Assembly: GCA_028695495.1 (NCBI GenBank)
Contig: JAQVIX010000001.1
Span: forward strand, 1-64,000
Length of the DNA stretch: 64,000 bases
Direction of reading: 5' to 3'
Source of the DNA: Candidatus Cloacimonadota bacterium
Lineage (GTDB): Bacteria; Cloacimonadota; Cloacimonadia; Cloacimonadales; Cloacimonadaceae
Below are positions 1-64,000 of the stretch, one piece after another. Position 1 is the stretch's first letter; every line of letters starts with the position of its first letter. The position numbers were made by a program, and so were the translations under genes. The notes under the pieces were generated by a model. It had not been told where the DNA came from, searched no databases, and saw only the letters and a program-made list of their open reading frames with translations.

Positions 1-3000
1 GTGCTGGGGTTGAAAGGATTGGGGTAATTTTGCTTGAGCGTAAATTCAAGCGGAACTACATTTTCTAAAGCATTATCATCCAAATCTACTTCAAAATAGG
101 GATAAGTGGAACCCGCTACACCATATTGGGCGTTCAGCTTTCCAGTTGGCACATTCACTTTTCTCATCTGCGCTCCGGCACTCTTGCTTTCTTCATAGTA
201 AAACACAAACTCCACGTCACCATCGCTGAGTTCATTGGCATTTGCTACATAAGCGGAGATTTGCTCCAAACTGTCTTCCACCACCACGGCGCCTTTGCAT
301 ACGCCATTTACCATCAGTCCTATCTCTTTTAAGCCCGGTCTGATCTCATCTGCTATATTGATATAGATTGGGATGTAATCCGCCTTTTCATCAAAGATGA
401 ATTCCTTGGGAAGATCTTTTTTCTGGGGAGGTACCGAGTGGGTATTGCCCCACTGGAAATTGTGGTCATTGTACGTTGTAACTATTACCATGTCTCCAAA
501 ATTGATGATACCGTTTTTCCCAGATATAATACCCGTGATTGGGTTCCGGTGTATGCTCCAGTTTTTTCCCCTTACCATCGTCACATCATCCCATATTTCT
601 GCGAAGGCATCCTGTGGATATTGCGATTCATCTTTAAAATAACCCAACCAATTTTCTACACCGCCATAAATCGGAAATTGTGTATCAACTGGAGTTTTAT
701 AGCCGCTTTCTTTTAAAACTACGGGGTAAGGGAAACTTGGATATGTTCTGGGTTGCAATTGAATCTTATAGCCCTGAGGACTGCTGACACTATGTGAGTT
801 CACATGAGTATTCCAAGTTGTGCTACTGTTATCCCAACCAATTGAATACGGGATTTGATTATACCATTGAATCTCTTGCAGATAGGTGGGTCTCCAGTCA
901 TAATTTGGTCCTTGATGGATTAGTAGCAACTCCTTAAAGAACTCACTTGCTATGAGGGCACCATCTGTAATTGTATTCAGTATGGGGTAGCTCACCCAGT
1001 GCCATCTTTCTGCGTCATATTGATCCTCAAATATGTACTCCCAATAATCATGTTCTGCTGCCATATAGGCTCCGATATCAGCGGGTGTACCGTCTGGATC
1101 AATACCATAGCCGGTATCGATGCAAGGCGACATGGTGCTGGCTGTCCAGATTGGGTGATAGGAAGAATCGAGCAGAGGGTCAGGTGCCACTACGGGATTG
1201 GATATTGAGAACACCTGATATATGTTGCCCTGAGTGTCAACATGGTGCGTAAGATCATTAAAGAAGCAGTTCTTAATACTTAGGCTTTCAGTGGCATGGT
1301 TCGGATATTGGGTATAACCACCCCATTCCACATCATAAGGAGAGCAGTTATGAAACACATTATTTTCAATAGTATAGTCTGAGCCTTTGAATAATATTAA
1401 CCCCGATTCTGTTAAGTTCAGAAGCGTGTTGTTCTTAAACTGGAAATAATCAGGATTCTGAGCAACTCCGCCATAGTAATCAAGCATCAAACCATAGGTC
1501 GCATTCACTGCACCATTAATAACGTTATTGTTAAACTGGATGCTACGGCTTCCGGTATAATCATGGATATATACAGCACCTTGCCTTGAGAGGTTAAATA
1601 TGTTATTGGTAATAACAATTTCTGTAGTTGATGCTTCAAAAGGGAACATGTTTTCATAAAAGAGGCGGATTACGGGTAAAACACTGGAGTTGGTACTTGG
1701 ATTAAATGTGCAGTTATCAATAGTGAGTTTATTAATACCTCTGGCTCCTGCTACCCATATATCATGGGCTCTATTTTGCGCATAGTTACCAGTAAAGGTG
1801 CAGTTATGGATCAGGATATCCCCATTGTAATCATCACCATATATCAAAATAGCTCCGGCGGCAAACATGGCGGGAGGGAGAAAACCCACAGCCGTCTCTG
1901 TCCAGTTATCTGTAAATGTGCAGGATAAAAAAGTTGCTGGACCAAACAATGCAACAGCTCCACCACCATTACCATTAGCCGCAGCGTTGTCGGAAAAAGT
2001 GCAATTCTCAAATATCGGCGAGTTTACCTGATCGGAAGCACCTTCAATGAACACAGCACCACCAAATCCATGTGGGTTGTTAAACTCCATGTTGTATTGA
2101 CCCCGCACCCAGTTATTTGCAAAAGTGCAACTGGTGATTCGGGGGGACGCCCCTGCAAGTAACTCAATTGCTGCCCCTCGATCCCCACTTATACAGTTTT
2201 GGAATGTGAAACCGTGTATTCGATCACTATTGTTTATTCCACTCCAATCCAACGAGATTGCATGTCCACCACCAGAGATTACAGGGTTGTTCATTCCCAA
2301 AAGATATATATGCTTATATGCCCAAGATAATCCACTAACAGTATAGTTACCACTTGCAACTATTACTGTTCCACCATTTGCAACCAGATCAATCCCTTCC
2401 TGGATGGTAGGGGCTTGTGCTGGAACATGGACCACAGTTGGTCTTGCTTGCAATACGATTGGTGTAGATTGAATGCTAATTGTGCCCTTAAGCATTGATA
2501 TCCAGGCAGTTGTGTGAGGAATATATGCGCCACTTGTATGGTAAAAGGTGAATTTGTAATATCCTGGTTCTGGCAATTCAAAGTTGAACACACCATTGTC
2601 GTTGGCATGATAAGTAGTAGTGCTTTCATCGCCCTTATGTACATCTACACGTATTTGTGCCAGGGCTCCCGTTCCACCGTTTAAAGAAACTGCTTGATTT
2701 AGGTAAACTCTGGGACGCACACCATGATACATCATGTGATTATAATTAAAACTATAGTAAGTATTATTAGGGTGCAAATCGCTTAGTGTATAGAATCCTG
2801 AATTGTAGCTTTCCCCCCAGCCCCAGTTGATTTTAAACTGGGTTTCGCCACTCACAGTCCTGTAACCATGAAGGATAAACGCATGTCCAGCTCCTTCAGG
2901 TGACAATGTGCCACGGTAATGGACAGGTCTATAGGCATTCAAATCATTCAGAATTAAGTTTTGCCAATCACTTGTTGAATAATCGCTTCTACTCAAAAGC

Positions 3001-3854
3001 TGAGAGTAATATTTTAGATTAGCATACGCAGCTTGAACTTGAGCAGGGTTTGCGCCGGACGCTCCCTTAGAATAGTTCGTTTTGTTCATGATTCCCGCCG
3101 CAAAACAAAGTGCAGCAATATCATTCTGGTCTAAGGATTGATTATTCTGATACTTAGTTGCTACGTTGTTCATATAGCCATTCAGAGTATTGAAATTAGG
3201 GAAGTTATCAACTACAGATGAAGCATCAATATAAGTAATAAAACCATTTTGGGTAGATGTATATCCATCTGCCGGGAAGAAGGTGTGGTCCCAATACTTA
3301 TGGTAGTTAATAATCTGTGAACTAGCAATAGCGGCACAACCAACGAGACTTCTGCCTCCGTTCTCGCCATCATAAGGACAATAGTTGTTATAAGGCGCAT
3401 TCTGATGCCAATTGGTACCCAGCTCGATCACATGATCATGTTCAGAAGTTGCAGCCTTATTAGATATCGATGCCCAGATAGGAAGCGTATAGGTGTTAGC
3501 GAGATTGTTAGCCTTAATTTCAGATATCTGGCTTGAGTATTGATTGATTAGCTCTTCTCTGGCAGGATTTGAGGTATCGAGGATTGAACCGGTATCGGAA
3601 TAGCCCAGAATGGGAAGGCTGCTATCATCGGCGGCAATAAGAACATATCCATCTGGCTGGAAATCTATCCTGTAGATGATGTCCTCTCCAGAGCCATTTT
3701 TGATTACCTGATAGTTGTCAATAGTGCAAGCAGTGCCAGTGTACATTTCTAACCAGTTTTCCGCTACTTGCAAAATGGTGGTTTCGGGAACTGGAGCCGC
3801 CATCAAAAAAGTGGCAATTGCTACGCTAAGGATAAGTAATAATAGCTTTTTCAT
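1..3854 (-). CDS. Secreted streptopain-like (family C10) peptidase with beta-helix region and FlgD-like tail, C-terminus cut by window edge
   Basis: The frame stays open from an ATG at 3854 to the window start, giving at least 1284 residues. An SD (GGAG) precedes a clear signal peptide (MKKLLLLILSVAIATFLMAA). Residues about 25-120 resemble the inhibitory prodomain of C10 cysteine peptidases. The catalytic cysteine is Cys173 in a GCAAIASSQIINYH context, and the catalytic histidine is His324, followed by an NWGWG motif; both patterns are typical of streptopain. From about residue 485 to 925 the protein has many short N-rich repeats of a right-handed parallel beta-helix, closing with an ADIGAY motif. 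The last visible residues, NYPNPFNPS, start the FlgD-Ig/type-IX-like sorting tail. It is probably exported, cell-surface or released, and degrades protein. It may be transcribed with the two upstream minus-strand genes. Peptidase assignment is firm; substrate is unknown. Confidence 0.85.
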   Translation of the reverse strand, partial: MKKLLLLILSVAIATFLMAAPVPETTILQVAENWLEMYTGTACTIDNYQVIKNGSGEDIIYRIDFQPDGYVLIAADDSSLPILGYSDTGSILDTSNPAREELINQYSSQISEIKANNLANTYTLPIWASISNKAATSEHDHVIELGTNWHQNAPYNNYCPYDGENGGRSLVGCAAIASSQIINYHKYWDHTFFPADGYTSTQNGFITYIDASSVVDNFPNFNTLNGYMNNVATKYQNNQSLDQNDIAALCFAAGIMNKTNYSKGASGANPAQVQAAYANLKYYSQLLSRSDYSTSDWQNLILNDLNAYRPVHYRGTLSPEGAGHAFILHGYRTVSGETQFKINWGWGESYNSGFYTLSDLHPNNTYYSFNYNHMMYHGVRPRVYLNQAVSLNGGTGALAQIRVDVHKGDESTTTYHANDNGVFNFELPEPGYYKFTFYHTSGAYIPHTTAWISMLKGTISIQSTPIVLQARPTVVHVPAQAPTIQEGIDLVANGGTVIVASGNYTVSGLSWAYKHIYLLGMNNPVISGGGHAISLDWSGINNSDRIHGFTFQNCISGDRGAAIELLAGASPRITSCTFANNWVRGQYNMEFNNPHGFGGAVFIEGASDQVNSPIFENCTFSDNAAANGNGGGAVALFGPATFLSCTFTDNWTETAVGFLPPAMFAAGAILIYGDDYNGDILIHNCTFTGNYAQNRAHDIWVAGARGINKLTIDNCTFNPSTNSSVLPVIRLFYENMFPFEASTTEIVITNNIFNLSRQGAVYIHDYTGSRSIQFNNNVINGAVNATYGLMLDYYGGVAQNPDYFQFKNNTLLNLTESGLILFKGSDYTIENNVFHNCSPYDVEWGGYTQYPNHATESLSIKNCFFNDLTHHVDTQGNIYQVFSISNPVVAPDPLLDSSYHPIWTASTMSPCIDTGYGIDPDGTPADIGAYMAAEHDYWEYIFEDQYDAERWHWVSYPILNTITDGALIASEFFKELLLIHQGPNYDWRPTYLQEIQWYNQIPYSIGWDNSSTTWNTHVNSHSVSSPQGYKIQLQPRTYPSFPYPVVLKESGYKTPVDTQFPIYGGVENWLGYFKDESQYPQDAFAEIWDDVTMVRGKNWSIHRNPITGIISGKNGIINFGDMVIVTTYNDHNFQWGNTHSVPPQKKDLPKEFIFDEKADYIPIYINIADEIRPGLKEIGLMVNGVCKGAVVVEDSLEQISAYVANANELSDGDVEFVFYYEESKSAGAQMRKVNVPTGKLNAQYGVAGSTYPYFEVDLDDNALENVVPLEFTLKQNYPNPFNPS

Positions 3855-3910
3855 TTTGTACTCCTTTGAGCTTCTTTGAAAGCCATGTTTGTTGATTGTA
3901 AATGATGGTT

Positions 3911-3948
3911 CTCCAAGATGCTTCTGCGTTACATGAAGCATCTTGGAG
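3911..3948. repeat. Perfect inverted repeat, 14-bp arms, 10-nt loop
   Basis: Arms CTCCAAGATGCTTC at 3911-3924 and GAAGCATCTTGGAG at 3935-3948 are exact complements. It lies in the 266-bp gap between the small secreted gene and the C10 peptidase, about 57 bp upstream of the peptidase start. There is no U-tract on either side, so it is not a standard terminator. It could stabilise mRNA ends or be a regulator site. Confidence 0.7.
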
Positions 3949-4120
3949 TCTTGGTAGCAACGTATCATTGCCAGACGTTGTTGTACTATCGCCTGTAAAA
4001 TCCTGAGTAGTAAGCGGCAAGCCAACAAGAGCTACGGTAATGGCTGTTGCATCAATGATAATCACCTTCTATCTCCATTGTCGATAGAAAAGAGAGATTG
4101 TGTTTAACCTATTCATTGAG

Positions 4121-4330
4121 TTATAGATAGCATACATACAAAACACCTTCGTACTCAATAAATACGTATAAACCATAAGGGTCTTCGTAAACGATTTTGA
4201 TGATAGGGTTGTTCAAAGACCCTGAATAAACGGGTAGGGTTTGGTGATTGATGGCGCTATAGTCTATCACCGCGCACATCATGTTTAGGCTGATTACAGC
4301 CACGCTGAGGACAAGCAATAATCTTTTCAT
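4121..4330 (-). CDS. Small secreted protein of unknown function (69 aa)
   Basis: A 69-residue ORF with an SD (AAAGGAG) about 9 nt before the ATG and a good signal peptide (first ~20 residues, ending near MCA). The mature part is only about 49 residues, rich in aromatic and beta-branched residues, with no motif I recognise. It sits between a sigma-like regulator and the C10 peptidase, all on the minus strand. Streptopain-type peptidases are often encoded beside a small inhibitor, so an inhibitor role is possible, but this is inferred from position only. The strong SD and signal peptide argue that it is a real gene. Confidence 0.6.
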   Translation of the reverse strand: MKRLLLVLSVAVISLNMMCAVIDYSAINHQTLPVYSGSLNNPIIKIVYEDPYGLYVFIEYEGVLYVCYL

Positions 4331-4404
4331 TTTGACACTCCTTTAAATATGCTTATACATATAAGTGTCAAAAACAGCAAAAATGATATGCTGGAATTGA
4401 AGAT

Positions 4405-5496
4405 TTATGTTTTTAGATGAGAAATAATTTGTTCATAAGTCCACATAGACTTGCCCATCTCCTTGGGTATCCGTATGTTAGCTGGTATTGGGTGAGGAAC
4501 AATTTTTTTGTGTTGTTTAGAGTCTTCTACCCTAATGTGATTTCTTTCATCCAAAACGATGTAGAATGTAGCCGCAAGCGGTGTTTTTTCTTGTGTTAAA
4601 TGAAATAGGTGGAGTCTGAATCTGCGATTGCCTGCCATCGTGATTCCCCAGTCGTCGATCCTTTCTATGCCCTGCATCGCTTGCTGGAGCTGGGGATCGA
4701 TTTTGCGCGCGGCGCAATCATCTTCACTGCGACCTATTTTCAGAAGAGTTCTAATAAATCTCTGAATTGCGTTATATTGGTTAAAATTGAGAATATCCCG
4801 GCTATCTTCCCATCCCATGGCAAGCAATATTTTGGCTTTCAGGTTTCGGATAGCTCTCCCTTTTCGTTTTTGAGCCACTTTCTCGCTTACTTTTAGCCAT
4901 TGGGCATATTCTTTGATGCTTTGGAAAGAGATTGCCCGCTCATACTCTTTGTATTCCGAACTCTCGATAATTCCCTTTTTCAGGCTTGGATCTAGTCCAT
5001 CAAGCTCAATACTATCATCCGGGGAGATGAAGCTTTGCATTACAGAGCTTTCTCGCATCAACATATCCGAAAGCTCTATCTGTTTTGCCTTGTCTTCGTA
5101 ATACTTACACAATAAGTTATGTATTACTTGTCTTAACCAGTAGTAAACATCATTGATTTTTCGATTGGAAGAGAGCAACTGGCGGATTGCCTCCTGGGAA
5201 GTATCTTCAGATAAAGTATGCTCATGGGTTTTGGTATAACAGTATTGGTAAGATACTTTCTGATAGTAGTTAAACACATCTTCTACCGCTTTGGGGAAAG
5301 AAGCTTTGATTAAGTCTGCAAATTGCCCTTTAGGTTCATAGAAAGCTGGGCTTTTCATAAGCTTAACCAAAATTGTGTTTGCGATGTCATCTGAAAGATT
5401 TAGATAACAGAAGCGCTGGGAAGTAAGCTCTCGGATATATCCGATAATGTCATCATATCTTTTTTTGTTCATTGAGATGAAATCGATTTCTTTCAT
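4405..5496 (-). CDS. Putative sigma-factor-like / HTH regulatory protein
   Basis: The start is taken at the ATG at 5496 (MKEIDF), which has an SD (AAGGAT) at proper distance; the in-frame upstream Met at 5535 lacks one. The product has 363 residues. Residues about 120-155 (YYWLRQVIHNLLCKYYED) look like sigma-70 region 2, and residues about 200-240 (EYAQWLKVSEKVAQKRKGRA) look like a region 4 helix-turn-helix. The C-terminal 120 residues have no match I know and end in a beta-rich stretch. There is no signal peptide or membrane segment, so it should be cytoplasmic. Downstream on the same strand lie a tiny secreted protein and the C10 peptidase, so it may control them. The family assignment is tentative. 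Confidence 0.5.
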   Translation of the reverse strand: MKEIDFISMNKKRYDDIIGYIRELTSQRFCYLNLSDDIANTILVKLMKSPAFYEPKGQFADLIKASFPKAVEDVFNYYQKVSYQYCYTKTHEHTLSEDTSQEAIRQLLSSNRKINDVYYWLRQVIHNLLCKYYEDKAKQIELSDMLMRESSVMQSFISPDDSIELDGLDPSLKKGIIESSEYKEYERAISFQSIKEYAQWLKVSEKVAQKRKGRAIRNLKAKILLAMGWEDSRDILNFNQYNAIQRFIRTLLKIGRSEDDCAARKIDPQLQQAMQGIERIDDWGITMAGNRRFRLHLFHLTQEKTPLAATFYIVLDERNHIRVEDSKQHKKIVPHPIPANIRIPKEMGKSMWTYEQIISHLKT

Positions 5497-5795
5497 GTTT
5501 ATTATCCTTATCCAATCTGAATTACAAAATGACAATATTCAGGCATTAAAGGAACTGTCAACATCAAAATATTCTTACAGGAATTTCAAGATTTATATCT
5601 GAAGCCAATTTTCATTTGGTGGCTATTGATGCGTTCTGCTTTAGTAGGCGACCTTCGATTGTCTTGTACTGATATAGGTTGACTCTTTTTTGCCATGAAT
5701 TCGGCATGATTTTAAGGTTAAATATTGAGGGTTTTCTTAGGCATTGCCAAAATGATGTGCTGGACTCATGCTATTTGAGATCAATAACCGAGCTT

Positions 5796-5881
5796 AGCCC
5801 GTCAGGGCTAACAGTTTAGCTAGCCCAGGGTGTTCTTGCCCAAAAATGAGCTTGCGAGTTTTTGGCAAGATAAACCCTGGG
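5796..5881 (+). repeat. REP-like unit: small GTCA-loop hairpin plus CCCAGGG hairpin
   Basis: A short hairpin AGCCC-GTCA-GGGCT (5796-5809) is followed by a larger one whose arms start CCCAGGGT (5824) and end ACCCTGGG (5881), with inner arms CTTGCC..AAAAA and TTTTTGGCAAG. A close relative occurs twice, in opposite orientations, at 59156-59461. The layout resembles REP elements mobilised by RAYT transposases, but no transposase is visible in the window. Confidence 0.7.
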
Positions 5882-5916
5882 TAATTGATGCGTTTTGATG
5901 GTTGTCTTTTTATCCG

Positions 5917-5984
5917 CCAGCCCTCCCCTTAAATTTACTCCCCAAAAACACGTTTTTGGGGAGTAAATTTAAGGGGAGGGCTGG
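5917..5984. repeat. Perfect palindrome, 33-bp arms with 2-nt spacer
   Basis: The left arm at 5917-5949 (starting CCAGCCCTCCCC) is the exact reverse complement of 5952-5984 (ending GGGGAGGGCTGG), leaving only AC in the centre. Such long near-spacerless palindromes are unstable, so the element is probably recent or maintained. A second palindrome with similar ends and the same upstream hairpin lies at 59271-59343. Confidence 0.9.
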
Positions 5985-6080
5985 GGTTTTATTTATCATA
6001 TTGCTACATAACGCGATTGCTATCTAAAATGCCACCCCTAAGGGGTTCCGCCCGACAGCCAAGCATGATATTCTCTGTTC

Positions 6081-6178
6081 AAGCTTGCCCGTTTGCCTCC
6101 CTCGCAATGCCCTCGCCTCTACCCAGAATTTGCCGGTCGAGGTGAGGGCATTGTGAGGGCGGCTAACGGGGAGGCTTG
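6081..6178. repeat. Imperfect palindromic repeat, family with copies at 30303 and 62643
   Basis: The left part reads CCCTCGCAATGCCCTCGCCT and its inverted counterpart GAGGTGAGGGCATTGTGAGGG is about 12 nt away. The outer arms (AAGC..GTTTGCC and GGCTAAC..GCTT) extend the pairing. Two related copies in this window keep the core CAATGCC / GGCATTG pairing. Confidence 0.7.
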
Positions 6179-6555
6179 CTTCGCTGCGCTCAGCTAATGA
6201 ATGATGAATAATGACGGCTGCGCAAGCGCAGGTTGATCATAGCTGCGCTCGTGGCGGGCTTATCGATTTATGGGTTACCTGTAAGTGAAAACAAAGCACC
6301 GCTAATTTGCGCGAATACGCCACAAATAAAAGTCTTAACCCTAACAAGTTACTCTTGAAACGAGCGCAGCGCCTAACACCTAAAACCTATCACCTAACAC
6401 CTGCTAAAGGATTTACAGCCGCCATCATTCATTATTCATCATTCATTGTTCATTTGCGAGCTTGCGAGCATTGCCGCCGCTTGAAGTCAATGTCGCTTGT
6501 GAAAGCCCTCCCGCACATCCCTATCCCCTAAATCAATGCCTTTACAAAATCTTAC

Positions 6556-6583
6556 TTGACAAAATTGTTGCATGCCATATATG
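6556..6583 (+). promoter_or_regulatory. Probable sigma-70-type promoter for the 6799 gene
   Basis: TTGACA at 6556-6561 and TATATG at 6578-6583 are 16 bp apart. Transcription from here would give a leader of about 210 nt before the ATG at 6799. Confidence 0.5.
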
Positions 6584-6798
6584 TGGATACCTTAAGGTAA
6601 GTATCTATAAGTGCATAGAGTGAGCGTAAATAAAGTGAGTATCCCTCATGGCTAAAGCTTTGCATATTTGTGGCAAAAAGCTTTCCAGGCTGTGTATATG
6701 GGGATAGAAAGATTCGATATTTTCGGGTAGGGTTCCCAAAAAACCTTACAAAGATAGAATAAATAACAAAACAAAGAAAACCTAAAAGGAGAAAAGTA

Positions 6799-9700
6799 AT
6801 GAGGAAAAATCTGCTTTTCCTGCTACTGCTGATCTTGGCTATCAGCCTCTGCAGCAACTTATTTGCTCAAGTGGATATTACCATTGGGGACGGTACCCAG
6901 GTAAATACCACTACTGGCGCACCTGCCCCTTATGGTACTTGGTACAAATCCTTTCGCCAGCAATTCATCGTACTTGCCAGCGAATTGAATAACCAGGGTG
7001 GAGGTCCCGGTAATATTACATCATTGGCTTTCAATGTAGAAACCCTGAATAATATTACCCCCATGAACAACTTCAGAATCAGGCTGAAACACACCACCCA
7101 AACCGCTTTAACTTCTACTTTTGAAGCGGGCGATTATTCGGTGGTATTTCAACAAAACGATTTCACCCCCACCGTGGGTTGGAACCTGCACACCTTTAGT
7201 ATCCCCTTCAATTGGAACGGTGCCTCAAACTTACTCGTAGAAGTGGTAACGGACTTGATTACCGGTAACTATGCCCAAAACGCTTCTGTTTACTATACAA
7301 GCACCACTTTTGCCAGTTCCCTGCGTTACGAGAGCGATACTGTCAATGCTGGTAACAGCTCCACAGGCACCACTGCAAATATGCGCTCCAATATGAAATT
7401 TACCATGCAGCAGCTTGATATGCAGGATATGACTGCCATAAGCATTAGCGGTAATACTACTCCCAGCGTTGGCACTCTTACCAATTACATTGTGCGTGTA
7501 AAAAATCTAAGCCCCGGCGCTCAAAGCAACTATACCGTAAAACTGATGGCAGCTCCTAATACCGAGCTGCTGAGCTTGCCCGGTACTGCTCTAAACGCCA
7601 TGGCAGAAGCCGATTTTACTTTTGGCTGGACACCTGAGACTATTGGTCCCATGCAGCTTTTTGGTCGCGTGGAAATGACTGGTGACGAAAACCCCGCCAA
7701 TAATAATACGCCCAATCTAAACTTGGAAGTACAACCTGCCGATATCCTTAGGGTACAAATAGGTACCGATACTCAGGTAAATGGCGAAACCGGTAGTCCG
7801 GCACCTTATGGCACCTGGTACAAAGCGTTCCGCGAACAGTATCTATATAGAGCCAGCGAAATCTATGCTGCGGGCGGCGCCCCCGGTCTTATTACTTCTT
7901 TGGCTTTCAACGTACAAAATGTGGGTCAATGCACCGCCATGACAAACTTCAAGATCCGCCTGAAGCATACTGCACAAGAGGTTTTGACAGCCAGCTTTGA
8001 AGGTGGTGAATATGAAACCGTTTTCCAGGCAGGCACTTTTATGCCGGTAAATGGCTGGAATATGCACACTCTTTCCAGCCCCTTCTTCTGGAATGGTGGG
8101 GATAACCTGATTATCGAAGTTGTTACCGACTTGTGCGCTGGCGCTTATGCCCGCAACGCTTTGGTATATTTCAGCAGCCCCGGCTTCAATAGCTCTGTGC
8201 GCTTCCAAAGCGATAGCGCCAATGGCGATACCGGCTCCACCGGCACAGTAAGTGCAAACCGCAGTAATGTGCGGCTTTTCCTTGTCGTGGAAGATATGGG
8301 TAGCCTTAGCGGCACCGTTACCACCGGTGGTGCACCCTTAGCAGGTGCTACTGTAAGCGTAGATAACACCGCATTTACCTTCACCACCGCAGCGGATGGA
8401 ACTTATACCCTGCCTTACGTGAACGCAGGTGCGCAAACCGTTACCGCTTCCAAGCATGGCTATGCTTCCGTAAGCCATGACGTTACTATCGTAGAAGGAG
8501 AAAACACTGTCCAAAACTTTGCGCTTAACCTTCTGCCGCAAGTAACCGTTAGCGGACGCATTGTAGGTAGCGACGCCCCCACCTTGGGTATCGCCGATGC
8601 TGTCATTACCTTGAGTGGCTACGAACCCTACACTGCTACCACAAATGCTCAGGGTCAATTCACCATTGAAGACGTATTTGCCAGCCAAACCTATCAGTAT
8701 GTTGTTGCGGCTCTTGGCTATCAAAGCGCCACTGGTCAAGCTGTGGTAGGTACTACAAACCTGAATATGGGTGATATTACCGTAGCCGAAATGGCTTTTC
8801 CGCCGTACTCTGTAATTGCAGATGAAAGCACAGATTTCACTGAAGTATTGCTAAGCTGGCAAGCTCCGGATCCGAGCGCTGTGGATATCACAGAAGGCTT
8901 TGAAGGCGATTTCCCGCCCGAAGGCTGGAGCCAGATTATCAATAACAACAACGAAGGTGGCGTAGGTGTAATGGCTACCTGGTGCAAAACCGGCACCATT
9001 GGTCTTACACCGGAAGTACCTCCTCATGAAGGCGATTATCAAGCCGCTATCTGGTGGGATTACTCGCACCAGGATGAATGGCTCATCACTCCGGAATTTG
9101 TGTGCCCCGGCAATGCTGCTCTCAGCTTCTGGAGCTATGTATTCCTTGGCAGCCCCAATGAAGACCACTACTATATCAAAGCCTCTACCGATGGTGGAAA
9201 TACCTGGCAGATGTTGTGGGATGCTACAGAGCAAACCGGTGAATGGAACTATTACGATACCCCCATCGTCGTGCCATTGGATGCCTTGTCTGGTCAGCAA
9301 ATAAAGCTTGCTTTCCATGCTTTAGACCCGCCCTCAAACGATGGTCTCTGGCACGTATGGTTTGTGGATGATGTAACCATCGGCAACGCACAGCGCACTA
9401 TCAAATTCCCCGCGGGAATGCTGAGCAGTGCCCATTCTGCCAAGCCGCAACAAAGCATCATCAATAGCGTAAGCAGCAAGAAGCTTCCTGCCAGCCGTGC
9501 GGTATATGAAAACCCCAGCCTGGTAGAAGGTTCTTTGCATATTGTTCAACCTCAAAATACCGAACGCAGCCTTTTGGGCTATAAGGTATGGCGTTTCCTG
9601 AGCAACCAGCAGGATAACGAAGCAAACTGGACTCTACTTACAAGCAATAATATCACCACCACCAGCTATACAGACGCTGTCTGGGGTCCGCTGCCTTCCG

Positions 9701-11958
9701 GCGTTTACAAATATGCCGTGAAAGCTATTTATACGAATAACGTGGCGTCCATGCCCGCTTTCTCAGCAGAATTGCACAAAGGCATGATGGGTGTGCTTAC
9801 CGGTACCGTTACCGAATTTGGCACCAATCTGCCTATCGAAGGTGTAACCGTAACCGCTGGCGAATACAGTGGTGTTACAAACGCACAGGGTGGATATAGC
9901 TTCTCCGTATATGCTGGCAATTACACAGTAACTGCAAACAAAACCGGATATCAATCTGCCTCTCAACCCGGCGTGGTAATCGTTGGCTTGCAAACCACCA
10001 CCCAGGATTTCGTGCTTACCGAGATCACCCTTCCGCCCGGCACAGTGCAAGCTGAAGAAGCCGATAATAACGTAAATATCACCTGGATGACTCCCGGTAC
10101 TTCTGGCGGCGAATGGATTAGCTACCATACCGATAGCACCGGCAATAGCATCGGCACCGGTGATGCAGCAGAATTTGAAGTGGCTATCCGCTTCCCTGCC
10201 AGCTCCCTTTCCGATTATGGCGGAATGAGCCTGCGGGCAGTAAAAGTATGGACAAACGAAACAAGCTGTGAATACACCCTGCGTGTATATACCGGTGGCA
10301 GCCCTACAGCCCCGGGCAACCTGGTAAGCCAACAAACATTCACGCATCTGCAAGATGCCGAAAACCTGCTTATCCTGGATACCCCCGTTCCCATTACCGG
10401 AAACGAAGAGCTGTGGTTTGGCTATTTCTGTAATACTACAACCGGACATCCTGCCGGTTGTGACGCTGGTCCCGCCATAGAAGGCTTTGGCAATATGATG
10501 TATTTCAATAACGCTTGGGGAACCTTAAATGATCACGGGCTGGATTATAACTGGATGATCGAAGGCTACGTTGGCTACAGTGCTCCTACCCGCCAAAGCG
10601 ATTGGATCGCCCTCAAGGCCGAAAAACCCTTCAATCCCAATCGTGCACACGAAGGCTACAAAGTATGGCGCTTGCTCCAAGGTCAGGAATCCAATGAAGC
10701 CGCCTGGACTGCCCTTACTCCGAACCCCATTAGCGCTACCGCCTTCCAGGATACCGGTTGGGCTTCCGTACCGGATGGAATGTACAAGTGGGCAGTAAAA
10801 GCCGTTTATACCGGTGGTGCACTGTCTGCCAGCGCCTTCTCAAACCCCGTACCCAAAGCCACTCAGGTGGGTATCATTGCCGGATTTGTGCGCAATATGC
10901 AAAATCAGGCTGTAAATGGCGCCACCGTAAGAGTGGGCAACAAGACCGGAACCTCCAATGTCAGTGGTGCATATAGCATTCAGGGCGTACCTCAGGGAAC
11001 CCATAGCGTTACCGCCAGCCACCCGTATTACGATGCCGTTACCATCGATAACGTAGTAGTTGTCACCGGTCAAACCACTACCGTGAACTTCCAGTTGCCT
11101 GATTCTCCGATAATCATGGAAGATAGCTTTGAAACTTACCCGGATTTCTCGCTTACCTTTGATCCCTGGGTACTCGTGGACGTAGATCAATCCCCCACCT
11201 ACGGCTTCCAGGGTATCACCTTCCCGAATACTGGTAGTGCGATGGCTTATATCATCTTCAATCCCAGCAGCACCAACCCCGCTTTAACTTCCGTAACTCC
11301 TCACACCGGTCAAAAAATGGCTGCCACATTTGCTGCCAACCCGGCACCAAATAACGACTGGATGATTAGCCCTGCATTTACCGGCGGCGGCCAGCTCAAG
11401 TTCTGGGCACGCACCTACATGTTAGATTACGGTTTGGAACGCTTCAAAGTAGGCGTATCCACCGGTGGTACTGCTCCGGCAGACTTCACCTTCATCAGCG
11501 GCGCAAACTATATTGAAGCTCCTTTAGAATGGACTGAATATACCTACAACCTCGCCGCTTATGCCAATCAAGATATCCGCATCGCTATCCAATGTGTATC
11601 AGACGATGCCTTTATCTTCTTTGTAGATGATGTAACAATAGAACGTGCCGATGATATTGAAGACCTCGTAGCTCCCGTATATACTACCGAGCTTAAGGGC
11701 AACTTCCCGAACCCCTTCAATCCTGAAACCACCATCCGCTACAGCGTGAAAGACCGTGGTCCTGTAAGCATCGATATCTACAACGTGAAAGGGCAGCTTG
11801 TGCGCAGCCTGATAAACGAAGTAAAAGAAGCCGGTGAATTCAACGCAGTATGGAATGGAACCGATAATAATGGCCGCGCTGTATCCAGCGGTGTTTACTA
11901 CTTCAAGATGAACGCCGGCAAATACAGCAGCACCAAGAAAATGATAATGATGAAGTAA
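6799..11958 (+). CDS. Large secreted multidomain surface protein with FlgD-Ig/type-IX-like C-terminal tail (1719 aa)
   Basis: The ATG follows an SD (AAAGGAGAAAAG). Residues 1-24 form a signal peptide ending LFAQ. A roughly 180-residue beta-rich domain occurs twice (about 25-205 and 315-498), each copy starting with I-G-x-x-TQVN and APYGTWYK. They are separated by a CARDB-like Ig segment. Next come carboxypeptidase-regulatory-like modules (GTV..GA.V...G.Y), with four or more copies scattered along the protein. Two MAM/cleaved-adhesin-like modules are recognisable from FVDDVTI endings near residues 870 and 1615. The last ~85 residues (NFPNPFNPETTIRYSV onward) are the sorting tail, ending KKMIMMK. 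It is probably exported and anchored or released, with adhesive or binding roles. No catalytic motif was seen. The gene stands alone, with its own promoter and terminator. Confidence 0.85.
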   Translation: MRKNLLFLLLLILAISLCSNLFAQVDITIGDGTQVNTTTGAPAPYGTWYKSFRQQFIVLASELNNQGGGPGNITSLAFNVETLNNITPMNNFRIRLKHTTQTALTSTFEAGDYSVVFQQNDFTPTVGWNLHTFSIPFNWNGASNLLVEVVTDLITGNYAQNASVYYTSTTFASSLRYESDTVNAGNSSTGTTANMRSNMKFTMQQLDMQDMTAISISGNTTPSVGTLTNYIVRVKNLSPGAQSNYTVKLMAAPNTELLSLPGTALNAMAEADFTFGWTPETIGPMQLFGRVEMTGDENPANNNTPNLNLEVQPADILRVQIGTDTQVNGETGSPAPYGTWYKAFREQYLYRASEIYAAGGAPGLITSLAFNVQNVGQCTAMTNFKIRLKHTAQEVLTASFEGGEYETVFQAGTFMPVNGWNMHTLSSPFFWNGGDNLIIEVVTDLCAGAYARNALVYFSSPGFNSSVRFQSDSANGDTGSTGTVSANRSNVRLFLVVEDMGSLSGTVTTGGAPLAGATVSVDNTAFTFTTAADGTYTLPYVNAGAQTVTASKHGYASVSHDVTIVEGENTVQNFALNLLPQVTVSGRIVGSDAPTLGIADAVITLSGYEPYTATTNAQGQFTIEDVFASQTYQYVVAALGYQSATGQAVVGTTNLNMGDITVAEMAFPPYSVIADESTDFTEVLLSWQAPDPSAVDITEGFEGDFPPEGWSQIINNNNEGGVGVMATWCKTGTIGLTPEVPPHEGDYQAAIWWDYSHQDEWLITPEFVCPGNAALSFWSYVFLGSPNEDHYYIKASTDGGNTWQMLWDATEQTGEWNYYDTPIVVPLDALSGQQIKLAFHALDPPSNDGLWHVWFVDDVTIGNAQRTIKFPAGMLSSAHSAKPQQSIINSVSSKKLPASRAVYENPSLVEGSLHIVQPQNTERSLLGYKVWRFLSNQQDNEANWTLLTSNNITTTSYTDAVWGPLPSGVYKYAVKAIYTNNVASMPAFSAELHKGMMGVLTGTVTEFGTNLPIEGVTVTAGEYSGVTNAQGGYSFSVYAGNYTVTANKTGYQSASQPGVVIVGLQTTTQDFVLTEITLPPGTVQAEEADNNVNITWMTPGTSGGEWISYHTDSTGNSIGTGDAAEFEVAIRFPASSLSDYGGMSLRAVKVWTNETSCEYTLRVYTGGSPTAPGNLVSQQTFTHLQDAENLLILDTPVPITGNEELWFGYFCNTTTGHPAGCDAGPAIEGFGNMMYFNNAWGTLNDHGLDYNWMIEGYVGYSAPTRQSDWIALKAEKPFNPNRAHEGYKVWRLLQGQESNEAAWTALTPNPISATAFQDTGWASVPDGMYKWAVKAVYTGGALSASAFSNPVPKATQVGIIAGFVRNMQNQAVNGATVRVGNKTGTSNVSGAYSIQGVPQGTHSVTASHPYYDAVTIDNVVVVTGQTTTVNFQLPDSPIIMEDSFETYPDFSLTFDPWVLVDVDQSPTYGFQGITFPNTGSAMAYIIFNPSSTNPALTSVTPHTGQKMAATFAANPAPNNDWMISPAFTGGGQLKFWARTYMLDYGLERFKVGVSTGGTAPADFTFISGANYIEAPLEWTEYTYNLAAYANQDIRIAIQCVSDDAFIFFVDDVTIERADDIEDLVAPVYTTELKGNFPNPFNPETTIRYSVKDRGPVSIDIYNVKGQLVRSLINEVKEAGEFNAVWNGTDNNGRAVSSGVYYFKMNAGKYSSTKKMIMMK

Positions 11959-11975
11959 TTCGTCATAGATACGAT

Positions 11976-12005
11976 AAAGCCCAGCGGATGCTGGGCTTTT
12001 TCTTT
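11976..12005 (+). terminator. Intrinsic terminator after the 1719-aa protein gene
   Basis: The stem AGCCCAGC / GCTGGGCT (11978-11985 with 11990-11997) has a GGAT loop and is followed by TTTTTCTTTCTT. It lies 20 bp after the stop codon and just before the end of the convergent gene. Confidence 0.85.
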
Positions 12006-12017
12006 CTTAATACATTA

Positions 12018-13283
12018 TTACAGAAGCTTGTCCGTATAACAAAAGCTGTTTACCGCTGCAAAGTAAATCCAGATCAGATGAATCCAGCGGATAGAACTGG
12101 GCAACGCCGAGCTGGCAACAAACAGCACCAGGGAAATAAGATACATCAGCGCCAGATAGCGCTCCCTGCCTTCGCTCCTTTGGAAACGCAGATACAAGAG
12201 ATACAGCCATTTAAGGTAAATATAGGCAAAGCCTGCCAAGATGAGAATGCCAAAGTTTCCCAAAAGCTCCAGCCACCAATTGTGTGCATTGAGGATGCTC
12301 GCCGTGCGGTACTGCCTATCTGTATCCATATAATGCTCGAAGTTTCCGCCGCCTACACCCATCAAACCGCTATTTGAAGCCATATCCCAGGTTTCCACAA
12401 AGAGCTGTTTGCGAATCTTGATCGAGCTCATGGTAGCCGTTTCTCTTTCCGAGCCAAAGCTTAGCACTTCGCGCTTAAAGATTTTCCATACAAATGCCGT
12501 GGCGCTGGGGAAATACAGGTGCACCGCATAGCTAAAGAGGATTACCGCCAAAAGGATGAGTATAATGGTCTTTGCCCGGCTGTGAAAGGCGAAATACCAC
12601 AGCAGTACGGCGCCAATGGCAAGCATGCCGATGCGGGCACCTTGCAGGGTGATTACCACCAGAAAGAGCAGAACAAAGAGGCTGGAAAATACCTTTACCA
12701 AACGTCGCTCATAGAGCTTGCTCAAAAAGAGTATAAAGGGAAAGAGCAGCATCATAAAGGCGGCTAAGATATTCTCTCCATAAAAGGGACCGGTGGGGAT
12801 GAAGTAGTTTCTGCCATACATACGCGAGCTGGGCAGGTGTTTGAGCGTAAGTACCTCGATGATGGCGGTAATGATATACAGGCAAAAGATACCAGTTAAA
12901 AAGAGATGGAAACGCTTTAGTAAACGCCTATCCCGAAAAGCGGCAGAGAAGATCATAAAGAGCGCCAAATAGCGGAAGACCAAAAGGCAGTACTCCAGCG
13001 CCAAAGTCCTGTCCACCGCCCACACATAGCTAAAAAGACTGTAGGCAAACCAAAAGAGTAAAAAGAGCACCGGCTCATACTCCCGTTTCAGCACCAGAGG
13101 GGTATGCGGGAAAAAGCCCAGCCACGCCATAGAGACAGGAATGAGGACAAGGGTAAGCAAGGTGCTTACGAAATAGCTGAACTGATAGAACTCACAGAAC
13201 GCTAAAAGCAGCAGCAAAGCCCAGAGCAGCTTCCTGGGGCTTAGTATCCCGTCTTTTGCCACCCTTTCCATCATCTTGTCCAT
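12018..13283 (-). CDS. O-antigen ligase / polymerase-like membrane protein (Wzy/WaaL family)
   Basis: The 421-residue protein has about ten to twelve hydrophobic segments. Its large periplasmic loop has the family signature: a SSIKIRKQLFVETWDM stretch, then GVGGGNFEHY, then NAHNWWLELLGNFG, the pattern of O-antigen ligases and polymerases. It should join or polymerise lipid-linked sugar repeats in the inner membrane. It is the last gene of a minus-strand operon with a Wzz-like protein (25-bp gap) and an asparagine-synthase-like protein, which fits surface polysaccharide assembly. No strong SD precedes the chosen ATG; a second ATG lies four codons in. Ligase and polymerase cannot be told apart from sequence alone. 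Confidence 0.75.
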   Translation of the reverse strand: MDKMMERVAKDGILSPRKLLWALLLLLAFCEFYQFSYFVSTLLTLVLIPVSMAWLGFFPHTPLVLKREYEPVLFLLFWFAYSLFSYVWAVDRTLALEYCLLVFRYLALFMIFSAAFRDRRLLKRFHLFLTGIFCLYIITAIIEVLTLKHLPSSRMYGRNYFIPTGPFYGENILAAFMMLLFPFILFLSKLYERRLVKVFSSLFVLLFLVVITLQGARIGMLAIGAVLLWYFAFHSRAKTIILILLAVILFSYAVHLYFPSATAFVWKIFKREVLSFGSERETATMSSIKIRKQLFVETWDMASNSGLMGVGGGNFEHYMDTDRQYRTASILNAHNWWLELLGNFGILILAGFAYIYLKWLYLLYLRFQRSEGRERYLALMYLISLVLFVASSALPSSIRWIHLIWIYFAAVNSFCYTDKLL

Positions 13284-13307
13284 GCTGTCATGCTGCTATA
13301 GGCTTTT

Positions 13308-14489
13308 TTAAGCTTCCACCCTTCCTTTTAAGGCGGCAATGATCCTCTGCACCAGCTCTTTATTTTGATTCAGGCTTTCGGCTATAAAGACCAAAAAGCT
13401 GCTAAAGATAAAACCAGCCAGGCTAAGGACGATAACCAATATTGCGCGTTTAGGTTTAGAGCGCATCCCAGCTTCCCGCGGGGCATCGATTACCTCAAAA
13501 CTGGGCATATCCTTCAGCTCTTCCAGCTTTGCCAGTTCAAATTGCGGGTAGAGGTATTCGATTATCTTTTTCTTGATTTCGGCATTGATCATAAGCTGGG
13601 CGTATTGCATGGAAAGCTCTGGAATCTTGTCTATTTGCAGGATATATTTGGGTTGCAGGCTGCTTTGGCTATCCTCCAGCTCTTTCATCTTGTCTTGCAG
13701 CAGTTTCTTCTTTTCCGCCAGGTTTTGCACGACGGGCGAGCTTTCGGAATATTGCTGCAACGCCAGCTCATATTCAATCTCGGCAGAGAAGTATTTCGCC
13801 ACGTTTTCGCTATACATATCCACCAAAGCGCTGGTTTGCTGATCCAGGGCAATGGATTTATTCTTTACTTGAAAGTCCTTTATTACCTGTGCCAAAGAAT
13901 CCGCTTCCCGCATATTCTGTTCTACCTGCGTTTGCAAAAACTCGCGTTTCAGCTTGCCCTTGCTCAGGCGGGAATCGCGGTTATAGGTATCCAATTCATC
14001 CAGATAGTATTGCACTATGCGCCTGGAAAGCTCTTTATCCTTGGTTTCGGCAGTGATGCTTACCAGATAGCTTTCCTGATCAAAGCTCAGCCGCATCAGG
14101 CTATTTTGCAGCTTATAGAGCGCCAGTTCCCGCGCGTGTTCATAAGGCTTTTTGATCTTAAAATAGTCGATAAGCCCGAACTCTTCAATCACCCTTTCGC
14201 GGAAGCTGCGGCTCTTCATGATGGCGATAAAGTCGATAGCCAATTCGCTCTTTTGGGTTTTGATCAAGCCGCCACCCATCATATCCAGGATGTTTGTACT
14301 AAAGCCACCGATGGCGTTGGATTCCGATACCGGCACGATGGTAGCCGTGGATTTCCAGTAAAAGGGCGCCAGCATGGCATAGATTACGGCAGCGATCGCC
14401 ACCAAAAGGGTGAGTCCAATCACCAGTTTGCGGTGTTTGGCAAGGATATACACAATATCCAATATACCCATGTCTTTATTCATCATCAT
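13308..14489 (-). CDS. Wzz-like polysaccharide chain-length determinant / co-polymerase
   Basis: A 393-residue protein with an N-terminal membrane segment (residues ~20-42), a long helical periplasmic middle (coiled-coil-like, ~150-290), and a second membrane segment near residue 360 preceded by a proline-containing APREAGMRSKPKRA motif, as in Wzz proteins. Members set the length of O-antigen or exopolysaccharide chains together with Wzy. No kinase domain is fused. Three ATGs stand in a row at the start; an AGAGG SD fits best with the third (14483). The start overlaps the end of the upstream gene by up to 14 bp, so the two are translationally linked. Confidence 0.8.
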   Translation of the reverse strand: MMMNKDMGILDIVYILAKHRKLVIGLTLLVAIAAVIYAMLAPFYWKSTATIVPVSESNAIGGFSTNILDMMGGGLIKTQKSELAIDFIAIMKSRSFRERVIEEFGLIDYFKIKKPYEHARELALYKLQNSLMRLSFDQESYLVSITAETKDKELSRRIVQYYLDELDTYNRDSRLSKGKLKREFLQTQVEQNMREADSLAQVIKDFQVKNKSIALDQQTSALVDMYSENVAKYFSAEIEYELALQQYSESSPVVQNLAEKKKLLQDKMKELEDSQSSLQPKYILQIDKIPELSMQYAQLMINAEIKKKIIEYLYPQFELAKLEELKDMPSFEVIDAPREAGMRSKPKRAILVIVLSLAGFIFSSFLVFIAESLNQNKELVQRIIAALKGRVEA

Positions 14490-16230
14490 ACCTCTGCAGA
14501 TGGTTAAAATCGTATTTGCCCATTAGATACAAAGCACTGAGTGCCAGGGTGTAAGCCTGCAATTTCTCGCTAAAGATTGGGCTTTGGCTCATCAATAGCG
14601 TTTCCTGATATAGCTCTGTATCTATCAGGGGTTTTAGCTCTTCCAAAAGTGCTCTTTCTTGTTCAAAGTGCTCTTTTAAATCTTTATTTATCTGCCACCA
14701 GTAGTCAAAGGGAATCATATTCAGGCGGTTTGGCTCTTTGGTGAGCATGCGCAAAATCTTGTCCGAGCCGCGCCACAGGTTGTATTTGAGCTTCACTATC
14801 AGGAAGGGGTCGCTGGCTTTGGCGCCGGTTTTTTCCCATTTATGCCGCGCCGCCTGGGCAAAGCTATGTTTCATCCAGTTCAGATACAGCCGGCTGTCTT
14901 GCCTTAAAGCGGGGTCGAGCTTCAGGCAATATTGCACAAAAAGCGGCTCCAAAAAGGGTGAGAGGCTAAAGCTATCCTGATAGGAGGCAAGGTCGCCATT
15001 GATAATGCCATTTAGCCCGCGATTGTAAAAGACAAATGCCTCGTGATGCGGATAGCAATCCCGAAGGCGATCTATCTGGGAAGAGAAGCTTTTTAAGATA
15101 CGCGTAGAATAGGCGGCGGCAACGAGATTTACGGGAGTATGCCCCCTTGCCTGCAAGTAGCTACCCTTGAGGATGTCTCCAATTTGCCCCGAATGCAGGA
15201 TGCCATAATTCTTTATAGGCAAAGACTTTATCCCTTGAAATAGATGCGCCGCGCCGTGTAGCACGATCTGCCCTTCGTTATAGACAAGGTTTTCGGGCAA
15301 TTGCAGCAGGTACTGCCCCCGTGCCAAAGAAAAGAAGTTTAGCTTTAGCTTTAGCTCACGTGCAATGCTTTGGGCGATAGTGTGATCCAGATAGCCTGGC
15401 TCGGAGAAGTTCAGAGTCTCAAAGCCTTTATAGCCCAATTTGTGTGCGCTATAGACCACCACGCGGGAATCCAAGCCCCCGCTTAAGAAGGCTAAGTGCT
15501 GCCGGTCTTCATCCCGCTTGAAAGCACAATCCACCGCCTGACTGAAAAGCTCGGTCAAGCGTGGATAAATCTCTTTTTCCGGTATCTGTCTGGTCTCAAA
15601 ATCCCAGCTGAAATAACGCTTTACTTCGCACTTGCCGTTTTGAAGGCAAAGCACGGATGCAGAGGGGATTTGCTTTACTTCTTTGATGGTAGTAAATCCC
15701 TCTAACATATAGCCATAGCTTAGCGTCATGCGGGCGCCCAGTTCGGAGATACTATAGCTAATGCCTTTTGCTTTGAGCGCATTGGTAATCTGCCGGATTT
15801 TATCCGAGAGGATCAGTTCTTTCCCATCCCAATAGTAATAGAGGCGCACGGTGCTGCTGATATTGGTATAGGCTTTCAGGGTTTTGCTCTTCTTATCGTA
15901 GTAGATAAGAAAGAACTGCCCATGCGCTTTTGCCAGAATATCCTCGTTTTGGATAGCGGCGGTAAATAGCGCTTTAAGGTCTGGCAAGGCAAAGTCTGTA
16001 AGTAGCTTAGCCCCATTGGCGATGATGCCTTCGAGGATGAGGACAGCCTCACCCGTTTCTTTTACAAAGCTATCCCCCAGGTGCTTCTGGGGCGCCTGGT
16101 AGTAAAGCCCATCACTCAAAGATTTTAAGCGGTATTGAGCATCAAGCTCTGGTACTGGTTGCGAAAGATACAGAAGCATCAGTTGCTTAGCTCCTGTATC
16201 GGCAAAAAGAGTACAGGATACATCCTTCAC
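14476..16230 (-). CDS. Asparagine-synthase-like protein, glutaminase residue missing
   Basis: The 584-residue product has the ATP-pyrophosphatase motif SGGLDS at about residue 249, followed by the family segment GDILKGS. The N-terminal ~200 residues resemble the class II glutaminase domain of AsnB but do not begin Met-Cys, so the usual nucleophile is absent (MKDVSC). The enzyme may use ammonia or another amine. Homologues in polysaccharide clusters are thought to amidate sugars or related acids, and the two downstream genes (Wzz-like, Wzy-like) agree with that. A strong SD (GAGGTGAAGG) directly precedes the ATG. Probably the first gene of the operon. Confidence 0.75.
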   Translation of the reverse strand: MKDVSCTLFADTGAKQLMLLYLSQPVPELDAQYRLKSLSDGLYYQAPQKHLGDSFVKETGEAVLILEGIIANGAKLLTDFALPDLKALFTAAIQNEDILAKAHGQFFLIYYDKKSKTLKAYTNISSTVRLYYYWDGKELILSDKIRQITNALKAKGISYSISELGARMTLSYGYMLEGFTTIKEVKQIPSASVLCLQNGKCEVKRYFSWDFETRQIPEKEIYPRLTELFSQAVDCAFKRDEDRQHLAFLSGGLDSRVVVYSAHKLGYKGFETLNFSEPGYLDHTIAQSIARELKLKLNFFSLARGQYLLQLPENLVYNEGQIVLHGAAHLFQGIKSLPIKNYGILHSGQIGDILKGSYLQARGHTPVNLVAAAYSTRILKSFSSQIDRLRDCYPHHEAFVFYNRGLNGIINGDLASYQDSFSLSPFLEPLFVQYCLKLDPALRQDSRLYLNWMKHSFAQAARHKWEKTGAKASDPFLIVKLKYNLWRGSDKILRMLTKEPNRLNMIPFDYWWQINKDLKEHFEQERALLEELKPLIDTELYQETLLMSQSPIFSEKLQAYTLALSALYLMGKYDFNHLQRYDDE

Positions 16231-16396
16231 CTCATCAGATTTTTATAGTAGTTTACCAATTTGCAAATAGGAAGGATATGTCAAGGAAATATTTTTATGA
16301 AATATCCCGAAATGCCCTCAAAGCAGAGTGTTTAGTAAAGCCAATAAGTGTCTCTGTCTGAATAATTCAGATATAATATGGGGGCTTATGGGGTTT

Positions 16397-16624
16397 GCCA
16401 AAACCAAGCACGATATCTAACGAAACTGGTGTGTAGAGGCGCAAGGTTTTGCGCCCGCTTTTAATAAAGCGTGTGCGCAGCACACACCGTAATAAATTGA
16501 TATTGAGTCCGTAATGATTATCTGTCGTGTATAGATTTCGGCGGGTTCAATGCCTTGAACCCCTACATTTCAGGTGTGGACATTTCTTGTTGTCGTGTGG
16601 TTTGCTTGTTTCTGGATAGCCTCA
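16397..16624 (+). mobile_element. MITE-like dispersed element, copy A
   Basis: It begins with the family's left block GCCAAAACCAAGCACGATAT, carries the internal AATAAATTGATA, TTTCGGCGGGTTCAA and TTGAACCCCTACATTTC blocks, and ends CTGGATAGCCTC. The order and spacing match copies B (28572) and C (40383). No coding capacity. Confidence 0.75.
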
Positions 16625-16691
16625 AGACCTATGTTCTGCTTGAATTCGATGCCATCTTAGGCTGCATTTTCTCAGTATTAGCTCATTGTTT

Positions 16692-16780
16692 CAACACGGG
16701 ACAAGCACCCCGCTCGTAACTCGTTAATATCCCGTCCCTTACACGGCGAATGGACGGGGAAGGGACGGGGAAGCACCCTA
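16692..16780. repeat. Short dispersed repeat shared in inverse orientation with 40139-40227
   Basis: It contains CTCGTAACTCGTTA and an internal inverted repeat CCCGTCCCTT / AAGGGACGGG (16731-16740 with 16760-16769). The same blocks appear on the other strand at 40139-40227. Confidence 0.6.
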
Positions 16781-16966
16781 ACTACAGCGGCAACATACAT
16801 ATATATAGAGAATTAAGAGCGCTGGAGGCGGGATGAAATGTCTCATCCGGCTTAGCCAGCGGATAATTTTGGCTTTCTCTCCCAGCCGCAAATGCAGAGT
16901 TCCTTGACAGATATTTGGTTTTTTGAGAGTTGTATTCACTGAGAAACTATATTACCGAGGTATAAA

Positions 16967-17752
16967 TTGCGAACTATCATAATTGCCGCTAATTGGAAGA
17001 TGAACAAGAGCATTGAGGAGGCGCACCGCTTTGCCCTTGAGGTACACGAAAGCTGTAAAGACAAAGAGATTCCGGGTTTGGTTCCCATTATTGCGCCTGC
17101 CTATCCCTATTTGGGTTTGCTTGCCGATGTGGCGAAAAATTGCGTCCTGGAGATTGCCGCCCAGGATGTAAGTGCGCATTTGGAAGGCGCCTTTACTGGC
17201 GAAGTTTCTGCCGCCATGCTCGCCTCTATGGACATCAAATATGCCATCGTGGGGCATTCCGAACGCCGCCAGTATCATCACGAGAGCAACGAGCTTATCC
17301 GTGAAAAGCTTGCCGCTTTGCAATACTATGGGCTTACCCCCATCCTTTGCATTGGCGAAAGCCTGAACGAACGGGACGAGGGCAATACATACAAGGTATT
17401 AGGAACTCAATTGGAAGGCTGCCTGCGCGGCATCAATATCCATGCCCCGCAAGACCTTATCATTGCTTATGAACCCGTGTGGGCTATCGGTACCGGTCGC
17501 ACCGCCACGGGCGAGCAAGCGCAGGAAGCACACGCTTATGTTCGCGCCTGGCTGGCAAAAAACTACAGCAAAAAGCTGGCAAAAAGCATCAGCATTATCT
17601 ATGGCGGCAGCGTAACCCCCGCCAATCTGGGCGCTTTACTTGCCATGCCGGATATCGATGGCGGGCTTATCGGCGGCGCCTCGCTGGTATTTGAAAACTA
17701 CCGGCAGATGATCTATATCGCAATGCAAAAGCTGGGAGTAGTTCATGATTGA
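16967..17752 (+). CDS. tpiA: Triosephosphate isomerase
   Basis: A 261-residue protein that interconverts dihydroxyacetone phosphate and glyceraldehyde 3-phosphate in glycolysis and gluconeogenesis. The family landmarks are present: the AANWKMNK lysine near residue 12, GHSERR with the catalytic histidine near 96, the AYEPVWAIGTG segment with the catalytic glutamate near 170, and YGGSV and GGASL phosphate-binding loops. Length is normal. It starts with TTG (no ATG fits), with an SD-like CGAGG about 8 nt upstream. Its end overlaps serS by 8 bp, so they are co-transcribed. Confidence 0.97.
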   Translation: MRTIIIAANWKMNKSIEEAHRFALEVHESCKDKEIPGLVPIIAPAYPYLGLLADVAKNCVLEIAAQDVSAHLEGAFTGEVSAAMLASMDIKYAIVGHSERRQYHHESNELIREKLAALQYYGLTPILCIGESLNERDEGNTYKVLGTQLEGCLRGINIHAPQDLIIAYEPVWAIGTGRTATGEQAQEAHAYVRAWLAKNYSKKLAKSISIIYGGSVTPANLGALLAMPDIDGGLIGGASLVFENYRQMIYIAMQKLGVVHD

Positions 17753-19010
17753 TCTCAAATACATCCGCCAAAATCCGGAGCAAATCCAGCAAGCCATTAT
17801 CAACAAGAACGAAAAGGCGGATTTGGCTGCGCTTTTGGCATTGGACGAAAGCCGCCGCAAACTGCAATATGACTTTGATACCCATAAGGCAGAGCAAAAC
17901 CGCATGTCTGACGTTATCGCTACAAAGAAGCGCAATAAGGAAGACGCCAGTAAAGAGCTTTCCGAGATGAGCCTGGTAGCGGAAAAGATCAAGCAATTGC
18001 AGGCAGAGCTTAGCCAGCAAAATGCCGAATTGGATAGCCTCTTACTGCGCATCCCAAACGTGCCCGAAAGCGATGTACCCATTGGCAATGACGAAAGTTT
18101 TAACGAGATTATCCGCCACGAAGGCGAGCTAAAGAAATGGGATTTTGAGCCGCAAGACCACTTGCAGCTTGCGCAGGCAAATGGCTTGATCGATTTTATG
18201 CGCGGCGCCAAAATCTCCGGCAGCGGCTTCCCCGTATATAGCGCCCTGGGTGCCCGGCTGGAGCGCGCGCTTATCAACTTCATGCTGGAATATCATCAGC
18301 AAAAGCATGGCTACAGCGAGCTGATGGTGCCACTAATGGTAAATCGCAAAGCCATGACCGGCACCGGACAACTGCCCAAACTGGAAGACGATATGTATCG
18401 CTGCAATGAGGACGACCTCTTTCTGATTCCCACTGCCGAAGTGCCGGTAACGAACTACTATATGGACGAAGTGCTCTCATACAAGGATTTACCTCTTTTG
18501 CATGTAGCCTATAGCCCTTGCTTTCGCCGCGAAGCCGGTAGCTATGGCAAGGAAACCCGTGGGCTAAAGCGCCTGCACCAATTTAACAAAGTGGAAATGG
18601 TGCGCTTTTGCCTGCCGGAAGATAGCCCGCGGCATTTGGAAGAAATGCTGGATAATGCCGAGGCGATCCTGAAAGCCTTTGGGCTGCACTACCGGGTGCT
18701 AAAGCTTGCCACCGGCGACCTCAGCTTTGCCAGCCAAAAGACTTACGATCTGGAAGTATGGGCGCCCGGCAGCAAGGAATATCTGGAAGTATCCTCGGTG
18801 AGCAATTTTGGCGAGTTCCAAGCCCGCCGCGCCAATATCCGCTATCGGGATGCCGCCGGTAAGATGCAATTCCCTCACACTTTAAATGGCTCCGGCGTGG
18901 CTACCCCGCGGCTGATGATCGCCATTTTGGAAAGCTATCAGAATGCCGATGGCAGCATCCAGATACCGGATGTACTCAAGCCCTGGCTGGAATTAAGAAT
19001 CAACAAATGA
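17745..19010 (+). CDS. serS: Seryl-tRNA synthetase
   Basis: The 421-residue cytoplasmic enzyme charges tRNA-Ser. The N-terminal ~110 residues form the long helical coiled-coil arm. The class II core carries motif 2 with FRREAGSYGKETRGLKRLHQ and motif 3 near the end with NGSGVATPRLMIAILE. Length is typical. The ATG lies within the tpiA stop region (8-bp overlap), a sign of translational coupling. Confidence 0.97.
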   Translation: MIDLKYIRQNPEQIQQAIINKNEKADLAALLALDESRRKLQYDFDTHKAEQNRMSDVIATKKRNKEDASKELSEMSLVAEKIKQLQAELSQQNAELDSLLLRIPNVPESDVPIGNDESFNEIIRHEGELKKWDFEPQDHLQLAQANGLIDFMRGAKISGSGFPVYSALGARLERALINFMLEYHQQKHGYSELMVPLMVNRKAMTGTGQLPKLEDDMYRCNEDDLFLIPTAEVPVTNYYMDEVLSYKDLPLLHVAYSPCFRREAGSYGKETRGLKRLHQFNKVEMVRFCLPEDSPRHLEEMLDNAEAILKAFGLHYRVLKLATGDLSFASQKTYDLEVWAPGSKEYLEVSSVSNFGEFQARRANIRYRDAAGKMQFPHTLNGSGVATPRLMIAILESYQNADGSIQIPDVLKPWLELRINK

Positions 19011-19078
19011 ACTAAAGATAAAAGACCCCGAAACCCCGCAGCAATGCCGTAAACCATAGATAAATATAAGGATAATAG

Positions 19079-19852
19079 ATGGAAAAGTTTAGCAAACTCG
19101 TAGAGGTGGTAGCCGCCTTGCGAGACCCCGAAACCGGATGCCCCTGGGATAGCCAGCAAACTCCTCAGTCGCTGGTGGCAAACTTTATTGAAGAGCTATA
19201 TGAAGCCGTAGAAGCCATTGAAGATAAAGATGATAAAGCCTTGAAAGAAGAGCTTGGAGACCTGCTTTTACACATCGTATTTCAGGCGCAGATAGCCTCT
19301 GAAGCTGGCGCTTTTGATATGGGCGATGTGCTTAAGGGCATTGTGGATAAGCTCATCCGCCGCCATCCGCATATCTTTGGCGATGCCGAGGCAAAGGATG
19401 CCAATGGCGTTAAAATGAATTGGGAGCGCATCAAAAAAGAGGAGAAAAAAGACCGCGATAGCATCCTGGACGGCATCCCCCGCACGCTGCCTGCTTTGAT
19501 CAAAGCCTGGCGCATCCAGGAAAAGGCATCATCTGTGGGCTTCGATTGGCCAGATTTGGTGCCGGTAATTGCCAAAATGGATGAAGAGCGGTACGAGCTG
19601 AGTAAAGCCCTGGAAAGTGGCAACCTGGATGCCATTTCTGAAGAGCTGGGAGATTTGCTCTTTAGCGTGGTGAACCTGGCGCGCAAGCTGAATATCGATG
19701 CCGAAGCCGCCCTAAAGCATACCATTGATAAGTTTTACAGACGTTTCCGCTATGTGGAAGCCCAATACCAAGATGGAGATATCCATGAAGCTAGGCTCGA
19801 GGAACTCGACCGTCACTGGGAAGCCGCCAAGAAACAGCGGCAGATTCAGTAA
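19079..19852 (+). CDS. mazG: Nucleoside triphosphate pyrophosphohydrolase MazG
   Basis: A 257-residue two-domain MazG protein that hydrolyses (d)NTPs to monophosphates, cleaning the nucleotide pool. The N-terminal part starts with LRDPETGCPWDSQQT, the usual MazG opening, and has the metal-binding pattern EELYEAVEAIE then EELGDLLLH. The second domain repeats it as EERYELSKALE and EELGDLLFSVVNLARK. A weak SD (AAGGATAATAG) precedes the ATG. The 68-bp gap after serS has no terminator, so it belongs to the same transcript. Its last 68 bp overlap the histidine kinase gene. Confidence 0.95.
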   Translation: MEKFSKLVEVVAALRDPETGCPWDSQQTPQSLVANFIEELYEAVEAIEDKDDKALKEELGDLLLHIVFQAQIASEAGAFDMGDVLKGIVDKLIRRHPHIFGDAEAKDANGVKMNWERIKKEEKKDRDSILDGIPRTLPALIKAWRIQEKASSVGFDWPDLVPVIAKMDEERYELSKALESGNLDAISEELGDLLFSVVNLARKLNIDAEAALKHTIDKFYRRFRYVEAQYQDGDIHEARLEELDRHWEAAKKQRQIQ

Positions 19853-21344
19853 ATTACGGCTTTATACCATCATCGTATCCATCGCCATCTTTGTGGCGCT
19901 TACCATCTATTTGCAGGTGCTTTTGCAAAAGGCACGTCGCGAGCACGAGAAGGTGCCGCAAATCTTTGCCCAATACATCGCCTATACGGATAGCTACTTG
20001 CGTAGCGCCGAGAAATATGCCCAGCTTCTTACCGAGATAAGCTCCAAATATCTGCAATTTGCCGCCAGCCGCGATTTTAAACAGCAGCTTTGGGATTATA
20101 TTTCCACAGATTTCATGCGCGAAAACCCCATCCCCATCATTATTACAGATGCCACGAATACACCCCGCATGTGGAAAAACGTAAATGTGGATGCGGATAG
20201 CCTTTACGAAGACCTTTGCCCCGCCAGCCGTAAACAGCTGGAAGAGCAAATGCTGGAGATGGTGCAAACCCCTCTGATAGATGAGGGTATGCTGCGCGGA
20301 AACGCCTTCTATGGCAGGCCAGTCTCCTTTGAACAATTCCTAAAAAAGACAGATTATAGCATCATCGTAAGCAATCATTTCCATGAACCCCTTTACTGGC
20401 GCAACGTAAATATTCCGGAAAACCGCAGTTTTAACAATCTGCATCTGGAGCAGCAGCAATACCTTTTCCATCGCCAAAAGAATATGACCGAAGTGCCGCT
20501 CTCGAACGAGGCAGACTCCCTGGGTTATATCTATTTTAGCGGTCCCCAATCTCTATCTTATATCCGTATTATCTTCATTTTGGAGTTGTTTCTGGCAGTA
20601 TTGGTTATCTTCTTTGGCAGCTTTGGCTTTATCCTCATTCGGCGGGATGAAAAGGATACCATGTGGGTAAGCCTCGCCAAGGAAACTGCTCACCAATTTG
20701 GCACCCCCATTACCTCGCTTACCGGCTGGATCGATTACATGATAGAAAGCCCTGCCGAGGGGGTTAAACGTCCTGACCTCAAAGAGATACTGGAATTGAT
20801 GCGGGCAGATGTAAAACACCTGCACAATATCGCCAGCCGCTTTGGCAAGGTGGGCAGCATTACGAAGCTGGCACCTCATGAATTGCATGCCGTGTTATTT
20901 GAAGTTGTGGAATATTTCCGCACCCGTATGCCGCATCTGGGCAGTCGCATAGACATCCATCTGATAAGTAAAATACAGGGCATTCAGGTATTGATGGATT
21001 TGGAACTAATCAAATGGACTTTGGAAAACCTAATCAAAAACTGCGTGGATGCCATGACCGGCAAGGGCGGCAATATAATTCTAACCGCTACTTACAAAGA
21101 GCCTTACATATATCTCCTGGTGCGCGATGAAGGGCGCGGCATTCCTCGTAAACAGTGGAAGAAGGTCTTCGATCCCGGCGTTACCACCAAAAAGCGCGGC
21201 TGGGGTTTGGGGCTTAGCCTTGCCAAACGCATTATCGAAGAATACCACGATGGCAGTATCCGGGTATTGGAAAGCGCTCCGAGCGAAGGCACTACCATCG
21301 AAATCCGCCTGAAAGAGGCAAGCAACGGCAAGAGGAAAAAATGA
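19785..21344 (+). CDS. Membrane sensor histidine kinase
   Basis: The chosen ATG at 19785 has a GGAGA sequence 6-8 nt upstream, while the in-frame ATG at 19725 has none. The start lies inside mazG (68-bp overlap). The product has 519 residues: one membrane segment near residue 30, an extracytoplasmic sensor region of about 200 residues, a second membrane segment near residue 270, then the kinase core. The H-box reads KETAHQFGTPITSLTGW, the N-box ENLIKNCVDAM, and the G-boxes DEGRGIP and GWGLGLSLAKRI. No response regulator gene is adjacent, so its partner is elsewhere. The signal sensed is unknown. The 3' end overlaps the next gene by 4 bp (ATGA). Confidence 0.9.
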   Translation: MKLGSRNSTVTGKPPRNSGRFSKLRLYTIIVSIAIFVALTIYLQVLLQKARREHEKVPQIFAQYIAYTDSYLRSAEKYAQLLTEISSKYLQFAASRDFKQQLWDYISTDFMRENPIPIIITDATNTPRMWKNVNVDADSLYEDLCPASRKQLEEQMLEMVQTPLIDEGMLRGNAFYGRPVSFEQFLKKTDYSIIVSNHFHEPLYWRNVNIPENRSFNNLHLEQQQYLFHRQKNMTEVPLSNEADSLGYIYFSGPQSLSYIRIIFILELFLAVLVIFFGSFGFILIRRDEKDTMWVSLAKETAHQFGTPITSLTGWIDYMIESPAEGVKRPDLKEILELMRADVKHLHNIASRFGKVGSITKLAPHELHAVLFEVVEYFRTRMPHLGSRIDIHLISKIQGIQVLMDLELIKWTLENLIKNCVDAMTGKGGNIILTATYKEPYIYLLVRDEGRGIPRKQWKKVFDPGVTTKKRGWGLGLSLAKRIIEEYHDGSIRVLESAPSEGTTIEIRLKEASNGKRKK

Positions 21345-22834
21345 GCGAATACATCTTGAGCAAAAGCGAAATGCAAGAAATGGATAGCAGGATGATCCGG
21401 CAAAACGGTGTAAGCTCCGAGCTTCTGATGGAAATAGCCGGCGCCCGCTGTGCCGAAATAATCGCGCGCGAATACCCCAATGCCCTTATAGGCAAGACCC
21501 TTATCCTCTGTGGCAGCGGCAATAACGGCGGCGATGGCTTTGTAATAGCCCGCCATTTGCAGAATATGGGCTACCAGATAGAAACATGGCTGCCTTTGGG
21601 GGAAGCCCGCAGTCAGCAAAGCAAAGCCAATCTTGCCCGCTTGAAGCCTCTTAATATCCCGCTTTATACCGCCAAAGACAATCCCCTCGCCTCTGGAAAC
21701 CACTCCCTTATAATCGACGCCCTATACGGCATTGGCTTCAGGGGAGATTTGCCCCGGGAACTACAAAGCATCTTCCAAGACATCAACGCCTTAGACGCCT
21801 TTAAGATTGCCATAGATATCCCCTCCGGCATCGAGGCGGATAGCGGCAGCGGTACCAGCATCAAAGCCCATGCCACCATTGCCATTGAGAACTATAAATA
21901 CGCCCACTATCTGCCCAATGGCAGAGCTTTTTGCGGCAATCTGCACCGGATAAGCATAAACATCCCCGAGAGCTTCAAAAGCGGGGTATGCGCCCAGATA
22001 TTTACGCACTCCGACCTACAGCTTCCTGCCCGCCCGCCGGATTCTCACAAAGGCAGCTTCGGCAAGGTAATGCTCTTTGGTGGTAGCGCTCTTTACCCCG
22101 GCAGTATCCAGCTTAGTGCGCAGGCTGCCCTCAAATCCGGTGCCGGACTCATCTACCTCTATACTCGCAAGGAAGTGCTTAGTCAGCAGCCTATTAGCCC
22201 GGAAATCATCAGCCGTGCCATCCCCGAAAACAAATCCGCATTGCCCTGTGCCCGCCAGCTAAAACCCCTTATTAAAGGCATGGATTGCTTTGTAATAGGT
22301 CCCGGCATGGCTACTGATGCTTATGCGGCAAAACTATTGGAAAGCCTGCTCAAAAACGCCACAGTGCCGGTGCTTTTGGATGCGGATGCCCTAAACCTGC
22401 TATCCCAAAAGCCCGCCCTCAAAGAGTATCTGAAACGGGGCAATATCATCCTCAGCCCGCACTTAAAGGAGTTTAGCCGTCTGGTGGGCATTAGCTTGGG
22501 CAAGCTCAAACAAGATATATTAAAACACATTAGGGCTTTCCTGAAGGAATATCCGGTTACTTTACTATTAAAAGACCACATATCCATTGCTGCCAAGGGG
22601 AATGAACTCCGCTTTTTGGCAGCGGGAAATGACGCCCTTGCCACCGGCGGCAGTGGAGATGTATTAAGCGGCATTATCGGCAGCTTTATTGCGCAGGGTA
22701 TGGCGCCCTTTGAGGCGGCTATCAGTGCCTCGCTGCTGATGGGGCACACGGCGGATAAGCTCTCTGCCAATCAGGAAAGCTTCAGCATTTGCCCCAGCCA
22801 GATTATTGAACACTTAGGAGATAAAGATGAGTAA
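21341..22834 (+). CDS. nnr: Bifunctional NAD(P)HX epimerase / ADP-dependent NAD(P)HX dehydratase
   Basis: The 497-residue protein repairs hydrated NADH and NADPH. Residues 1-~210 form the epimerase (YjeF N) domain with GSGNNGGDGFVIARHL. Residues ~225-490 form the dehydratase (ribokinase-like) domain with HKGSFGKVMLFGGS, the aspartate-rich VLLDADALN, and the GNDALATGGSGDVLSG anion-hole/catalytic motif. Length is normal for the fused form. It overlaps the kinase gene by ATGA and the next gene by 8 bp, within a densely packed operon. Confidence 0.95.
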   Translation: MSEYILSKSEMQEMDSRMIRQNGVSSELLMEIAGARCAEIIAREYPNALIGKTLILCGSGNNGGDGFVIARHLQNMGYQIETWLPLGEARSQQSKANLARLKPLNIPLYTAKDNPLASGNHSLIIDALYGIGFRGDLPRELQSIFQDINALDAFKIAIDIPSGIEADSGSGTSIKAHATIAIENYKYAHYLPNGRAFCGNLHRISINIPESFKSGVCAQIFTHSDLQLPARPPDSHKGSFGKVMLFGGSALYPGSIQLSAQAALKSGAGLIYLYTRKEVLSQQPISPEIISRAIPENKSALPCARQLKPLIKGMDCFVIGPGMATDAYAAKLLESLLKNATVPVLLDADALNLLSQKPALKEYLKRGNIILSPHLKEFSRLVGISLGKLKQDILKHIRAFLKEYPVTLLLKDHISIAAKGNELRFLAAGNDALATGGSGDVLSGIIGSFIAQGMAPFEAAISASLLMGHTADKLSANQESFSICPSQIIEHLGDKDE

Positions 22835-23444
22835 ACTAAGCGATATGAATACCCCCATCTATTGGGCGGAAGGGCATCCCGGACGCCTGAACCGGGAAAG
22901 CTGGACTTTGGAGCTTTCCGGCGCTTGCGAAAACCCCCGCACCTTCAGCTGGCAAGAGCTGCAAAGCCTGCCCCTTAGCACCGTGGAAGGGCGGCTTACC
23001 AGTGTAACGCGCTGGTCTGTATTTGGGCGCTGGACGGGCATCCGCCTATCCCACATTCTGAAAGAAGTAAAGATGAAGGATAGCTGCAAATACCTGCGCT
23101 TTTGGTCGCAGCGCCTGATCTACGATACCTCCATCCCGTTGGAGATTGCCTTAAGAGAGAAATCGCTGATTGCCTGGGCGTTTGACGATGAACTATTGGA
23201 CGAGAACTACGGCGGTCCTCTGCGCGGCTTCATCCCCTACCTCTGGGGCTATAAATCTGCCAAATGCGTGGTAAAGATAGAGCTAATGGAGTATTATATC
23301 CCCGGCTATTGGGAACTGCGCGGTTATACGGATTCCGGCGAAATCGAAGCTGGAGCCTGCGTGGATGTAAACGATGACGGCAAGCTGAAAGTAATCGCCG
23401 GCGGCAACGAAGTAATCGACTTTGTAAAAGTAAATGAAAGATAA
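22827..23444 (+). CDS. Sulfite-oxidase-fold (oxidoreductase molybdopterin-binding domain) protein, Mo-ligand Cys replaced by Ser
   Basis: A 205-residue cytoplasmic protein with no signal peptide, matching the molybdopterin-binding fold of sulfite oxidase and YedY. The segment RLTSVTRWSVFGRWTGIRLS (residues 56-75) aligns with the family's HCVTRWS-type motif, in which the Cys coordinates molybdenum. Here codon 59 is AGT (Ser). Later landmarks GGPLRGFIPYLWGYKSAKCV fit the family. The protein may bind the pterin without normal catalysis, or use another ligand. It is coupled by overlap to genes on both sides (8 and 11 bp). The domain call is good; function is uncertain. Confidence 0.8.
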   Translation: MSKLSDMNTPIYWAEGHPGRLNRESWTLELSGACENPRTFSWQELQSLPLSTVEGRLTSVTRWSVFGRWTGIRLSHILKEVKMKDSCKYLRFWSQRLIYDTSIPLEIALREKSLIAWAFDDELLDENYGGPLRGFIPYLWGYKSAKCVVKIELMEYYIPGYWELRGYTDSGEIEAGACVDVNDDGKLKVIAGGNEVIDFVKVNER

Positions 23445-24339
23445 GCTCACCTATCTGCGCGCGGTGCTCTCCATGTTCTTTTGGGCGATCACCTTTGTGT
23501 GGTACAAGATTGCTTACGAGAGCTACCGCCCTTACGAAGTGGTATTTCTGCGCCTGCTTTTAGGTGCCTTTTTGCTCTTTGCCATCATGCTCATCACCCG
23601 CCACCGCGAGCAACCCCGCCTCAAAGACATCCCCCATTTCATGCTGGTTGCCTTCTTTGAACCCTTCTTATATTTCATTGGCGAGGCAAACGGCATGGAA
23701 AAAGTATCCCCTTCGCTGGGCAGCATCGTAATTGCCACCATTCCCATCTTTGCCGCTTTGGGTGCTTGGGCGATATTAAGAGAGCGGCTGGGCATAAACG
23801 TTATTATCGGGCTGTTCCTTTCCGCTTTGGGCGTAATCATCATCAGCCGCGGCGGGGGTGGCGGGGATAATACCTTAAGCGGCATCTCGTTCCTTGCCAT
23901 TGCCATTGCAGGCGCCGTGGGCTATAGCGTTAGCGTGCGTCCGCTTACCCTGCGCTATTCCACCCTCAATATCGTGGCGTATCAAACCCTTTTTGGTGCC
24001 ATCTACTTCCTGCCTCTCTTTCTCTGGCGGGATTCCAGGCACTTTTTCACAATGGAACACAGCCTTCGGGGGCTATCCACCATCACAGCCATGTGTCTTT
24101 TTGCCACCATCGGCGCCTTCATGCTCTATACGGATGTAATCCGCCGGTTTGGCGTGGCAAAAGCGAATATATTTACCAATCTCATCCCCGTTTTTACGGT
24201 AGTATTAGCCTATTTTATCTTAGGTGAAAGAATAGGTTGGCGCAGCATTTTGGGACTTTTGCTTACTTTGGGCGGGCTGCTGCTCTCCCAAAGCGATGTC
24301 CTGAAGCCCAAAAGCTCCGCCGCAAAGGAGTTATCATGA
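23434..24339 (+). CDS. EamA/DMT-family transporter
   Basis: A 301-residue membrane protein with about ten hydrophobic segments arranged as two EamA repeats (roughly 5-135 and 150-290). The first helix contains FFWAITFVWYKIAYE, and the second repeat ends near FILGERIGWRSILGLLLTLG, both typical of drug/metabolite transporters. It likely exports a small metabolite or amino acid; the substrate cannot be read from sequence. The start overlaps the molybdopterin-domain gene and the stop overlaps the next start by ATGA. Confidence 0.88.
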   Translation: MKDKLTYLRAVLSMFFWAITFVWYKIAYESYRPYEVVFLRLLLGAFLLFAIMLITRHREQPRLKDIPHFMLVAFFEPFLYFIGEANGMEKVSPSLGSIVIATIPIFAALGAWAILRERLGINVIIGLFLSALGVIIISRGGGGGDNTLSGISFLAIAIAGAVGYSVSVRPLTLRYSTLNIVAYQTLFGAIYFLPLFLWRDSRHFFTMEHSLRGLSTITAMCLFATIGAFMLYTDVIRRFGVAKANIFTNLIPVFTVVLAYFILGERIGWRSILGLLLTLGGLLLSQSDVLKPKSSAAKELS

Positions 24340-26336
24340 AATACCGCCTTCTCTTACTCAGCCTCATTTTGAGCCTAAGCTGCTGCCTGCTTGCCCAGAA
24401 CTGGTATCTGGATGATGGCACTATCGATCTCAATGGCATACCGGTAAAACTTGAGCCATCCGTTACCCTGCGCGGAGAAGGAAACCACCAATACGACCTT
24501 AATTTTAGCTTTAGCAGCCAGAGCTATGCGGATAGCCTAATCCTTGCCTACAGCCATCCGGATATGGATATCCGCCTGAAGGTAAGTGAATATGGTGGCT
24601 TCCACGCTGCCGCAAAACGCATAGAGGTCTTTGCAGATTTTCATACGCGGCTGCGGGTGGTGGATTTTAGCATTATCCCCGTCTTTAACAGCCAAAGCCC
24701 CAGCAGCAGCTTGCGCGGCCCCAAAGCCATCTTCAGCCGCAACCCGCAGGATAATATCAAGCTTTACCCCTATACCGATCGGGTTTTGGAATACCTCTTT
24801 GGCGACCGCTCGCTCTTTATCGCTGCGGCAAATTACAGCGCCTGCGCCAATATCGACTGGCTTTCGGAAGACGCCATCCATCTGTATGATCACGCTCTGC
24901 ATTTTGCGCGCTTATACGATGTGGAAGAAAGCGGCTTTTTTCAACGGATAGACACCCTGCTGCGTCAAGCGGGGGATAGTAATTACTACAGTTTCCTTAT
25001 CTTTGAGGAGCAGCCGCCTCTCTTAAATATCAGCCGCTGGCCTTATGGCAAGGACGCCGCCCTGGTGATTGTAAATGATGCCGATGGTGAACATTTCAAG
25101 CGTTTGCCTGCCGTCTATTGGGGCAGCAGCAACCCCCAAAGCCCGGCATATCTTTCTAAGGGCATTATTGCCAATAACATCAAGATGACCAATACCGTAT
25201 ATGCCTACTCCAAGCCTGTGTTGGAACCGTTTTGGCGTGAATTGATGAATAATGGCATCAGCATCGGGTTGCACACATGCAGCGCATTGGCAGACCTTAG
25301 CGAAGATACTTATCAAGGTCTGATTTATGATCTGGCAGATTTTGGCGTTCGAACCTGGAGCGACAATTCATGGAGCAGTAATCCGGATTGCATTTGCGTA
25401 AGCGGCTGGGACCCCAGCTCGCCTTACTATGTATTTAATGCCATAAATGACTCGCAAATAGATTATATCTGGCTGGGTGACTGGAACAATACAAATCCTT
25501 TCAATTCCTTTACCGAGCCTTGGCGTTTGCCGCATAAGCTCTATGAATTTGAGCATCTCACGCGGCCCGTATGGTTTTTTGGCCGTACCAATATGAGCTG
25601 CTGGGAAGCGCTGAATCACAACTATCTAACTGATTTCAAACACAATATCACCGCCGAAAACCTGGATCAATTGCTCAAGGAAAATGGACTCTGTGTAGTT
25701 TACACCCATTTCTTTTACATTAAAAGTATGGGCATGGAGCCTTTTTTCGATACTCTGCCCAATGGCGATTTGGAGCTGAAAGACGAAGCCAATGCCAGCT
25801 TTGCGCTTTTGGATTATTATCAGAAATACCGCCGCCTTTGGGTGGATACCCTGGAAGAGGTATTTGACCGCATGATCGCCATTGAGGACTTACGCATTAC
25901 GGGCAGCAGGCTGGATAGCGCCAGCGGGGAAATCCGGCTACAGCTTTCCAATGGTTCAGATTATCCGCTCAAAGACCTGGCGCTCTCGAACCCTGAAAAC
26001 CCCAATCTCCGGCTTTCTCTGATGCCAGGTGAATCCCAATCCATCCTCGTTTTGGATACCACGCCTTATATCCCCAATCCGGCGGACTATCTGCGCTTTG
26101 GCACCCGCTATCAGGATGGCAGAATCTATTTTTTACATAAAAGTAGCGAAAGCCTGCCTGCATTGAAGATAGAGCTTTTCAACCTGCGCGGTCAAAAGCT
26201 AAGTAGCCATAGCTTTGAGAGCGGCATTGATACACCGGTGATCCCCCTGCCCAATGCGGCGCCGGGGCTGTATCTGGCAAAAGTGAGCACATCCTGGGGC
26301 TTAAACCGCTATTTGAAAGTAGTGCTGCTAAAATGA
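24336..26336 (+). CDS. Secreted protein with possible NodB-like deacetylase core and C-terminal sorting tail, copy 1
   Basis: The start is the ATG at 24336, with an SD AAAGGAG, giving 666 residues with a signal peptide ending LLAQ. The in-frame upstream extension lies inside the transporter gene and is not used. After a beta-rich N-terminal region, residues ~240-500 look like a polysaccharide-deacetylase-type barrel: ALVIVNDADG (metal aspartates, 247-250), GLHT (311-314, lacking the second His of HxxxH), and CVVYTHFF. The last ~60 residues (LKIELFNLRGQKL.. YLKVVLLK) are a short sorting-tail domain. It likely acts outside the cell on glycans, or is a non-catalytic binder. A close tandem copy follows. 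Confidence 0.6.
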   Translation: MKYRLLLLSLILSLSCCLLAQNWYLDDGTIDLNGIPVKLEPSVTLRGEGNHQYDLNFSFSSQSYADSLILAYSHPDMDIRLKVSEYGGFHAAAKRIEVFADFHTRLRVVDFSIIPVFNSQSPSSSLRGPKAIFSRNPQDNIKLYPYTDRVLEYLFGDRSLFIAAANYSACANIDWLSEDAIHLYDHALHFARLYDVEESGFFQRIDTLLRQAGDSNYYSFLIFEEQPPLLNISRWPYGKDAALVIVNDADGEHFKRLPAVYWGSSNPQSPAYLSKGIIANNIKMTNTVYAYSKPVLEPFWRELMNNGISIGLHTCSALADLSEDTYQGLIYDLADFGVRTWSDNSWSSNPDCICVSGWDPSSPYYVFNAINDSQIDYIWLGDWNNTNPFNSFTEPWRLPHKLYEFEHLTRPVWFFGRTNMSCWEALNHNYLTDFKHNITAENLDQLLKENGLCVVYTHFFYIKSMGMEPFFDTLPNGDLELKDEANASFALLDYYQKYRRLWVDTLEEVFDRMIAIEDLRITGSRLDSASGEIRLQLSNGSDYPLKDLALSNPENPNLRLSLMPGESQSILVLDTTPYIPNPADYLRFGTRYQDGRIYFLHKSSESLPALKIELFNLRGQKLSSHSFESGIDTPVIPLPNAAPGLYLAKVSTSWGLNRYLKVVLLK

Positions 26337-26509
26337 ATAGCTCTTTAGATTGTAAACGCTTACTTGAGTTCATGCCGGCTTCTTCAGTTTCGCCCTTGGC
26401 TATCACCTGGCGCCGGATAGCCTTCTCCAAGGCGATAAGGATAAATGCTTACGCGGGTCTTAGCCCGTTTTACCTTTGGCAAAAACTAATGCCCGATAAA
26501 GGAGTTATC

Positions 26510-28510
26510 ATGAAATACCGCTTTTTACTTATTTGTATCATATTCTGCCTGATAAGCTCACTATTTGCCCAGAACTGGTATCTGGGCGAAGGCACTTTCG
26601 TTTTTAACGGCGTTTCTCTTGAACTACAACCTGCCGCTACCCAATACGGCGAAGAAAGCCAACACTTTAGCCTGGATTTTAGCTTTAAGAGCCAGAGCTA
26701 TCCGGATAGCGTAATCCTCTCCTACAGCCATCCGGATATGGATATCCACATCAAAGTAAGCGAATACAGCGGCTTTCATGTTCCTGCCAAACGCGTGGAA
26801 ATCTCTGCCAGTTTCCACACTCTCCAGCGAGTGATAGATTTTCGCATTACGCCTGTCTTTAATAGCCAAAGCCCCAGCGGCAGCCTGCGCGGTCCCAAAG
26901 CCATCTTCAGCCGCAACCCGCAGGATAATATCAATCTATTTCCCTACACCGACCGCGTTTTGGAATATCAATTCAGCGACCGCTCACTGTGGATTGCCGC
27001 AGCAAATTACGCCGGCTGTGCGAATATCGACTGGCTTTCGGAAAATGCCATCCATCTGTATGATTCCACCCTGCATTTTGCGCGCCTTTTCGATGGCGAT
27101 GCGCAAAGCTTTATTCATCGCGCAGACACCCTTTTACGCAAGCCCGGAGACAGCAATTACTACAGTTTTCTCATCTTTGAAGCACAGCCGCCGCTCTTAA
27201 ATATCAGCCGCTGGCCTTATGGCAAGGATGCCGCTCTGGTGATTACAAACGACGCTGATGGTGAACAACCCAACCGCATGCGCGCCGCTTTTTGGGGCAG
27301 CAGCAATCCCCAAAGTCCGGCGTATCTTTCCAAAGGCATTATTGCCAATAACATCAAGATGAGCAATACCGTATTTGCCGCTTCCAAGCCACAGGTGGAA
27401 CCCATCTGGCGCGAAATGTTGGATAATGGCATTACAATTGGGCTGCATACTTACGGCGCCTACGCAGACTTGAGTGAAGATACCTATCAGGGTCTGATTT
27501 ATGATCTGGCAGATTTCAATGTGCGCAACTGGATCGACCATTCCTGGGTGCTAAATCCGGATTGCATTTGCTATACCGGCTACGACCCCGCCTCGCCTTA
27601 CTATGTATTGGACGCTATAAACGACTCGCAGATAGACTACATCTGGCTGGGCGACGCCAGCTTTACAAACCCTTTCAATTCCTTTACCGAACCTTGGCGC
27701 CTGCCGCATAAACTCTATGATTTTGAGCATCTCACGCGTCCCGTATGGTTTTATGGTCGCACCAAGATGATCTGTTGGGAATCGCTGGATCACAATTATC
27801 TTACAGATTTCAAACACAATTTCACCGCCGAAAATCTGGATCAATTGCTCAAAGAAAATGGACTCTGCGTGGTTTATACCCACTTTTATTTTGTAAAAAC
27901 TCTATCCATGGATCCTTTTTATGCCACTCTGCCCAATGGTGATTTGGAACTGAAAGATGAAGTAAACGCCCGCTTTGCCATGTTGGATTATTACCAAAAC
28001 TATCGCGGACTTTGGGTGGATACCTTGGAAGAGGTGTTTGACCGCATGATCGCCATTGAGGACTTACGGATTACCGGCAGCAGGTTGGATAACGCCAGCG
28101 GAGAAATCCGGCTATATCTTTCCAACGGCTCAGATTATCCGCTCAAAGACCTGGCGCTCTCGAACCCCGAAAACCCCAATCTCCGGCTTTCTCTGATGCC
28201 CGGCCAAGCAAGCTCCATCCTCGTTTCGGATACCACGCCTTATCTGCCCAATCCGGCGGACTATCTGCGCTTTAGCACCCGCTTTCAGGATGGCAGCATC
28301 CATTTTTATCACAAAGGTAGTGAGACTCTGCCAGCGCTGAAGATAGAGCTTTACAATCTGCGCGGTCAAAAGCTGAGTAGCCATAGCTTTGAGAGCGGCA
28401 TTGATACACCGGTGATCCCCCTGCCCAATGCGGCGCCGGGGCTGTATTTGGCGAAAGTGATTACACCCTGGGGATTTTCGAGCTATACGAAGGTAAGCGT
28501 CCTTAAATAA
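26510..28510 (+). CDS. Secreted protein with possible NodB-like deacetylase core, tandem copy 2
   Basis: The same length (666 residues) and domain order as the preceding gene. The SD and start (AAAGGAGTTATCATGAAATA) are identical to copy 1. The signal peptide ends LFAQ. The core motifs read ALVITNDADG, GLHTYG and CVVYTHFYF. Long stretches are identical to copy 1, especially near the 3' end, where about 70 bp match exactly, while the signal peptide and surface segments differ. This indicates tandem duplication, perhaps with later gene conversion. The 173 bp before its start has no recognisable gene. Confidence 0.6.
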   Translation: MKYRFLLICIIFCLISSLFAQNWYLGEGTFVFNGVSLELQPAATQYGEESQHFSLDFSFKSQSYPDSVILSYSHPDMDIHIKVSEYSGFHVPAKRVEISASFHTLQRVIDFRITPVFNSQSPSGSLRGPKAIFSRNPQDNINLFPYTDRVLEYQFSDRSLWIAAANYAGCANIDWLSENAIHLYDSTLHFARLFDGDAQSFIHRADTLLRKPGDSNYYSFLIFEAQPPLLNISRWPYGKDAALVITNDADGEQPNRMRAAFWGSSNPQSPAYLSKGIIANNIKMSNTVFAASKPQVEPIWREMLDNGITIGLHTYGAYADLSEDTYQGLIYDLADFNVRNWIDHSWVLNPDCICYTGYDPASPYYVLDAINDSQIDYIWLGDASFTNPFNSFTEPWRLPHKLYDFEHLTRPVWFYGRTKMICWESLDHNYLTDFKHNFTAENLDQLLKENGLCVVYTHFYFVKTLSMDPFYATLPNGDLELKDEVNARFAMLDYYQNYRGLWVDTLEEVFDRMIAIEDLRITGSRLDNASGEIRLYLSNGSDYPLKDLALSNPENPNLRLSLMPGQASSILVSDTTPYLPNPADYLRFSTRFQDGSIHFYHKGSETLPALKIELYNLRGQKLSSHSFESGIDTPVIPLPNAAPGLYLAKVITPWGFSSYTKVSVLK

Positions 28511-28952
28511 CGAACAATGTAGAATGTAGGATGTAAAATGTAGAATGCTGTCGTGCATGCTGATAGATGTAGAGAGTGCCCCGAAATGTAGTCAATAATA
28601 GGAGATTTCCGCAGGTGAAACGCCAAAACCAAGCACGATATCTACCACCTTGAAAATGTAGGGGCGCAAGGCGCCAAAGCCCGCTTTTAACAAAGCGTGC
28701 GCGCAGCGCACACCATAATAAATTGATACACAATCCGTAATGATTAGCTGTTGGGTATAAATTTCGGCGGGTTCAAGGCATTGAACCCCTACATTTCAGG
28801 TGTGGACATTTCTTGATGTTTTGTTGTTTGCGTATTTCTGGACAGCCTCATATCCCTGTTTCTTGATACATATCACATAGCTTATGGTGTTTCAAATAAG
28901 CAGTTCCGCTTCGCTGCCCTTCTTGTGCCAAATCGGAGTTTTGCACCCCAGA
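28511..28952. other. Gene-free region with MITE-like copy B
   Basis: It contains short repeats of the form GTAGAATGTAGGATGTAAAA just after the preceding gene, then MITE-like copy B. No coding frame is supported, and no clear terminator was seen for either convergent gene. Confidence 0.6.
28572..28850 (+). mobile_element. MITE-like dispersed element, copy B
   Basis: It has the same internal blocks as copies A and C: GCCAAAACCAAGCACGATAT, AATAAATTGATACACAAT, GGGTTCAAGGCATTGAACCC, and the end TTCTGGACAGCCTCA. It carries an extra ~35-bp segment near its left end (TAGTCAATAATAGGAGATTT) that is also seen in partial copy F. No ORF. Confidence 0.75.
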
Positions 28953-30035
28953 TCAGCGTTCATCAAAGCTAAAGAACTCTTTTAATACTTCTTCCCAATC
29001 TTTTCTTTTCTCCAAATAACTGTTGTATTCATCGCTACTTACGGTTTTACAGCTTTTTATCAGATAATAAGCTCCCGTGCCATTTAGCGTAATTACCACG
29101 TTAATCGGGGTATTTTCATTATCCACATAATATTGACCTACAAGAGTCACCTTTTTCCAAAGGGATCTCTTGGTGGGATTTGTCCAATTCTTCTTTGAGC
29201 CTTTGGGGATGGCGTATTCTGCACTTTGCAACAAATCTATATATGCCATCAAATATTTTGGCTCTGAAATACCAAAAGGTATAAATCCATCAGGTGATCG
29301 ATATACGCCACCGAATCTGATAAAACTTGGTAAGGCAGGGCATACAAAAAGACGGTTTTCCATATATAACTGGGCATAATCTAACAACTTATCTTCTCTA
29401 AACTGTGGTACTTTGGGAATTACTTTTCCCGTAGAAGGCAAGGTGCAGAATGCAGTTTGTAGCATTGAATGTGCATGCTCCAGGAAATCAATGCTTTTTG
29501 AAGCTATGCGACTGTCATATTTCCAAAGCTGTGCATTATCACGGTTGTATATTTCACAGTTTATCAAATGGTTATATCTTTTGTAACTATTGGTTGTTAT
29601 CGTTGTTTTGGAGGATATGTAATATGATGTGGATAATGCACTTGCGAGCAAAACGCCGAAGGCATCATTCATATTTGATGTGCTACCCGCATAATACAAT
29701 GGATATTCTTGAGTATTCTGAATTGAAATATCACTTTCTTTATCGGTAATATATTTTATCTTCAAAACATAATCCGGATTTGGCTCATCCAAAACAAATC
29801 CACGGCGCAACAGCAGCGATTTGGCAGTTTCCACGATTTCTTGATTGATCAAATCATCCGAACCCAAAAGCGGCGTTCCATCGCTTTCGGCAATAATCGA
29901 AAGTGAAGCGCCTTTTTGCACCTGTTCTCCTCTTAGCGTGCGATGCCAGGGTTTGGGGATTTGCCGCGGCACCATCGAACAAGCGCTTACAAAAAGCAAG
30001 ATTCCTAAAAGAGAATAAAGCGTAAAGCGTTTCAT
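28953..30035 (-). CDS. Lipoprotein of unknown function
   Basis: The start at 30035 is chosen because a GGGGGAT SD precedes the ATG and the product then opens with a lipoprotein signal peptide (MKRFTLYSLLGILLFVSAC). The lipobox cysteine is at residue 19. A longer in-frame start at 30260 would bury this signal. The 360-residue protein should be membrane-anchored outside the cytoplasm. The segment VLDEPNPDYVLKIKY resembles the lipoproteins that assemble from a conserved beta-alpha-beta unit, but no family is certain. It is flanked by repeat-rich DNA and looks monocistronic. Confidence 0.75.
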   Translation of the reverse strand: MKRFTLYSLLGILLFVSACSMVPRQIPKPWHRTLRGEQVQKGASLSIIAESDGTPLLGSDDLINQEIVETAKSLLLRRGFVLDEPNPDYVLKIKYITDKESDISIQNTQEYPLYYAGSTSNMNDAFGVLLASALSTSYYISSKTTITTNSYKRYNHLINCEIYNRDNAQLWKYDSRIASKSIDFLEHAHSMLQTAFCTLPSTGKVIPKVPQFREDKLLDYAQLYMENRLFVCPALPSFIRFGGVYRSPDGFIPFGISEPKYLMAYIDLLQSAEYAIPKGSKKNWTNPTKRSLWKKVTLVGQYYVDNENTPINVVITLNGTGAYYLIKSCKTVSSDEYNSYLEKRKDWEEVLKEFFSFDER

Positions 30036-30302
30036 TATAATCCCCCTTATATTTGATTTTGAAATGTATGCGATAACATTATCCTGTGAGGGTTTTCGCC
30101 TCAGCTGATTTGTTTCCACTCCGTATGTTATTTGGGCTGGCGTGCTGAACAACATCAAAACCTCCTTGATGTCTTTTGTTCCAAAGGCTTTATCTCTTTT
30201 ATATTCTTTATCAAAGAGCTTGGTGCTTATTCTAAATATTTGGCAAAAATTGTCAATCATTTTTTACCGAAGCAGAAAAAACCAGATTATTTATTACCTG
30301 CT

Positions 30303-30388
30303 ACCCGTCTCTATCCCTTACAATGCCATCGCCTCTACCCGCTTTTTCTGGGGAGAGACGAGGGCATTGCGAGGGCAGCATACGGGTG
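30303..30388. repeat. Imperfect palindromic repeat, same family as 6081 and 62643
   Basis: The outer arms ACCCGT / ACGGGT and the core CAATGCCATCGCCTCTACCC with counterpart GAGACGAGGGCATTGCGAGGG match the family seen at 6081-6178 and 62643-62733. Confidence 0.7.
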
Positions 30389-30554
30389 AGGTTGGTTTAA
30401 TGGCGTTTATCCGCCTTTTGCCTTATCGACGCCTTAAGAAAGCGACATTGACTTCATGTGCGAATATGTTCGTCCCTGGAGCCTATGGCGGCTGTAAATC
30501 CCAATAATAGCATACATATTTTGCCGCCATAAACTCCACGTGAACACTAAAATA

Positions 30555-30582
30555 TTGACAGATTTTCAGACCAAAATATAGT
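30555..30582 (+). promoter_or_regulatory. Probable sigma-70-type promoter for the pRiA4b-like gene
   Basis: TTGACA at 30555-30560 and TATAGT at 30577-30582 are 16 bp apart and about 30 bp upstream of the ATG; an SD (AGAGGTGG) follows. Confidence 0.6.
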
Positions 30583-30611
30583 GGGAAAATCATAAAACAA
30601 GAGGTGGTAAA

Positions 30612-31202
30612 ATGAACAAGAAATACGAAAACGTAATGCAATTCAAAATCGCATTACTCGATATCAAGCCGCAGATTTGGCGTCGCATTCAGGTGCCGGA
30701 AAACTATAGTTTTTGGGATTTGCACTGTGCTATTCAGGACGCAATGGGTTGGTGGGATAGCCATTTACATGAATTTACGGATGAGCAGCCATATTCCAGA
30801 AAAAGACCCAATGTTACCATCGGCTTGCCGGAAGAAAATGAACACCTGCATAGCAAAGATATCAAGATTGAGCCTTTTTTTAACGAGCCAAAAGCTAAAA
30901 TGTATTACCTTTACGATTTTGGGGATAGCTGGAGGCATGAAGTGGTATTGGAAGAAATCCTGCCCCGCGAAACAGGAAAAAAATATCCGCTCTGCCTGGA
31001 CGGGAAAAGAGCTTGCCCGCCAGAGGATTGCGGGGGCGAGGGCGGCTACTTCCGTATTTTGGAGATCATAAAAAACCCCAAAGATGAAGAATATAAGGAT
31101 ACGATGAGGTGGCTGGGTGGTAAATACGATCCCGAAGATTTTGATCCGAAAAAGGTGAGATTTACCGATTCGCAGAAACGCCTGAAGAACCTTCTCTATT
31201 AA
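30612..31202 (+). CDS. Plasmid pRiA4b ORF-3-like family protein
   Basis: The 196-residue protein shows the family features: FKIALLDIKPQIWRRIQVPE at the N-terminus, WDSHLHEF, YLYDFGDSWRHEV and a C-terminal CPPEDCGGEGGY with two cysteines. Members occur on plasmids and as passengers near mobile elements; their biochemical role is not established. There is no signal peptide. It has its own promoter and SD and is flanked by dispersed repeats, which fits a mobile origin. Confidence 0.85.
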   Translation: MNKKYENVMQFKIALLDIKPQIWRRIQVPENYSFWDLHCAIQDAMGWWDSHLHEFTDEQPYSRKRPNVTIGLPEENEHLHSKDIKIEPFFNEPKAKMYYLYDFGDSWRHEVVLEEILPRETGKKYPLCLDGKRACPPEDCGGEGGYFRILEIIKNPKDEEYKDTMRWLGGKYDPEDFDPKKVRFTDSQKRLKNLLY

Positions 31203-31734
31203 TATTAAAATACGGTATTACAAAATACTAACTTGCCTTTTTTAAACTAACATTTATAATGTTAGAATTGTGAAATCGGGTTAGTATCAGGGATATTCTG
31301 CATCATAGATTAGATTCTAATCGGATGGAGGTTGTCCACCATTATGATGTAATTAAAAACCACGGATTCTGCAATGGTTTATGCACCTGCCTGCCGGATC
31401 TGAAGCTGTCCCGAAATGGGCAAATAACACAAAATTAAGAAATGTCCGCCCCTACATTCTCGTTTTACTTGATATCGTGCTTGGTTTTGGCATTTCGGAA
31501 TAGCCTCATCTGAAATGCTGTTCCTGACGGAACAATAAGGGCAGGCGTGTTTTGGCATCTTGGGATAAGAAAAAACACAATAGTGGTGCACTTTAAACTT
31601 CCGTTTCCCCTACAGTATCATGAAAAAAGGGGGAAATAACCATTTTGCCATGTTTCTTATTGACAAAAAATGACTACTATTTTGATTTGGAATGACGGTA
31701 AGAAGATGATACAGACAATCAAGGAGATGAACCT
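31203..31734. other. Gene-free region with partial MITE copy and GTCA-loop hairpin
   Basis: It contains the shortened MITE-like copy D (31402-31508) and, 12 bp after it, the hairpin GTTCC-TGAC-GGAAC (31520-31533), which matches the REP-like hairpins at 5796 and 59156 in inverse orientation. TTGACA at 31660 precedes the methyltransferase gene, but no well-spaced -10 was found. Confidence 0.6.
31402..31508 (-). mobile_element. MITE-like element, internally deleted copy D
   Basis: The ends GAAGCTGTCCCGAAAT and ATTTCGGAATAGCCTC are near-perfect terminal inverted repeats. On the minus strand it reads GCCAAAACCAAGCACGATAT, GAGAATGTAGGGGC, then directly the other end, so the central ~100 bp present in copies A-C are missing. 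Confidence 0.75.
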
Positions 31735-33033
31735 GTGGTAATAAATGCCCCATATTCAAACGAAATGAATGATTCTGAGATATTGAGAATCCTGACTCAC
31801 AGGCATGAGAGCCTGAGAGAAGAGCCTACTATCTTTGATTCGGAAAATGATAATTCCAGAATAGTCGATACACATCCAGATGGTTATCCCATCATTACAG
31901 ACGAGTTTTGGACTTCCAAACAAAGAAAAGGCTCAAGTATTCACGAAATCTCTTACCGGGCTTGCTTTAAACCACAATTGCCGAATTATTTTATCAATCT
32001 ATTTACAAAATCGCAAGACATTGTATATGATCCTTTTGGGGGGAGGGGCACTACTGCGATAGAGGCAGCCTTGCTAAATAGAAACGTAATCATAAACGAT
32101 GTGAATCCGCTAAGCGCCATTTTAACTAAGCCTCGGATTAGTATTCCCCATATCAGCGAGATTGAAAAGCGTTTACAATCAATTCCACTATATCAAAATA
32201 GAAAGGCTAATATCGATATATCGATGTTTTATCACCCTGAAACGGAGAGTGAAATAGTATCCTTAAGAGATTATTTGATAGAGCGAAAAGATACAGGTAA
32301 AGGGGATTATATTGACGATTGGATTCGCATGGTAGCCACAAACAGGCTTTCGGGACATTCCAAAAACTTCTTTTCTGTATATACGCTTCCGCCAAATCAG
32401 GCATGTTCTGCCAAAAAACAAAGCGAACTGAATAAGAAATATGGCAGAGAACCAGAATATAAACCTGTGAAAGAGATTATCTTAACCAAGAGTTATGCCC
32501 TGCAAAAAGACATTTCCGAAGAGATAAGAACCCAAATGCTGGAAATGGGCAAAAAGGCTTTGTTTTTAAATAATGATGCTTCACAAACACAGCAAATAAA
32601 GGATTCAAGCGTTTCTCTGGTAGTAACTTCACCCCCGTTTTTGGACCTAATAGACTATGCGGGAGATAATTGGCTCCGATGCTGGTTTAATGACATTGAT
32701 ATGGATGTGGTTCAAAGCAGAATAACCGTAGTGAATAAGCTTGATAAGTGGGAACTATATATGAAATCTGTGCTTGCCGAGCTTTTTAGGGTTTTGAAGC
32801 CGGGCGGCATGGTAGCTTTTGAGGTGGGCGAAGTGAGAAATGGCAAGATCAAACTCGATGAAAGCATATTGCCTTTGGGAAAAGATCTGGGATTTGAGAT
32901 AACGGGTGTTCTTCTGAATACTCAGGTTTTCACCAAAACTTCAAATATCTGGGGTGTATCAAACAACCGCAAGGGCACAAATACCAATAGAATAGTGTTA
33001 ATGAAAAAGAGGACAAATGAGAACAGACATTAA
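31735..33033 (+). CDS. DNA amino-methyltransferase (type II RM, system 1)
   Basis: It begins with GTG, with an AAGGAG SD upstream. The 432-residue protein has the S-adenosylmethionine-binding motif DPFGGRGTT at residue 99 and the catalytic motif TSPPFLDLIDY at 298, marking an N6-adenine or N4-cytosine methyltransferase with motif I before motif IV. It should protect host DNA from the nuclease encoded by the next gene, whose start overlaps by 17 bp. The DNA is visibly more AT-rich than the housekeeping genes, consistent with acquisition by transfer. The target sequence cannot be predicted. Confidence 0.88.
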   Translation: MVINAPYSNEMNDSEILRILTHRHESLREEPTIFDSENDNSRIVDTHPDGYPIITDEFWTSKQRKGSSIHEISYRACFKPQLPNYFINLFTKSQDIVYDPFGGRGTTAIEAALLNRNVIINDVNPLSAILTKPRISIPHISEIEKRLQSIPLYQNRKANIDISMFYHPETESEIVSLRDYLIERKDTGKGDYIDDWIRMVATNRLSGHSKNFFSVYTLPPNQACSAKKQSELNKKYGREPEYKPVKEIILTKSYALQKDISEEIRTQMLEMGKKALFLNNDASQTQQIKDSSVSLVVTSPPFLDLIDYAGDNWLRCWFNDIDMDVVQSRITVVNKLDKWELYMKSVLAELFRVLKPGGMVAFEVGEVRNGKIKLDESILPLGKDLGFEITGVLLNTQVFTKTSNIWGVSNNRKGTNTNRIVLMKKRTNENRH

Positions 33034-33682
33034 ACATGTTGAAAAATTGGAAAACTTCATCAGACAGGTGATTAAGCCACTTTCCGGATTGCCATTTTAT
33101 TTGATCATTGAAAGCATAAGTGGTTTTGAGGTAATTCAATATGATGATACAAATGACAACCACAATGATATTTTGATAAAGCTAAAAGAGGTGGCGCAGC
33201 ACGCATGCAAAGCAATCAATAAGAAAGGGATTGTAAGGCGGCGCGCAAATGAGGTGGGTAATGATATTGAGAAATACGTTATTACAGCCTTGCAAGCCCA
33301 GGGCATTGAAGCTCAAATACCTGTTGCACAATCTGGCAAAAGAAAAGCTTCAGGTTATCCCGATATTGAGATCATCATTGATGAAACCCAAAAGCACTAT
33401 ATAGAGTGTAAAACGTACAGTCATGATACGATAGATTCATCATTTAGGTCATTCTACCTATCTCCATCGGCTGATCCCAAAATAAGCCACGATGCTATTC
33501 ATTTCATTATCGGGTTTGAAACTTATGCGGAAAAAACCGTAAAAAAGGGAAATCTGTATAAAGTGAAGGCATGGAAAATACTGGATGCTTATGCCTTGGA
33601 GTGCGATGTAAAGCATGAATTTAACTCTGATAATGCAAGACTATATATCCCGACTTTGATTTTGGCAGAAGGGGACGCTTAA
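33017..33682 (+). CDS. Putative type II restriction endonuclease (system 1)
   Basis: A 221-residue protein with no signal peptide. Its nuclease core is a PD-(D/E)xK pattern: PD at residues 115-116 (GYPDIEIII), then E130-C-K132 (HYIECKTY) 14 residues later. It directly follows and overlaps a DNA methyltransferase gene, the usual arrangement for a restriction partner. I do not recognise the specificity family. Both genes are AT-rich. Confidence 0.75.
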   Translation: MRTDIKHVEKLENFIRQVIKPLSGLPFYLIIESISGFEVIQYDDTNDNHNDILIKLKEVAQHACKAINKKGIVRRRANEVGNDIEKYVITALQAQGIEAQIPVAQSGKRKASGYPDIEIIIDETQKHYIECKTYSHDTIDSSFRSFYLSPSADPKISHDAIHFIIGFETYAEKTVKKGNLYKVKAWKILDAYALECDVKHEFNSDNARLYIPTLILAEGDA

Positions 33683-33928
33683 CCGATAGAACAATCTTCG
33701 TAAATGCGATAGATTCGGCTTTTTTAGTGCCGCATCGGAATGTTTCTTGCATAACAACAGGTAAGAACATTTTGCATTGAGACCACACAAGAAAGAGTTA
33801 TTTTGAACGCAGGTGCGGAACGCTAATCTCCCGTTCTGCTGCTTTTTAGCAAAGCAAACTCAGTTTAATGAGGTTGCTGCAATATAGAGCTTATTCCGGA
33901 TTCCGGAAGCGGTCAAACCGAGGTTTTT

Positions 33929-36118
33929 ATGAGACTTACATTATGTATCTTGCTGCTAAGCTTTTGGGTGCTTATGCTGCCCGCCATCGAGGTAAATGGC
34001 TATATTTCCGAGGATACTACCTGGACAGTAGTAGATAGTCCATATATGGTTACCGGATTCTTGTACATCGATGCAGGCGTTACGCTTACCATCATGCCCG
34101 GGGTGGAGATTCTGGTGGTGGGCGCTGAGAAGAATAATCCCGATAATTTTGACTGGGTGGGGGATACTGAACCGCAAGCCAAGATGATCGTAGTTTATGG
34201 CAAGATTCTCGCTTGTGGCACACCGGATTTATCCATTACCTTCGATGTGCACAATAATGACAATGGCTATCGCTGGGGCAGCATCTACATGCATAGAAGT
34301 GCGCCAGAATCTCTATTTGAATATTGTGTGTTCAAACGCACGTATTACGGCAGTTTATCTCCTGGTTCTATAATTCGGGGTGCGCTGCATTTTGATAACG
34401 GCATGCTGCACTCGCATCACAATAGCTTTGTAGATAATTATATGGCAATAGTATCGTATGGCTTGCGTAAAGACTTGGTGCTGTACGATTGCAAGTTTTA
34501 TTCGGGCGTTAATAGCTACCCTGAACCTTATAATTATGTAGTATTTATCGATATTGATGCCGCTTATCCGCATCCGCCACTCAGATATGCAAAGGTAACC
34601 ATTGCCAAATGCTATTTTACAGGCGATGCAGAGATAGGTGGGGTTGATTATTATACGGATTGCTTATTTCTGAATTGTGTTTTTGATAATGTGCAGCCTT
34701 ACTATGTGCCTTTATCTCAGGAGCGTGGCGGCAGGATACATTATGGTTCTCTTTCTTTTTATGGGAATACCATAATAAACGGGTATGTTAGTATTATTGC
34801 CTATATTCGGGACACAAATGGTTTCGCTTTTTGCCGCCGAAATACCATGATTAAATATCCACAGTCTTATATTCAATATGAACCTCTTATGATCAGTGCC
34901 GGGGGATGGGGCATGGCTCATTTGTGCGATAACTATATGGAAGGCGCAGTAAGGTTTGGGATAGTCGATACAGGAACATCAAATGTCTTGGTTTATAATA
35001 ATATCGTAAAAACAAATAATATCCAAGGCATTGATGTTGAATCATATAGTGTAGAGCATACTGACGCAATAATCCGCATTTTTAATAATCTGATCGTGGC
35101 TTCAAATCCAGATACTTTGGTTTTTGACGAACTTCTCCGTGCGATGAACTCAAATGTTTTGTTTTACAACAATAGCTTTAGCTCCTTTTCCAGTATCGGC
35201 ACGAGTTACAAGAGCAATCTCGATTTTCACAATAACATCTTTCACAATTTGCAGGAAGCTCCTGCTAATGGTTATAGTGCAGAATATCCAAATACTTATG
35301 GCTACAACTGTTTCAATATTCCTTTGCCCTCCAGCACTTCTATACTCGATGTGGGTGGAAATATCGTGGCTGATTCCTGTTTTGTAGATGCAGCGGCAGG
35401 AGATTACACTCTGCAAGAAGGCTTTGCCGGCATCGATAGTGGACTCAATCTGCCGGATTTGCCCGAATTTGATATCCGCTATCACCGGCGTATCGCAAGC
35501 GGCAGCGAAGGTGTCCCCGCCCAAGTGGATATGGGCGCTTATGAATACAATTCCGAATACATCGGCGGCATCAAAGCTTTTATTTATGATGCCGAAACAG
35601 GCGAAGCTGTGGATTGCGTGCAAGCTGTAATCATCAATAAATTGCCGGAATTTACAGATAGCCTGGGCTATTTCGTATATCCCACCGGCGCCGGAACCTT
35701 TCGTCTCAATCTCAACCGTTGGGATTATGAGCCCCGGGTAATTGAGGGTATTATGGTGCTTCCGGGTGAAGAGATAGAGCTGGAAATCGCCCTGCAAAAG
35801 AAGTCTTTAGCAGTGCCTGTGGGTGAAGAGACCCCTGCGGTCAAAGAGATTACGCTAAAGAATTACCCCAATCCCTTCAACCCCGAAACGAGTATAAACT
35901 ACAGCTTGCCCGTAGCCGGAAAGGTGCTGCTAAATATCTATAACCTCAAGGGGCAAAAGCTGATCTGCCTGGTAGATGGCGAACAGGCGCAGGGGCTGCA
36001 TAGCCTCATTTGGAATGGGAAAGATGAAAATGGGAGAAGCCTGCCCAGTGGGATTTATCTTGCCAGATTGGTACATAATGGGAGGGTAATCAACCGGAAG
36101 ATGATACTTATGAAATAG
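33929..36118 (+). CDS. Secreted right-handed beta-helix protein with FlgD-Ig/type-IX-like tail
   Basis: The 729-residue product has a signal peptide (first ~19 residues, LMLPAIE). A GITL-like opening segment (GFLYIDAGVTLTIMPGVEIL) is followed by many N-rich coils such as FYGNTII and NNIVKT, typical of parallel beta-helix proteins, ending with VDMGAYEYN. A short carboxypeptidase-regulatory-like Ig module (about 545-615) precedes the sorting tail NYPNPFNPETSINYSL.. RKMILMK. It is probably surface-displayed and binds or cleaves polysaccharide; no active-site motif is clear. It is similar in design to the beta-helix part of the C10 peptidase at the window start. The 246-bp upstream gap shows no strong promoter. 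Confidence 0.85.
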   Translation: MRLTLCILLLSFWVLMLPAIEVNGYISEDTTWTVVDSPYMVTGFLYIDAGVTLTIMPGVEILVVGAEKNNPDNFDWVGDTEPQAKMIVVYGKILACGTPDLSITFDVHNNDNGYRWGSIYMHRSAPESLFEYCVFKRTYYGSLSPGSIIRGALHFDNGMLHSHHNSFVDNYMAIVSYGLRKDLVLYDCKFYSGVNSYPEPYNYVVFIDIDAAYPHPPLRYAKVTIAKCYFTGDAEIGGVDYYTDCLFLNCVFDNVQPYYVPLSQERGGRIHYGSLSFYGNTIINGYVSIIAYIRDTNGFAFCRRNTMIKYPQSYIQYEPLMISAGGWGMAHLCDNYMEGAVRFGIVDTGTSNVLVYNNIVKTNNIQGIDVESYSVEHTDAIIRIFNNLIVASNPDTLVFDELLRAMNSNVLFYNNSFSSFSSIGTSYKSNLDFHNNIFHNLQEAPANGYSAEYPNTYGYNCFNIPLPSSTSILDVGGNIVADSCFVDAAAGDYTLQEGFAGIDSGLNLPDLPEFDIRYHRRIASGSEGVPAQVDMGAYEYNSEYIGGIKAFIYDAETGEAVDCVQAVIINKLPEFTDSLGYFVYPTGAGTFRLNLNRWDYEPRVIEGIMVLPGEEIELEIALQKKSLAVPVGEETPAVKEITLKNYPNPFNPETSINYSLPVAGKVLLNIYNLKGQKLICLVDGEQAQGLHSLIWNGKDENGRSLPSGIYLARLVHNGRVINRKMILMK

Positions 36119-36336
36119 GCTGCGCTGCGCTCCGCCGGGTGTCAGGTCTCAGGTGTCAGCGCTGGCGCTCGTGGTGGCTAATTAGAAGCTGGCGCATTAT
36201 CGTGGAATTTGGCAAGCCTTATGAACTCCGAAGCGCTAAACAAAGGCGTTGGCAGCACTGATATGCGGATAAGCGTTCCGAAGACCAAAAGGTTGGACGC
36301 TTCGCTCTCTGCCCTAAGCAACTAAACCCCTTACCC

Positions 36337-37464
36337 TCACGCTAAAAACTCTGAATAGTTTTCCGGGTGGATCACCTGAAAATCCGCATGGGGATAGAGG
36401 TTGCTAAAGGTTCTGCTTTGCACTTTGCGTTTGGGGTTCCATTTCATTTCAAAAGCGTCCAATTTATCTTCATAGAGTTCCAGGTAGTCTATTTCGCTTT
36501 GATGCAGGCTGCGCCAAAAGAAAGACGAGCGATACAATTGATTGTTGCGCAGATATTTCAGGCGTTCGGAGACCAAATAGTTTTCCCAGAGGGCACCAAT
36601 GTCGTTGCGGCTTTCGAGATCCCTAAAGTCGTTAATCAGAGAGTTTCGGATGCCATTATCCCAAAAATAGATTTTACGGGCGCGTTTGATTTCATTACGT
36701 TGATTTGTGCTATAATTTGGCAGGCGAAAGATGATGAATGCGGCTTCTAAAAGCTGGATATAGCGCTGGATGGTAATGTGATCCGTGCCGGTAAGCTGGG
36801 CTAATTCTGTAAAAGACACTTCGGAGCCTATTTGCAGTGCCAGCGCGCGGAGAATGCTTTCTAATAGTTCGGGGCGGCGCAGGTCTTGAAAGGAAAATAC
36901 ATCTTTGAAAAGGTAGGAGCCGGCGAGGAGATTCAAAAGCTCGGCTTCCTGTCCGGGGTTATTGATGATATCCGGATAGCTGCCAAAGATCAGGCGGCGG
37001 GAAAGCTCTTTCTTTTCGTTAAAAGAACCATGGTGCGCCAAAAGCTCCTGATAGGCGATAGGCATAAGCAAATACTCGTATTTCCTGCCGGTAAGCGGCT
37101 CGGAAACCTGATTGGAAAGCTCAAAGGAAGAGGAACCCGTAGCGATGATCTGAAGCTGGGGGATGTTATCAATCAGGATTTTGAGGCTGAGTCCAATTCC
37201 CTGCACCCGCTGCGCTTCGTCGATTAAAAGGCTTTGGTAAGCGCCCACCAAAGATTTGAGATGGCTAAGGGATTGATTTTCTAAGGCACGGCGGTCTTGA
37301 GTATCATCGCAATTCAGGTACAGAGTTTTGTCCAAATACTGGGAAAGATTATTGAGCAAGGTAGTTTTCCCACTTTGGCGGGGGCCAAAGATAATGATGG
37401 CTTTGCCTTTGTGCAGCCGGCTATGGATGCTGGATTCGATCTGGCGCGGAATAAGTGGGGACAT
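36337..37464 (-). CDS. AAA ATPase with DUF4143 domain
   Basis: The 375-residue protein has a Walker A motif GPRQSGKTT (residues 27-35) and Walker B SLLIDEAQ near 78-84, a sensor-like IATGSSSFEL, and a C-terminal nuclease-like DUF4143 region ending with a DAFEMKW segment and IHPENYSEFL. Such proteins are common in accessory DNA of anaerobes and archaea; their role is not established, and some resemble DNA-binding or toxin-linked ATPases. The gene is monocistronic. Inverted repeats lie upstream (37542-37591). Confidence 0.85.
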   Translation of the reverse strand: MSPLIPRQIESSIHSRLHKGKAIIIFGPRQSGKTTLLNNLSQYLDKTLYLNCDDTQDRRALENQSLSHLKSLVGAYQSLLIDEAQRVQGIGLSLKILIDNIPQLQIIATGSSSFELSNQVSEPLTGRKYEYLLMPIAYQELLAHHGSFNEKKELSRRLIFGSYPDIINNPGQEAELLNLLAGSYLFKDVFSFQDLRRPELLESILRALALQIGSEVSFTELAQLTGTDHITIQRYIQLLEAAFIIFRLPNYSTNQRNEIKRARKIYFWDNGIRNSLINDFRDLESRNDIGALWENYLVSERLKYLRNNQLYRSSFFWRSLHQSEIDYLELYEDKLDAFEMKWNPKRKVQSRTFSNLYPHADFQVIHPENYSEFLA

Positions 37465-37541
37465 GATATCATCTCCTATTTGCTTTTAAACTATGAAACC
37501 AATATTAGATGGAATGGAAAGTTGTCAAGCACAATAACCCG

Positions 37542-37591
37542 TATTGCGTATTTATAAATGCGTAATAAGGGCTGGATTACGCATTTATAAC
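37542..37591. repeat. Operator-like near-palindrome with partial second copy
   Basis: ATTGCGTATTTATAAATGCGTAAT (24 bp, two mismatched pairs; given here as ATTGCGTATTTA and TAAATGCGTAAT) is at 37542-37565. A related block ATTACGCATTTATAACTGCG begins about 10 bp further on. It sits about 80 bp upstream of the ATPase gene start, so it could be a regulator site. Confidence 0.45.
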
Positions 37592-37676
37592 TGCGCTTTA
37601 CGGGTGTAAAGTAGCAATCTTAGCGGCTTTTCTGTAATCCAAATCCGCGTAACTCGCTTATTTGCGAGGAATAACG

Positions 37677-38573
37677 CTATAGTTTAAACTCTGATATATC
37701 GATGGTATTGTTCTTGTAGCTTAGAATTATTTTGTCGTTTTGGTATTGGATAAAGACATCTATGGTATTTTTATCAAAAGCATCAGTATTGTTTGCAATA
37801 CACTGTTTTATCTTATGCAAAGGGAGCACGATACATCCGCCACGGGGGATTATCAGGAAACCGTCTTCTGTTTCTAAACTCTTTTTAAACTGGTCTCTAA
37901 AAGTTATTTGCCACCCCTTAGGTTTGCTGCTACCAGAGCGTATATAGGATTTTTTCCCATTAAGCTCTACTTCATAAGCGCTTAGGTTTTCGATTTGGTA
38001 TCCTCTTTTTTGTAGAATACTTTTCATCTCTGATAAAGTAAGTTCGCGCTGATCTCGTGGGGCGGGAAGTTTATTTATGATGTTTGTCCGAAGCATGAAG
38101 AAATTCAATTCATCGATAAAGTATGATACCATTATTTTTTGTGCAGCATTGAGATGTTGTTTGGAACTTTGAGACACTACTTTATACTTATTTAATTTGA
38201 ATAATTCGTTTAGATAATGCTCTATCTCACGCCTGATAATTGCATCATTAAGGTCTGAGTGGCTGGAAGACCTGCCATCATTGATGATCATCAGTCTATT
38301 CCATTTTGTGATCTTGGTATCAGGTGTATTTGTGTGCGCCCGAAGTCTGCTAATCAAGCTTCCAGCCTCGCCAATATATACTTTGTTTGAAGTAGTTTCA
38401 AAAAGAATATAGATTCCCGGGTATTGATTGTTTCCATATTCCTTATTGAGTATATCCAGTTTTTCTACAGATTTCTCAAATTTCCAGGCGCGGATAAGCC
38501 GCGTAGTTCTGGCTCGCCAAATATCGTCTCCATTTACGGGGTCTTCGGTGTATCCTATTCTTTCTTCATTCAT
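37677..38573 (-). CDS. GIY-YIG nuclease, putative type II restriction endonuclease (system 2)
   Basis: The 298-residue protein carries a GIY-YIG domain: GIY at residues 53-55, YIG at 66-68, the conserved arginine in SLISRLRAH (about 77), and the metal-binding glutamate in the RREIEHYL helix (about 116). The C-terminal half is lineage-specific and probably gives DNA specificity. Its start is only 2 bp after the stop of the methyltransferase gene, so the two form a restriction-modification operon. GIY-YIG restriction enzymes are less common than PD-(D/E)xK ones. The DNA is AT-rich. Confidence 0.8.
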   Translation of the reverse strand: MNEERIGYTEDPVNGDDIWRARTTRLIRAWKFEKSVEKLDILNKEYGNNQYPGIYILFETTSNKVYIGEAGSLISRLRAHTNTPDTKITKWNRLMIINDGRSSSHSDLNDAIIRREIEHYLNELFKLNKYKVVSQSSKQHLNAAQKIMVSYFIDELNFFMLRTNIINKLPAPRDQRELTLSEMKSILQKRGYQIENLSAYEVELNGKKSYIRSGSSKPKGWQITFRDQFKKSLETEDGFLIIPRGGCIVLPLHKIKQCIANNTDAFDKNTIDVFIQYQNDKIILSYKNNTIDISEFKL

Positions 38574-38575
38574 AT

Positions 38576-39931
38576 CTATTCCTTGATAAGGGTGATAATA
38601 GTTTCTCTTAGTTTGTAGCTGCGTATTTGTCCAGATCTTCTGTTTCGGGCTTTTACCACGGATTCTATGGACATACCCAGGTCTTGACCGATTTTGGCTA
38701 AAATCAAATCCGTAGGTATGTATGTATCGGCGATTAAGCTATCTCCTATCACTAAAATAAACCTGCCGTTTTGTTTCAATGCAGGCACTACTTTAGTAAA
38801 TACCTGATACATATCATCGAAATATTTGTGCACGATATCTGGCATATCTGGTCTGCGATATGAACCTCTTTCTTTGATCCTGCGAGCAATAGATTCTTTA
38901 ATGTCTTCAATCCATTTATTTGAATATAGATTTTTGTGTTCTGCAATCAGTTGTTTGGATACATTATCGCAAACTACCATATCGTTTTTGAGCTTACTGA
39001 GAGTTTTTTGATTTTCGGCAAATCCCAACCACGCCATTTCAATTTTGTAATTCATAATATAATCCATGCCATTCATATAGGGGGGTGATGTGATTGCTAA
39101 ATTGAATTGAAGGGGATAATCATGATGCATGGAATTTGCTTGCACCACTTGAGATCTTGTATTGATTTGCGCGGGGTATTCGCTTTGCAAGATACGCAAA
39201 TCTTCTATGATCTCTTTGATTTTAACATCAAAAAGCTTGTAGGGAGTAAGAGCACTAATGTTCTTTTTGCTATAGCCCAAGCAGGGGCTCCGTTTTAAAT
39301 TGCTGGAATCTATAAGGATAGAGCAAAATGCAACACGGAGTAAATCATAAATCTTTTTATCCTCGCAACAGGCATAGTGAGATTCTATAGCCCCCTTTAT
39401 CCGACACAAGGAATCCAGCACATCCGAATCAAATTGCTTTTCGGTTTTTAAGAAAGTTGGGTAATCTGCCAAAATTGAGTAATTTAATCTTTGATACTCT
39501 TGTAGAAAGCGATTGGGATCAATACTCCAGCTATTTAGCTTTACTTGGTTTATGAAATGCATCAGAGGATTGATTTCTACCCCGTAAGATTCAAAGCCAT
39601 TTAGCTTGGCTTGAACGGGAACAGTTCCGCAACCCGAAAAAGGATCAAGAATTACAAGGTTTTTATAGTGTTTTCTATATTTTTCAATCATGCTTTGAAC
39701 AAATTCAGAAGAAAAACCCTGCACGTAAGGAGCCCATCTATGCACCAGTTGTTTCATATTTCCAGTGTATTGGATTGGCTGCATATCATCTATGATAGAT
39801 ATTCCAAGCTCTGCTAAATATCTATAGGAATCCCTGCAGGCGCTACCACCTTGTTTGGGAGACCTGATGATATTGTGTTTTCTGCGCGATACTTCTTCTA
39901 TGAGACTAATCTCTATCTGTTCATAAGACAT
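38576..39931 (-). CDS. DNA amino-methyltransferase (type II RM, system 2)
   Basis: The ATG at 39931 has the SD GGAG six nt upstream; a TTG four codons earlier is less likely. The 451-residue protein has motif I DPFSGCGTVPVQ near residue 96, a following FESYGVEINPLMH adenosine-binding segment, and motif IV TSPPYMNGMDY near residue 284. It methylates adenine-N6 or cytosine-N4. Position, 2-bp spacing and orientation pair it with the GIY-YIG nuclease. Confidence 0.88.
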   Translation of the reverse strand: MSYEQIEISLIEEVSRRKHNIIRSPKQGGSACRDSYRYLAELGISIIDDMQPIQYTGNMKQLVHRWAPYVQGFSSEFVQSMIEKYRKHYKNLVILDPFSGCGTVPVQAKLNGFESYGVEINPLMHFINQVKLNSWSIDPNRFLQEYQRLNYSILADYPTFLKTEKQFDSDVLDSLCRIKGAIESHYACCEDKKIYDLLRVAFCSILIDSSNLKRSPCLGYSKKNISALTPYKLFDVKIKEIIEDLRILQSEYPAQINTRSQVVQANSMHHDYPLQFNLAITSPPYMNGMDYIMNYKIEMAWLGFAENQKTLSKLKNDMVVCDNVSKQLIAEHKNLYSNKWIEDIKESIARRIKERGSYRRPDMPDIVHKYFDDMYQVFTKVVPALKQNGRFILVIGDSLIADTYIPTDLILAKIGQDLGMSIESVVKARNRRSGQIRSYKLRETIITLIKE

Positions 39932-40138
39932 ATCTTTCTCCAAATTTAGTTATCTCAAAATCTATATTATGCGTATTCTTGTCAATAACAATCTATATTA
40001 GATGCTTTTTTAATCATATAAAGGATTTGTTTTGAGTATGTTAGATGGCAGTGAAATAATGAATGATTATTCCGATGAAAAAGAGCATAGGTTCCACAGC
40101 GATAGAGCCACTCTTGATAACTCTTTATATTCATAGTA

Positions 40139-40227
40139 GTTATGTTGCAGGTGCGCTGCTTCCCCGTCCCTTCCCCGTGGGTTCTGAATGCAAACAACGG
40201 GTAACTAACGAGTTACGAGTGTTTCTC
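40139..40227. repeat. Short dispersed repeat, inverse copy of 16692-16780
   Basis: It holds GCTTCCCCGTCCCTTCCCCG and TAACTAACGAGTTACGAG, which are the reverse complement of the blocks found at 16712-16770. Confidence 0.6.
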
Positions 40228-40382
40228 CTGTCCATGCTGAAACTGGTTGACCAAAATTTGAATCAAATGAGTCGATTTATGCTTAGTAATAGGTCGAGAA
40301 ATATGTCTTTTATAAATAATTTTATAAGCTCATAAATGATGGAAGTTTAAACAGGGAATATCAAGATTGGCTGCCGAGCAGA

Positions 40383-40589
40383 GAGGTTGTCCTAAAATGC
40401 CAAAACCAAGCACGATGTCCAACGAAATGAGAATGTAGGGGCGCAAGGCACACCGTAATAAATTGATACACAATACGTAATGATTACCTGTTGCGTGTAG
40501 ATTTCGGCGGGTTCAAGGCATTGAACCCCTACATTTCAGGTGTGTACATTGCTTGTTGTTGTGTTGTTTGCGTATTTCAGGACACCTCA
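40383..40589 (+). mobile_element. MITE-like dispersed element, copy C, with clear terminal inverted repeats
   Basis: The left end GAGGTTGTCCTAAAAT and the right end ATTTCAGGACACCTC form terminal inverted repeats. In between are the shared blocks GCCAAAACCAAGCACGAT, GAATGTAGGGGCGCAAGG, AATAAATTGATACACAAT and GGGTTCAAGGCATTGAACCC. No ORF, so it must rely on an enzyme encoded elsewhere if it moves. Confidence 0.8.
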
Positions 40590-40706
40590 GCTTGCCACCT
40601 GCTACCAGCCCCCTGCAACCTGCGAAGCGCAGCGAAGCATGGCAGGTAAGCGGCAGAAGTCCAGGATGTTGGGTGCAAGCTCGCATTTAAAACTAAGCAA
40701 AAATTA

Positions 40707-40808
40707 ACACAATAACTAATCCACGAGCGCAGCGCCTGCCACCTGCTACCTGCTACCTGCTACCTTCCCTAACACCTAACACCTAACACCTAAAACCTGA
40801 AACCTGAA
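40707..40808. repeat. Low-complexity tandem repeats (ACCTGCT / ACACCTA units)
   Basis: Runs such as CCACCTGCTACCTGCTACC and CACCTAACACCTAACACCTA lie just before the operon promoter. Similar runs occur near 6370-6410 and 40600-40625. No function is evident. Confidence 0.6.
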
Positions 40809-40817
40809 AAAAACATA

Positions 40818-40846
40818 TTGACAAAAACAGCGCTTTCATATTTTAT
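40818..40846 (+). promoter_or_regulatory. Promoter of the ribosomal-protein superoperon
   Basis: TTGACA at 40818-40823 and TTTTAT at 40841-40846 are separated by exactly 17 bp. The start of transcription would be near 40853, giving a leader of about 250 nt before rpsJ. Confidence 0.65.
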
Positions 40847-40918
40847 GACCAGACGATGTAAAAACGCCTTGAGCGTTCAAGCACAAGCTCCATATTTTGC
40901 AGGGGCTTATAGTTCTTT

Positions 40919-41093
40919 AGGAGGAAGGATGAAATCCTTTAAAACAGATACTCGAAATGAGTATCGCAGGGCTTGCTGTGCGAGCAGCAGCCTGCCAAGA
41001 ATAGCAAATGTAACAGACGCCTCCCTACGGCTGCACGGCGAAGCTGTATCCAGTTTTCGCTATGCGCTTTGGCAGGGGTCTAAACTTTTTTAG
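40919..41093 (+). promoter_or_regulatory. Structured leader of the S10 operon with overlapping 54-codon ORF
   Basis: A perfect AGGAGG (40919) precedes an ATG at 40929 that opens 54 codons ending with TAG at 41091, 11 nt before the rpsJ start. The same stretch forms hairpins: GATACTC-GAAAT-GAGTATC (40947-40965); GCAGG with CCTGC (40966-40970 with 40991-40995); and CCTGCCAA with TTGGCAGG (40991-40998 with 41069-41076). The last two share CCTGC and exclude each other. A T-run (41085-41091) follows. It may be an autoregulatory leader, as is usual for this operon type. Whether the small ORF is translated is unknown. Confidence 0.45.
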
Positions 41094-41104
41094 TGGAGGT
41101 TCCA

Positions 41105-41431
41105 GTGAGTAAACAGGACAATCGTATCAGAATCAAGTTGAAAGCTTATGACCATCGTTTGTTGGATCAATCTGTGGCGGAGATCGTAAAGAGCACCCGC
41201 AATACCGGAGCCAAGGTAGTGGGCCCCATTCCGCTTCCCACAGATCGTACCATCTACACGATTTTACGTTCACCTCACGTTGACAAGAAATCACAAGACC
41301 AATTTCAGATGTTGGTTCACAAGCGTTTGATCGACATTATGAATCCTACCCAGCAGACTACCAATGCTTTGAAAAAGCTTGATTTGCCGGCAGGAGTTCA
41401 TGTAGAGATCAAGGCGAATAGCAGGAGCTAA
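41105..41431 (+). CDS. rpsJ: Ribosomal protein S10
   Basis: First gene of the superoperon; S10 is part of the 30S head and also, in other bacteria, of antitermination complexes. It starts at GTG 41105, placed by the SD GGAGG, and gives 108 residues. Landmarks are [16 protein letters not shown] and the GPIPLPT loop. A GTG four codons upstream is not used because it would lie before the SD. Confidence 0.95.
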
Positions 41432-41433
41432 GC

Positions 41434-42066
41434 ATGATCGGACTCATCGGAAAGAAAATTGGTATGACGCAGGTTTTTGATGCAAGCGGCAAAGTGATTC
41501 CGGTTACCGTGATTCAGGCTGGTCCTTGCAAAGTGATTTGCAAACGTACAATCGAAAAGAATGGTTATGAAGCGTTGCAATTGGGCTATGAAGAAGTGCC
41601 CGAGCGCAAAGTAACAAAGCCCATGCAGGGTCATTTTAAGAAGAACGGTAGTGCAAATTACCGTCATGTAAGAGAGTTTCGTCCCCGTTTTGATCAGACG
41701 ATCGATCACATCAATGAGGGTGATGAATTGAAAGTGGATATCTTTGGTGAGCACGAGACGGTAACGGTTACTGCAAATTCCAAGGGTCGCGGTTTTGCCG
41801 GAGTAATGAAGCGCCACGGTTTTGGCGGCTTTGTAATGTCTCACGGCAGCCATGAATCCTTCCGCGGTCCCGGCGCCATTGGTCAGTGCGCTTCCCCCGG
41901 ACGTGTATTCAAAGGTACCAAGCTTCCTGGCCAGATGGGCAATGAGCGGGTAAGCACACGTCATCTGGACGTGGTAAAAGTGGATACCGAGCGTAACCTG
42001 ATTTTGGTAAAAGGTGCCGTTCCTGGTCACCGCAATTCGCTGGTACTCATCCAGAAGGAACATTAA
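41434..42066 (+). CDS. rplC: Ribosomal protein L3
   Basis: A 210-residue 50S assembly protein. It opens with MIGLIGKKIGMTQVFD, and the central GRGFAGVMKRHGFGG loop reaches the peptidyl transferase centre in known structures. AGGAG precedes the ATG; the gap after rpsJ is 2 bp. Confidence 0.97.
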   Translation: MIGLIGKKIGMTQVFDASGKVIPVTVIQAGPCKVICKRTIEKNGYEALQLGYEEVPERKVTKPMQGHFKKNGSANYRHVREFRPRFDQTIDHINEGDELKVDIFGEHETVTVTANSKGRGFAGVMKRHGFGGFVMSHGSHESFRGPGAIGQCASPGRVFKGTKLPGQMGNERVSTRHLDVVKVDTERNLILVKGAVPGHRNSLVLIQKEH

Positions 42067-42076
42067 GGGGGAGACA

Positions 42077-42712
42077 GTGGTAAAAGCAAAGAAATACAAT
42101 ATCCAGGGCGAGATGATCGGCGAAGTGGAATTGCCGGTAAGCGTGTTTGACGTGGATGTAAACTCTCCCAAAGTGCTTTTGCATGAGGTGGTTACCATGT
42201 ATTTGGGCAATCAGCGACAAGGCACTGTACAAAAGAAGAACCGCGCCATGACCCAGGGCAGCACCCGCAAGCTTTTCAAGCAGAAGGGAACCGGTAATGC
42301 CCGCGTGGGCACTCGCAGAAGCCCCATTCGCGTTGGCGGCGGTTTGGCGTTTGCCATCTATCCGAAAGATTGGTATCGCAAGATTCCGCGCACCAAGAAG
42401 CGCATGGCGCTGAGAGTGGCGCTTACGGATAGAGCACGCGAAGAGCGCATCTTCGTAATAGAAGGGCTAAAGTTTGATGCTCATAGCACGAAGCAAGCCA
42501 AAGAGATTTTGGGCAAAATCGTTCCCGAGCGTGGACGCAAGCTGATCGTAACCGACGGCAATCACGCCCCCACGGTAAAGAGTTTTCAGAACCTTACGGA
42601 CGTGATGACCGACCGGGCAGAGCAGATTCACGCTTATGAAGTACTCAAGAGCAGCTATATCATCTTTAGCGATGATGCTCTGAAAAAAGTAGAGGAGGTA
42701 TTCGGAAGATGA
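42077..42712 (+). CDS. rplD: Ribosomal protein L4
   Basis: The start is GTG at 42077, after a GGGGGAG SD; the in-frame Met at 42014 lies inside rplC. It has 211 residues, with [19 protein letters not shown] as the tunnel-lining loop. In many bacteria L4 represses its own operon through the leader, which is relevant to the structured leader here. The stop overlaps rplW (ATGA). Confidence 0.96.
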
Positions 42713-42996
42713 TACACCCGCGTAATATCCTCATTGCTCCGATTATTACTGAAAAGAGTAGTGATCAAATAGCAAGTCAGAATACATATACCTTCAAGGT
42801 ATCCATAAACGCAAATAAGATTGAGATCGCCAAAGCCATCGAACACATCTTTTCGGTGAAGGTATTGGCAGTGAATACCATCCGCATGATGGGCAAGCCG
42901 AAACGTTTGGGTCGTTATAGCGGCAAGCGTCCGGATTGGAAGAAGGCGATCGTAACCCTGCGCGAAGGCGACAGCATCGCGGATTTTGAAGTATAG
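42709..42996 (+). CDS. rplW: Ribosomal protein L23
   Basis: A 95-residue protein at the polypeptide exit site, where trigger factor and SRP dock. [10 protein letters not shown] near the start and [18 protein letters not shown] are typical. It overlaps rplD by 4 bp. Confidence 0.96.
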
Positions 42997-43006
42997 GAGC
43001 AGATAA

Positions 43007-43837
43007 ATGGGAATTAAACATTATAAAGCAACTACCCCCTCCCTTCGCTTCCGCACGGGTTATACCTTTGAAGAGATTACCACCAATAAACCGGAAAAAT
43101 CTCTCTTAAAACCCTTAGCGAAGACGGGTGGACGCAATAACCGCGGTCGCATTACCAGTCGCCAACGTGGCGGTGGACACCGTCGCCATTACCGCATCAT
43201 CGATTTCAAGCGGGATAAATTTGGCATCCCCGCCAAAGTAGCGAGCGTGGAATACGATCCGAACCGCACTGCCCGCATTGCCCTTTTGCACTATGTAGAT
43301 GGTGAAAAGCGCTATATCATAGCTCCCGACGGCTTGCAAGTGGGCAGCAAAGTGATGAGCGGTCCCAATGCAGATGTAGCCATCGGAAACGCCTTGCCCC
43401 TGGAAAGGATTCCTCTGGGCAGCGTGGTTCACAACGTGGAGCTAAAGCGCGGCAAAGGCGGACAGATAGCCCGCAGTGCCGGTTCTTATGCCCAGGTAGT
43501 AGCAAAAGATGGTGATTATGTACATGTAAAAATGCCTTCCAACGATGTGCATCTAATTCGTAAAGAATGTCTTGCCACATTGGGTCAGGTAAGCAATCCG
43601 GATCACTCTTTGATCAAGATTGGCAAAGCCGGACGCAACCGCTGGCTGGGCAAGCGCCCCGGCGTTCGTGGCGTGGCGATGAACCCCGTAGACCACCCGA
43701 TGGGCGGTGGAGAAGGTAAAACCTCCGGTGGCGGACATCCCGTATCCCCCTGGGGCAAACCCGCCAAGGGCGGCAAGACCCGCAGAGCACGCAAATATTC
43801 CGATAAGTATATCGTGAAAGCGGCTAAAAAGAGATAG
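43007..43837 (+). CDS. rplB: Ribosomal protein L2
   Basis: The 276-residue 50S core protein. [19 protein letters not shown] and the C-terminal [18 protein letters not shown], with the histidine important for peptidyl transfer, are intact. GGAG precedes the ATG. Confidence 0.97.
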
Positions 43838-43853
43838 TGTGAGGATATAGATA

Positions 43854-44129
43854 ATGGCACGTTCAATCAAGAAAGGTCCATTCGTTGACGAGCATCTGAT
43901 GAAAAAAGTAGTAGTCCTCAACGAACAGAATAAAAAGAGTGTGATCAAAACCTGGAGCCGCCGCTCGATGGTTACTCCGGATTTCATTGGTCATACCTTT
44001 TCGGTACACAATGGCCACAAGTTTGTACCCGTGTATGTAACGGAAAACATGGTGGGGCACAAATTGGGAGAGTTTTCCCCTACCCGCACCTATCGTGGTC
44101 ATAAAGACAAAAAGAAAAAAGGCAGATAA
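43854..44129 (+). CDS. rpsS: Ribosomal protein S19
   Basis: A 91-residue 30S head protein. It opens [18 protein letters not shown] and contains IKTWSRRS and the [13 protein letters not shown] tail, all standard. An AGGATA SD lies upstream. Confidence 0.97.
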
Positions 44130-44141
44130 GGAGAATAAGTG

Positions 44142-44489
44142 ATGGAAGCAACAGCGAAATTGCGTTTTACCCGCGGATCTGCCCGTAAAGCCCGTTTAGT
44201 ATTGGATACCATTCGCTACAAGAGCGTAACCGATGCTCAGAATATACTGAAGTTTACGCGTCGCCGTGCAGCAGGTACCATAGCCAAATTGTTGGAATCC
44301 GCCATTGCCAATGCCCAGGTAAAAGACCCGCGTTTGGATCTTTCCACCATGTACGTTACCCTGGCCACGGCAGATGAGGGTCCGCAAATGAAACGTTTCA
44401 TGCCCAGAGCCCAGGGACGCGCTTTTATGATTCGGAAACCCACCTGTCATATTAGCCTGGGTATCCAGCAATTGGGCCCTACGGAATAG
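44142..44489 (+). CDS. rplV: Ribosomal protein L22
   Basis: The ATG at 44142 is taken as start (a GTG directly before it is also possible), giving 115 residues. RKARLVLDTIR and the tunnel-loop MPRAQGRAF mark L22. Good SD (AAGGAG). Confidence 0.95.
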   Translation: MEATAKLRFTRGSARKARLVLDTIRYKSVTDAQNILKFTRRRAAGTIAKLLESAIANAQVKDPRLDLSTMYVTLATADEGPQMKRFMPRAQGRAFMIRKPTCHISLGIQQLGPTE

Positions 44490-44499
44490 GAGGAATACC

Positions 44500-45147
44500 T
44501 TGGGACAGAAAATACACCCCACACTGTATCGCATTGGAGTAAATAAAGAAACTGATTCCATCTGGTTTGCCCAAGGCAAAAACTACGTGGATGCCCTGCA
44601 CGAAGATATCAAGATTCGCGAGTATATCCACAAGAGTTTGCCCCCCAGCCATATGGTATCCAAGATCAAGATCTTCCGCAGAACCAGCTCTATTACCATC
44701 GATCTATATACGGCGCGTCCGGGTATGGTGATTGGTAAAAAGGGTGAGGATATCGAAAAACTGCGCAAAGAGCTTACCCACCTGATCAATGTGAATCGCC
44801 CCACTCCGCTACAGGTTTCCCTGAATGTGGAGCAAATAGACAAGATGTGGCTGGATGCAAGATTGGCAGGCAAAGAGATTGCCGCCCAGCTTGAAAAGCG
44901 CGCATCCTTCCGCTATGCCATGAAACAGGCGATCAAAAACATAATGAGAGATGGCGCCATGGGCGTTAAAATACAGGTATCCGGTCGTTTGGGCGGTGCC
45001 GAGATAGCCCGCACAGAGCGCTATAAACAGGGTCGCACCCCGCTTCATACCTTAAGAGCCGATATTGACTACGCCTTAGTAGAGGCAAATACCACCTACG
45101 GCGTAATTGGCATCAAGGTATGGATCTACAAGGGCGACATTTTATAA
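44500..45147 (+). CDS. rpsC: Ribosomal protein S3
   Basis: A 215-residue protein at the mRNA entry channel. It begins with TTG after an AGGAGG SD. The opening MGQKIHPTLYRIGV, the KH-domain loop GMVIGKKGEDIEKL and the C-terminal GRLGGAEIARTE are diagnostic. Confidence 0.97.
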   Translation: MGQKIHPTLYRIGVNKETDSIWFAQGKNYVDALHEDIKIREYIHKSLPPSHMVSKIKIFRRTSSITIDLYTARPGMVIGKKGEDIEKLRKELTHLINVNRPTPLQVSLNVEQIDKMWLDARLAGKEIAAQLEKRASFRYAMKQAIKNIMRDGAMGVKIQVSGRLGGAEIARTERYKQGRTPLHTLRADIDYALVEANTTYGVIGIKVWIYKGDIL

Positions 45148-45162
45148 TAGAAGGAGAGAGCT

Positions 45163-45582
45163 GTGTTAGCACCTAAAAAAGTAAGACGTCGCAAGATGAT
45201 GAAGGGCAGGCGCACTGGCCTTTCCTGGACGGGAAACGAAGTGAGCTTTGGCGATTATGGACTTATCGCATTGGAAGATGCTTTTATCTCCAGCCGTCAG
45301 ATCGAAGCTGCCCGTATCGCTATTACCCGCCACATGAAACGTGTGGGAAAAGTATGGATCCGCATCTTTCCGGATAAACCCATTACTTCCAAGCCCGCCG
45401 AAACCCGTATGGGAAAAGGTAAAGGCGCTCCGGAATATTGGGTAGCCGTGGTAAGACCGGGCAGAGTGCTTTTTGAGCTGGAAGGGGTGGACATGAAGAT
45501 TGCCAAAGAAGCCATGCGCCTGGCAGCCCACAAATTGCCCATCAAGACCCGCCTGATAGCCCGCGAAGGAGTGGAATTATGA
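45163..45582 (+). CDS. rplP: Ribosomal protein L16
   Basis: A 139-residue protein near the A-site tRNA. It begins with [20 protein letters not shown], the [19 protein letters not shown] segment and [16 protein letters not shown] are typical. It overlaps rpmC by 4 bp. Confidence 0.97.
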
Positions 45583-45779
45583 AGATCGACGAAATACGTG
45601 ATATGAATACGGAAGAGCTGAATGCCCGGCTGGAAGAGCTGCGCATCGAGATATTCAATCTGCGCTTTCAAAAGGCGAAGAATCTCTTGGATCGCACCGA
45701 TCGCATCCGCCTTGCCCGCCGCGAAATCGCCAGAATCAATACCGTTATCAAAGAAAAAGAGCTAAAGGCGCAGAGGTGA
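45579..45779 (+). CDS. rpmC: Ribosomal protein L29
   Basis: A 66-residue helical hairpin at the tunnel exit. It has [17 protein letters not shown] and the second helix [16 protein letters not shown]. It overlaps both neighbours by a few bases. Confidence 0.95.
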
Positions 45780-46036
45780 ACGTGGAAACAAGCCGTAAAA
45801 TGATTAAACAGGGTGTAGTGGTATCCGACAAGAACGACAAAACCATCGTGGTACGAGTTCAACGCCAATACATCCATCCGCTATACAAAAAGACGGTACG
45901 TCGCCATAAGAAGTTTATGGCGCACGATGAACAAAATGAAGCGCGCGAAGGGGATATCGTGCAAATATGCGAATCCCGCCCCTTGAGCGCACGTAAACGC
46001 TGGTCTTTACACAAGATCATCGAAAGAAGTAAATAA
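45776..46036 (+). CDS. rpsQ: Ribosomal protein S17
   Basis: An 86-residue OB-fold protein of the 30S body. It has [22 protein letters not shown] and [11 protein letters not shown]. The start is GTG at 45776, overlapping the rpmC stop; a GTG two codons later fits the SD equally well. Confidence 0.95.
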
Positions 46037-46054
46037 CCCTAAGGAGTTCGAGGA

Positions 46055-46423
46055 ATGATTCAGGTAGAAACAGTATTGAATATCGCCGATAACTCCGGCG
46101 CCAAGAAAGCCATGTGCATCAAAGTACTGGGTGGAAGCAAACGCAAGTATGCCACCGTGGGAGACGTGATCGTAGTAGCTATAAAAAGCGCCACCCCGGG
46201 CGGCAAGGTAAAAAAGAGCGCAGTGGAAAGAGCAGTAATAGTACGAACTGCCAAAGAAGTACGCCGCGCCGATGGTTCTTACATCCGGTTTTCGGATAAT
46301 GCCGCAGTGGTGATAGACGAAAAACACGAGCCTAAGGGCACCCGTATCTTTGGTCCGGTAGCGCGGGAATTGCGCGAAGCCGGCTATATGAAGATCGTAT
46401 CTTTGGCTCCGGAAGTATTATAG
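46055..46423 (+). CDS. rplN: Ribosomal protein L14
   Basis: A 122-residue protein at the subunit interface. [30 protein letters not shown] and [14 protein letters not shown] are the standard landmarks. Confidence 0.97.
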
Positions 46424-46432
46424 GAGAGCGCC

Positions 46433-46750
46433 GTGCGAAAGAAATTGAACTTGAAAAAAGGTGATTACGTGGTAGTAATCTCCGGTGAAGATAAAGGTAA
46501 AAAAGGACACATCCTGCGAGCCTTTCCCAGCACCGGACGCGTAATCGTAGAAAAAGTAAATATGATCAAAAAGCATGCGAAGCCTTCGCAGAGAAACCCT
46601 CAGGGTGGGATCATCAATAAAGAAGCCCCCATTATGGCTTCCAAAGTGATGCTCTTCAATGAGAAGCTGAATACCGTATCCAAACCGGTAATTCAGATAA
46701 GAGAAGGCAGACGCATCCGCGTGTGTAAAAAGAGCGGTGACGAGCTGTAA
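46433..46750 (+). CDS. rplX: Ribosomal protein L24
   Basis: A 105-residue KOW-domain assembly initiator. It begins with GTG after a GGAGAG SD. LKKGDYVVVISGEDKGKKG and NPQGGIINKEAPI are typical. Confidence 0.96.
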   Translation: MRKKLNLKKGDYVVVISGEDKGKKGHILRAFPSTGRVIVEKVNMIKKHAKPSQRNPQGGIINKEAPIMASKVMLFNEKLNTVSKPVIQIREGRRIRVCKKSGDEL

Positions 46751-46762
46751 AGGAGCAATAGG

Positions 46763-47308
46763 ATGAACCGTATAAAAGAAAAATACCGCACTCAGGTGGT
46801 TCCGGCTCTTACCAAAAAGTTTGATTACAAGAACCCCCACCAGGTGCCGAAATTGGTAAAAATCGTGGTGAGCATGGGCGTGGGTAGCGCCACTCAGAAT
46901 AAAGCGATATTGGATAATGCCGTGAAGGATTTGGAGCAGATTACCGGCCGCAAGGCGCTGATAACCAAAGCCCGCAAATCCATCTCGAACTTCAAGCTGC
47001 GCCAAGGCATGCCGATAGGCTGCAAAGTAACCCTGCGCGACGAAGTGATGTATGAGTTCTTTGATCGCCTTACCGCTATCACCATTCCCAGAATCAGGGA
47101 CTTTCGTGGTATCAAAGCCGATGCTTTTGATGGCAGAGGAAACTTTTCTTTTGGTCTTAAAGAGCAAACCGTATTTCCCGAAATCGAATTTGACAAAGTG
47201 GATGCCATCCGCGGACTCAATATCACCATCGTAACCACGGCTCATACGGATGAGGAATGCAAAGGGCTTCTGGCAGAGCTGGGCATGCCCTTCCAAAGAG
47301 CAGAATAA
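46763..47308 (+). CDS. rplE: Ribosomal protein L5
   Basis: A 181-residue protein that binds 5S rRNA and P-site tRNA. Landmarks are [35 protein letters not shown] and [10 protein letters not shown]. Confidence 0.97.
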
Positions 47309-47317
47309 GGAGATAAC

Positions 47318-47503
47318 GTGGCAAAAAAATCACTCATAAATAAGCAACAAAGAACTCCCAAGTTCGCCGTGAGAAAGTATAACCGTTGCAAAGTATGCGG
47401 ACGCCCCCGCGCCTATATGCGTGCCTTTGGCATGTGTCGCCTTTGCTTCCGTAAATATGCTTCCGAGGGACTCATCCCCGGTATCACCAGAAGTAGCTGG
47501 TAA
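47318..47503 (+). CDS. rpsN: Ribosomal protein S14, short zinc-binding form
   Basis: A 61-residue protein starting at GTG. It has the C-plus form with four zinc cysteines: [20 protein letters not shown]. The end [11 protein letters not shown] is typical. Confidence 0.96.
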
Positions 47504-47520
47504 ATATAAGGAGATATTTA

Positions 47521-47934
47521 ATGAGCGTATCTGATCCGATAGCTGATGCATTGACCAAGATCCGCAATGCATATCGTGCCGGACATTCCCAGGTGATCGT
47601 AAACCATAACCGGCTCACCGAAGCCCTGGTTAAGATCCTTGCAGATGAAAACTTTGTAAATAGCTACCAAGTTTTGGATAAAGATCCGGAGCACAAATTC
47701 AACTATAAACGTATATTGGTAATCCTGCGTTACACCAATGATGGACGACCCGTAATGCAAGGATTGGTAAGAGTTTCCAAACCCGGCCGCCGCGTGTATG
47801 TGAAAGCCGGAAAGCTTCCCAGCGTGTACAACAATACCGGCTGCGCCATCATCTCCACTTCCAGTGGCGTAATGGTGGATCGCGATGCCCGCATTAACCA
47901 CGTGGGCGGCGAATATATCTGCCGAGTTTGGTAG
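47521..47934 (+). CDS. rpsH: Ribosomal protein S8
   Basis: A 137-residue 16S-binding protein. SDPIADALTKIRNAYRAGH, SKPGRRVYVK and the C-terminal STSSGVMVDRDAR region are diagnostic. In E. coli S8 autoregulates the spc genes; no equivalent site was checked here. Confidence 0.96.
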   Translation: MSVSDPIADALTKIRNAYRAGHSQVIVNHNRLTEALVKILADENFVNSYQVLDKDPEHKFNYKRILVILRYTNDGRPVMQGLVRVSKPGRRVYVKAGKLPSVYNNTGCAIISTSSGVMVDRDARINHVGGEYICRVW

Positions 47935-47946
47935 GGAGGTAATGTA

Positions 47947-48519
47947 ATGTCCCGCATAGGAAAAGCACCTATCAAACTAAGCTCCGATCACGTAATAAAA
48001 CTTGATGGCAACCTCTTGAGCGTAAAGGGAAAGCTGGGCGAGCTAAAGTATGAGCTTTTGCCCGGAATGAGCCTGGAAATAGAAGACGGCATTATCCATG
48101 TAAAACGTGCCGATGATAGCAAAAACCAGCGCGCTGCCCATGGGCTTACCCGCGCTCTGATTCAAAACATGGTAACCGGTGTAAGCGAAGGCTACGAAAA
48201 GATTTTGCACATCTTTGGCACCGGATACAATGCCGAAGTGATAGACCCCTGGCTAAAGATGAGCCTGGGCTATTCCCACGATATCTTGCTTTATATCCCG
48301 CAGGAGCTTAAGGTGGAAGCTAGCGCCGTGCCGCGTTCCAAAACCGGCAGGCAGGATTTTACCACCATCATCAAAATAAGCGGTATCAGCAAACAATTGG
48401 TTGGCCAATTTGCCGCAGAAGTGCGTGGCTGTCGTCCTCCGGAAAATTACAAAGGCAAAGGCGTTCGCTATCATAACGAATATGTTGCCATCAAAGCCGG
48501 AAAAGCCGGAAGCAAGTAA
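47947..48519 (+). CDS. rplF: Ribosomal protein L6
   Basis: A 190-residue two-domain protein of the factor-binding region. MSRIGKAPIKLSSDHVIKLD and the C-terminal CRPPENYKGKGVRYHNEYV are typical. Confidence 0.97.
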   Translation: MSRIGKAPIKLSSDHVIKLDGNLLSVKGKLGELKYELLPGMSLEIEDGIIHVKRADDSKNQRAAHGLTRALIQNMVTGVSEGYEKILHIFGTGYNAEVIDPWLKMSLGYSHDILLYIPQELKVEASAVPRSKTGRQDFTTIIKISGISKQLVGQFAAEVRGCRPPENYKGKGVRYHNEYVAIKAGKAGSK

Positions 48520-48533
48520 GAGGTAAGATAAAC

Positions 48534-48905
48534 ATGATAAAATCAGTTCAAAAAGAAAAGAATAGATTGCGCAGCCGCCGTCGCGCCGCCATCCGCAAGT
48601 ACTTAAGCGGTTCGGCAGAGCGCCCCCGTTTGGCGGTATTTCGCTCGATAAAGCATATTTATGCGCAGATTATCGATGATAGCAAGGGGATTACCCTGGT
48701 TTCGATGTCTTCCAAAGCCAAGAGTTTTGAGGCTGGCGATGCCAAATCCAAAACCGAGATTAGCGCTGTGGTAGGCGAGAAGCTGGGCGAAAAAGCCCTG
48801 GCAGCCGGCATCAAACGTATTGCTTTTGATCGAGCCGGATACAAGTATCATGGCAGAGTAAAAGCTTTGGCCGATGGCGCCCGCAAAGCCGGGCTTGAGT
48901 TCTAA
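48534..48905 (+). CDS. rplR: Ribosomal protein L18
   Basis: A 123-residue 5S rRNA-binding protein. [20 protein letters not shown] and [20 protein letters not shown] identify it. Confidence 0.96.
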
Positions 48906-48919
48906 TACAGGAGGATAGC

Positions 48920-49435
48920 TTGAATTATCAACATACTCAAAATACCGAAGAAGAAGCCCTGGTAGAGAAAATCATCGATACCAAACGCGTGGCAAAAGTG
49001 GTGAAAGGTGGCAGAAACTTCTCCTTTACCGCCATCGTGGTGGTGGGAGACAAAGCCGGTAATATCGGTATCGGCAATGGAAAAGCCAATGAAATAGTGG
49101 ATGCCATCCGCAAAGCCAGAGAGCGTGCCAAGAAAAACATGTTCAAGGTGCCCATCGTAAAAGGAACGGTGCCTCACGAGATACTCTCCCGCTTTGGCGG
49201 CAGCCGCGTGCTAATCAAACCCGCCGCTCCCGGTACCGGAGTAATAGCCGGCAATACCGCCCGCGCCATCTTTGAAGTAGCAGGCATCGAGAATATCCTC
49301 TGCAAATCCTTAGGCTCCAATACCCCTACAAACGTGGTAAAGGCTACCATCAACGGGCTAAAGCAAATGCGCACTGTAGCCGATGTAGCCCGCCTGAGAA
49401 ATAAAACCGTGGCAGAGATTACCGGAAGGGAGTAA
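48920..49435 (+). CDS. rpsE: Ribosomal protein S5
   Basis: A 171-residue protein involved in decoding accuracy. It begins with TTG after an [33 protein letters not shown] and [12 protein letters not shown] are standard. The N-terminal part is slightly longer than in E. coli. Confidence 0.97.
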
Positions 49436-49439
49436 AACG

Positions 49440-49628
49440 ATGAAAAAGATCAAAGTAACCCTCGTCCGTAGCACCATCAATAGAATAGAAGCTCATAAAC
49501 GCGTGGTGAAATCCCTGGGGCTGCACAAGCTGAATAGCAGCCGGATTCACGACGATAACCCCGTAATCCGTGGTATGATCAACAAAGTATCCTACCTGGT
49601 GAAAGTAGAAGAAGTGCAGGGAGAATAG
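49440..49628 (+). CDS. rpmD: Ribosomal protein L30
   Basis: A 62-residue protein with KVTLVRSTINRIEAHKRVVK and LGLHKLNS, typical of bacterial L30. Confidence 0.95.
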   Translation: MKKIKVTLVRSTINRIEAHKRVVKSLGLHKLNSSRIHDDNPVIRGMINKVSYLVKVEEVQGE

Positions 49629-49630
49629 TA

Positions 49631-50086
49631 ATGCTTACACTTAGCAATCTCGGCAAACCTGCCGGCAGAAAGAATAAAAAGCGCTTAGGTAAAGGTCAGG
49701 GTTCCGGTTGGGGACACCAGGCCGGACGCGGTCATAAGGGTAAAAAAGCCCGTAGCGGCGGAAACGTTCCCGCTGGCTTTGAAGGCGGACAAATGCCCAT
49801 CTACCGCCGTTTGCCAAAGCGCGGCTTCAAGAATATCTTCCGGGTGGAATACCGCACCCTCAATCTTGCTCGCCTGATGCCCCTGGAAGAGACCGAATTT
49901 GATATTGCCAAGCTCGAAGCACTGGGCTTGATTCCTACCAAAGGTCAAAAAGCAAACGCTCCGGTGAAGATCCTTGCCGGAACTACTGAGGAATTCACCA
50001 AAACCGTTCAAATCAAGGCAAATGCCTTCTCCAAAAACGCAATCGATTTGATTGAAAAGAACGGTGGCAAGGCGGAGGTAGTGTAA
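49631..50086 (+). CDS. rplO: Ribosomal protein L15
   Basis: A 151-residue protein. The glycine-rich arm KKRLGKGQGSGWGHQAGRG and FEGGQMPIYRRLPKRGFKN are diagnostic. It ends 1 bp before secY. Confidence 0.97.
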   Translation: MLTLSNLGKPAGRKNKKRLGKGQGSGWGHQAGRGHKGKKARSGGNVPAGFEGGQMPIYRRLPKRGFKNIFRVEYRTLNLARLMPLEETEFDIAKLEALGLIPTKGQKANAPVKILAGTTEEFTKTVQIKANAFSKNAIDLIEKNGGKAEVV

Positions 50087-50087
50087 T

Positions 50088-51401
50088 TTGCTTAAAACAA
50101 TAAGTAACGTGTTCCGAATACCGGATCTGAAGAACAAGATCCTGTTTACGGCGCTGTTTCTGGTACTCTACCGCATGGGTAGCTTTATACCCATCCCCGG
50201 TGTGAATGCCACAGCCCTCAAAGCCTTCTTTGAAGGAGCCAGAGAAGGGGGAAATACCCTCTTTGGATTGCTTGATCTCTTTGTGGGCGGAAACTTTGAA
50301 CGCGCATCAGTATTTGCATTGGGAATAATGCCCTATATTACCTCTTCCATTGTGTTGCAGCTATTGGGCAGCATTATTCCCTATTTCGAGAAACTGCGCA
50401 AGGAAGGTGCCGAAGGGCAAAAGAAGCTGAATCAGATTACTCGTTATGCAACGGTGGGTTTGGGAGCTTTCAATGCCATCACCATTACCATCTGGCTTAC
50501 AAACTTAAGCGGTAATGTGGTACCCATGCCCGGATTTCTCTTTCACCTTACCGGTATTATCACCCTGGTAACCGGTACCATGATTGTGATGTGGATAGGT
50601 GAGCAGATTACCGAACACGGTATTGGCAACGGCATCTCGCTCATCATTTTTGCTGGTATTATAGCCCGCTATCCCCAGGGATTTGTACGTATGTTCCAAA
50701 AGGTATTGGCAGAGCCTACCTATGCCTGGAAGGCAATATTTGCGATGATCCTGATGGTGGCTGTCACCGCGGCGGTGATTTTTGTAACCGAAGCCATCCG
50801 CAAGATTCCCGTACAATATGCCAAGCGCATCGTAGGTCGCCGGGTATATGGCGGTCAAAGCACCCATATTCCCTTACGTGTAAATACCGCTGGTGTTATT
50901 CCCATCATCTTTGCGCAAAGCGTACTCATGTTTCCGGCTACCATTGCCGCCTTCTTTGGCAGTGGCAGCGGATTTTGGGTAGGCTTGCAGCGCCTTCTTT
51001 CCCCCGGCGCCTGGCTTTATACCATCCTGTATGTGGGACTCATCATCTTCTTTGCCTATTTCTATACGGCAATAGTGCTTAATCCCACCGAGATCGCAGA
51101 AAACATGGTGAAAAACGGCGGTCATATCCCCGGCAAAAAACCCGGTAAAAAGACAGCTGAATACATCAATACCGTACTTACCAGAATCACCCTGCCAGGA
51201 GCTATATTCTTTGCCTTTATTGCGCTTCTGCCCGAGATTATGACGCACCGCTTTGACCTGCCATTCTATTTTGGCGGCACCGGTCTCATCATCGTAGTAG
51301 GCGTGGCTCTGGATACTCTGCAACAGATCGAAAGTCATCTCACCATGCGTCATTACGACGGCTTTATGAAGAAAGGTAAGCTGCGCGGTCGCAGTAGCTA
51401 A
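50088..51401 (+). CDS. secY: Preprotein translocase subunit SecY
   Basis: The 437-residue channel subunit of the Sec translocon with ten membrane segments. It begins with TTG. The plug region near GGNFERASVFALGIMPYITS and the cytoplasmic loops RKEGAEGQKKLNQ and NPTEIAENM are intact. It should handle the many signal-peptide proteins in this window. Unlike many operons, no adk follows; map comes directly. Confidence 0.97.
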   Translation: MLKTISNVFRIPDLKNKILFTALFLVLYRMGSFIPIPGVNATALKAFFEGAREGGNTLFGLLDLFVGGNFERASVFALGIMPYITSSIVLQLLGSIIPYFEKLRKEGAEGQKKLNQITRYATVGLGAFNAITITIWLTNLSGNVVPMPGFLFHLTGIITLVTGTMIVMWIGEQITEHGIGNGISLIIFAGIIARYPQGFVRMFQKVLAEPTYAWKAIFAMILMVAVTAAVIFVTEAIRKIPVQYAKRIVGRRVYGGQSTHIPLRVNTAGVIPIIFAQSVLMFPATIAAFFGSGSGFWVGLQRLLSPGAWLYTILYVGLIIFFAYFYTAIVLNPTEIAENMVKNGGHIPGKKPGKKTAEYINTVLTRITLPGAIFFAFIALLPEIMTHRFDLPFYFGGTGLIIVVGVALDTLQQIESHLTMRHYDGFMKKGKLRGRSS

Positions 51402-51402
51402 G

Positions 51403-52164
51403 ATGATCTACATCAAATCCCCTGCCGAAATCTCCAAGATACGCGCTGCCTGCCGTATTATCGCCGAGCTTTTATCGAAGTTAGGTGAGATGATAGAACC
51501 GGGCATCAGTACCTGGGATTTGGATAAATATGCCGAAAGCTATATCCTTCAGCGTGGTGGCAAACCCGCTTTTAAGGGATATACCATTCCCGGACTCAAA
51601 CCCTTTCCGGGAACGCTCTGCACCTCGCCAAACGAGATGATAGTGCACGGCATACCCTCCAAAAAGGTGATCCTGAAGGCAGGAGATATCATCGGTATCG
51701 ATGTAGGTGTGATCAAAGATAGTTACTATGGGGATGCCGCTTTTAGCTATCCTGTGGGTGAGATAAGCGCCCAGGCACAAGCTCTTTTGGATGTAACCCA
51801 GGAAGCCTTGAGACTGGGAATAGCGGCTGCCACGCCAGAAGCCAGGGTGGGAGATATATCCCATGCCATCGGCTCCTATATAGCCCAAATGGGCTACCAT
51901 CCGGCGGATAATCTCACCGGACACGGCGTTGGCAGAGAATTGCATGAAGAACCTCAGATACCCAATAGCGGACGAGCCGGCTATGGCCCCAGGCTGCAAG
52001 CCGGCATGACCCTGGCCATTGAACCCATGGTAAATATCGGAACACCGCGCGTAAAAGAGAGAGGCTGGGAGTTCAGAGTAGCAGATGGAAGTCTTTCTGC
52101 CCATTTTGAACACAGCATCCTCATTACCGATGGCGAACCCGAAATACTTACCCAGCTTAAATAA
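51403..52164 (+). CDS. map: Methionine aminopeptidase, type I
   Basis: A 253-residue enzyme removing the N-terminal methionine. The metal ligands are in [35 protein letters not shown] and FEHSILIT. It starts 1 bp after secY. Confidence 0.96.
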
Positions 52165-52174
52165 AGGAACTTGC

Positions 52175-52393
52175 ATGAGTAAATCCGGCGTAATCGAAGT
52201 GGAAGGCATCGTAACCGAAGCCCTTCCCAATACTACATTTCGCGTAGAACTGGAAAACGGCCACGAGATACTGGCTCATTCTTCCGGCAAAATGCGCATG
52301 AACTATATACGTATCCTGCCCGGCGACAAGGTAAAGGTGGAGCTTTCTCCCTACGATCTTAGCCGCGGCAGAATCACTTACCGTTATAAATAA
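52175..52393 (+). CDS. infA: Translation initiation factor IF-1
   Basis: The ATG at 52175 has an AAGGAAC SD and gives the usual 72 residues; an in-frame Met 30 codons earlier lies in map. The OB-fold landmarks [28 protein letters not shown] and [13 protein letters not shown] are complete. Confidence 0.97.
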
Positions 52394-52445
52394 GAGAGAT
52401 TTGATTTTGGCTTGGATTCTTTAAGCGGAAATCAAGGAGATAACA

Positions 52446-52562
52446 ATGAAAGTCAAAGCATCCGTAAAGATAATCTGCAAAGATTGCAGAATAATCAAGC
52501 GCCATGGCGTAATAAGAGTTATCTGCAAATCAAACCCTAAACACAAACAAAGACAGGGTTAA
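52446..52562 (+). CDS. rpmJ: Ribosomal protein L36
   Basis: A 38-residue protein, easily missed because of its size. It reads [19 protein letters not shown] and ends [12 protein letters not shown], with the zinc ligands C, C, C, H. An AAGGAG SD lies 7 nt before the ATG. It is in its usual place between infA and rpsM. Confidence 0.95.
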
Positions 52563-52576
52563 AAAGGAGGACCAAC

Positions 52577-52945
52577 TTGGCACATATTGCAGGTATTGAG
52601 ATTCCCAAGAATAAGCGACTCTTCATTGGTCTTACCCATATCTATGGCATTGGTCGCAGCCGCGCTATAGAAATATGCCACAAGGCTAATGTGGACGAAT
52701 TCAAGAAGGTCGCCGATCTTACATTGGAAGAAGAAAAAGCCCTACGCGATATCATTCAAAATGAATACGTGGTAGAGGGTAATCTGAGAACCCAGGTAGC
52801 CATGAATATCAAAAGGCTAATGGAAATAGGTTGCTATCGTGGATTGCGCCATAAGCGCGGTTTGCCCGTGCGTGGGCAGCGTACCCATACAAACGCCCGC
52901 ACTCGCAAAGGTCCCCGCGGTAGCGCCATCAAAAAGAAGAAATAG
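52577..52945 (+). CDS. rpsM: Ribosomal protein S13
   Basis: A 122-residue protein of the 30S head. It begins with TTG after an [29 protein letters not shown] and [19 protein letters not shown] are typical. Confidence 0.97.
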
Positions 52946-52955
52946 GAGCTAAGAA

Positions 52956-53345
52956 ATGGCAAAGAAAACCAGAGTAAAGAAAAAACGTGTTCGCCTCTCC
53001 TTTGATGAAGGCTTGGTCTTCGTGCATTCCAGCTTCAATAATACCATTATCACGCTTACCGATAGAGCCGGAAACGTATTGGCATGGAGCTCGGGTGGCA
53101 AGATTGGGAACAAAGGTTCTCGCAAAAGTACCCCTTATGCAGCGCAGATGGCTGCTGCCGAAGTGGCTCGCACCGGGATGGAAATGGGCATCCAAAAAGT
53201 GGGTGTAATCGTAAAAGGTCCCGGTGGCGGAAGAGAATCCTCAATCCGCGCACTCAATGCTGCGGGACTGCGGGTAACCATGATCAAGGACGAAACTCCC
53301 ATTCCTCATAATGGCTGCCGTCCTCCCAAAACCAGAAGGATATAA
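52956..53345 (+). CDS. rpsK: Ribosomal protein S11
   Basis: A 129-residue platform protein. [20 protein letters not shown] and [13 protein letters not shown] identify it. Confidence 0.97.
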
Positions 53346-53355
53346 AGGAGAAATC

Positions 53356-53973
53356 ATGGCAAGATATACTGGACCCAAAGGAAAGATTTGCCGGCGTTTC
53401 GGTGAAAATATCTACGGCGCCGCCAAATACGACAAGATATTGGAAAGACGTAAGTTTCCCGCTGGACAACACGGACCTACCTCGCGCAGAAAACACTCGG
53501 ATTACGGGGTGCACCTGCGCGCCAAGCAGCAGCTTCGCCTCACCTATTGCCTTATGGAAAAGCAATTCCGAAATTACTTTTTCAAAGCCGCAAAAGCTTC
53601 CGGCGTTACCGGCGACAACCTCTTGCAGCTCCTCGAGCGCAGATTGGATAACGTAGTCTATCGCCTCGGCTTTGCGGCTACCCGCATGCAAGCACGTCAA
53701 TTTGTAAATCACGGCCATTTCATGGTAAATGGCAAAAAAGTGGATATCCCTTCCTATCTCCTCAAAGCCGGAGATATCATCGAAGTTCGCCCCAAAAGCC
53801 GCGGCATGAATATGCTGGTGCAGGCGCTCGAACAAAGCGAAGCCACTTCCCCATACAGTTGGTTAACAGTAGATAAAGAAAATATGCGTGGCAGTTTCGA
53901 TATGATCCCTGCCGCCAGCGAGATCCCGGTAACCGTAGATCTCCGTCTCATCGTTGAGTTCTACTCCAAATAA
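53356..53973 (+). CDS. rpsD: Ribosomal protein S4
   Basis: The ATG at 53356 follows AAAGGAG; the in-frame Met at 53311 lies inside rpsK. The 205-residue product opens MARYTGPKGKICRRFGENIY and has RRLDNVVYRLGF and the S4 RNA-binding segment ARQFVNHGHFMVNGKKVDIP. It is the form without a zinc cluster. Confidence 0.97.
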   Translation: MARYTGPKGKICRRFGENIYGAAKYDKILERRKFPAGQHGPTSRRKHSDYGVHLRAKQQLRLTYCLMEKQFRNYFFKAAKASGVTGDNLLQLLERRLDNVVYRLGFAATRMQARQFVNHGHFMVNGKKVDIPSYLLKAGDIIEVRPKSRGMNMLVQALEQSEATSPYSWLTVDKENMRGSFDMIPAASEIPVTVDLRLIVEFYSK

Positions 53974-53993
53974 TCCCCCAGAGGAGTTTTGAT

Positions 53994-55184
53994 ATGATGT
54001 ATCTTGAACCTTTGCAAATGCCGGAAATCGTGGAACACGATAAAGCTACGTATTCCCGCAATTTCGGCAAGTTTGAAATAGGTCCCCTGGAGCCCGGATT
54101 TGGCACCACGCTGGGCAATACCTTGCGCAGAATCCTGCTCTCATCTATTCAGGGTGCCGCTGTACGCTTCGTGCGGATTGAAGGTTTGCACCACGAGTTT
54201 ACCCCCATTCCCGGTACCAATTCGGATTATATCGATTTGATCCTCAGAATCAAACAGCTCGTAATAGAATCCAATACCGTAGAAGAAAGCACCATTATTC
54301 TGGAACACAAAGGCAAAGGTATCGTTACCGCCAGCATGATCCAGGAAAATGCCAACGTCAAGATTATCAACAAAGACCTCTATCTACTGGAAGTAACCGA
54401 AGATATTGATCTTAAAATAGAGTTGATCGTAGGTATCGGGCGCGGCTATGTTCCCGCAGACCGTCAGATAGTGGAAGGTCATTCCGTGGGCTTCATCCCC
54501 ATTGATAGCATCTATTCCCCCATCCTGAAGGTAAACTTCTCCGTTACCCACCAGCGCGTAAAAGAACGCATGAATTACGACAAGCTGATTCTGGAAATCC
54601 ATTCCAATGGCGCCATGGAACCCATGATTGCGCTCTTCCTCTCTGCCAAAATCCTCAAGGATATGGCAGCCAAGATCAGCCTCTTTGAAACCGAACCGGA
54701 ATACATCCGCGATATCGAGCTGGATCCCGACCTGGAAGAAAAAGAGCGTATTCTGCAAATGAGCGTAAAAGAAATCGAGCTTACCGTGCGCGCGGCAAAT
54801 TGCCTTGAATCCGCAAATATCAATACTATCGGGGATTTGGTTTCCAAAACCGAAGCCGAAATGCTGAAGTTCCGCAATTTCGGTAAGAAATCCCTCGAAG
54901 AAATAGTCCAAAAACTTAAAAAATATGATTTGGAACTCGGCACAGATGTGGATGGCATCTACCGTAAAATAAGGGAAGCGCGCTCCCGCGGCATCATCGC
55001 TCCTCAGGAAGAACTAAAAGTGCCGGAAGAGCAACCCGTAGAAGAGCCAGAAGCAGCTCCTGCACCCGCTGCCGCACCCGCTACCCCCGCCCCCAAGGCA
55101 AAGGTAGAAAAAGCCGCTACTACCACCCCTCGCAAACCAGTTCCAAGCTCCAAAAAGAAGGTGAAAAATGCGACACAGAGTTGA
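53994..55184 (+). CDS. rpoA: RNA polymerase alpha subunit with extended C-terminal tail
   Basis: The 396-residue subunit drives polymerase assembly and binds UP elements. The N-terminal domain has EPGFGTTLGNTLRRILLSS. The C-terminal domain has LTVRAANCLESANINTIGDL and FGKKSLEEIVQKL (about residues 260-310). After it come ~65 extra residues: a charged linker, then an Ala/Pro-rich stretch (PEAAPAPAAAPATPAPKA) and a lysine-rich end. Most bacterial alphas stop at about 320-345 residues. It starts at tandem ATGs after GAGGAG and overlaps rplQ by 17 bp. Confidence 0.96.
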   Translation: MMYLEPLQMPEIVEHDKATYSRNFGKFEIGPLEPGFGTTLGNTLRRILLSSIQGAAVRFVRIEGLHHEFTPIPGTNSDYIDLILRIKQLVIESNTVEESTIILEHKGKGIVTASMIQENANVKIINKDLYLLEVTEDIDLKIELIVGIGRGYVPADRQIVEGHSVGFIPIDSIYSPILKVNFSVTHQRVKERMNYDKLILEIHSNGAMEPMIALFLSAKILKDMAAKISLFETEPEYIRDIELDPDLEEKERILQMSVKEIELTVRAANCLESANINTIGDLVSKTEAEMLKFRNFGKKSLEEIVQKLKKYDLELGTDVDGIYRKIREARSRGIIAPQEELKVPEEQPVEEPEAAPAPAAAPATPAPKAKVEKAATTTPRKPVPSSKKKVKNATQS

Positions 55185-55578
55185 AGGTAGAAAATTTGGA
55201 CGCGAAACCGACGCCAGACGCCTCATGATGAAAAACCTCGTGAAATCCATGGTGGAACACGGGCAGATTCATACCACCCTCGCCAAAGCCAAAGAAATGA
55301 GACGCTTTGTAGAGCGTGTAGTTACCTACGGCAAAAAAGATACCGTTCATGCCCGCAGATTGGCGTATAGCGTGCTCGGCGACCGCAGCCTGGTAAAGAA
55401 ACTCTTCGACGAAATTGCCCCCGCTTTCGCAGACAGAAACGGTGGATATACCCGCGTAATCAAAGCTGGATTCCGCCGCGGCGATAACGCCCCCATGGCA
55501 ATTATCCAATTCGTAGAAGAAGCCGCCATTGCCCCCAAAAAGGCGGATGCCATCAAAGCCCAAGACCTGAATAAATAA
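55168..55578 (+). CDS. rplQ: Ribosomal protein L17
   Basis: The 136-residue last protein of the superoperon. MRHRVEGRKFGRETDARR and KAKEMRRFVERVVTYGKK are standard. Its start is inside rpoA (17-bp overlap), with the SD AAGGTG. A terminator follows. Confidence 0.96.
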   Translation: MRHRVEGRKFGRETDARRLMMKNLVKSMVEHGQIHTTLAKAKEMRRFVERVVTYGKKDTVHARRLAYSVLGDRSLVKKLFDEIAPAFADRNGGYTRVIKAGFRRGDNAPMAIIQFVEEAAIAPKKADAIKAQDLNK

Positions 55579-55603
55579 AGACCTGATAAGTCTTTTCAGA
55601 TAT

Positions 55604-55644
55604 AAAAAACCGGTGGTTTGTGAATGCAAGCTGCCGGTTTTTTT
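55604..55644 (+). terminator. Intrinsic terminator of the ribosomal superoperon
   Basis: The arms AAAAAACCGG (55604-55613) and CCGGTTTTTTT (55634-55644) enclose a ~20-nt loop. It lies 25 bp after rplQ. Confidence 0.8.
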
Positions 55645-55931
55645 GTTAGGTTTTAGGTGATAGGGATTAGATGTTTGGGCTGCGCTCGGTTCGGGTTTGG
55701 GCTGCCAAACTCCGATTTGGCAGAGGCAGTGGAGCGAAGCGGAACTGCTGATAAACGAAAAGCTATGAATAAAACCCACAAAACAAGAAATGTTCACCCC
55801 TGAAGCTGTCTCGAAATGCCAAAACCAAGCACGATATCAAGCAAAACGAGAATATAGGGGCAGAGCAATGTGTCTGCCCTTTGGGTGGATGCTCCATGCT
55901 TCTTGTCGTGCAAGAAAAGCTTTTCTGTGCT
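55645..55931. other. Repeat-bearing gap between the ribosomal operon and RM system 3
   Basis: The segment holds partial MITE copy E and a short sequence (AATGTGTCTGCCCTTTGGGT) that recurs at 62566. No gene is supported. Confidence 0.55.
55802..55880 (+). mobile_element. MITE-like element, partial copy E
   Basis: It begins GAAGCTGTCTCGAAATGCC, then AAAACCAAGCACGATATCAA and GAGAATATAGGGGC. The right end is lost. The neighbouring AAGAAATGTTCACCCCTG also recalls the right end of the family in inverse order. Confidence 0.65.
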
Positions 55932-56663
55932 TTAGTTTGCTTTGCCTTTCTGTCTTATATGGGCGTTTTTTATAGCATCCTCCAGATTGTCCGGGCTTGC
56001 TAAATATTTATCAAATTGCCTTATATTTCTATTTGTGATATGCAATTGTCCCTCTCCCACATTTCCATAATGTTGCCCAGATGAGTAGCTGGCATGAGAT
56101 TCCACTTCTTTGGATGCAAGCATCCAATAGCTTATCTTATCTCTCCACACGGCGAGCCATACGAATACATCACAGCAATATGGCTTTATTTGTTGGTAGT
56201 TCATGCGAAATGGTGTATCTGTACCCAAAGGCAATGCTTTTTGGTATAAGGGTTTCTTATTGTTAGATTCTACCGCTCTGGATGCCCTTACTTCTATTCT
56301 GATTTCATTATCCATTATCAGATCATACTGTCCCGTGTAATTTGGGTCGATTTCATTGGTCACTGTTTGTAAAGCGGGCACCAGTTCTTGTAAATGTCCA
56401 TGCGCCCATTCTTCTCCAAATCTCCTCGGAGCGCTAATCTTATATAGATAGAGATTCGCATTTCTTTTGGTATATTCGTCTCTCAAAGAATTGTAATCAC
56501 TAAGGCTTATCTTTTTCTGTCCCAGTAGGTTCGCAATAATATACTCATATTGATTGAAGGGATATAGCGAGCTTAGAGTTTCTAAACTGTCCAGCAATCC
56601 TTTCCGTTTTTTATCACTTAGTTTAGCAATTTGTTCATTTAGATTCTTATCCAATACATCCAT
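55932..56663 (-). CDS. Putative type II restriction endonuclease (system 3)
   Basis: The ATG at 56663 has an AGGAG SD; a TTG one codon earlier is not needed. The 243-residue protein has a possible nuclease core: YDLIM (Asp) followed by RIEVRASRAV, where Glu is followed after one residue by Arg in place of the usual Lys. I do not recognise the family. It begins 9 bp downstream of the methyltransferase stop on the same strand, which is the main reason for the call. AT-rich. Confidence 0.55.
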   Translation of the reverse strand: MDVLDKNLNEQIAKLSDKKRKGLLDSLETLSSLYPFNQYEYIIANLLGQKKISLSDYNSLRDEYTKRNANLYLYKISAPRRFGEEWAHGHLQELVPALQTVTNEIDPNYTGQYDLIMDNEIRIEVRASRAVESNNKKPLYQKALPLGTDTPFRMNYQQIKPYCCDVFVWLAVWRDKISYWMLASKEVESHASYSSGQHYGNVGEGQLHITNRNIRQFDKYLASPDNLEDAIKNAHIRQKGKAN

Positions 56664-56672
56664 CAAAATCTC

Positions 56673-58586
56673 CTAAATCCTCATGTCCCAAATCATTTCC
56701 TTCTCTTTGGGTGATAGTTTGAAATAGTCCATCAAGTATTCATCTATTGCGTCGGTATCTTCATCACCTTTTAATACTGCCTTTATAATTTCCTTGATCT
56801 TAGTTTCGCTTCCCAAAAAGTCGATTGGGATAGGTAATACCTCAAGATTGGATTTGAGCACCTTGTGTGTGTTAAATAGCGCTCTAAAAAGATGGTTATA
56901 AGTCTTGGAATTGAAAATAGAGGATATGGTGCACATATCCATACCGGCTATATTGGGAATGCAGATATTGGCACTATTCAGAGTAAGCACCCCCTGATTG
57001 TCATAAGCAAATACCAGTTTATCGGATATAAACCTATAGATCAGCTTTTCCTTAGCCCGATACTTCCATTCTGGCGCTACCTGTTGAAACGAAAGCGGTT
57101 TAAACTCAATGTATTGTGCCGCACCCCCCAAACGCATGGGCATTATGTCTTTACCTCTATAGATCGGTTCAAAACCAGCTTTCATTGTGTTTGATAGGTA
57201 TTTCTGGTTGTTTCCGGTAACGATACCCAGTGCCCAATCTGCATTGTCTTTTAGCGTAATATATTCTTGTGCAAAAAACTTGTCTATCAGTTCATTAGCT
57301 TCATTATTGCAAATACTCATAAAGGAGTAATTTGTAAGCTCAAATATTTTGTTCAGCTTAGCATAGCTCGCATTCTCTGTATCTTTTCCTGTAGCTGTGC
57401 GAGTTAAATCCATCCGGTAAACATTTGTAAATACATCTGTAAAAATAGCCCCCAATTCATTGATAGATGCTATTTGATAGTTGCCTAAGATATATTTCCT
57501 TATGTCTTTATGCACTTTGATGTTGATAATGGATTCGGGTAAAACCAATGACAGCCTGCCACCCTCTTTCAGAAAATCCCGGCATTTTACCACAAAATAG
57601 GAAAAGGACTCGCCAGATTGCACTTCCGGATATAGTTTGGATAGTTCCTGCCTATTTAATGCCGCTCCCCAGGGAGGATTGGTGGCAATCAAATCAAAGG
57701 CGTTTTTCATCCAGATATATTCATCTAAAAATGAATCTAAATCGATATCAGTTAATGTATTGCAGTGATATATGTTGGGCTCAAAATCTGCGTCCGGAAA
57801 CGCCAGCAACAGATTGATGGAAGCAATGTAGGCAGATATTTGATCTATGTCTATGCCATATAAATCGTTGTAATTACAGCCCTTTTGCCGTGCGCAACAC
57901 ACCAAAAACTGACCAGTTCCGCAGCAAGGATCAAGGAATCTCATGCCAGGCTGATATTGGCTTGAAATCATAGTTTGAACCACGTTTATAGGCGTAAAAT
58001 AAGAGCCTTTTTGCGATTTATTTCCTTCCTGCAACATAGCCTGATATATCGCTCCCAAAAAATCCTGTTCCTTGGGAACACTCTGTCCGGCGAAGGCTTG
58101 GCTTATTGCAGCTATTGTAGCGTATTGTTTTTCAGATTGGCACGCATCTTCCCATTTTAGTATTAGCTTTTTTATGCCGCTTCTGCGAAAAGACATCCTA
58201 ATCTGATTCTTTGCGTCATTATCACTTAGGGCAATTTCATTACTATAAATCAGATACGCAATTGCCGTGATAAACATCGCCCCCGATACCGGGAGTTCTG
58301 CATCATCACAAATATCTATAATCTGTTGCACCAATCCAACTAACTCTTTGGGAATGTATTCATTTGGCGTTATCGTTTTTTTGCTTGCAGATTTATTTGC
58401 CCTTTGATTTAACCTGTCTATTTCGCCACTTTTTATCTTGGATTGAAGAGCATAAATCTCCAGTATCGGAATCTTTCCCGAATTGTGAGGATGCGCCCCC
58501 AAAACACCTGTTTTAATCCAGTTTCTGATGGTGGCGCTGGATACCCCCATGAACTTAGCGGCAAATCTTACATCAAAATATACCAT
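56673..58586 (-). CDS. N6-adenine DNA methyltransferase with N-terminal HTH domain (type II RM, system 3)
   Basis: The 637-residue protein opens with a MerR/excisionase-like helix-turn-helix (VRFAAKFMGVSSATIRNWIK, residues ~6-25). The methyltransferase core follows with motif I DPCCGTGQFLVCCA near residue 217, a YGIDIDQISAYIA segment, and motif IV NPPWGAAL near 300. Motif I before NPPW marks an N6-adenine enzyme of the gamma type. The C-terminal ~200 residues should contain the target-recognition domain. It is paired with the nuclease-like gene just downstream. The HTH may regulate its own operon. Confidence 0.88.
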   Translation of the reverse strand: MVYFDVRFAAKFMGVSSATIRNWIKTGVLGAHPHNSGKIPILEIYALQSKIKSGEIDRLNQRANKSASKKTITPNEYIPKELVGLVQQIIDICDDAELPVSGAMFITAIAYLIYSNEIALSDNDAKNQIRMSFRRSGIKKLILKWEDACQSEKQYATIAAISQAFAGQSVPKEQDFLGAIYQAMLQEGNKSQKGSYFTPINVVQTMISSQYQPGMRFLDPCCGTGQFLVCCARQKGCNYNDLYGIDIDQISAYIASINLLLAFPDADFEPNIYHCNTLTDIDLDSFLDEYIWMKNAFDLIATNPPWGAALNRQELSKLYPEVQSGESFSYFVVKCRDFLKEGGRLSLVLPESIINIKVHKDIRKYILGNYQIASINELGAIFTDVFTNVYRMDLTRTATGKDTENASYAKLNKIFELTNYSFMSICNNEANELIDKFFAQEYITLKDNADWALGIVTGNNQKYLSNTMKAGFEPIYRGKDIMPMRLGGAAQYIEFKPLSFQQVAPEWKYRAKEKLIYRFISDKLVFAYDNQGVLTLNSANICIPNIAGMDMCTISSIFNSKTYNHLFRALFNTHKVLKSNLEVLPIPIDFLGSETKIKEIIKAVLKGDEDTDAIDEYLMDYFKLSPKEKEMIWDMRI

Positions 58587-58755
58587 GTTTTTTTATGTCC
58601 TTATGCTGGTAGCTTGCTTTGATAAATCACAAATCCTGTTTTAGCGTCTATCTGGAAGCGCTTAGATTCTCTTTTGGGCATCAATCCAAGCTCTCAAGCA
58701 TAATCCCATTATTTTTGAACTTCCATTTCTCGTCAATCTCTATTTTTATTATGAA

Positions 58756-58830
58756 AAGCAAGGGGCAGAGAGCGAAGGGCATAGGGCTAAGCTCCACGCC
58801 CTAAGCTCTTCGCTCTTCGCCCTTAGCCCT
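58756..58830. repeat. Imperfect palindromic low-complexity repeat
   Basis: Blocks such as AGAGCGAAGGGC, AGGGCTAAGCTC, CCCTAAGCTCTTCGCTCTTC and CGCCCTTAGCCCT can pair with one another. No copy elsewhere in the window is clear. Confidence 0.5.
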
Positions 58831-58970
58831 TTTTCCCACGAATTACGAAACATAATTGTAGCAGCAGACCAATGTGTCTGTCCTCAGCTTATTGACTGCC
58901 AAATCGGAGTTTGATACCCCAGATCGACAGCACACTTTATCAAAAGCGGTCTCGCATGCCTACCAGCTTG

Positions 58971-59060
58971 AGGCTGTCCAAGAATACGAAATGTGGTCAA
59001 TAACAGGGATTTTCGCACCTGAAATGTAGGGGCTCATTGTTATGAGCCCGCTTCAAAAAT
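58971..59060 (-). mobile_element. MITE-like element, partial copy F
   Basis: GAGGCTGTCCAAGAATACGA matches the inverse of the family's right end (CGTATTTCTGGACAGCCTC). It is followed by TGGTCAATAACAGGGATTTT, also found in copy B, and by GAAATGTAGGGGCTC. Confidence 0.6.
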
Positions 59061-59155
59061 CAAGATAATATATGGCTCAAGTTCAAACATAGTGGGTAGC
59101 CATCGAATATATTGGATGCGATTATTTCCCGAAATGATGACATCCTATCTGTCTT

Positions 59156-59461
59156 GTCCCGTCAGGGACAGTGGTTTAGATAGCCCAGGGTGTGCTTGCC
59201 AAAAACGAGCTTGCGAGTTTAAGGCAAGATCACCCTGGGTAAATGGAAGCGGTTAAATAAGGAAATAAAACCCCAGCCCCCCTTGTAATTAAGGGCACAA
59301 AACCCGAGGTGGTTTGTGCCCTTAATTACAAGGGGGGCTGGGGGATAAAAAGGATTTCATCAAAACATGCCTTTCACCCAGGGTGATCGTGTCCCAATTT
59401 ACGCAAGCTCATTTTTGGACAAGAACACCCTGGGCTATCTGAAATAGCGTTCCTACGGAAC
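59156..59461. repeat. Composite REP-like element: two inverted hairpin units around a 31-bp-arm palindrome
   Basis: From left to right: hairpin GTCCC-GTCA-GGGAC (59156-59169); hairpin with arms CCCAGGGTG..CTTGCC / GGCAAG..CACCCTGGG (59184-59239); palindrome with 31-bp arms (59271-59301 with 59313-59343); inverse hairpin CCCAGGGTG / CACCCTGGG (59377-59434); small hairpin GTTCC-TAC-GGAAC (59449-59461). The right unit is the reverse complement of the left one with changes. The left unit also occurs at 5796-5881. Confidence 0.8.
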
Positions 59462-59640
59462 TCTGCTCGTTGTGTTGGTTTCCAGATACCGGTAAATACA
59501 TTATATCTATTTTATTGTTGGCTCAGCCAGCGGAATAAAGGCTCAAATCAAAGAAGTTATTTACGATGGATAAGCACAAAAGTTTACCACTTCAAATGCT
59601 TACAATACTGCCACACAATCAATTAGCAATTATGTGGGGA

Positions 59641-59943
59641 CTACATTTTCCCTTTATTATGTTCAGCCTTAAGCTGTCTTTGCAAATAGCGCAATTGCTC
59701 TCTATATCCAGTTTCCAGATCCAACCATAAATCACTGGAAACACTCGTAATTTGCTCCAAGTTTGTTGCAATATCTTTGTTTATCGGCTGTTTTCCTTTG
59801 ATTATCTCATCCAGGCTTTCAATTGTTATGTCCAATTTCAAGGCTAAATCCGAGTGTGTTATTCCCATGTTTTCCATCATTTCCAGAATGGATTCTCCGG
59901 GTGGAACTGCGAAATTCGGTCTTGCTTTGTAATACTTTGCCAT
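59641..59943 (-). CDS. HigA-like XRE-family HTH protein at the end of RM operon 4
   Basis: The ATG at 59943 (MAKYYK) fits the GAGG SD better than the Met at 59958. The 100-residue protein matches the HigA antitoxin family: PPGESILEMMENMGITHSDL, an HTH with LALKLDITIESLDEIIKGKQ, and DLWLDLETGYREQL at the C-terminus. No HigB-type toxin gene is beside it; instead it follows the TdeIII-like nuclease by about 25 bp on the same strand. It may regulate the RM operon or be a leftover antitoxin. Confidence 0.75.
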   Translation of the reverse strand: MAKYYKARPNFAVPPGESILEMMENMGITHSDLALKLDITIESLDEIIKGKQPINKDIATNLEQITSVSSDLWLDLETGYREQLRYLQRQLKAEHNKGKM

Positions 59944-59967
59944 ATTATATGTCCTCATCCTTATAGA

Positions 59968-60738
59968 CTAATCTCTCCGCTCTGCAAACCTCGTAAAATA
60001 TTCATCTATCACCGGGCGCAGTTCAATACCCACATTTTCAAAGGCGTCCAAGAGCATTTCATAAGCGCCTTCTCCGCCTAAAAAATCCCAAAACTCTTTT
60101 CCAACTTTTAATTCATACTCCAAATCCAACATACCGCGAATTGTCCATCTGTTATATGGTTTGGGCTCGTAGGGATTATACGGAATGGCAACCAGGGTGT
60201 GGATATCAGCATCAGGTTCATCTGCCAAAGCCGCCGCTGCCCATTCCAGGAGACTGCGTTTGAACTCTTTGAAGCCCCCGATATTGGGCTTGGCAGTTTT
60301 GATATCTATCAGATAAATGCTGCCTTTGGTACTCACCAGCTTCAAATCTATCTGTGTGAGTTTTACATCCCGCATTTGCCCCTCAGTGCACACCGCCCGG
60401 ATAGCCTTTAATTCCGCCATTTTATCGGGCGCTCTTTCTACCGTTGAGAGTTCATCCATAATGTTTTGGATCACTTCTTGTGCCGTAGAGGAGATTCTAT
60501 TGCCGGCACTTTGGTGCAATAATGCTTCTCTAAAACGCTGCGCTGCCAATGCCTGCGCCACCGGCTCAAAGATGCTGGTGCCAAAGGTAGTATTTAACGA
60601 TTGGATAAAGGAATACAGCGCCAATCTGTCTTTTCCCAAGAGCCTGCTATGAAAAGGCATATTGGAGGTTTCCGGCTTATAGCTTGCAAACTTCGCTTCC
60701 AGGCATCTTTTTAATATTTCTTCTATTTGTTTTTGCAT
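59968..60738 (-). CDS. TdeIII-like type II restriction endonuclease (system 4)
   Basis: The ATG at 60738 has the SD GAGGAAAG; a GTG eight codons earlier (60762) overlaps the methyltransferase gene and is possible. The 256-residue protein resembles the TdeIII family: FHSRLLGKDRLALYSFIQSL and NTTFGTSIFEPVAQALA. The nuclease core is IDLKLV..IYLIDIKTAKPN, a D..DxK variant of PD-(D/E)xK. Known TdeIII-type enzymes cut GGNCC; the same target here is only an expectation. The upstream gene encodes its methyltransferase. Confidence 0.8.
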   Translation of the reverse strand: MQKQIEEILKRCLEAKFASYKPETSNMPFHSRLLGKDRLALYSFIQSLNTTFGTSIFEPVAQALAAQRFREALLHQSAGNRISSTAQEVIQNIMDELSTVERAPDKMAELKAIRAVCTEGQMRDVKLTQIDLKLVSTKGSIYLIDIKTAKPNIGGFKEFKRSLLEWAAAALADEPDADIHTLVAIPYNPYEPKPYNRWTIRGMLDLEYELKVGKEFWDFLGGEGAYEMLLDAFENVGIELRPVIDEYFTRFAERRD

Positions 60739-60758
60739 TCTTCTTTCCTCAGCAGCAC

Positions 60759-62375
60759 TCACACTGTCTTTTCTTTAAGATGAAATATAATCTCCGCATA
60801 CGCGCCTTTATCTTTCTCCGTGCGGTTTAGTACGGGGCGTTTATATTGGTTTACGATCTGCATTCCCGCTTTTTCAGCAATCTTGGGATACATATTGTAT
60901 TTATCATTGGCTACCAAAAATACATCGTAATCTTCAGCTAAATAGGCTTTACAATTGATCAGAACTTCCGATATCCCCTGAATATAGCTTTCTTTGGCTT
61001 CTTTGCCCTGTCCTTTAAAAAGCGGTCCTATCTCCAATTCATCATTGCGCGGAAAGCCAAAGAGATCGTAAGCGTAGGCGTGTTGCTCGTGATAATCGAT
61101 CAACCCCACATAAGGCGGGGAACTAAAAATCCCGCTGATCTTTTGATTGCGCAGGATTTCAGCCAGGTGCGGATTTGCCTTTTGCAGCTCTATATCTATC
61201 TGGATAGTCCTACTATCGCCCACCAGGCAATACTGCTCTGTATCACTCCTTAAAACCTCAAATTCCGCCAGTCTGGCGAGGGTATCCTTGCTATAGGTAT
61301 TCCACCATTTCAGGATGGAGAAAATGGGTTTGCAGATTTTGCCGTGTTTAGAACAATAATAGCTGCTGTAAATCGGTTCAATGAGGGTGCCCAAATCTGC
61401 ATGGGTAGTGGCGCGGCAACTGCGGATGGTGCGGCTCAGGATTACGCTGATGATGTTCTTAATCTCCGGTTGATCAATCTTTTGAATCTCATCATACACC
61501 ACCTGGATTTCCTCTCGCACATGTTGCGAATACCATTTATCCAAAAATGAACTCTTCTCATCTTGTTGCAGATGAATATCATACACCGCTACCAAGTGTT
61601 CAAATTGCTTGAGGAATTCCGCTTCTTTTTCCGCTCCGTAAGTGGCTTCATCGATCAAGCCGCGGCGCAAACGATATTTGTAATCCGGCACGGGAAAGTG
61701 TTTTTTATTGTAGTCTTGCAAAAGCTTTTGCAAATGCTGTTCAAATTCCAATACATGCGAATCCCAAAGAAAACCGTTTAGCACGGCTGATATGCGTTTG
61801 ATCTCGTTTTGCAAGACCTTGAGGTCATACTTTTTGATCTTACAATTACTGATTAGAGCGTTAAATGCGGATACATCGATGCCGATGGCGTGTAAACCCA
61901 ATTCATTGCCTTGCACGAGGGTGGTACCGCTGCCGGAAAAGGGGTCTAATACAATGTCCCCAAGCTTAAAGAAGGCTTCAGTTTTGAACTTATCGATATG
62001 CGAATCCAGAAAATACTCCACCAATTGCGGGATAAACTTCCCCTTATATGGGTGCAGGCGATGCACGTGTTTGGTTGTTTCTGCCTCTTTGTATTGGTCA
62101 AAAGAAAGGCTCCAGTTCAGGTCGCTGCCTAGCTCCTTTTTCCATGCCTTTTCTTTGGTATTGTATTGATTTCGATAGTATTTAAGTAATTCGCTTTTGG
62201 AGATAAGCACAGTGCCATTATTGCCAAATTTCTTTACGCGACCGTATTGCACCAAATAGCTGATATTGGCGTTGGTGACGTTCTTTTCCAAAAGCTCAGA
62301 GGCAATCTGCCGCGCTTCGGATATATTGATCAAATCCTGCGGTTCAGAAAGCCGGGCGGGTTCGTTATATACCAT
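60759..62375 (-). CDS. DNA amino-methyltransferase with N-terminal HTH-like segment (type II RM, system 4)
   Basis: The 538-residue protein has an N-terminal excisionase/MerR-like segment (residues ~17-70: SEARQIASELL..VLISKSELLKYY). Motif I is DPFSGSGTTLVQGNE near residue 141, with GLHAIGIDVSAFNAL after it. Motif IV, SSPPYVGLIDYHEQ, is near residue 414. The order I then IV with a long spacer is the same as in systems 1 and 2. Substrate base is adenine-N6 or cytosine-N4. It should protect the target of the TdeIII-like enzyme encoded downstream. Confidence 0.88.
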   Translation of the reverse strand: MVYNEPARLSEPQDLINISEARQIASELLEKNVTNANISYLVQYGRVKKFGNNGTVLISKSELLKYYRNQYNTKEKAWKKELGSDLNWSLSFDQYKEAETTKHVHRLHPYKGKFIPQLVEYFLDSHIDKFKTEAFFKLGDIVLDPFSGSGTTLVQGNELGLHAIGIDVSAFNALISNCKIKKYDLKVLQNEIKRISAVLNGFLWDSHVLEFEQHLQKLLQDYNKKHFPVPDYKYRLRRGLIDEATYGAEKEAEFLKQFEHLVAVYDIHLQQDEKSSFLDKWYSQHVREEIQVVYDEIQKIDQPEIKNIISVILSRTIRSCRATTHADLGTLIEPIYSSYYCSKHGKICKPIFSILKWWNTYSKDTLARLAEFEVLRSDTEQYCLVGDSRTIQIDIELQKANPHLAEILRNQKISGIFSSPPYVGLIDYHEQHAYAYDLFGFPRNDELEIGPLFKGQGKEAKESYIQGISEVLINCKAYLAEDYDVFLVANDKYNMYPKIAEKAGMQIVNQYKRPVLNRTEKDKGAYAEIIFHLKEKTV

Positions 62376-62550
62376 TTACCTTGTTTTCCTTTAGTTTAGC
62401 ATCTCATGTCATGATTTTTTGCTTTGCCATTTTAAGTCAAGGATTATGTTTCGGATGCTTTGTATTTTTGGCTTTTTTCCCGCTAATATACACGAATAAA
62501 AAACGAATGTCCACAAATTAACACCAATTATCACGAATTACACCGTGGAA

Positions 62551-62636
62551 TTGTAGGGGCAGCCAATGTGTCTGCCCTTTGGGTGGTCAGGGGTGAATAT
62601 TTCTTGTTGTTGTGTTGTTTGCGTATTTCAGAACAG
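62551..62636 (+). mobile_element. MITE-like element, partial copy G
   Basis: TTGTAGGGGCAGCCAATGTG and TCTGCCCTTTGGGTGG match copy E, and ATTTCTTGTTGTTGTGTTGT plus TTGCGTATTTCAGAACAG match the right end of copies A-C. Confidence 0.65.
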
Positions 62637-62642
62637 ACCCTG

Positions 62643-62733
62643 CAACTCGTCTGTTGCCCTCACAATGCCCTCACCTCTACCCACAAAAAGCGGGGAGAGA
62701 CGATGGCATTGCGAGGGAGAGAAACGGGTAAGC
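62643..62733. repeat. Imperfect palindromic repeat, same family as 6081 and 30303
   Basis: CCCTCACAATGCCCTCACCT and its counterpart GAGACGATGGCATTGCGAGGG keep the CAATGCC / GGCATTG core pairing. Confidence 0.7.
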
Positions 62734-62769
62734 GCCGGTTTTAATAGTCGCAATGAAAAGGAAAAGCTC

Positions 62770-63291
62770 TTACAAACCTGAGATCGGCTTCGTTTTCTTT
62801 GCTTTTGCCCAAAACTCATCCCGCTTTTCCGGCACCAGATAATCCTCATCGGAAATAAGGGGAATCTCAGGATAGCGCTGCGCTAAAAAGCGGGCAAAGA
62901 GTCCACTGCCCAAATGCAATACTTCGCCACTTTTCAGGTCGTAAATGGGAGTATCCCAGATGCCGCAAGAGGGAGACCGCGCTTTGAGGATCAAGCCGCA
63001 AATATCTGTAATACGATTGCTATCCATCATTTTAGCGAGATAATCCTGCATCAGAGGGCTAAAATCCGTGGCGCTCTGAACGCCTTTCATATAGGTTTCA
63101 CCAGCTTCCAAATACAGATTCATCGGCTCGCGGGGCACGGGCAAGCCGCATTCCAGTTCCGGACAGATGGGGCTAAAAATTGCGTTAATATTCGCATACT
63201 GAAGGAGTTCTGGAAACTCTTTGGTGCCACCATCGTAGCGCGTATATTCTCCCAGCAGGCAGGCGGAAACCAAGATGCTAAGTGTTTTCAT
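62770..63291 (-). CDS. DUF523 family protein
   Basis: The ATG at 63291 gives 173 residues opening with MKTLSILVSACLLGEYTRYDG, the family's start. A longer frame from 63330 would begin inside the upstream terminator and is not used. Conserved SACLLG, CPELECGLPVPR and KARSPSCG, with three cysteines, suggest metal or iron-sulfur binding. The function of the family is not established. It follows the RNase E/G gene on the same strand. Confidence 0.85.
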   Translation of the reverse strand: MKTLSILVSACLLGEYTRYDGGTKEFPELLQYANINAIFSPICPELECGLPVPREPMNLYLEAGETYMKGVQSATDFSPLMQDYLAKMMDSNRITDICGLILKARSPSCGIWDTPIYDLKSGEVLHLGSGLFARFLAQRYPEIPLISDEDYLVPEKRDEFWAKAKKTKPISGL

Positions 63292-63303
63292 GCTTATTAC
63301 AAA

Positions 63304-63338
63304 GAGCGGAGCTGCATGTAGCACAGGCATCTCCGCTC
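63304..63338 (-). terminator. Hairpin terminator after the RNase E/G gene
   Basis: The arms GAGCGGAG / CTCCGCTC (63304-63311 with 63331-63338) are followed on the minus strand by TTTGT. The stem has partial inner pairing (TGC/GCA). It stands between the RNase gene stop and the DUF523 start, so it may also attenuate read-through. Confidence 0.6.
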
Positions 63339-63351
63339 ACAATACTGATAT

Positions 63352-64000
63352 TTAGGAAAACTTGGAAGTAATCTCTTCCATGCCGGGCAGGCTAAAGACC
63401 TTGAATTGGTCGATGCGGATATTGGCATCTTCACCAAAATCCACCTGATCCCGATAGCTAATAAAATCTTCGTTATGGTGCTTGAGATGACGCATGAGAT
63501 CGGGATGCACCATAATGCGCAGCTTCTTATTGCGGATAAAGTATTCGCTGCGCACCAGCCAGCGGTAAATGCGCATGGTTACGGCATCTTTGCTAATGAT
63601 GCGTCCGCTGCCGTTGCAGAAGGGGCAGGCTTCGGAAAAGTTTGCCATTATCGTGGCACGCATGCGTTTACGCGTTACTTCCACCATCCCCAGATCGGTA
63701 AAGGGATATACCTTACTTTTGGCGCGGTCGCGGCGCAGCCCTTTTCGCAGGATTTCCAGCACATCGTTGCGCGCTTTATTATCGTTCATATCGATAAAAT
63801 CTACTACGATTACGCCGGAGAGATCGCGCAGGCGGATTTGGCGGGCAGCCTCGGCAGCGGCTTCGAGGTTTGTTTTGCGCACGGTTTCTTCATAATGCGA
63901 TTTGCCGGTAAAGCTGCCGGTATTGATGTCTATCGCCACCAACGCCTCGGTTTGCTCGATCTTGATATTCCCGCCAGAGGGTAAGTATATGCGGGAGTGG
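63352..64000 (-). CDS. rng: Ribonuclease E/G family endoribonuclease, 5' part outside the window
   Basis: The frame is open through the right edge; 216 C-terminal codons are visible. The upstream part reads IYLPSGGNIKIEQTEALVAI, followed by DINTGSFTGK, the catalytic-site region with a metal-binding Asp. A second metal Asp lies in GVIVVDFIDM. The zinc-link CPFCNGSGR joins monomers in this family. The enzyme processes rRNA and degrades mRNA in the cytoplasm. The protein ends soon after the core, without the long RNase E scaffold tail, so RNase G is the better name. The N-terminal S1 domain is not visible. Confidence 0.9.
   Translation of the reverse strand, partial: HSRIYLPSGGNIKIEQTEALVAIDINTGSFTGKSHYEETVRKTNLEAAAEAARQIRLRDLSGVIVVDFIDMNDNKARNDVLEILRKGLRRDRAKSKVYPFTDLGMVEVTRKRMRATIMANFSEACPFCNGSGRIISKDAVTMRIYRWLVRSEYFIRNKKLRIMVHPDLMRHLKHHNEDFISYRDQVDFGEDANIRIDQFKVFSLPGMEEITSKFS

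Follow-up and report, generated by a model that had tools for sequence, protein, structure and literature searches.

The 64-kb stretch of DNA analysed here (the window; contig C108 of a Cloacimonadota genome of 2.72 Mb in 155 contigs, 95.3% complete) contains small hairpins that keep their pairing while their stem bases differ. This raises the question of what kind of element these hairpins belong to and which enzyme they depend on. As argued below, they are very probably REPs of the transposase subclass TnpA_Y1 1.2. Their kind (REP/REPtron) is an expected one; their owner is unexpected and their tag is reversed.

Hairpin units in the window and their copies in the host genome

A search with the covariance model R1 (head and 3' tag, 30 positions, built from 26 distinct copies) found five units of 29-31 nt in the window; R1 was built from host units, so that those units match it by construction. 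Four of the five form two inverted pairs, 5794-6048 and 59154-59463, which also hold longer hairpins and palindromes:

5794-5823, plus strand: candidate REP unit 1, with hairpin AGCCC-GTCA-GGGCT at 5796-5809, 3 nt and tag AGTTTAGCTAG (R1 42.9 bits, E 2.5e-8, by construction as a row of the alignment A3)
5824-5881, plus strand: second hairpin CCCAGGG...CCCTGGG with inner stem CTTGCC/GGCAAG, directly 3' of the unit 1 tag
5917-5984, no strand: central palindrome of the first inverted pair, with 33-bp perfect arms
6020-6048, minus strand: candidate REP unit 2, inverted partner of unit 1, with hairpin ACCCC-TTA-GGGGT and tag ATTTTAGATAG (R1 34.7 bits, E 2.4e-6)
31505-31535, minus strand: candidate REP unit 3, solo, with hairpin GTTCC-GTCA-GGAAC at 31520-31533 (R1 32.6 bits, E 7.9e-6)
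59154-59183, plus strand: candidate REP unit 4, with hairpin GTCCC-GTCA-GGGAC at 59156-59169, 3 nt and tag GGTTTAGATAG (R1 47.2 bits, E 2.4e-9, by construction as a row of A3)
59184-59239, plus strand: second hairpin CCCAGGG...CCCTGGG, 3' of the unit 4 tag
59271-59343, no strand: central palindrome of the second pair, with 31-bp perfect arms and a sequence unlike that at 5917-5984
59377-59434, minus strand: second hairpin CCCAGGG...CCCTGGG of the right half, adjoining unit 5
59435-59463, minus strand: candidate REP unit 5, inverted partner of unit 4, with hairpin GTTCC-GTA-GGAAC and tag ATTTCAGATAG (R1 28.5 bits, E 7.7e-5; its sequence is itself a row of model R2)

The hairpins of units 1, 3 and 4 had been noted in the preliminary description, together with the CCCAGGG...CCCTGGG hairpin that follows units 1 and 4, and all of them are found where it placed them. 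The half of the first pair that contains unit 2 is devoid of a CCCAGGG hairpin, and the tag of unit 3 is broken up by a short inverted-repeat insertion. This insertion of 106 bp (31402-31507) has inverted ends GAAGCTGTCCCGAAATG and GAGGCTATTCCGAAATG, is flanked on each side by ATCT and lies inside the tag of the solo unit. The window contains three perfect 5-bp stems around GTCA/TGAC, versus a mean of 0.42 and a maximum of 4 in first-order Markov simulations, in which at least three were reached once in 100 runs. A chance origin of the window hairpins was rejected on these simulations and on the copy number in the genome.

Other repeats and genes surround these elements. The repeated stretch around the first element (5660-6086) reaches past the heads, and its copies at C75 (96% identical) and C83 (90%) have in common some 135 nt that precede the head. 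Positions 6047-6405 belong to another interspersed repeat family, with an identity of at most 94% to its copies on other contigs of the same genome. The region around the second element (56673-62375) carries restriction-modification genes, namely those of an Eco57I/TaqI-like methylase, a TdeIII-type endonuclease and an N6/N4 methylase.

The search of the whole genome with a covariance model, which the preliminary description had proposed, gave at least 108 matches to R1 at E<=0.01 and 128 at E<=1, numbers that are lower bounds since 150 of 1439 candidates were scored. The same holds for the other genome searches, in which at most 150 candidates were scored per genome (at most 96 in the survey of 78 genomes described below). 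R1 also matches in 11 of 30 relatives, host included, where arrays such as GAGTCCCATCGGGACGGCATTTCAGATAG are found. The unit occurs solo, in tandem arrays and as inward-pointing inverted pairs. Among the 108 host units, neighbours within 600 bp form 27 inward pairs, one outward pair and two tandem pairs. In the host stretches examined, 33 inverted pairs were found, 22 of which (counted by eye) have at their centre a palindrome whose arms are perfect over 26-36 bp. The arm sequence varies from copy to copy, and both arms agree within each copy. The minimal elements (C44, C73, C154) measure about 80 nt from tag to tag and consist of head, tag, CCCAGGG hairpin, tag and head, one head being replaced by a GGACAGCCTC end in C73 and C154. 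In several other copies, the head is replaced by elements with GAGGCTGTCC..GGACAGCCTC ends.

We infer that the units have moved. When the region 4300-7400 of the window was compared with 12 genomes of the genus, host included, no relative was seen, among the matches listed, to match across the element, the relatives covering stretches away from it. One alternative is that a classical DDE transposase moved the elements as MITE-like insertions, in which case the inverted pair would be a terminal inverted repeat and the hairpins would be incidental. The spacings of the host pairs are indeed mostly discrete (near 222-227, 275-287 and 480-488 bp), and the 106-bp sequence at 31402-31507 shows that a true inverted-repeat insertion with a 4-bp ATCT repeat exists in this genome. 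However, the unit is also found solo and in tandem arrays and it tracks a Y1 gene, as detailed below. Furthermore, no direct repeat of at least 3 nt was found outside the heads in 23 paired elements, an argument of little weight as the mismatched-pair control also gave zero, the boundaries are uncertain and the outer feet are conserved. Such an origin is thus very unlikely.

Unit anatomy and covariation

The unit consists of a 5-bp hairpin with a loop of 3 or 4 nt, followed by 3 nt and by an 11-nt tag that ends with NTAG, the linker between hairpin and NTAG measuring 9-10 nt. The commonest tags in the host are ATTTTAGATAG, GGTTTAGATAG and GGTTTAGCTAG. The tail after the hairpin is 14 nt long in the host family; at subclass 1.2 loci, it is 13 nt long in 253 of 312 motif matches and ends with GTAG in 162. 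The stem compensation described previously was recovered, whereas the constancy of the GTCA loop was not: GTCA is the commonest loop, but the host heads also show GTTA, GTA, GGA, AGA, TTTA, ATCA, AGC and others. This listing of loops and tags covers 72 heads, kept only when 5/5 pairs were formed (standard or G-T).

Covariation was examined in 26 distinct units with a four-base loop, selected from the genome copies, one chimera and one 4/5 stem being kept. In this set, 97.7% of the stem cells are paired, a proportion that falls to 81.2% in shuffles and to 20.8-54.6% in slid versions; 29 stem cells are changed on both sides, versus 9.1 in shuffles. The covariation score is 0.560 versus 0.215 for shuffled alignments, and none of 500 shuffles reached it. 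On the other hand, the number of pairs with a change on both sides (3 of 5) does not separate the units from the shuffles, 253 of 500 reaching the same value, and the number of further pair types (5) is below the shuffled mean (6.1). A scan for the tag, in which pairing was not required and whose patterns were written after the units of the motif scan had been viewed, gave 60 sites. Their stems are paired at 5/5 positions in 47 cases, at 4/5 in 6 and at 2/5 in 7; they include 10 different stems, the perfect ones coming from 20 loci. The covariation that had been proposed from three hairpins therefore persists when more copies are considered, both in the 26-unit comparison and in the tag scan. 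The alignment A5, which includes four host-type rows, one of them unit 5 of the window, shows 100% pairing by construction, its rows having been chosen for perfect stems. Two stem types are combined in the host head at C83:3686-3715, a chimera in which two pairs are broken, as expected from recombination within the unit. As REP sub-families with complementary stem changes are already known, covariation alone is an ordinary finding.

In the host, the tag is commonly followed directly by the longer CCCAGGG...CCCTGGG hairpin. This arrangement was seen at 73 tag sites, which come from stretches selected for holding this hairpin, and in the window elements, too, the second hairpin is immediately preceded by NTAG. 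In the same way, the order head, short linker, TAG and longer hairpin was found by eye beside eight subclass 1.2 genes (L090, L097, L098, L102, L189, L215, L219, L241), with second stems such as CCCAGGG, CCCAGC, CCCGGGG, CCCGGC and others. The CCCAGGG hairpin of the window thus belongs to the layout of the family, in some lineages. Under a fixed rule, a second hairpin was counted after the tag in 38 of the 74 units of the host (none in shuffles), in 15 of the 245 units of L105-L184 (versus 4 in shuffles) and in a single one of the 30 units of L185-L214 (none in shuffles), so that under this rule the two-hairpin form is not general. The consensus fold of 27 second hairpins gave only 5 pairs, none changed on both sides; it does not establish their covariation because the MAFFT alignment shifts the arms. 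Folded singly, 68 distinct cores give hairpins with different inner stems, which is suggestive only. At another locus (L208, genome G112), in another family of the order, a head, TAG, second hairpin, ATAAATAAAA stretch and long central palindrome lie beside a subclass 1.2 gene, a composite that closely resembles the window element.

Perfect compensated stems would also be expected if the hairpins acted as RNA, as terminators, attenuators or a structured RNA family, the covariation then resulting from RNA function. The predicted RNA folds of the 68 second-hairpin cores are stable (median -29.7 kcal/mol, a value with no shuffled baseline). However, Rfam gave no match in the window at the gathering score, and the two long ORFs on either side of the pair 5794-6048 are directed away from it, a placement assessed for the window units against a mechanical ORF list. 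Besides, both orientations of the unit occur together at each inverted pair, and the fixed-length linker and NTAG are conserved outside the stem. RNA function as the source of these features is also very unlikely, although REP units may have secondary roles as RNA.

Association with transposase genes of subclass 1.2

Two Y1_Tnp genes were detected in the host, on contigs C80 and C68. The C68 gene, the only copy of the subclass detected there, has lost its N-terminal part: it aligns from residue 29 in the homologue search or at profile positions 47-149 only in the profile search, and upstream its frame runs into another repeat. A homologue with about 51% identity was found in a relative (G017), where an intact HUH/Y1 gene of 154 aa lies between inverted unit arrays present on both sides. 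In 11 homologues of 142-154 aa, hand-chosen from 22 matches, residues H55, H57, Y115, Q119, H122 and H123 are invariant. These proteins carry the HUH motif and the Y---Q--HH signature with no added domain, Pfam giving only Y1_Tnp in the two proteins scanned. NCBIfam identifies the G017 protein as an IS200/IS605 family transposase, the REP_Tyr_transpos model reaching only 19.6 bits. According to sequence comparison, the nearest solved structures are 2xm3, of the ISDra2 type, and 2a6m, that of IS608 TnpA. By its signature, rather than by published profiles or a tree, the gene is assigned to TnpA_Y1 subclass 1.2. Genomes have 0-7 matches to this subclass.

The other host gene (C80, 190 aa; L032 1370-2290) is flanked on both sides by GTGGCATCTTGCCAC hairpin repeats, which are unlike the window unit; with them it apparently forms another REPtron with its own hairpin family. 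That this Y1_Tnp, which resides in the same genome and is similar to REP_Tyr_transpos (54.5 bits, the cut-off being 80), owns the window repeats is hardly credible, since its own arrays consist of that different hairpin and since subclass 1.2 genes carry the window-type unit in many genomes.

This link was first quantified at 80 loci from named genomes, taken from the homologue alignment and representing the best 80 of at least 580 confirmed. They belong mostly to Bacteroidota and also to Desulfonema, a Planctomycetaceae MAG, Cloacimonadota, Ignavibacteria, Anaerolineales and others. The unit density is 5.17 per kb within 400 nt of the gene versus 0.18 per kb beyond 1.2 kb, the former being slightly raised because matches from loci with short flanks were counted while their length was not. 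At least one inward unit was found in 65 of the 71 loci with full flanks, and 37 have them on both sides. Outward units are also common (119 versus 193 inward; present on one side or both in 52 of the 71 loci, and on both in 10), partly because the motif pattern is loose. A test that uses no motif, based on the best inverted alignment between the 500 nt upstream and downstream of the gene, gave a score of at least 36 in 46 of 79 loci, versus 7 of 158 cross-locus and 2 of 136 same-locus controls.

A second set of loci was also examined. A strict motif scan gave few matches there, with inward units in 6 of 30 Cloacimonadota loci, 3 of 11 loci from Desulfonema relatives and 1 of 19 others, which suggests that the unit varies more than the models capture. 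The motif-free test, run afterwards on the same loci, was passed by 25 of 38 loci, namely 16 of the 27 in Cloacimonadota and 9 of the 11 in Desulfonema relatives, whereas none of the 17 Y1 genes that fall outside the subclass and none of the 135 cross-pairs passed it. This test covered the loci with flanks of at least 150 nt, which excluded 3 of the 30 in Cloacimonadota and 2 of the 19 others. Without seven loci viewed previously (L185, L186, L187, L189, L213, L192, which is L129, and L216, which is L106), the counts become 12 of 21 and 8 of 10 (20 of 31).

The same association is seen between genomes. Among 78 genomes of the phylum, at least 5 units (E<=0.01) were found in 18 of 42 with the gene versus 2 of 36 without it (Fisher p 1.2e-4), and any unit in 28 of 42 versus 11 of 36; the gene was called present at a best score of at least 110 bits, which dropped G026 and G091 from the 44 genomes listed. 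The link is not one-to-one, 14 of the 42 gene-bearing genomes having no unit and one gene-less genome having 30. Among 40 relatives of Desulfonema magnum, itself included, units were found in 4 of 6 genomes with the gene (at least 96 bits, 6 of 18 listed) and 4 of 34 without it (p 0.0095); the four gene-less genomes have 9 to 109 units and two gene-bearing ones have none. Of 20 gene-bearing genomes selected, 19 were searched (L111 being left out), and all 19 gave matches at E<=0.3, from 3 to 152 each. In D. magnum, many units form arrays with a period of about 52 bp, several of them around two gene copies at 3075-3079 kb. Long arrays with this period at 3025441-3026616 and 3028250-3028959 of NZ_CP061800 (G030:C1) look like CRISPRs at first sight.

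The preliminary description had proposed a RAYT-type or related non-autonomous element and had suggested looking for a Y1 gene with flanking copies. Inverted copies do border Y1 genes, in relatives and in many other genomes. Together with the number of copies and the covariation, this supports that proposal, the side of the tag differing from the canonical one.

Proposed mechanism and comparison with known systems

The enzyme would bind the folded hairpin on single-stranded DNA, recognizing its shape more than its stem sequence; the compensated stem variation fits recognition of shape and of the conserved bases next to the loop. By analogy with the right end of IS608, it could then cut at or near NTAG, and such cutting would be how copies spread. 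Cleavage at the tag is a somewhat doubtful step. Inverted pairs would carry the transposase gene or, as in the window, a palindromic non-coding filler reminiscent of BIMEs. As a guess, the central palindromes, perfect yet variable, might be kept so by arm-to-arm copying in a fold-back intermediate. As the only gene copy of the subclass detected in the host is devoid of its N-terminus, the repeats there are probably remnants, or are served by a copy absent from the 95%-complete assembly; given this damage, present activity is doubtful.

These steps can be joined into one tentative reading, whose chances we put just short of even. IS200-like enzymes with the Y---Q--HH signature, described neither as insertion sequences nor as REP-linked, would run their own widespread REP system. 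Its layout would be a hairpin, a linker of 9-10 nt, GTAG as cut or target site and an optional second hairpin starting from GTAG. The stem could be any paired sequence, so that one enzyme lineage can hold many stem families; inverted pairs would be the carriers, with central palindromes kept perfect by arm-to-arm copying during single-strand processing. This HUH transposase subclass, common in Bacteroidota and also found in Cloacimonadota, Desulfonema and other groups, had no DNA partner in the published listing. The one proposed here is abundant, oligonucleotide-sized and directly testable by biochemistry; with it, the hairpin repeats of those phyla could be named and assigned to an enzyme.

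Subclass 1.2 is described as having the Y---Q--HH signature, about 148 aa and a Bacteroidetes-rich distribution, and the table of Quentin et al. (2018) lists REP "no" for it (PMC6006769). The genes studied here resemble it by their length (about 150 aa), their DHVH, WQ and Y---Q--HH motifs and their Bacteroidetes-rich distribution. Unlike what was reported, inverted hairpin units frequently flank them: the reported absence of REP-like sequences near subclass 1.2 genes is contradicted. The search rule given in that paper calls for GTAG/GTGG 0-2 nt 5' of the hairpin and for a basal stem of 7-20 nt (PMC6006769), and window-type units fail it with their 5-bp stem and their tag 3' of the hairpin. 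Among the top-listed open-licence PMC papers, no description of REPs of subclass 1.2 and none of the exact head words were found, although such REPs may have been described elsewhere. RayT transposase genes of Chryseobacterium are named in a 2024 paper, whose passages on them describe no repeats and in which REP and palindrom do not occur as whole words (PMC11194056). Terms such as Bacteroidetes and IS200 are absent from a REPIN modelling paper (PMC8049555).

The units share many traits with the GTAG REPs and REPtrons of TnpA_REP/RAYT (Quentin subclasses 2.2 and 2.5; Di Nocera families). Like these, they are short palindromes with a GTAG-like tag and many copies (at least 108 in the host), they form sub-families with complementary stem changes, inverted dimers and arrays, and they flank a Y1 gene as in a REPtron. 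Such sub-families, inverted dimers and REPtrons have been reported (PMC3733652). However, their tag is located 9-10 nt 3' of the first hairpin rather than 0-2 nt 5' of it, and the gene belongs to the IS200-like class 1. With the tag on the opposite side, the unit is a variant and not a textbook REP.

Considering their closest solved structures (2xm3-type and IS608 TnpA), the enzymes also resemble those of IS200/IS605 elements such as IS608 and ISDra2; unlike the ends of these elements, the flanking units are mutual inverted repeats with many gene-free copies. At the right end of IS608, cleavage takes place at a tetranucleotide situated some 10 nt 3' of the hairpin; with the cleavage site so placed, the order hairpin, linker and GTAG of the unit is that of this end. 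The IS608 right end uses the guide GAAT and the cleavage site TCAA (PMC5934647), and the IS608 guides are 5' of each palindrome (PMC8266576). As for TnpA_REP of E. coli, it acts on one REP strand only, with GTAG before the hairpin, and cuts at CT (PMC8266576). Compared with both E. coli TnpA_REP and IS608, the unit described here offers a second geometry for the choice of guide and cleavage site.
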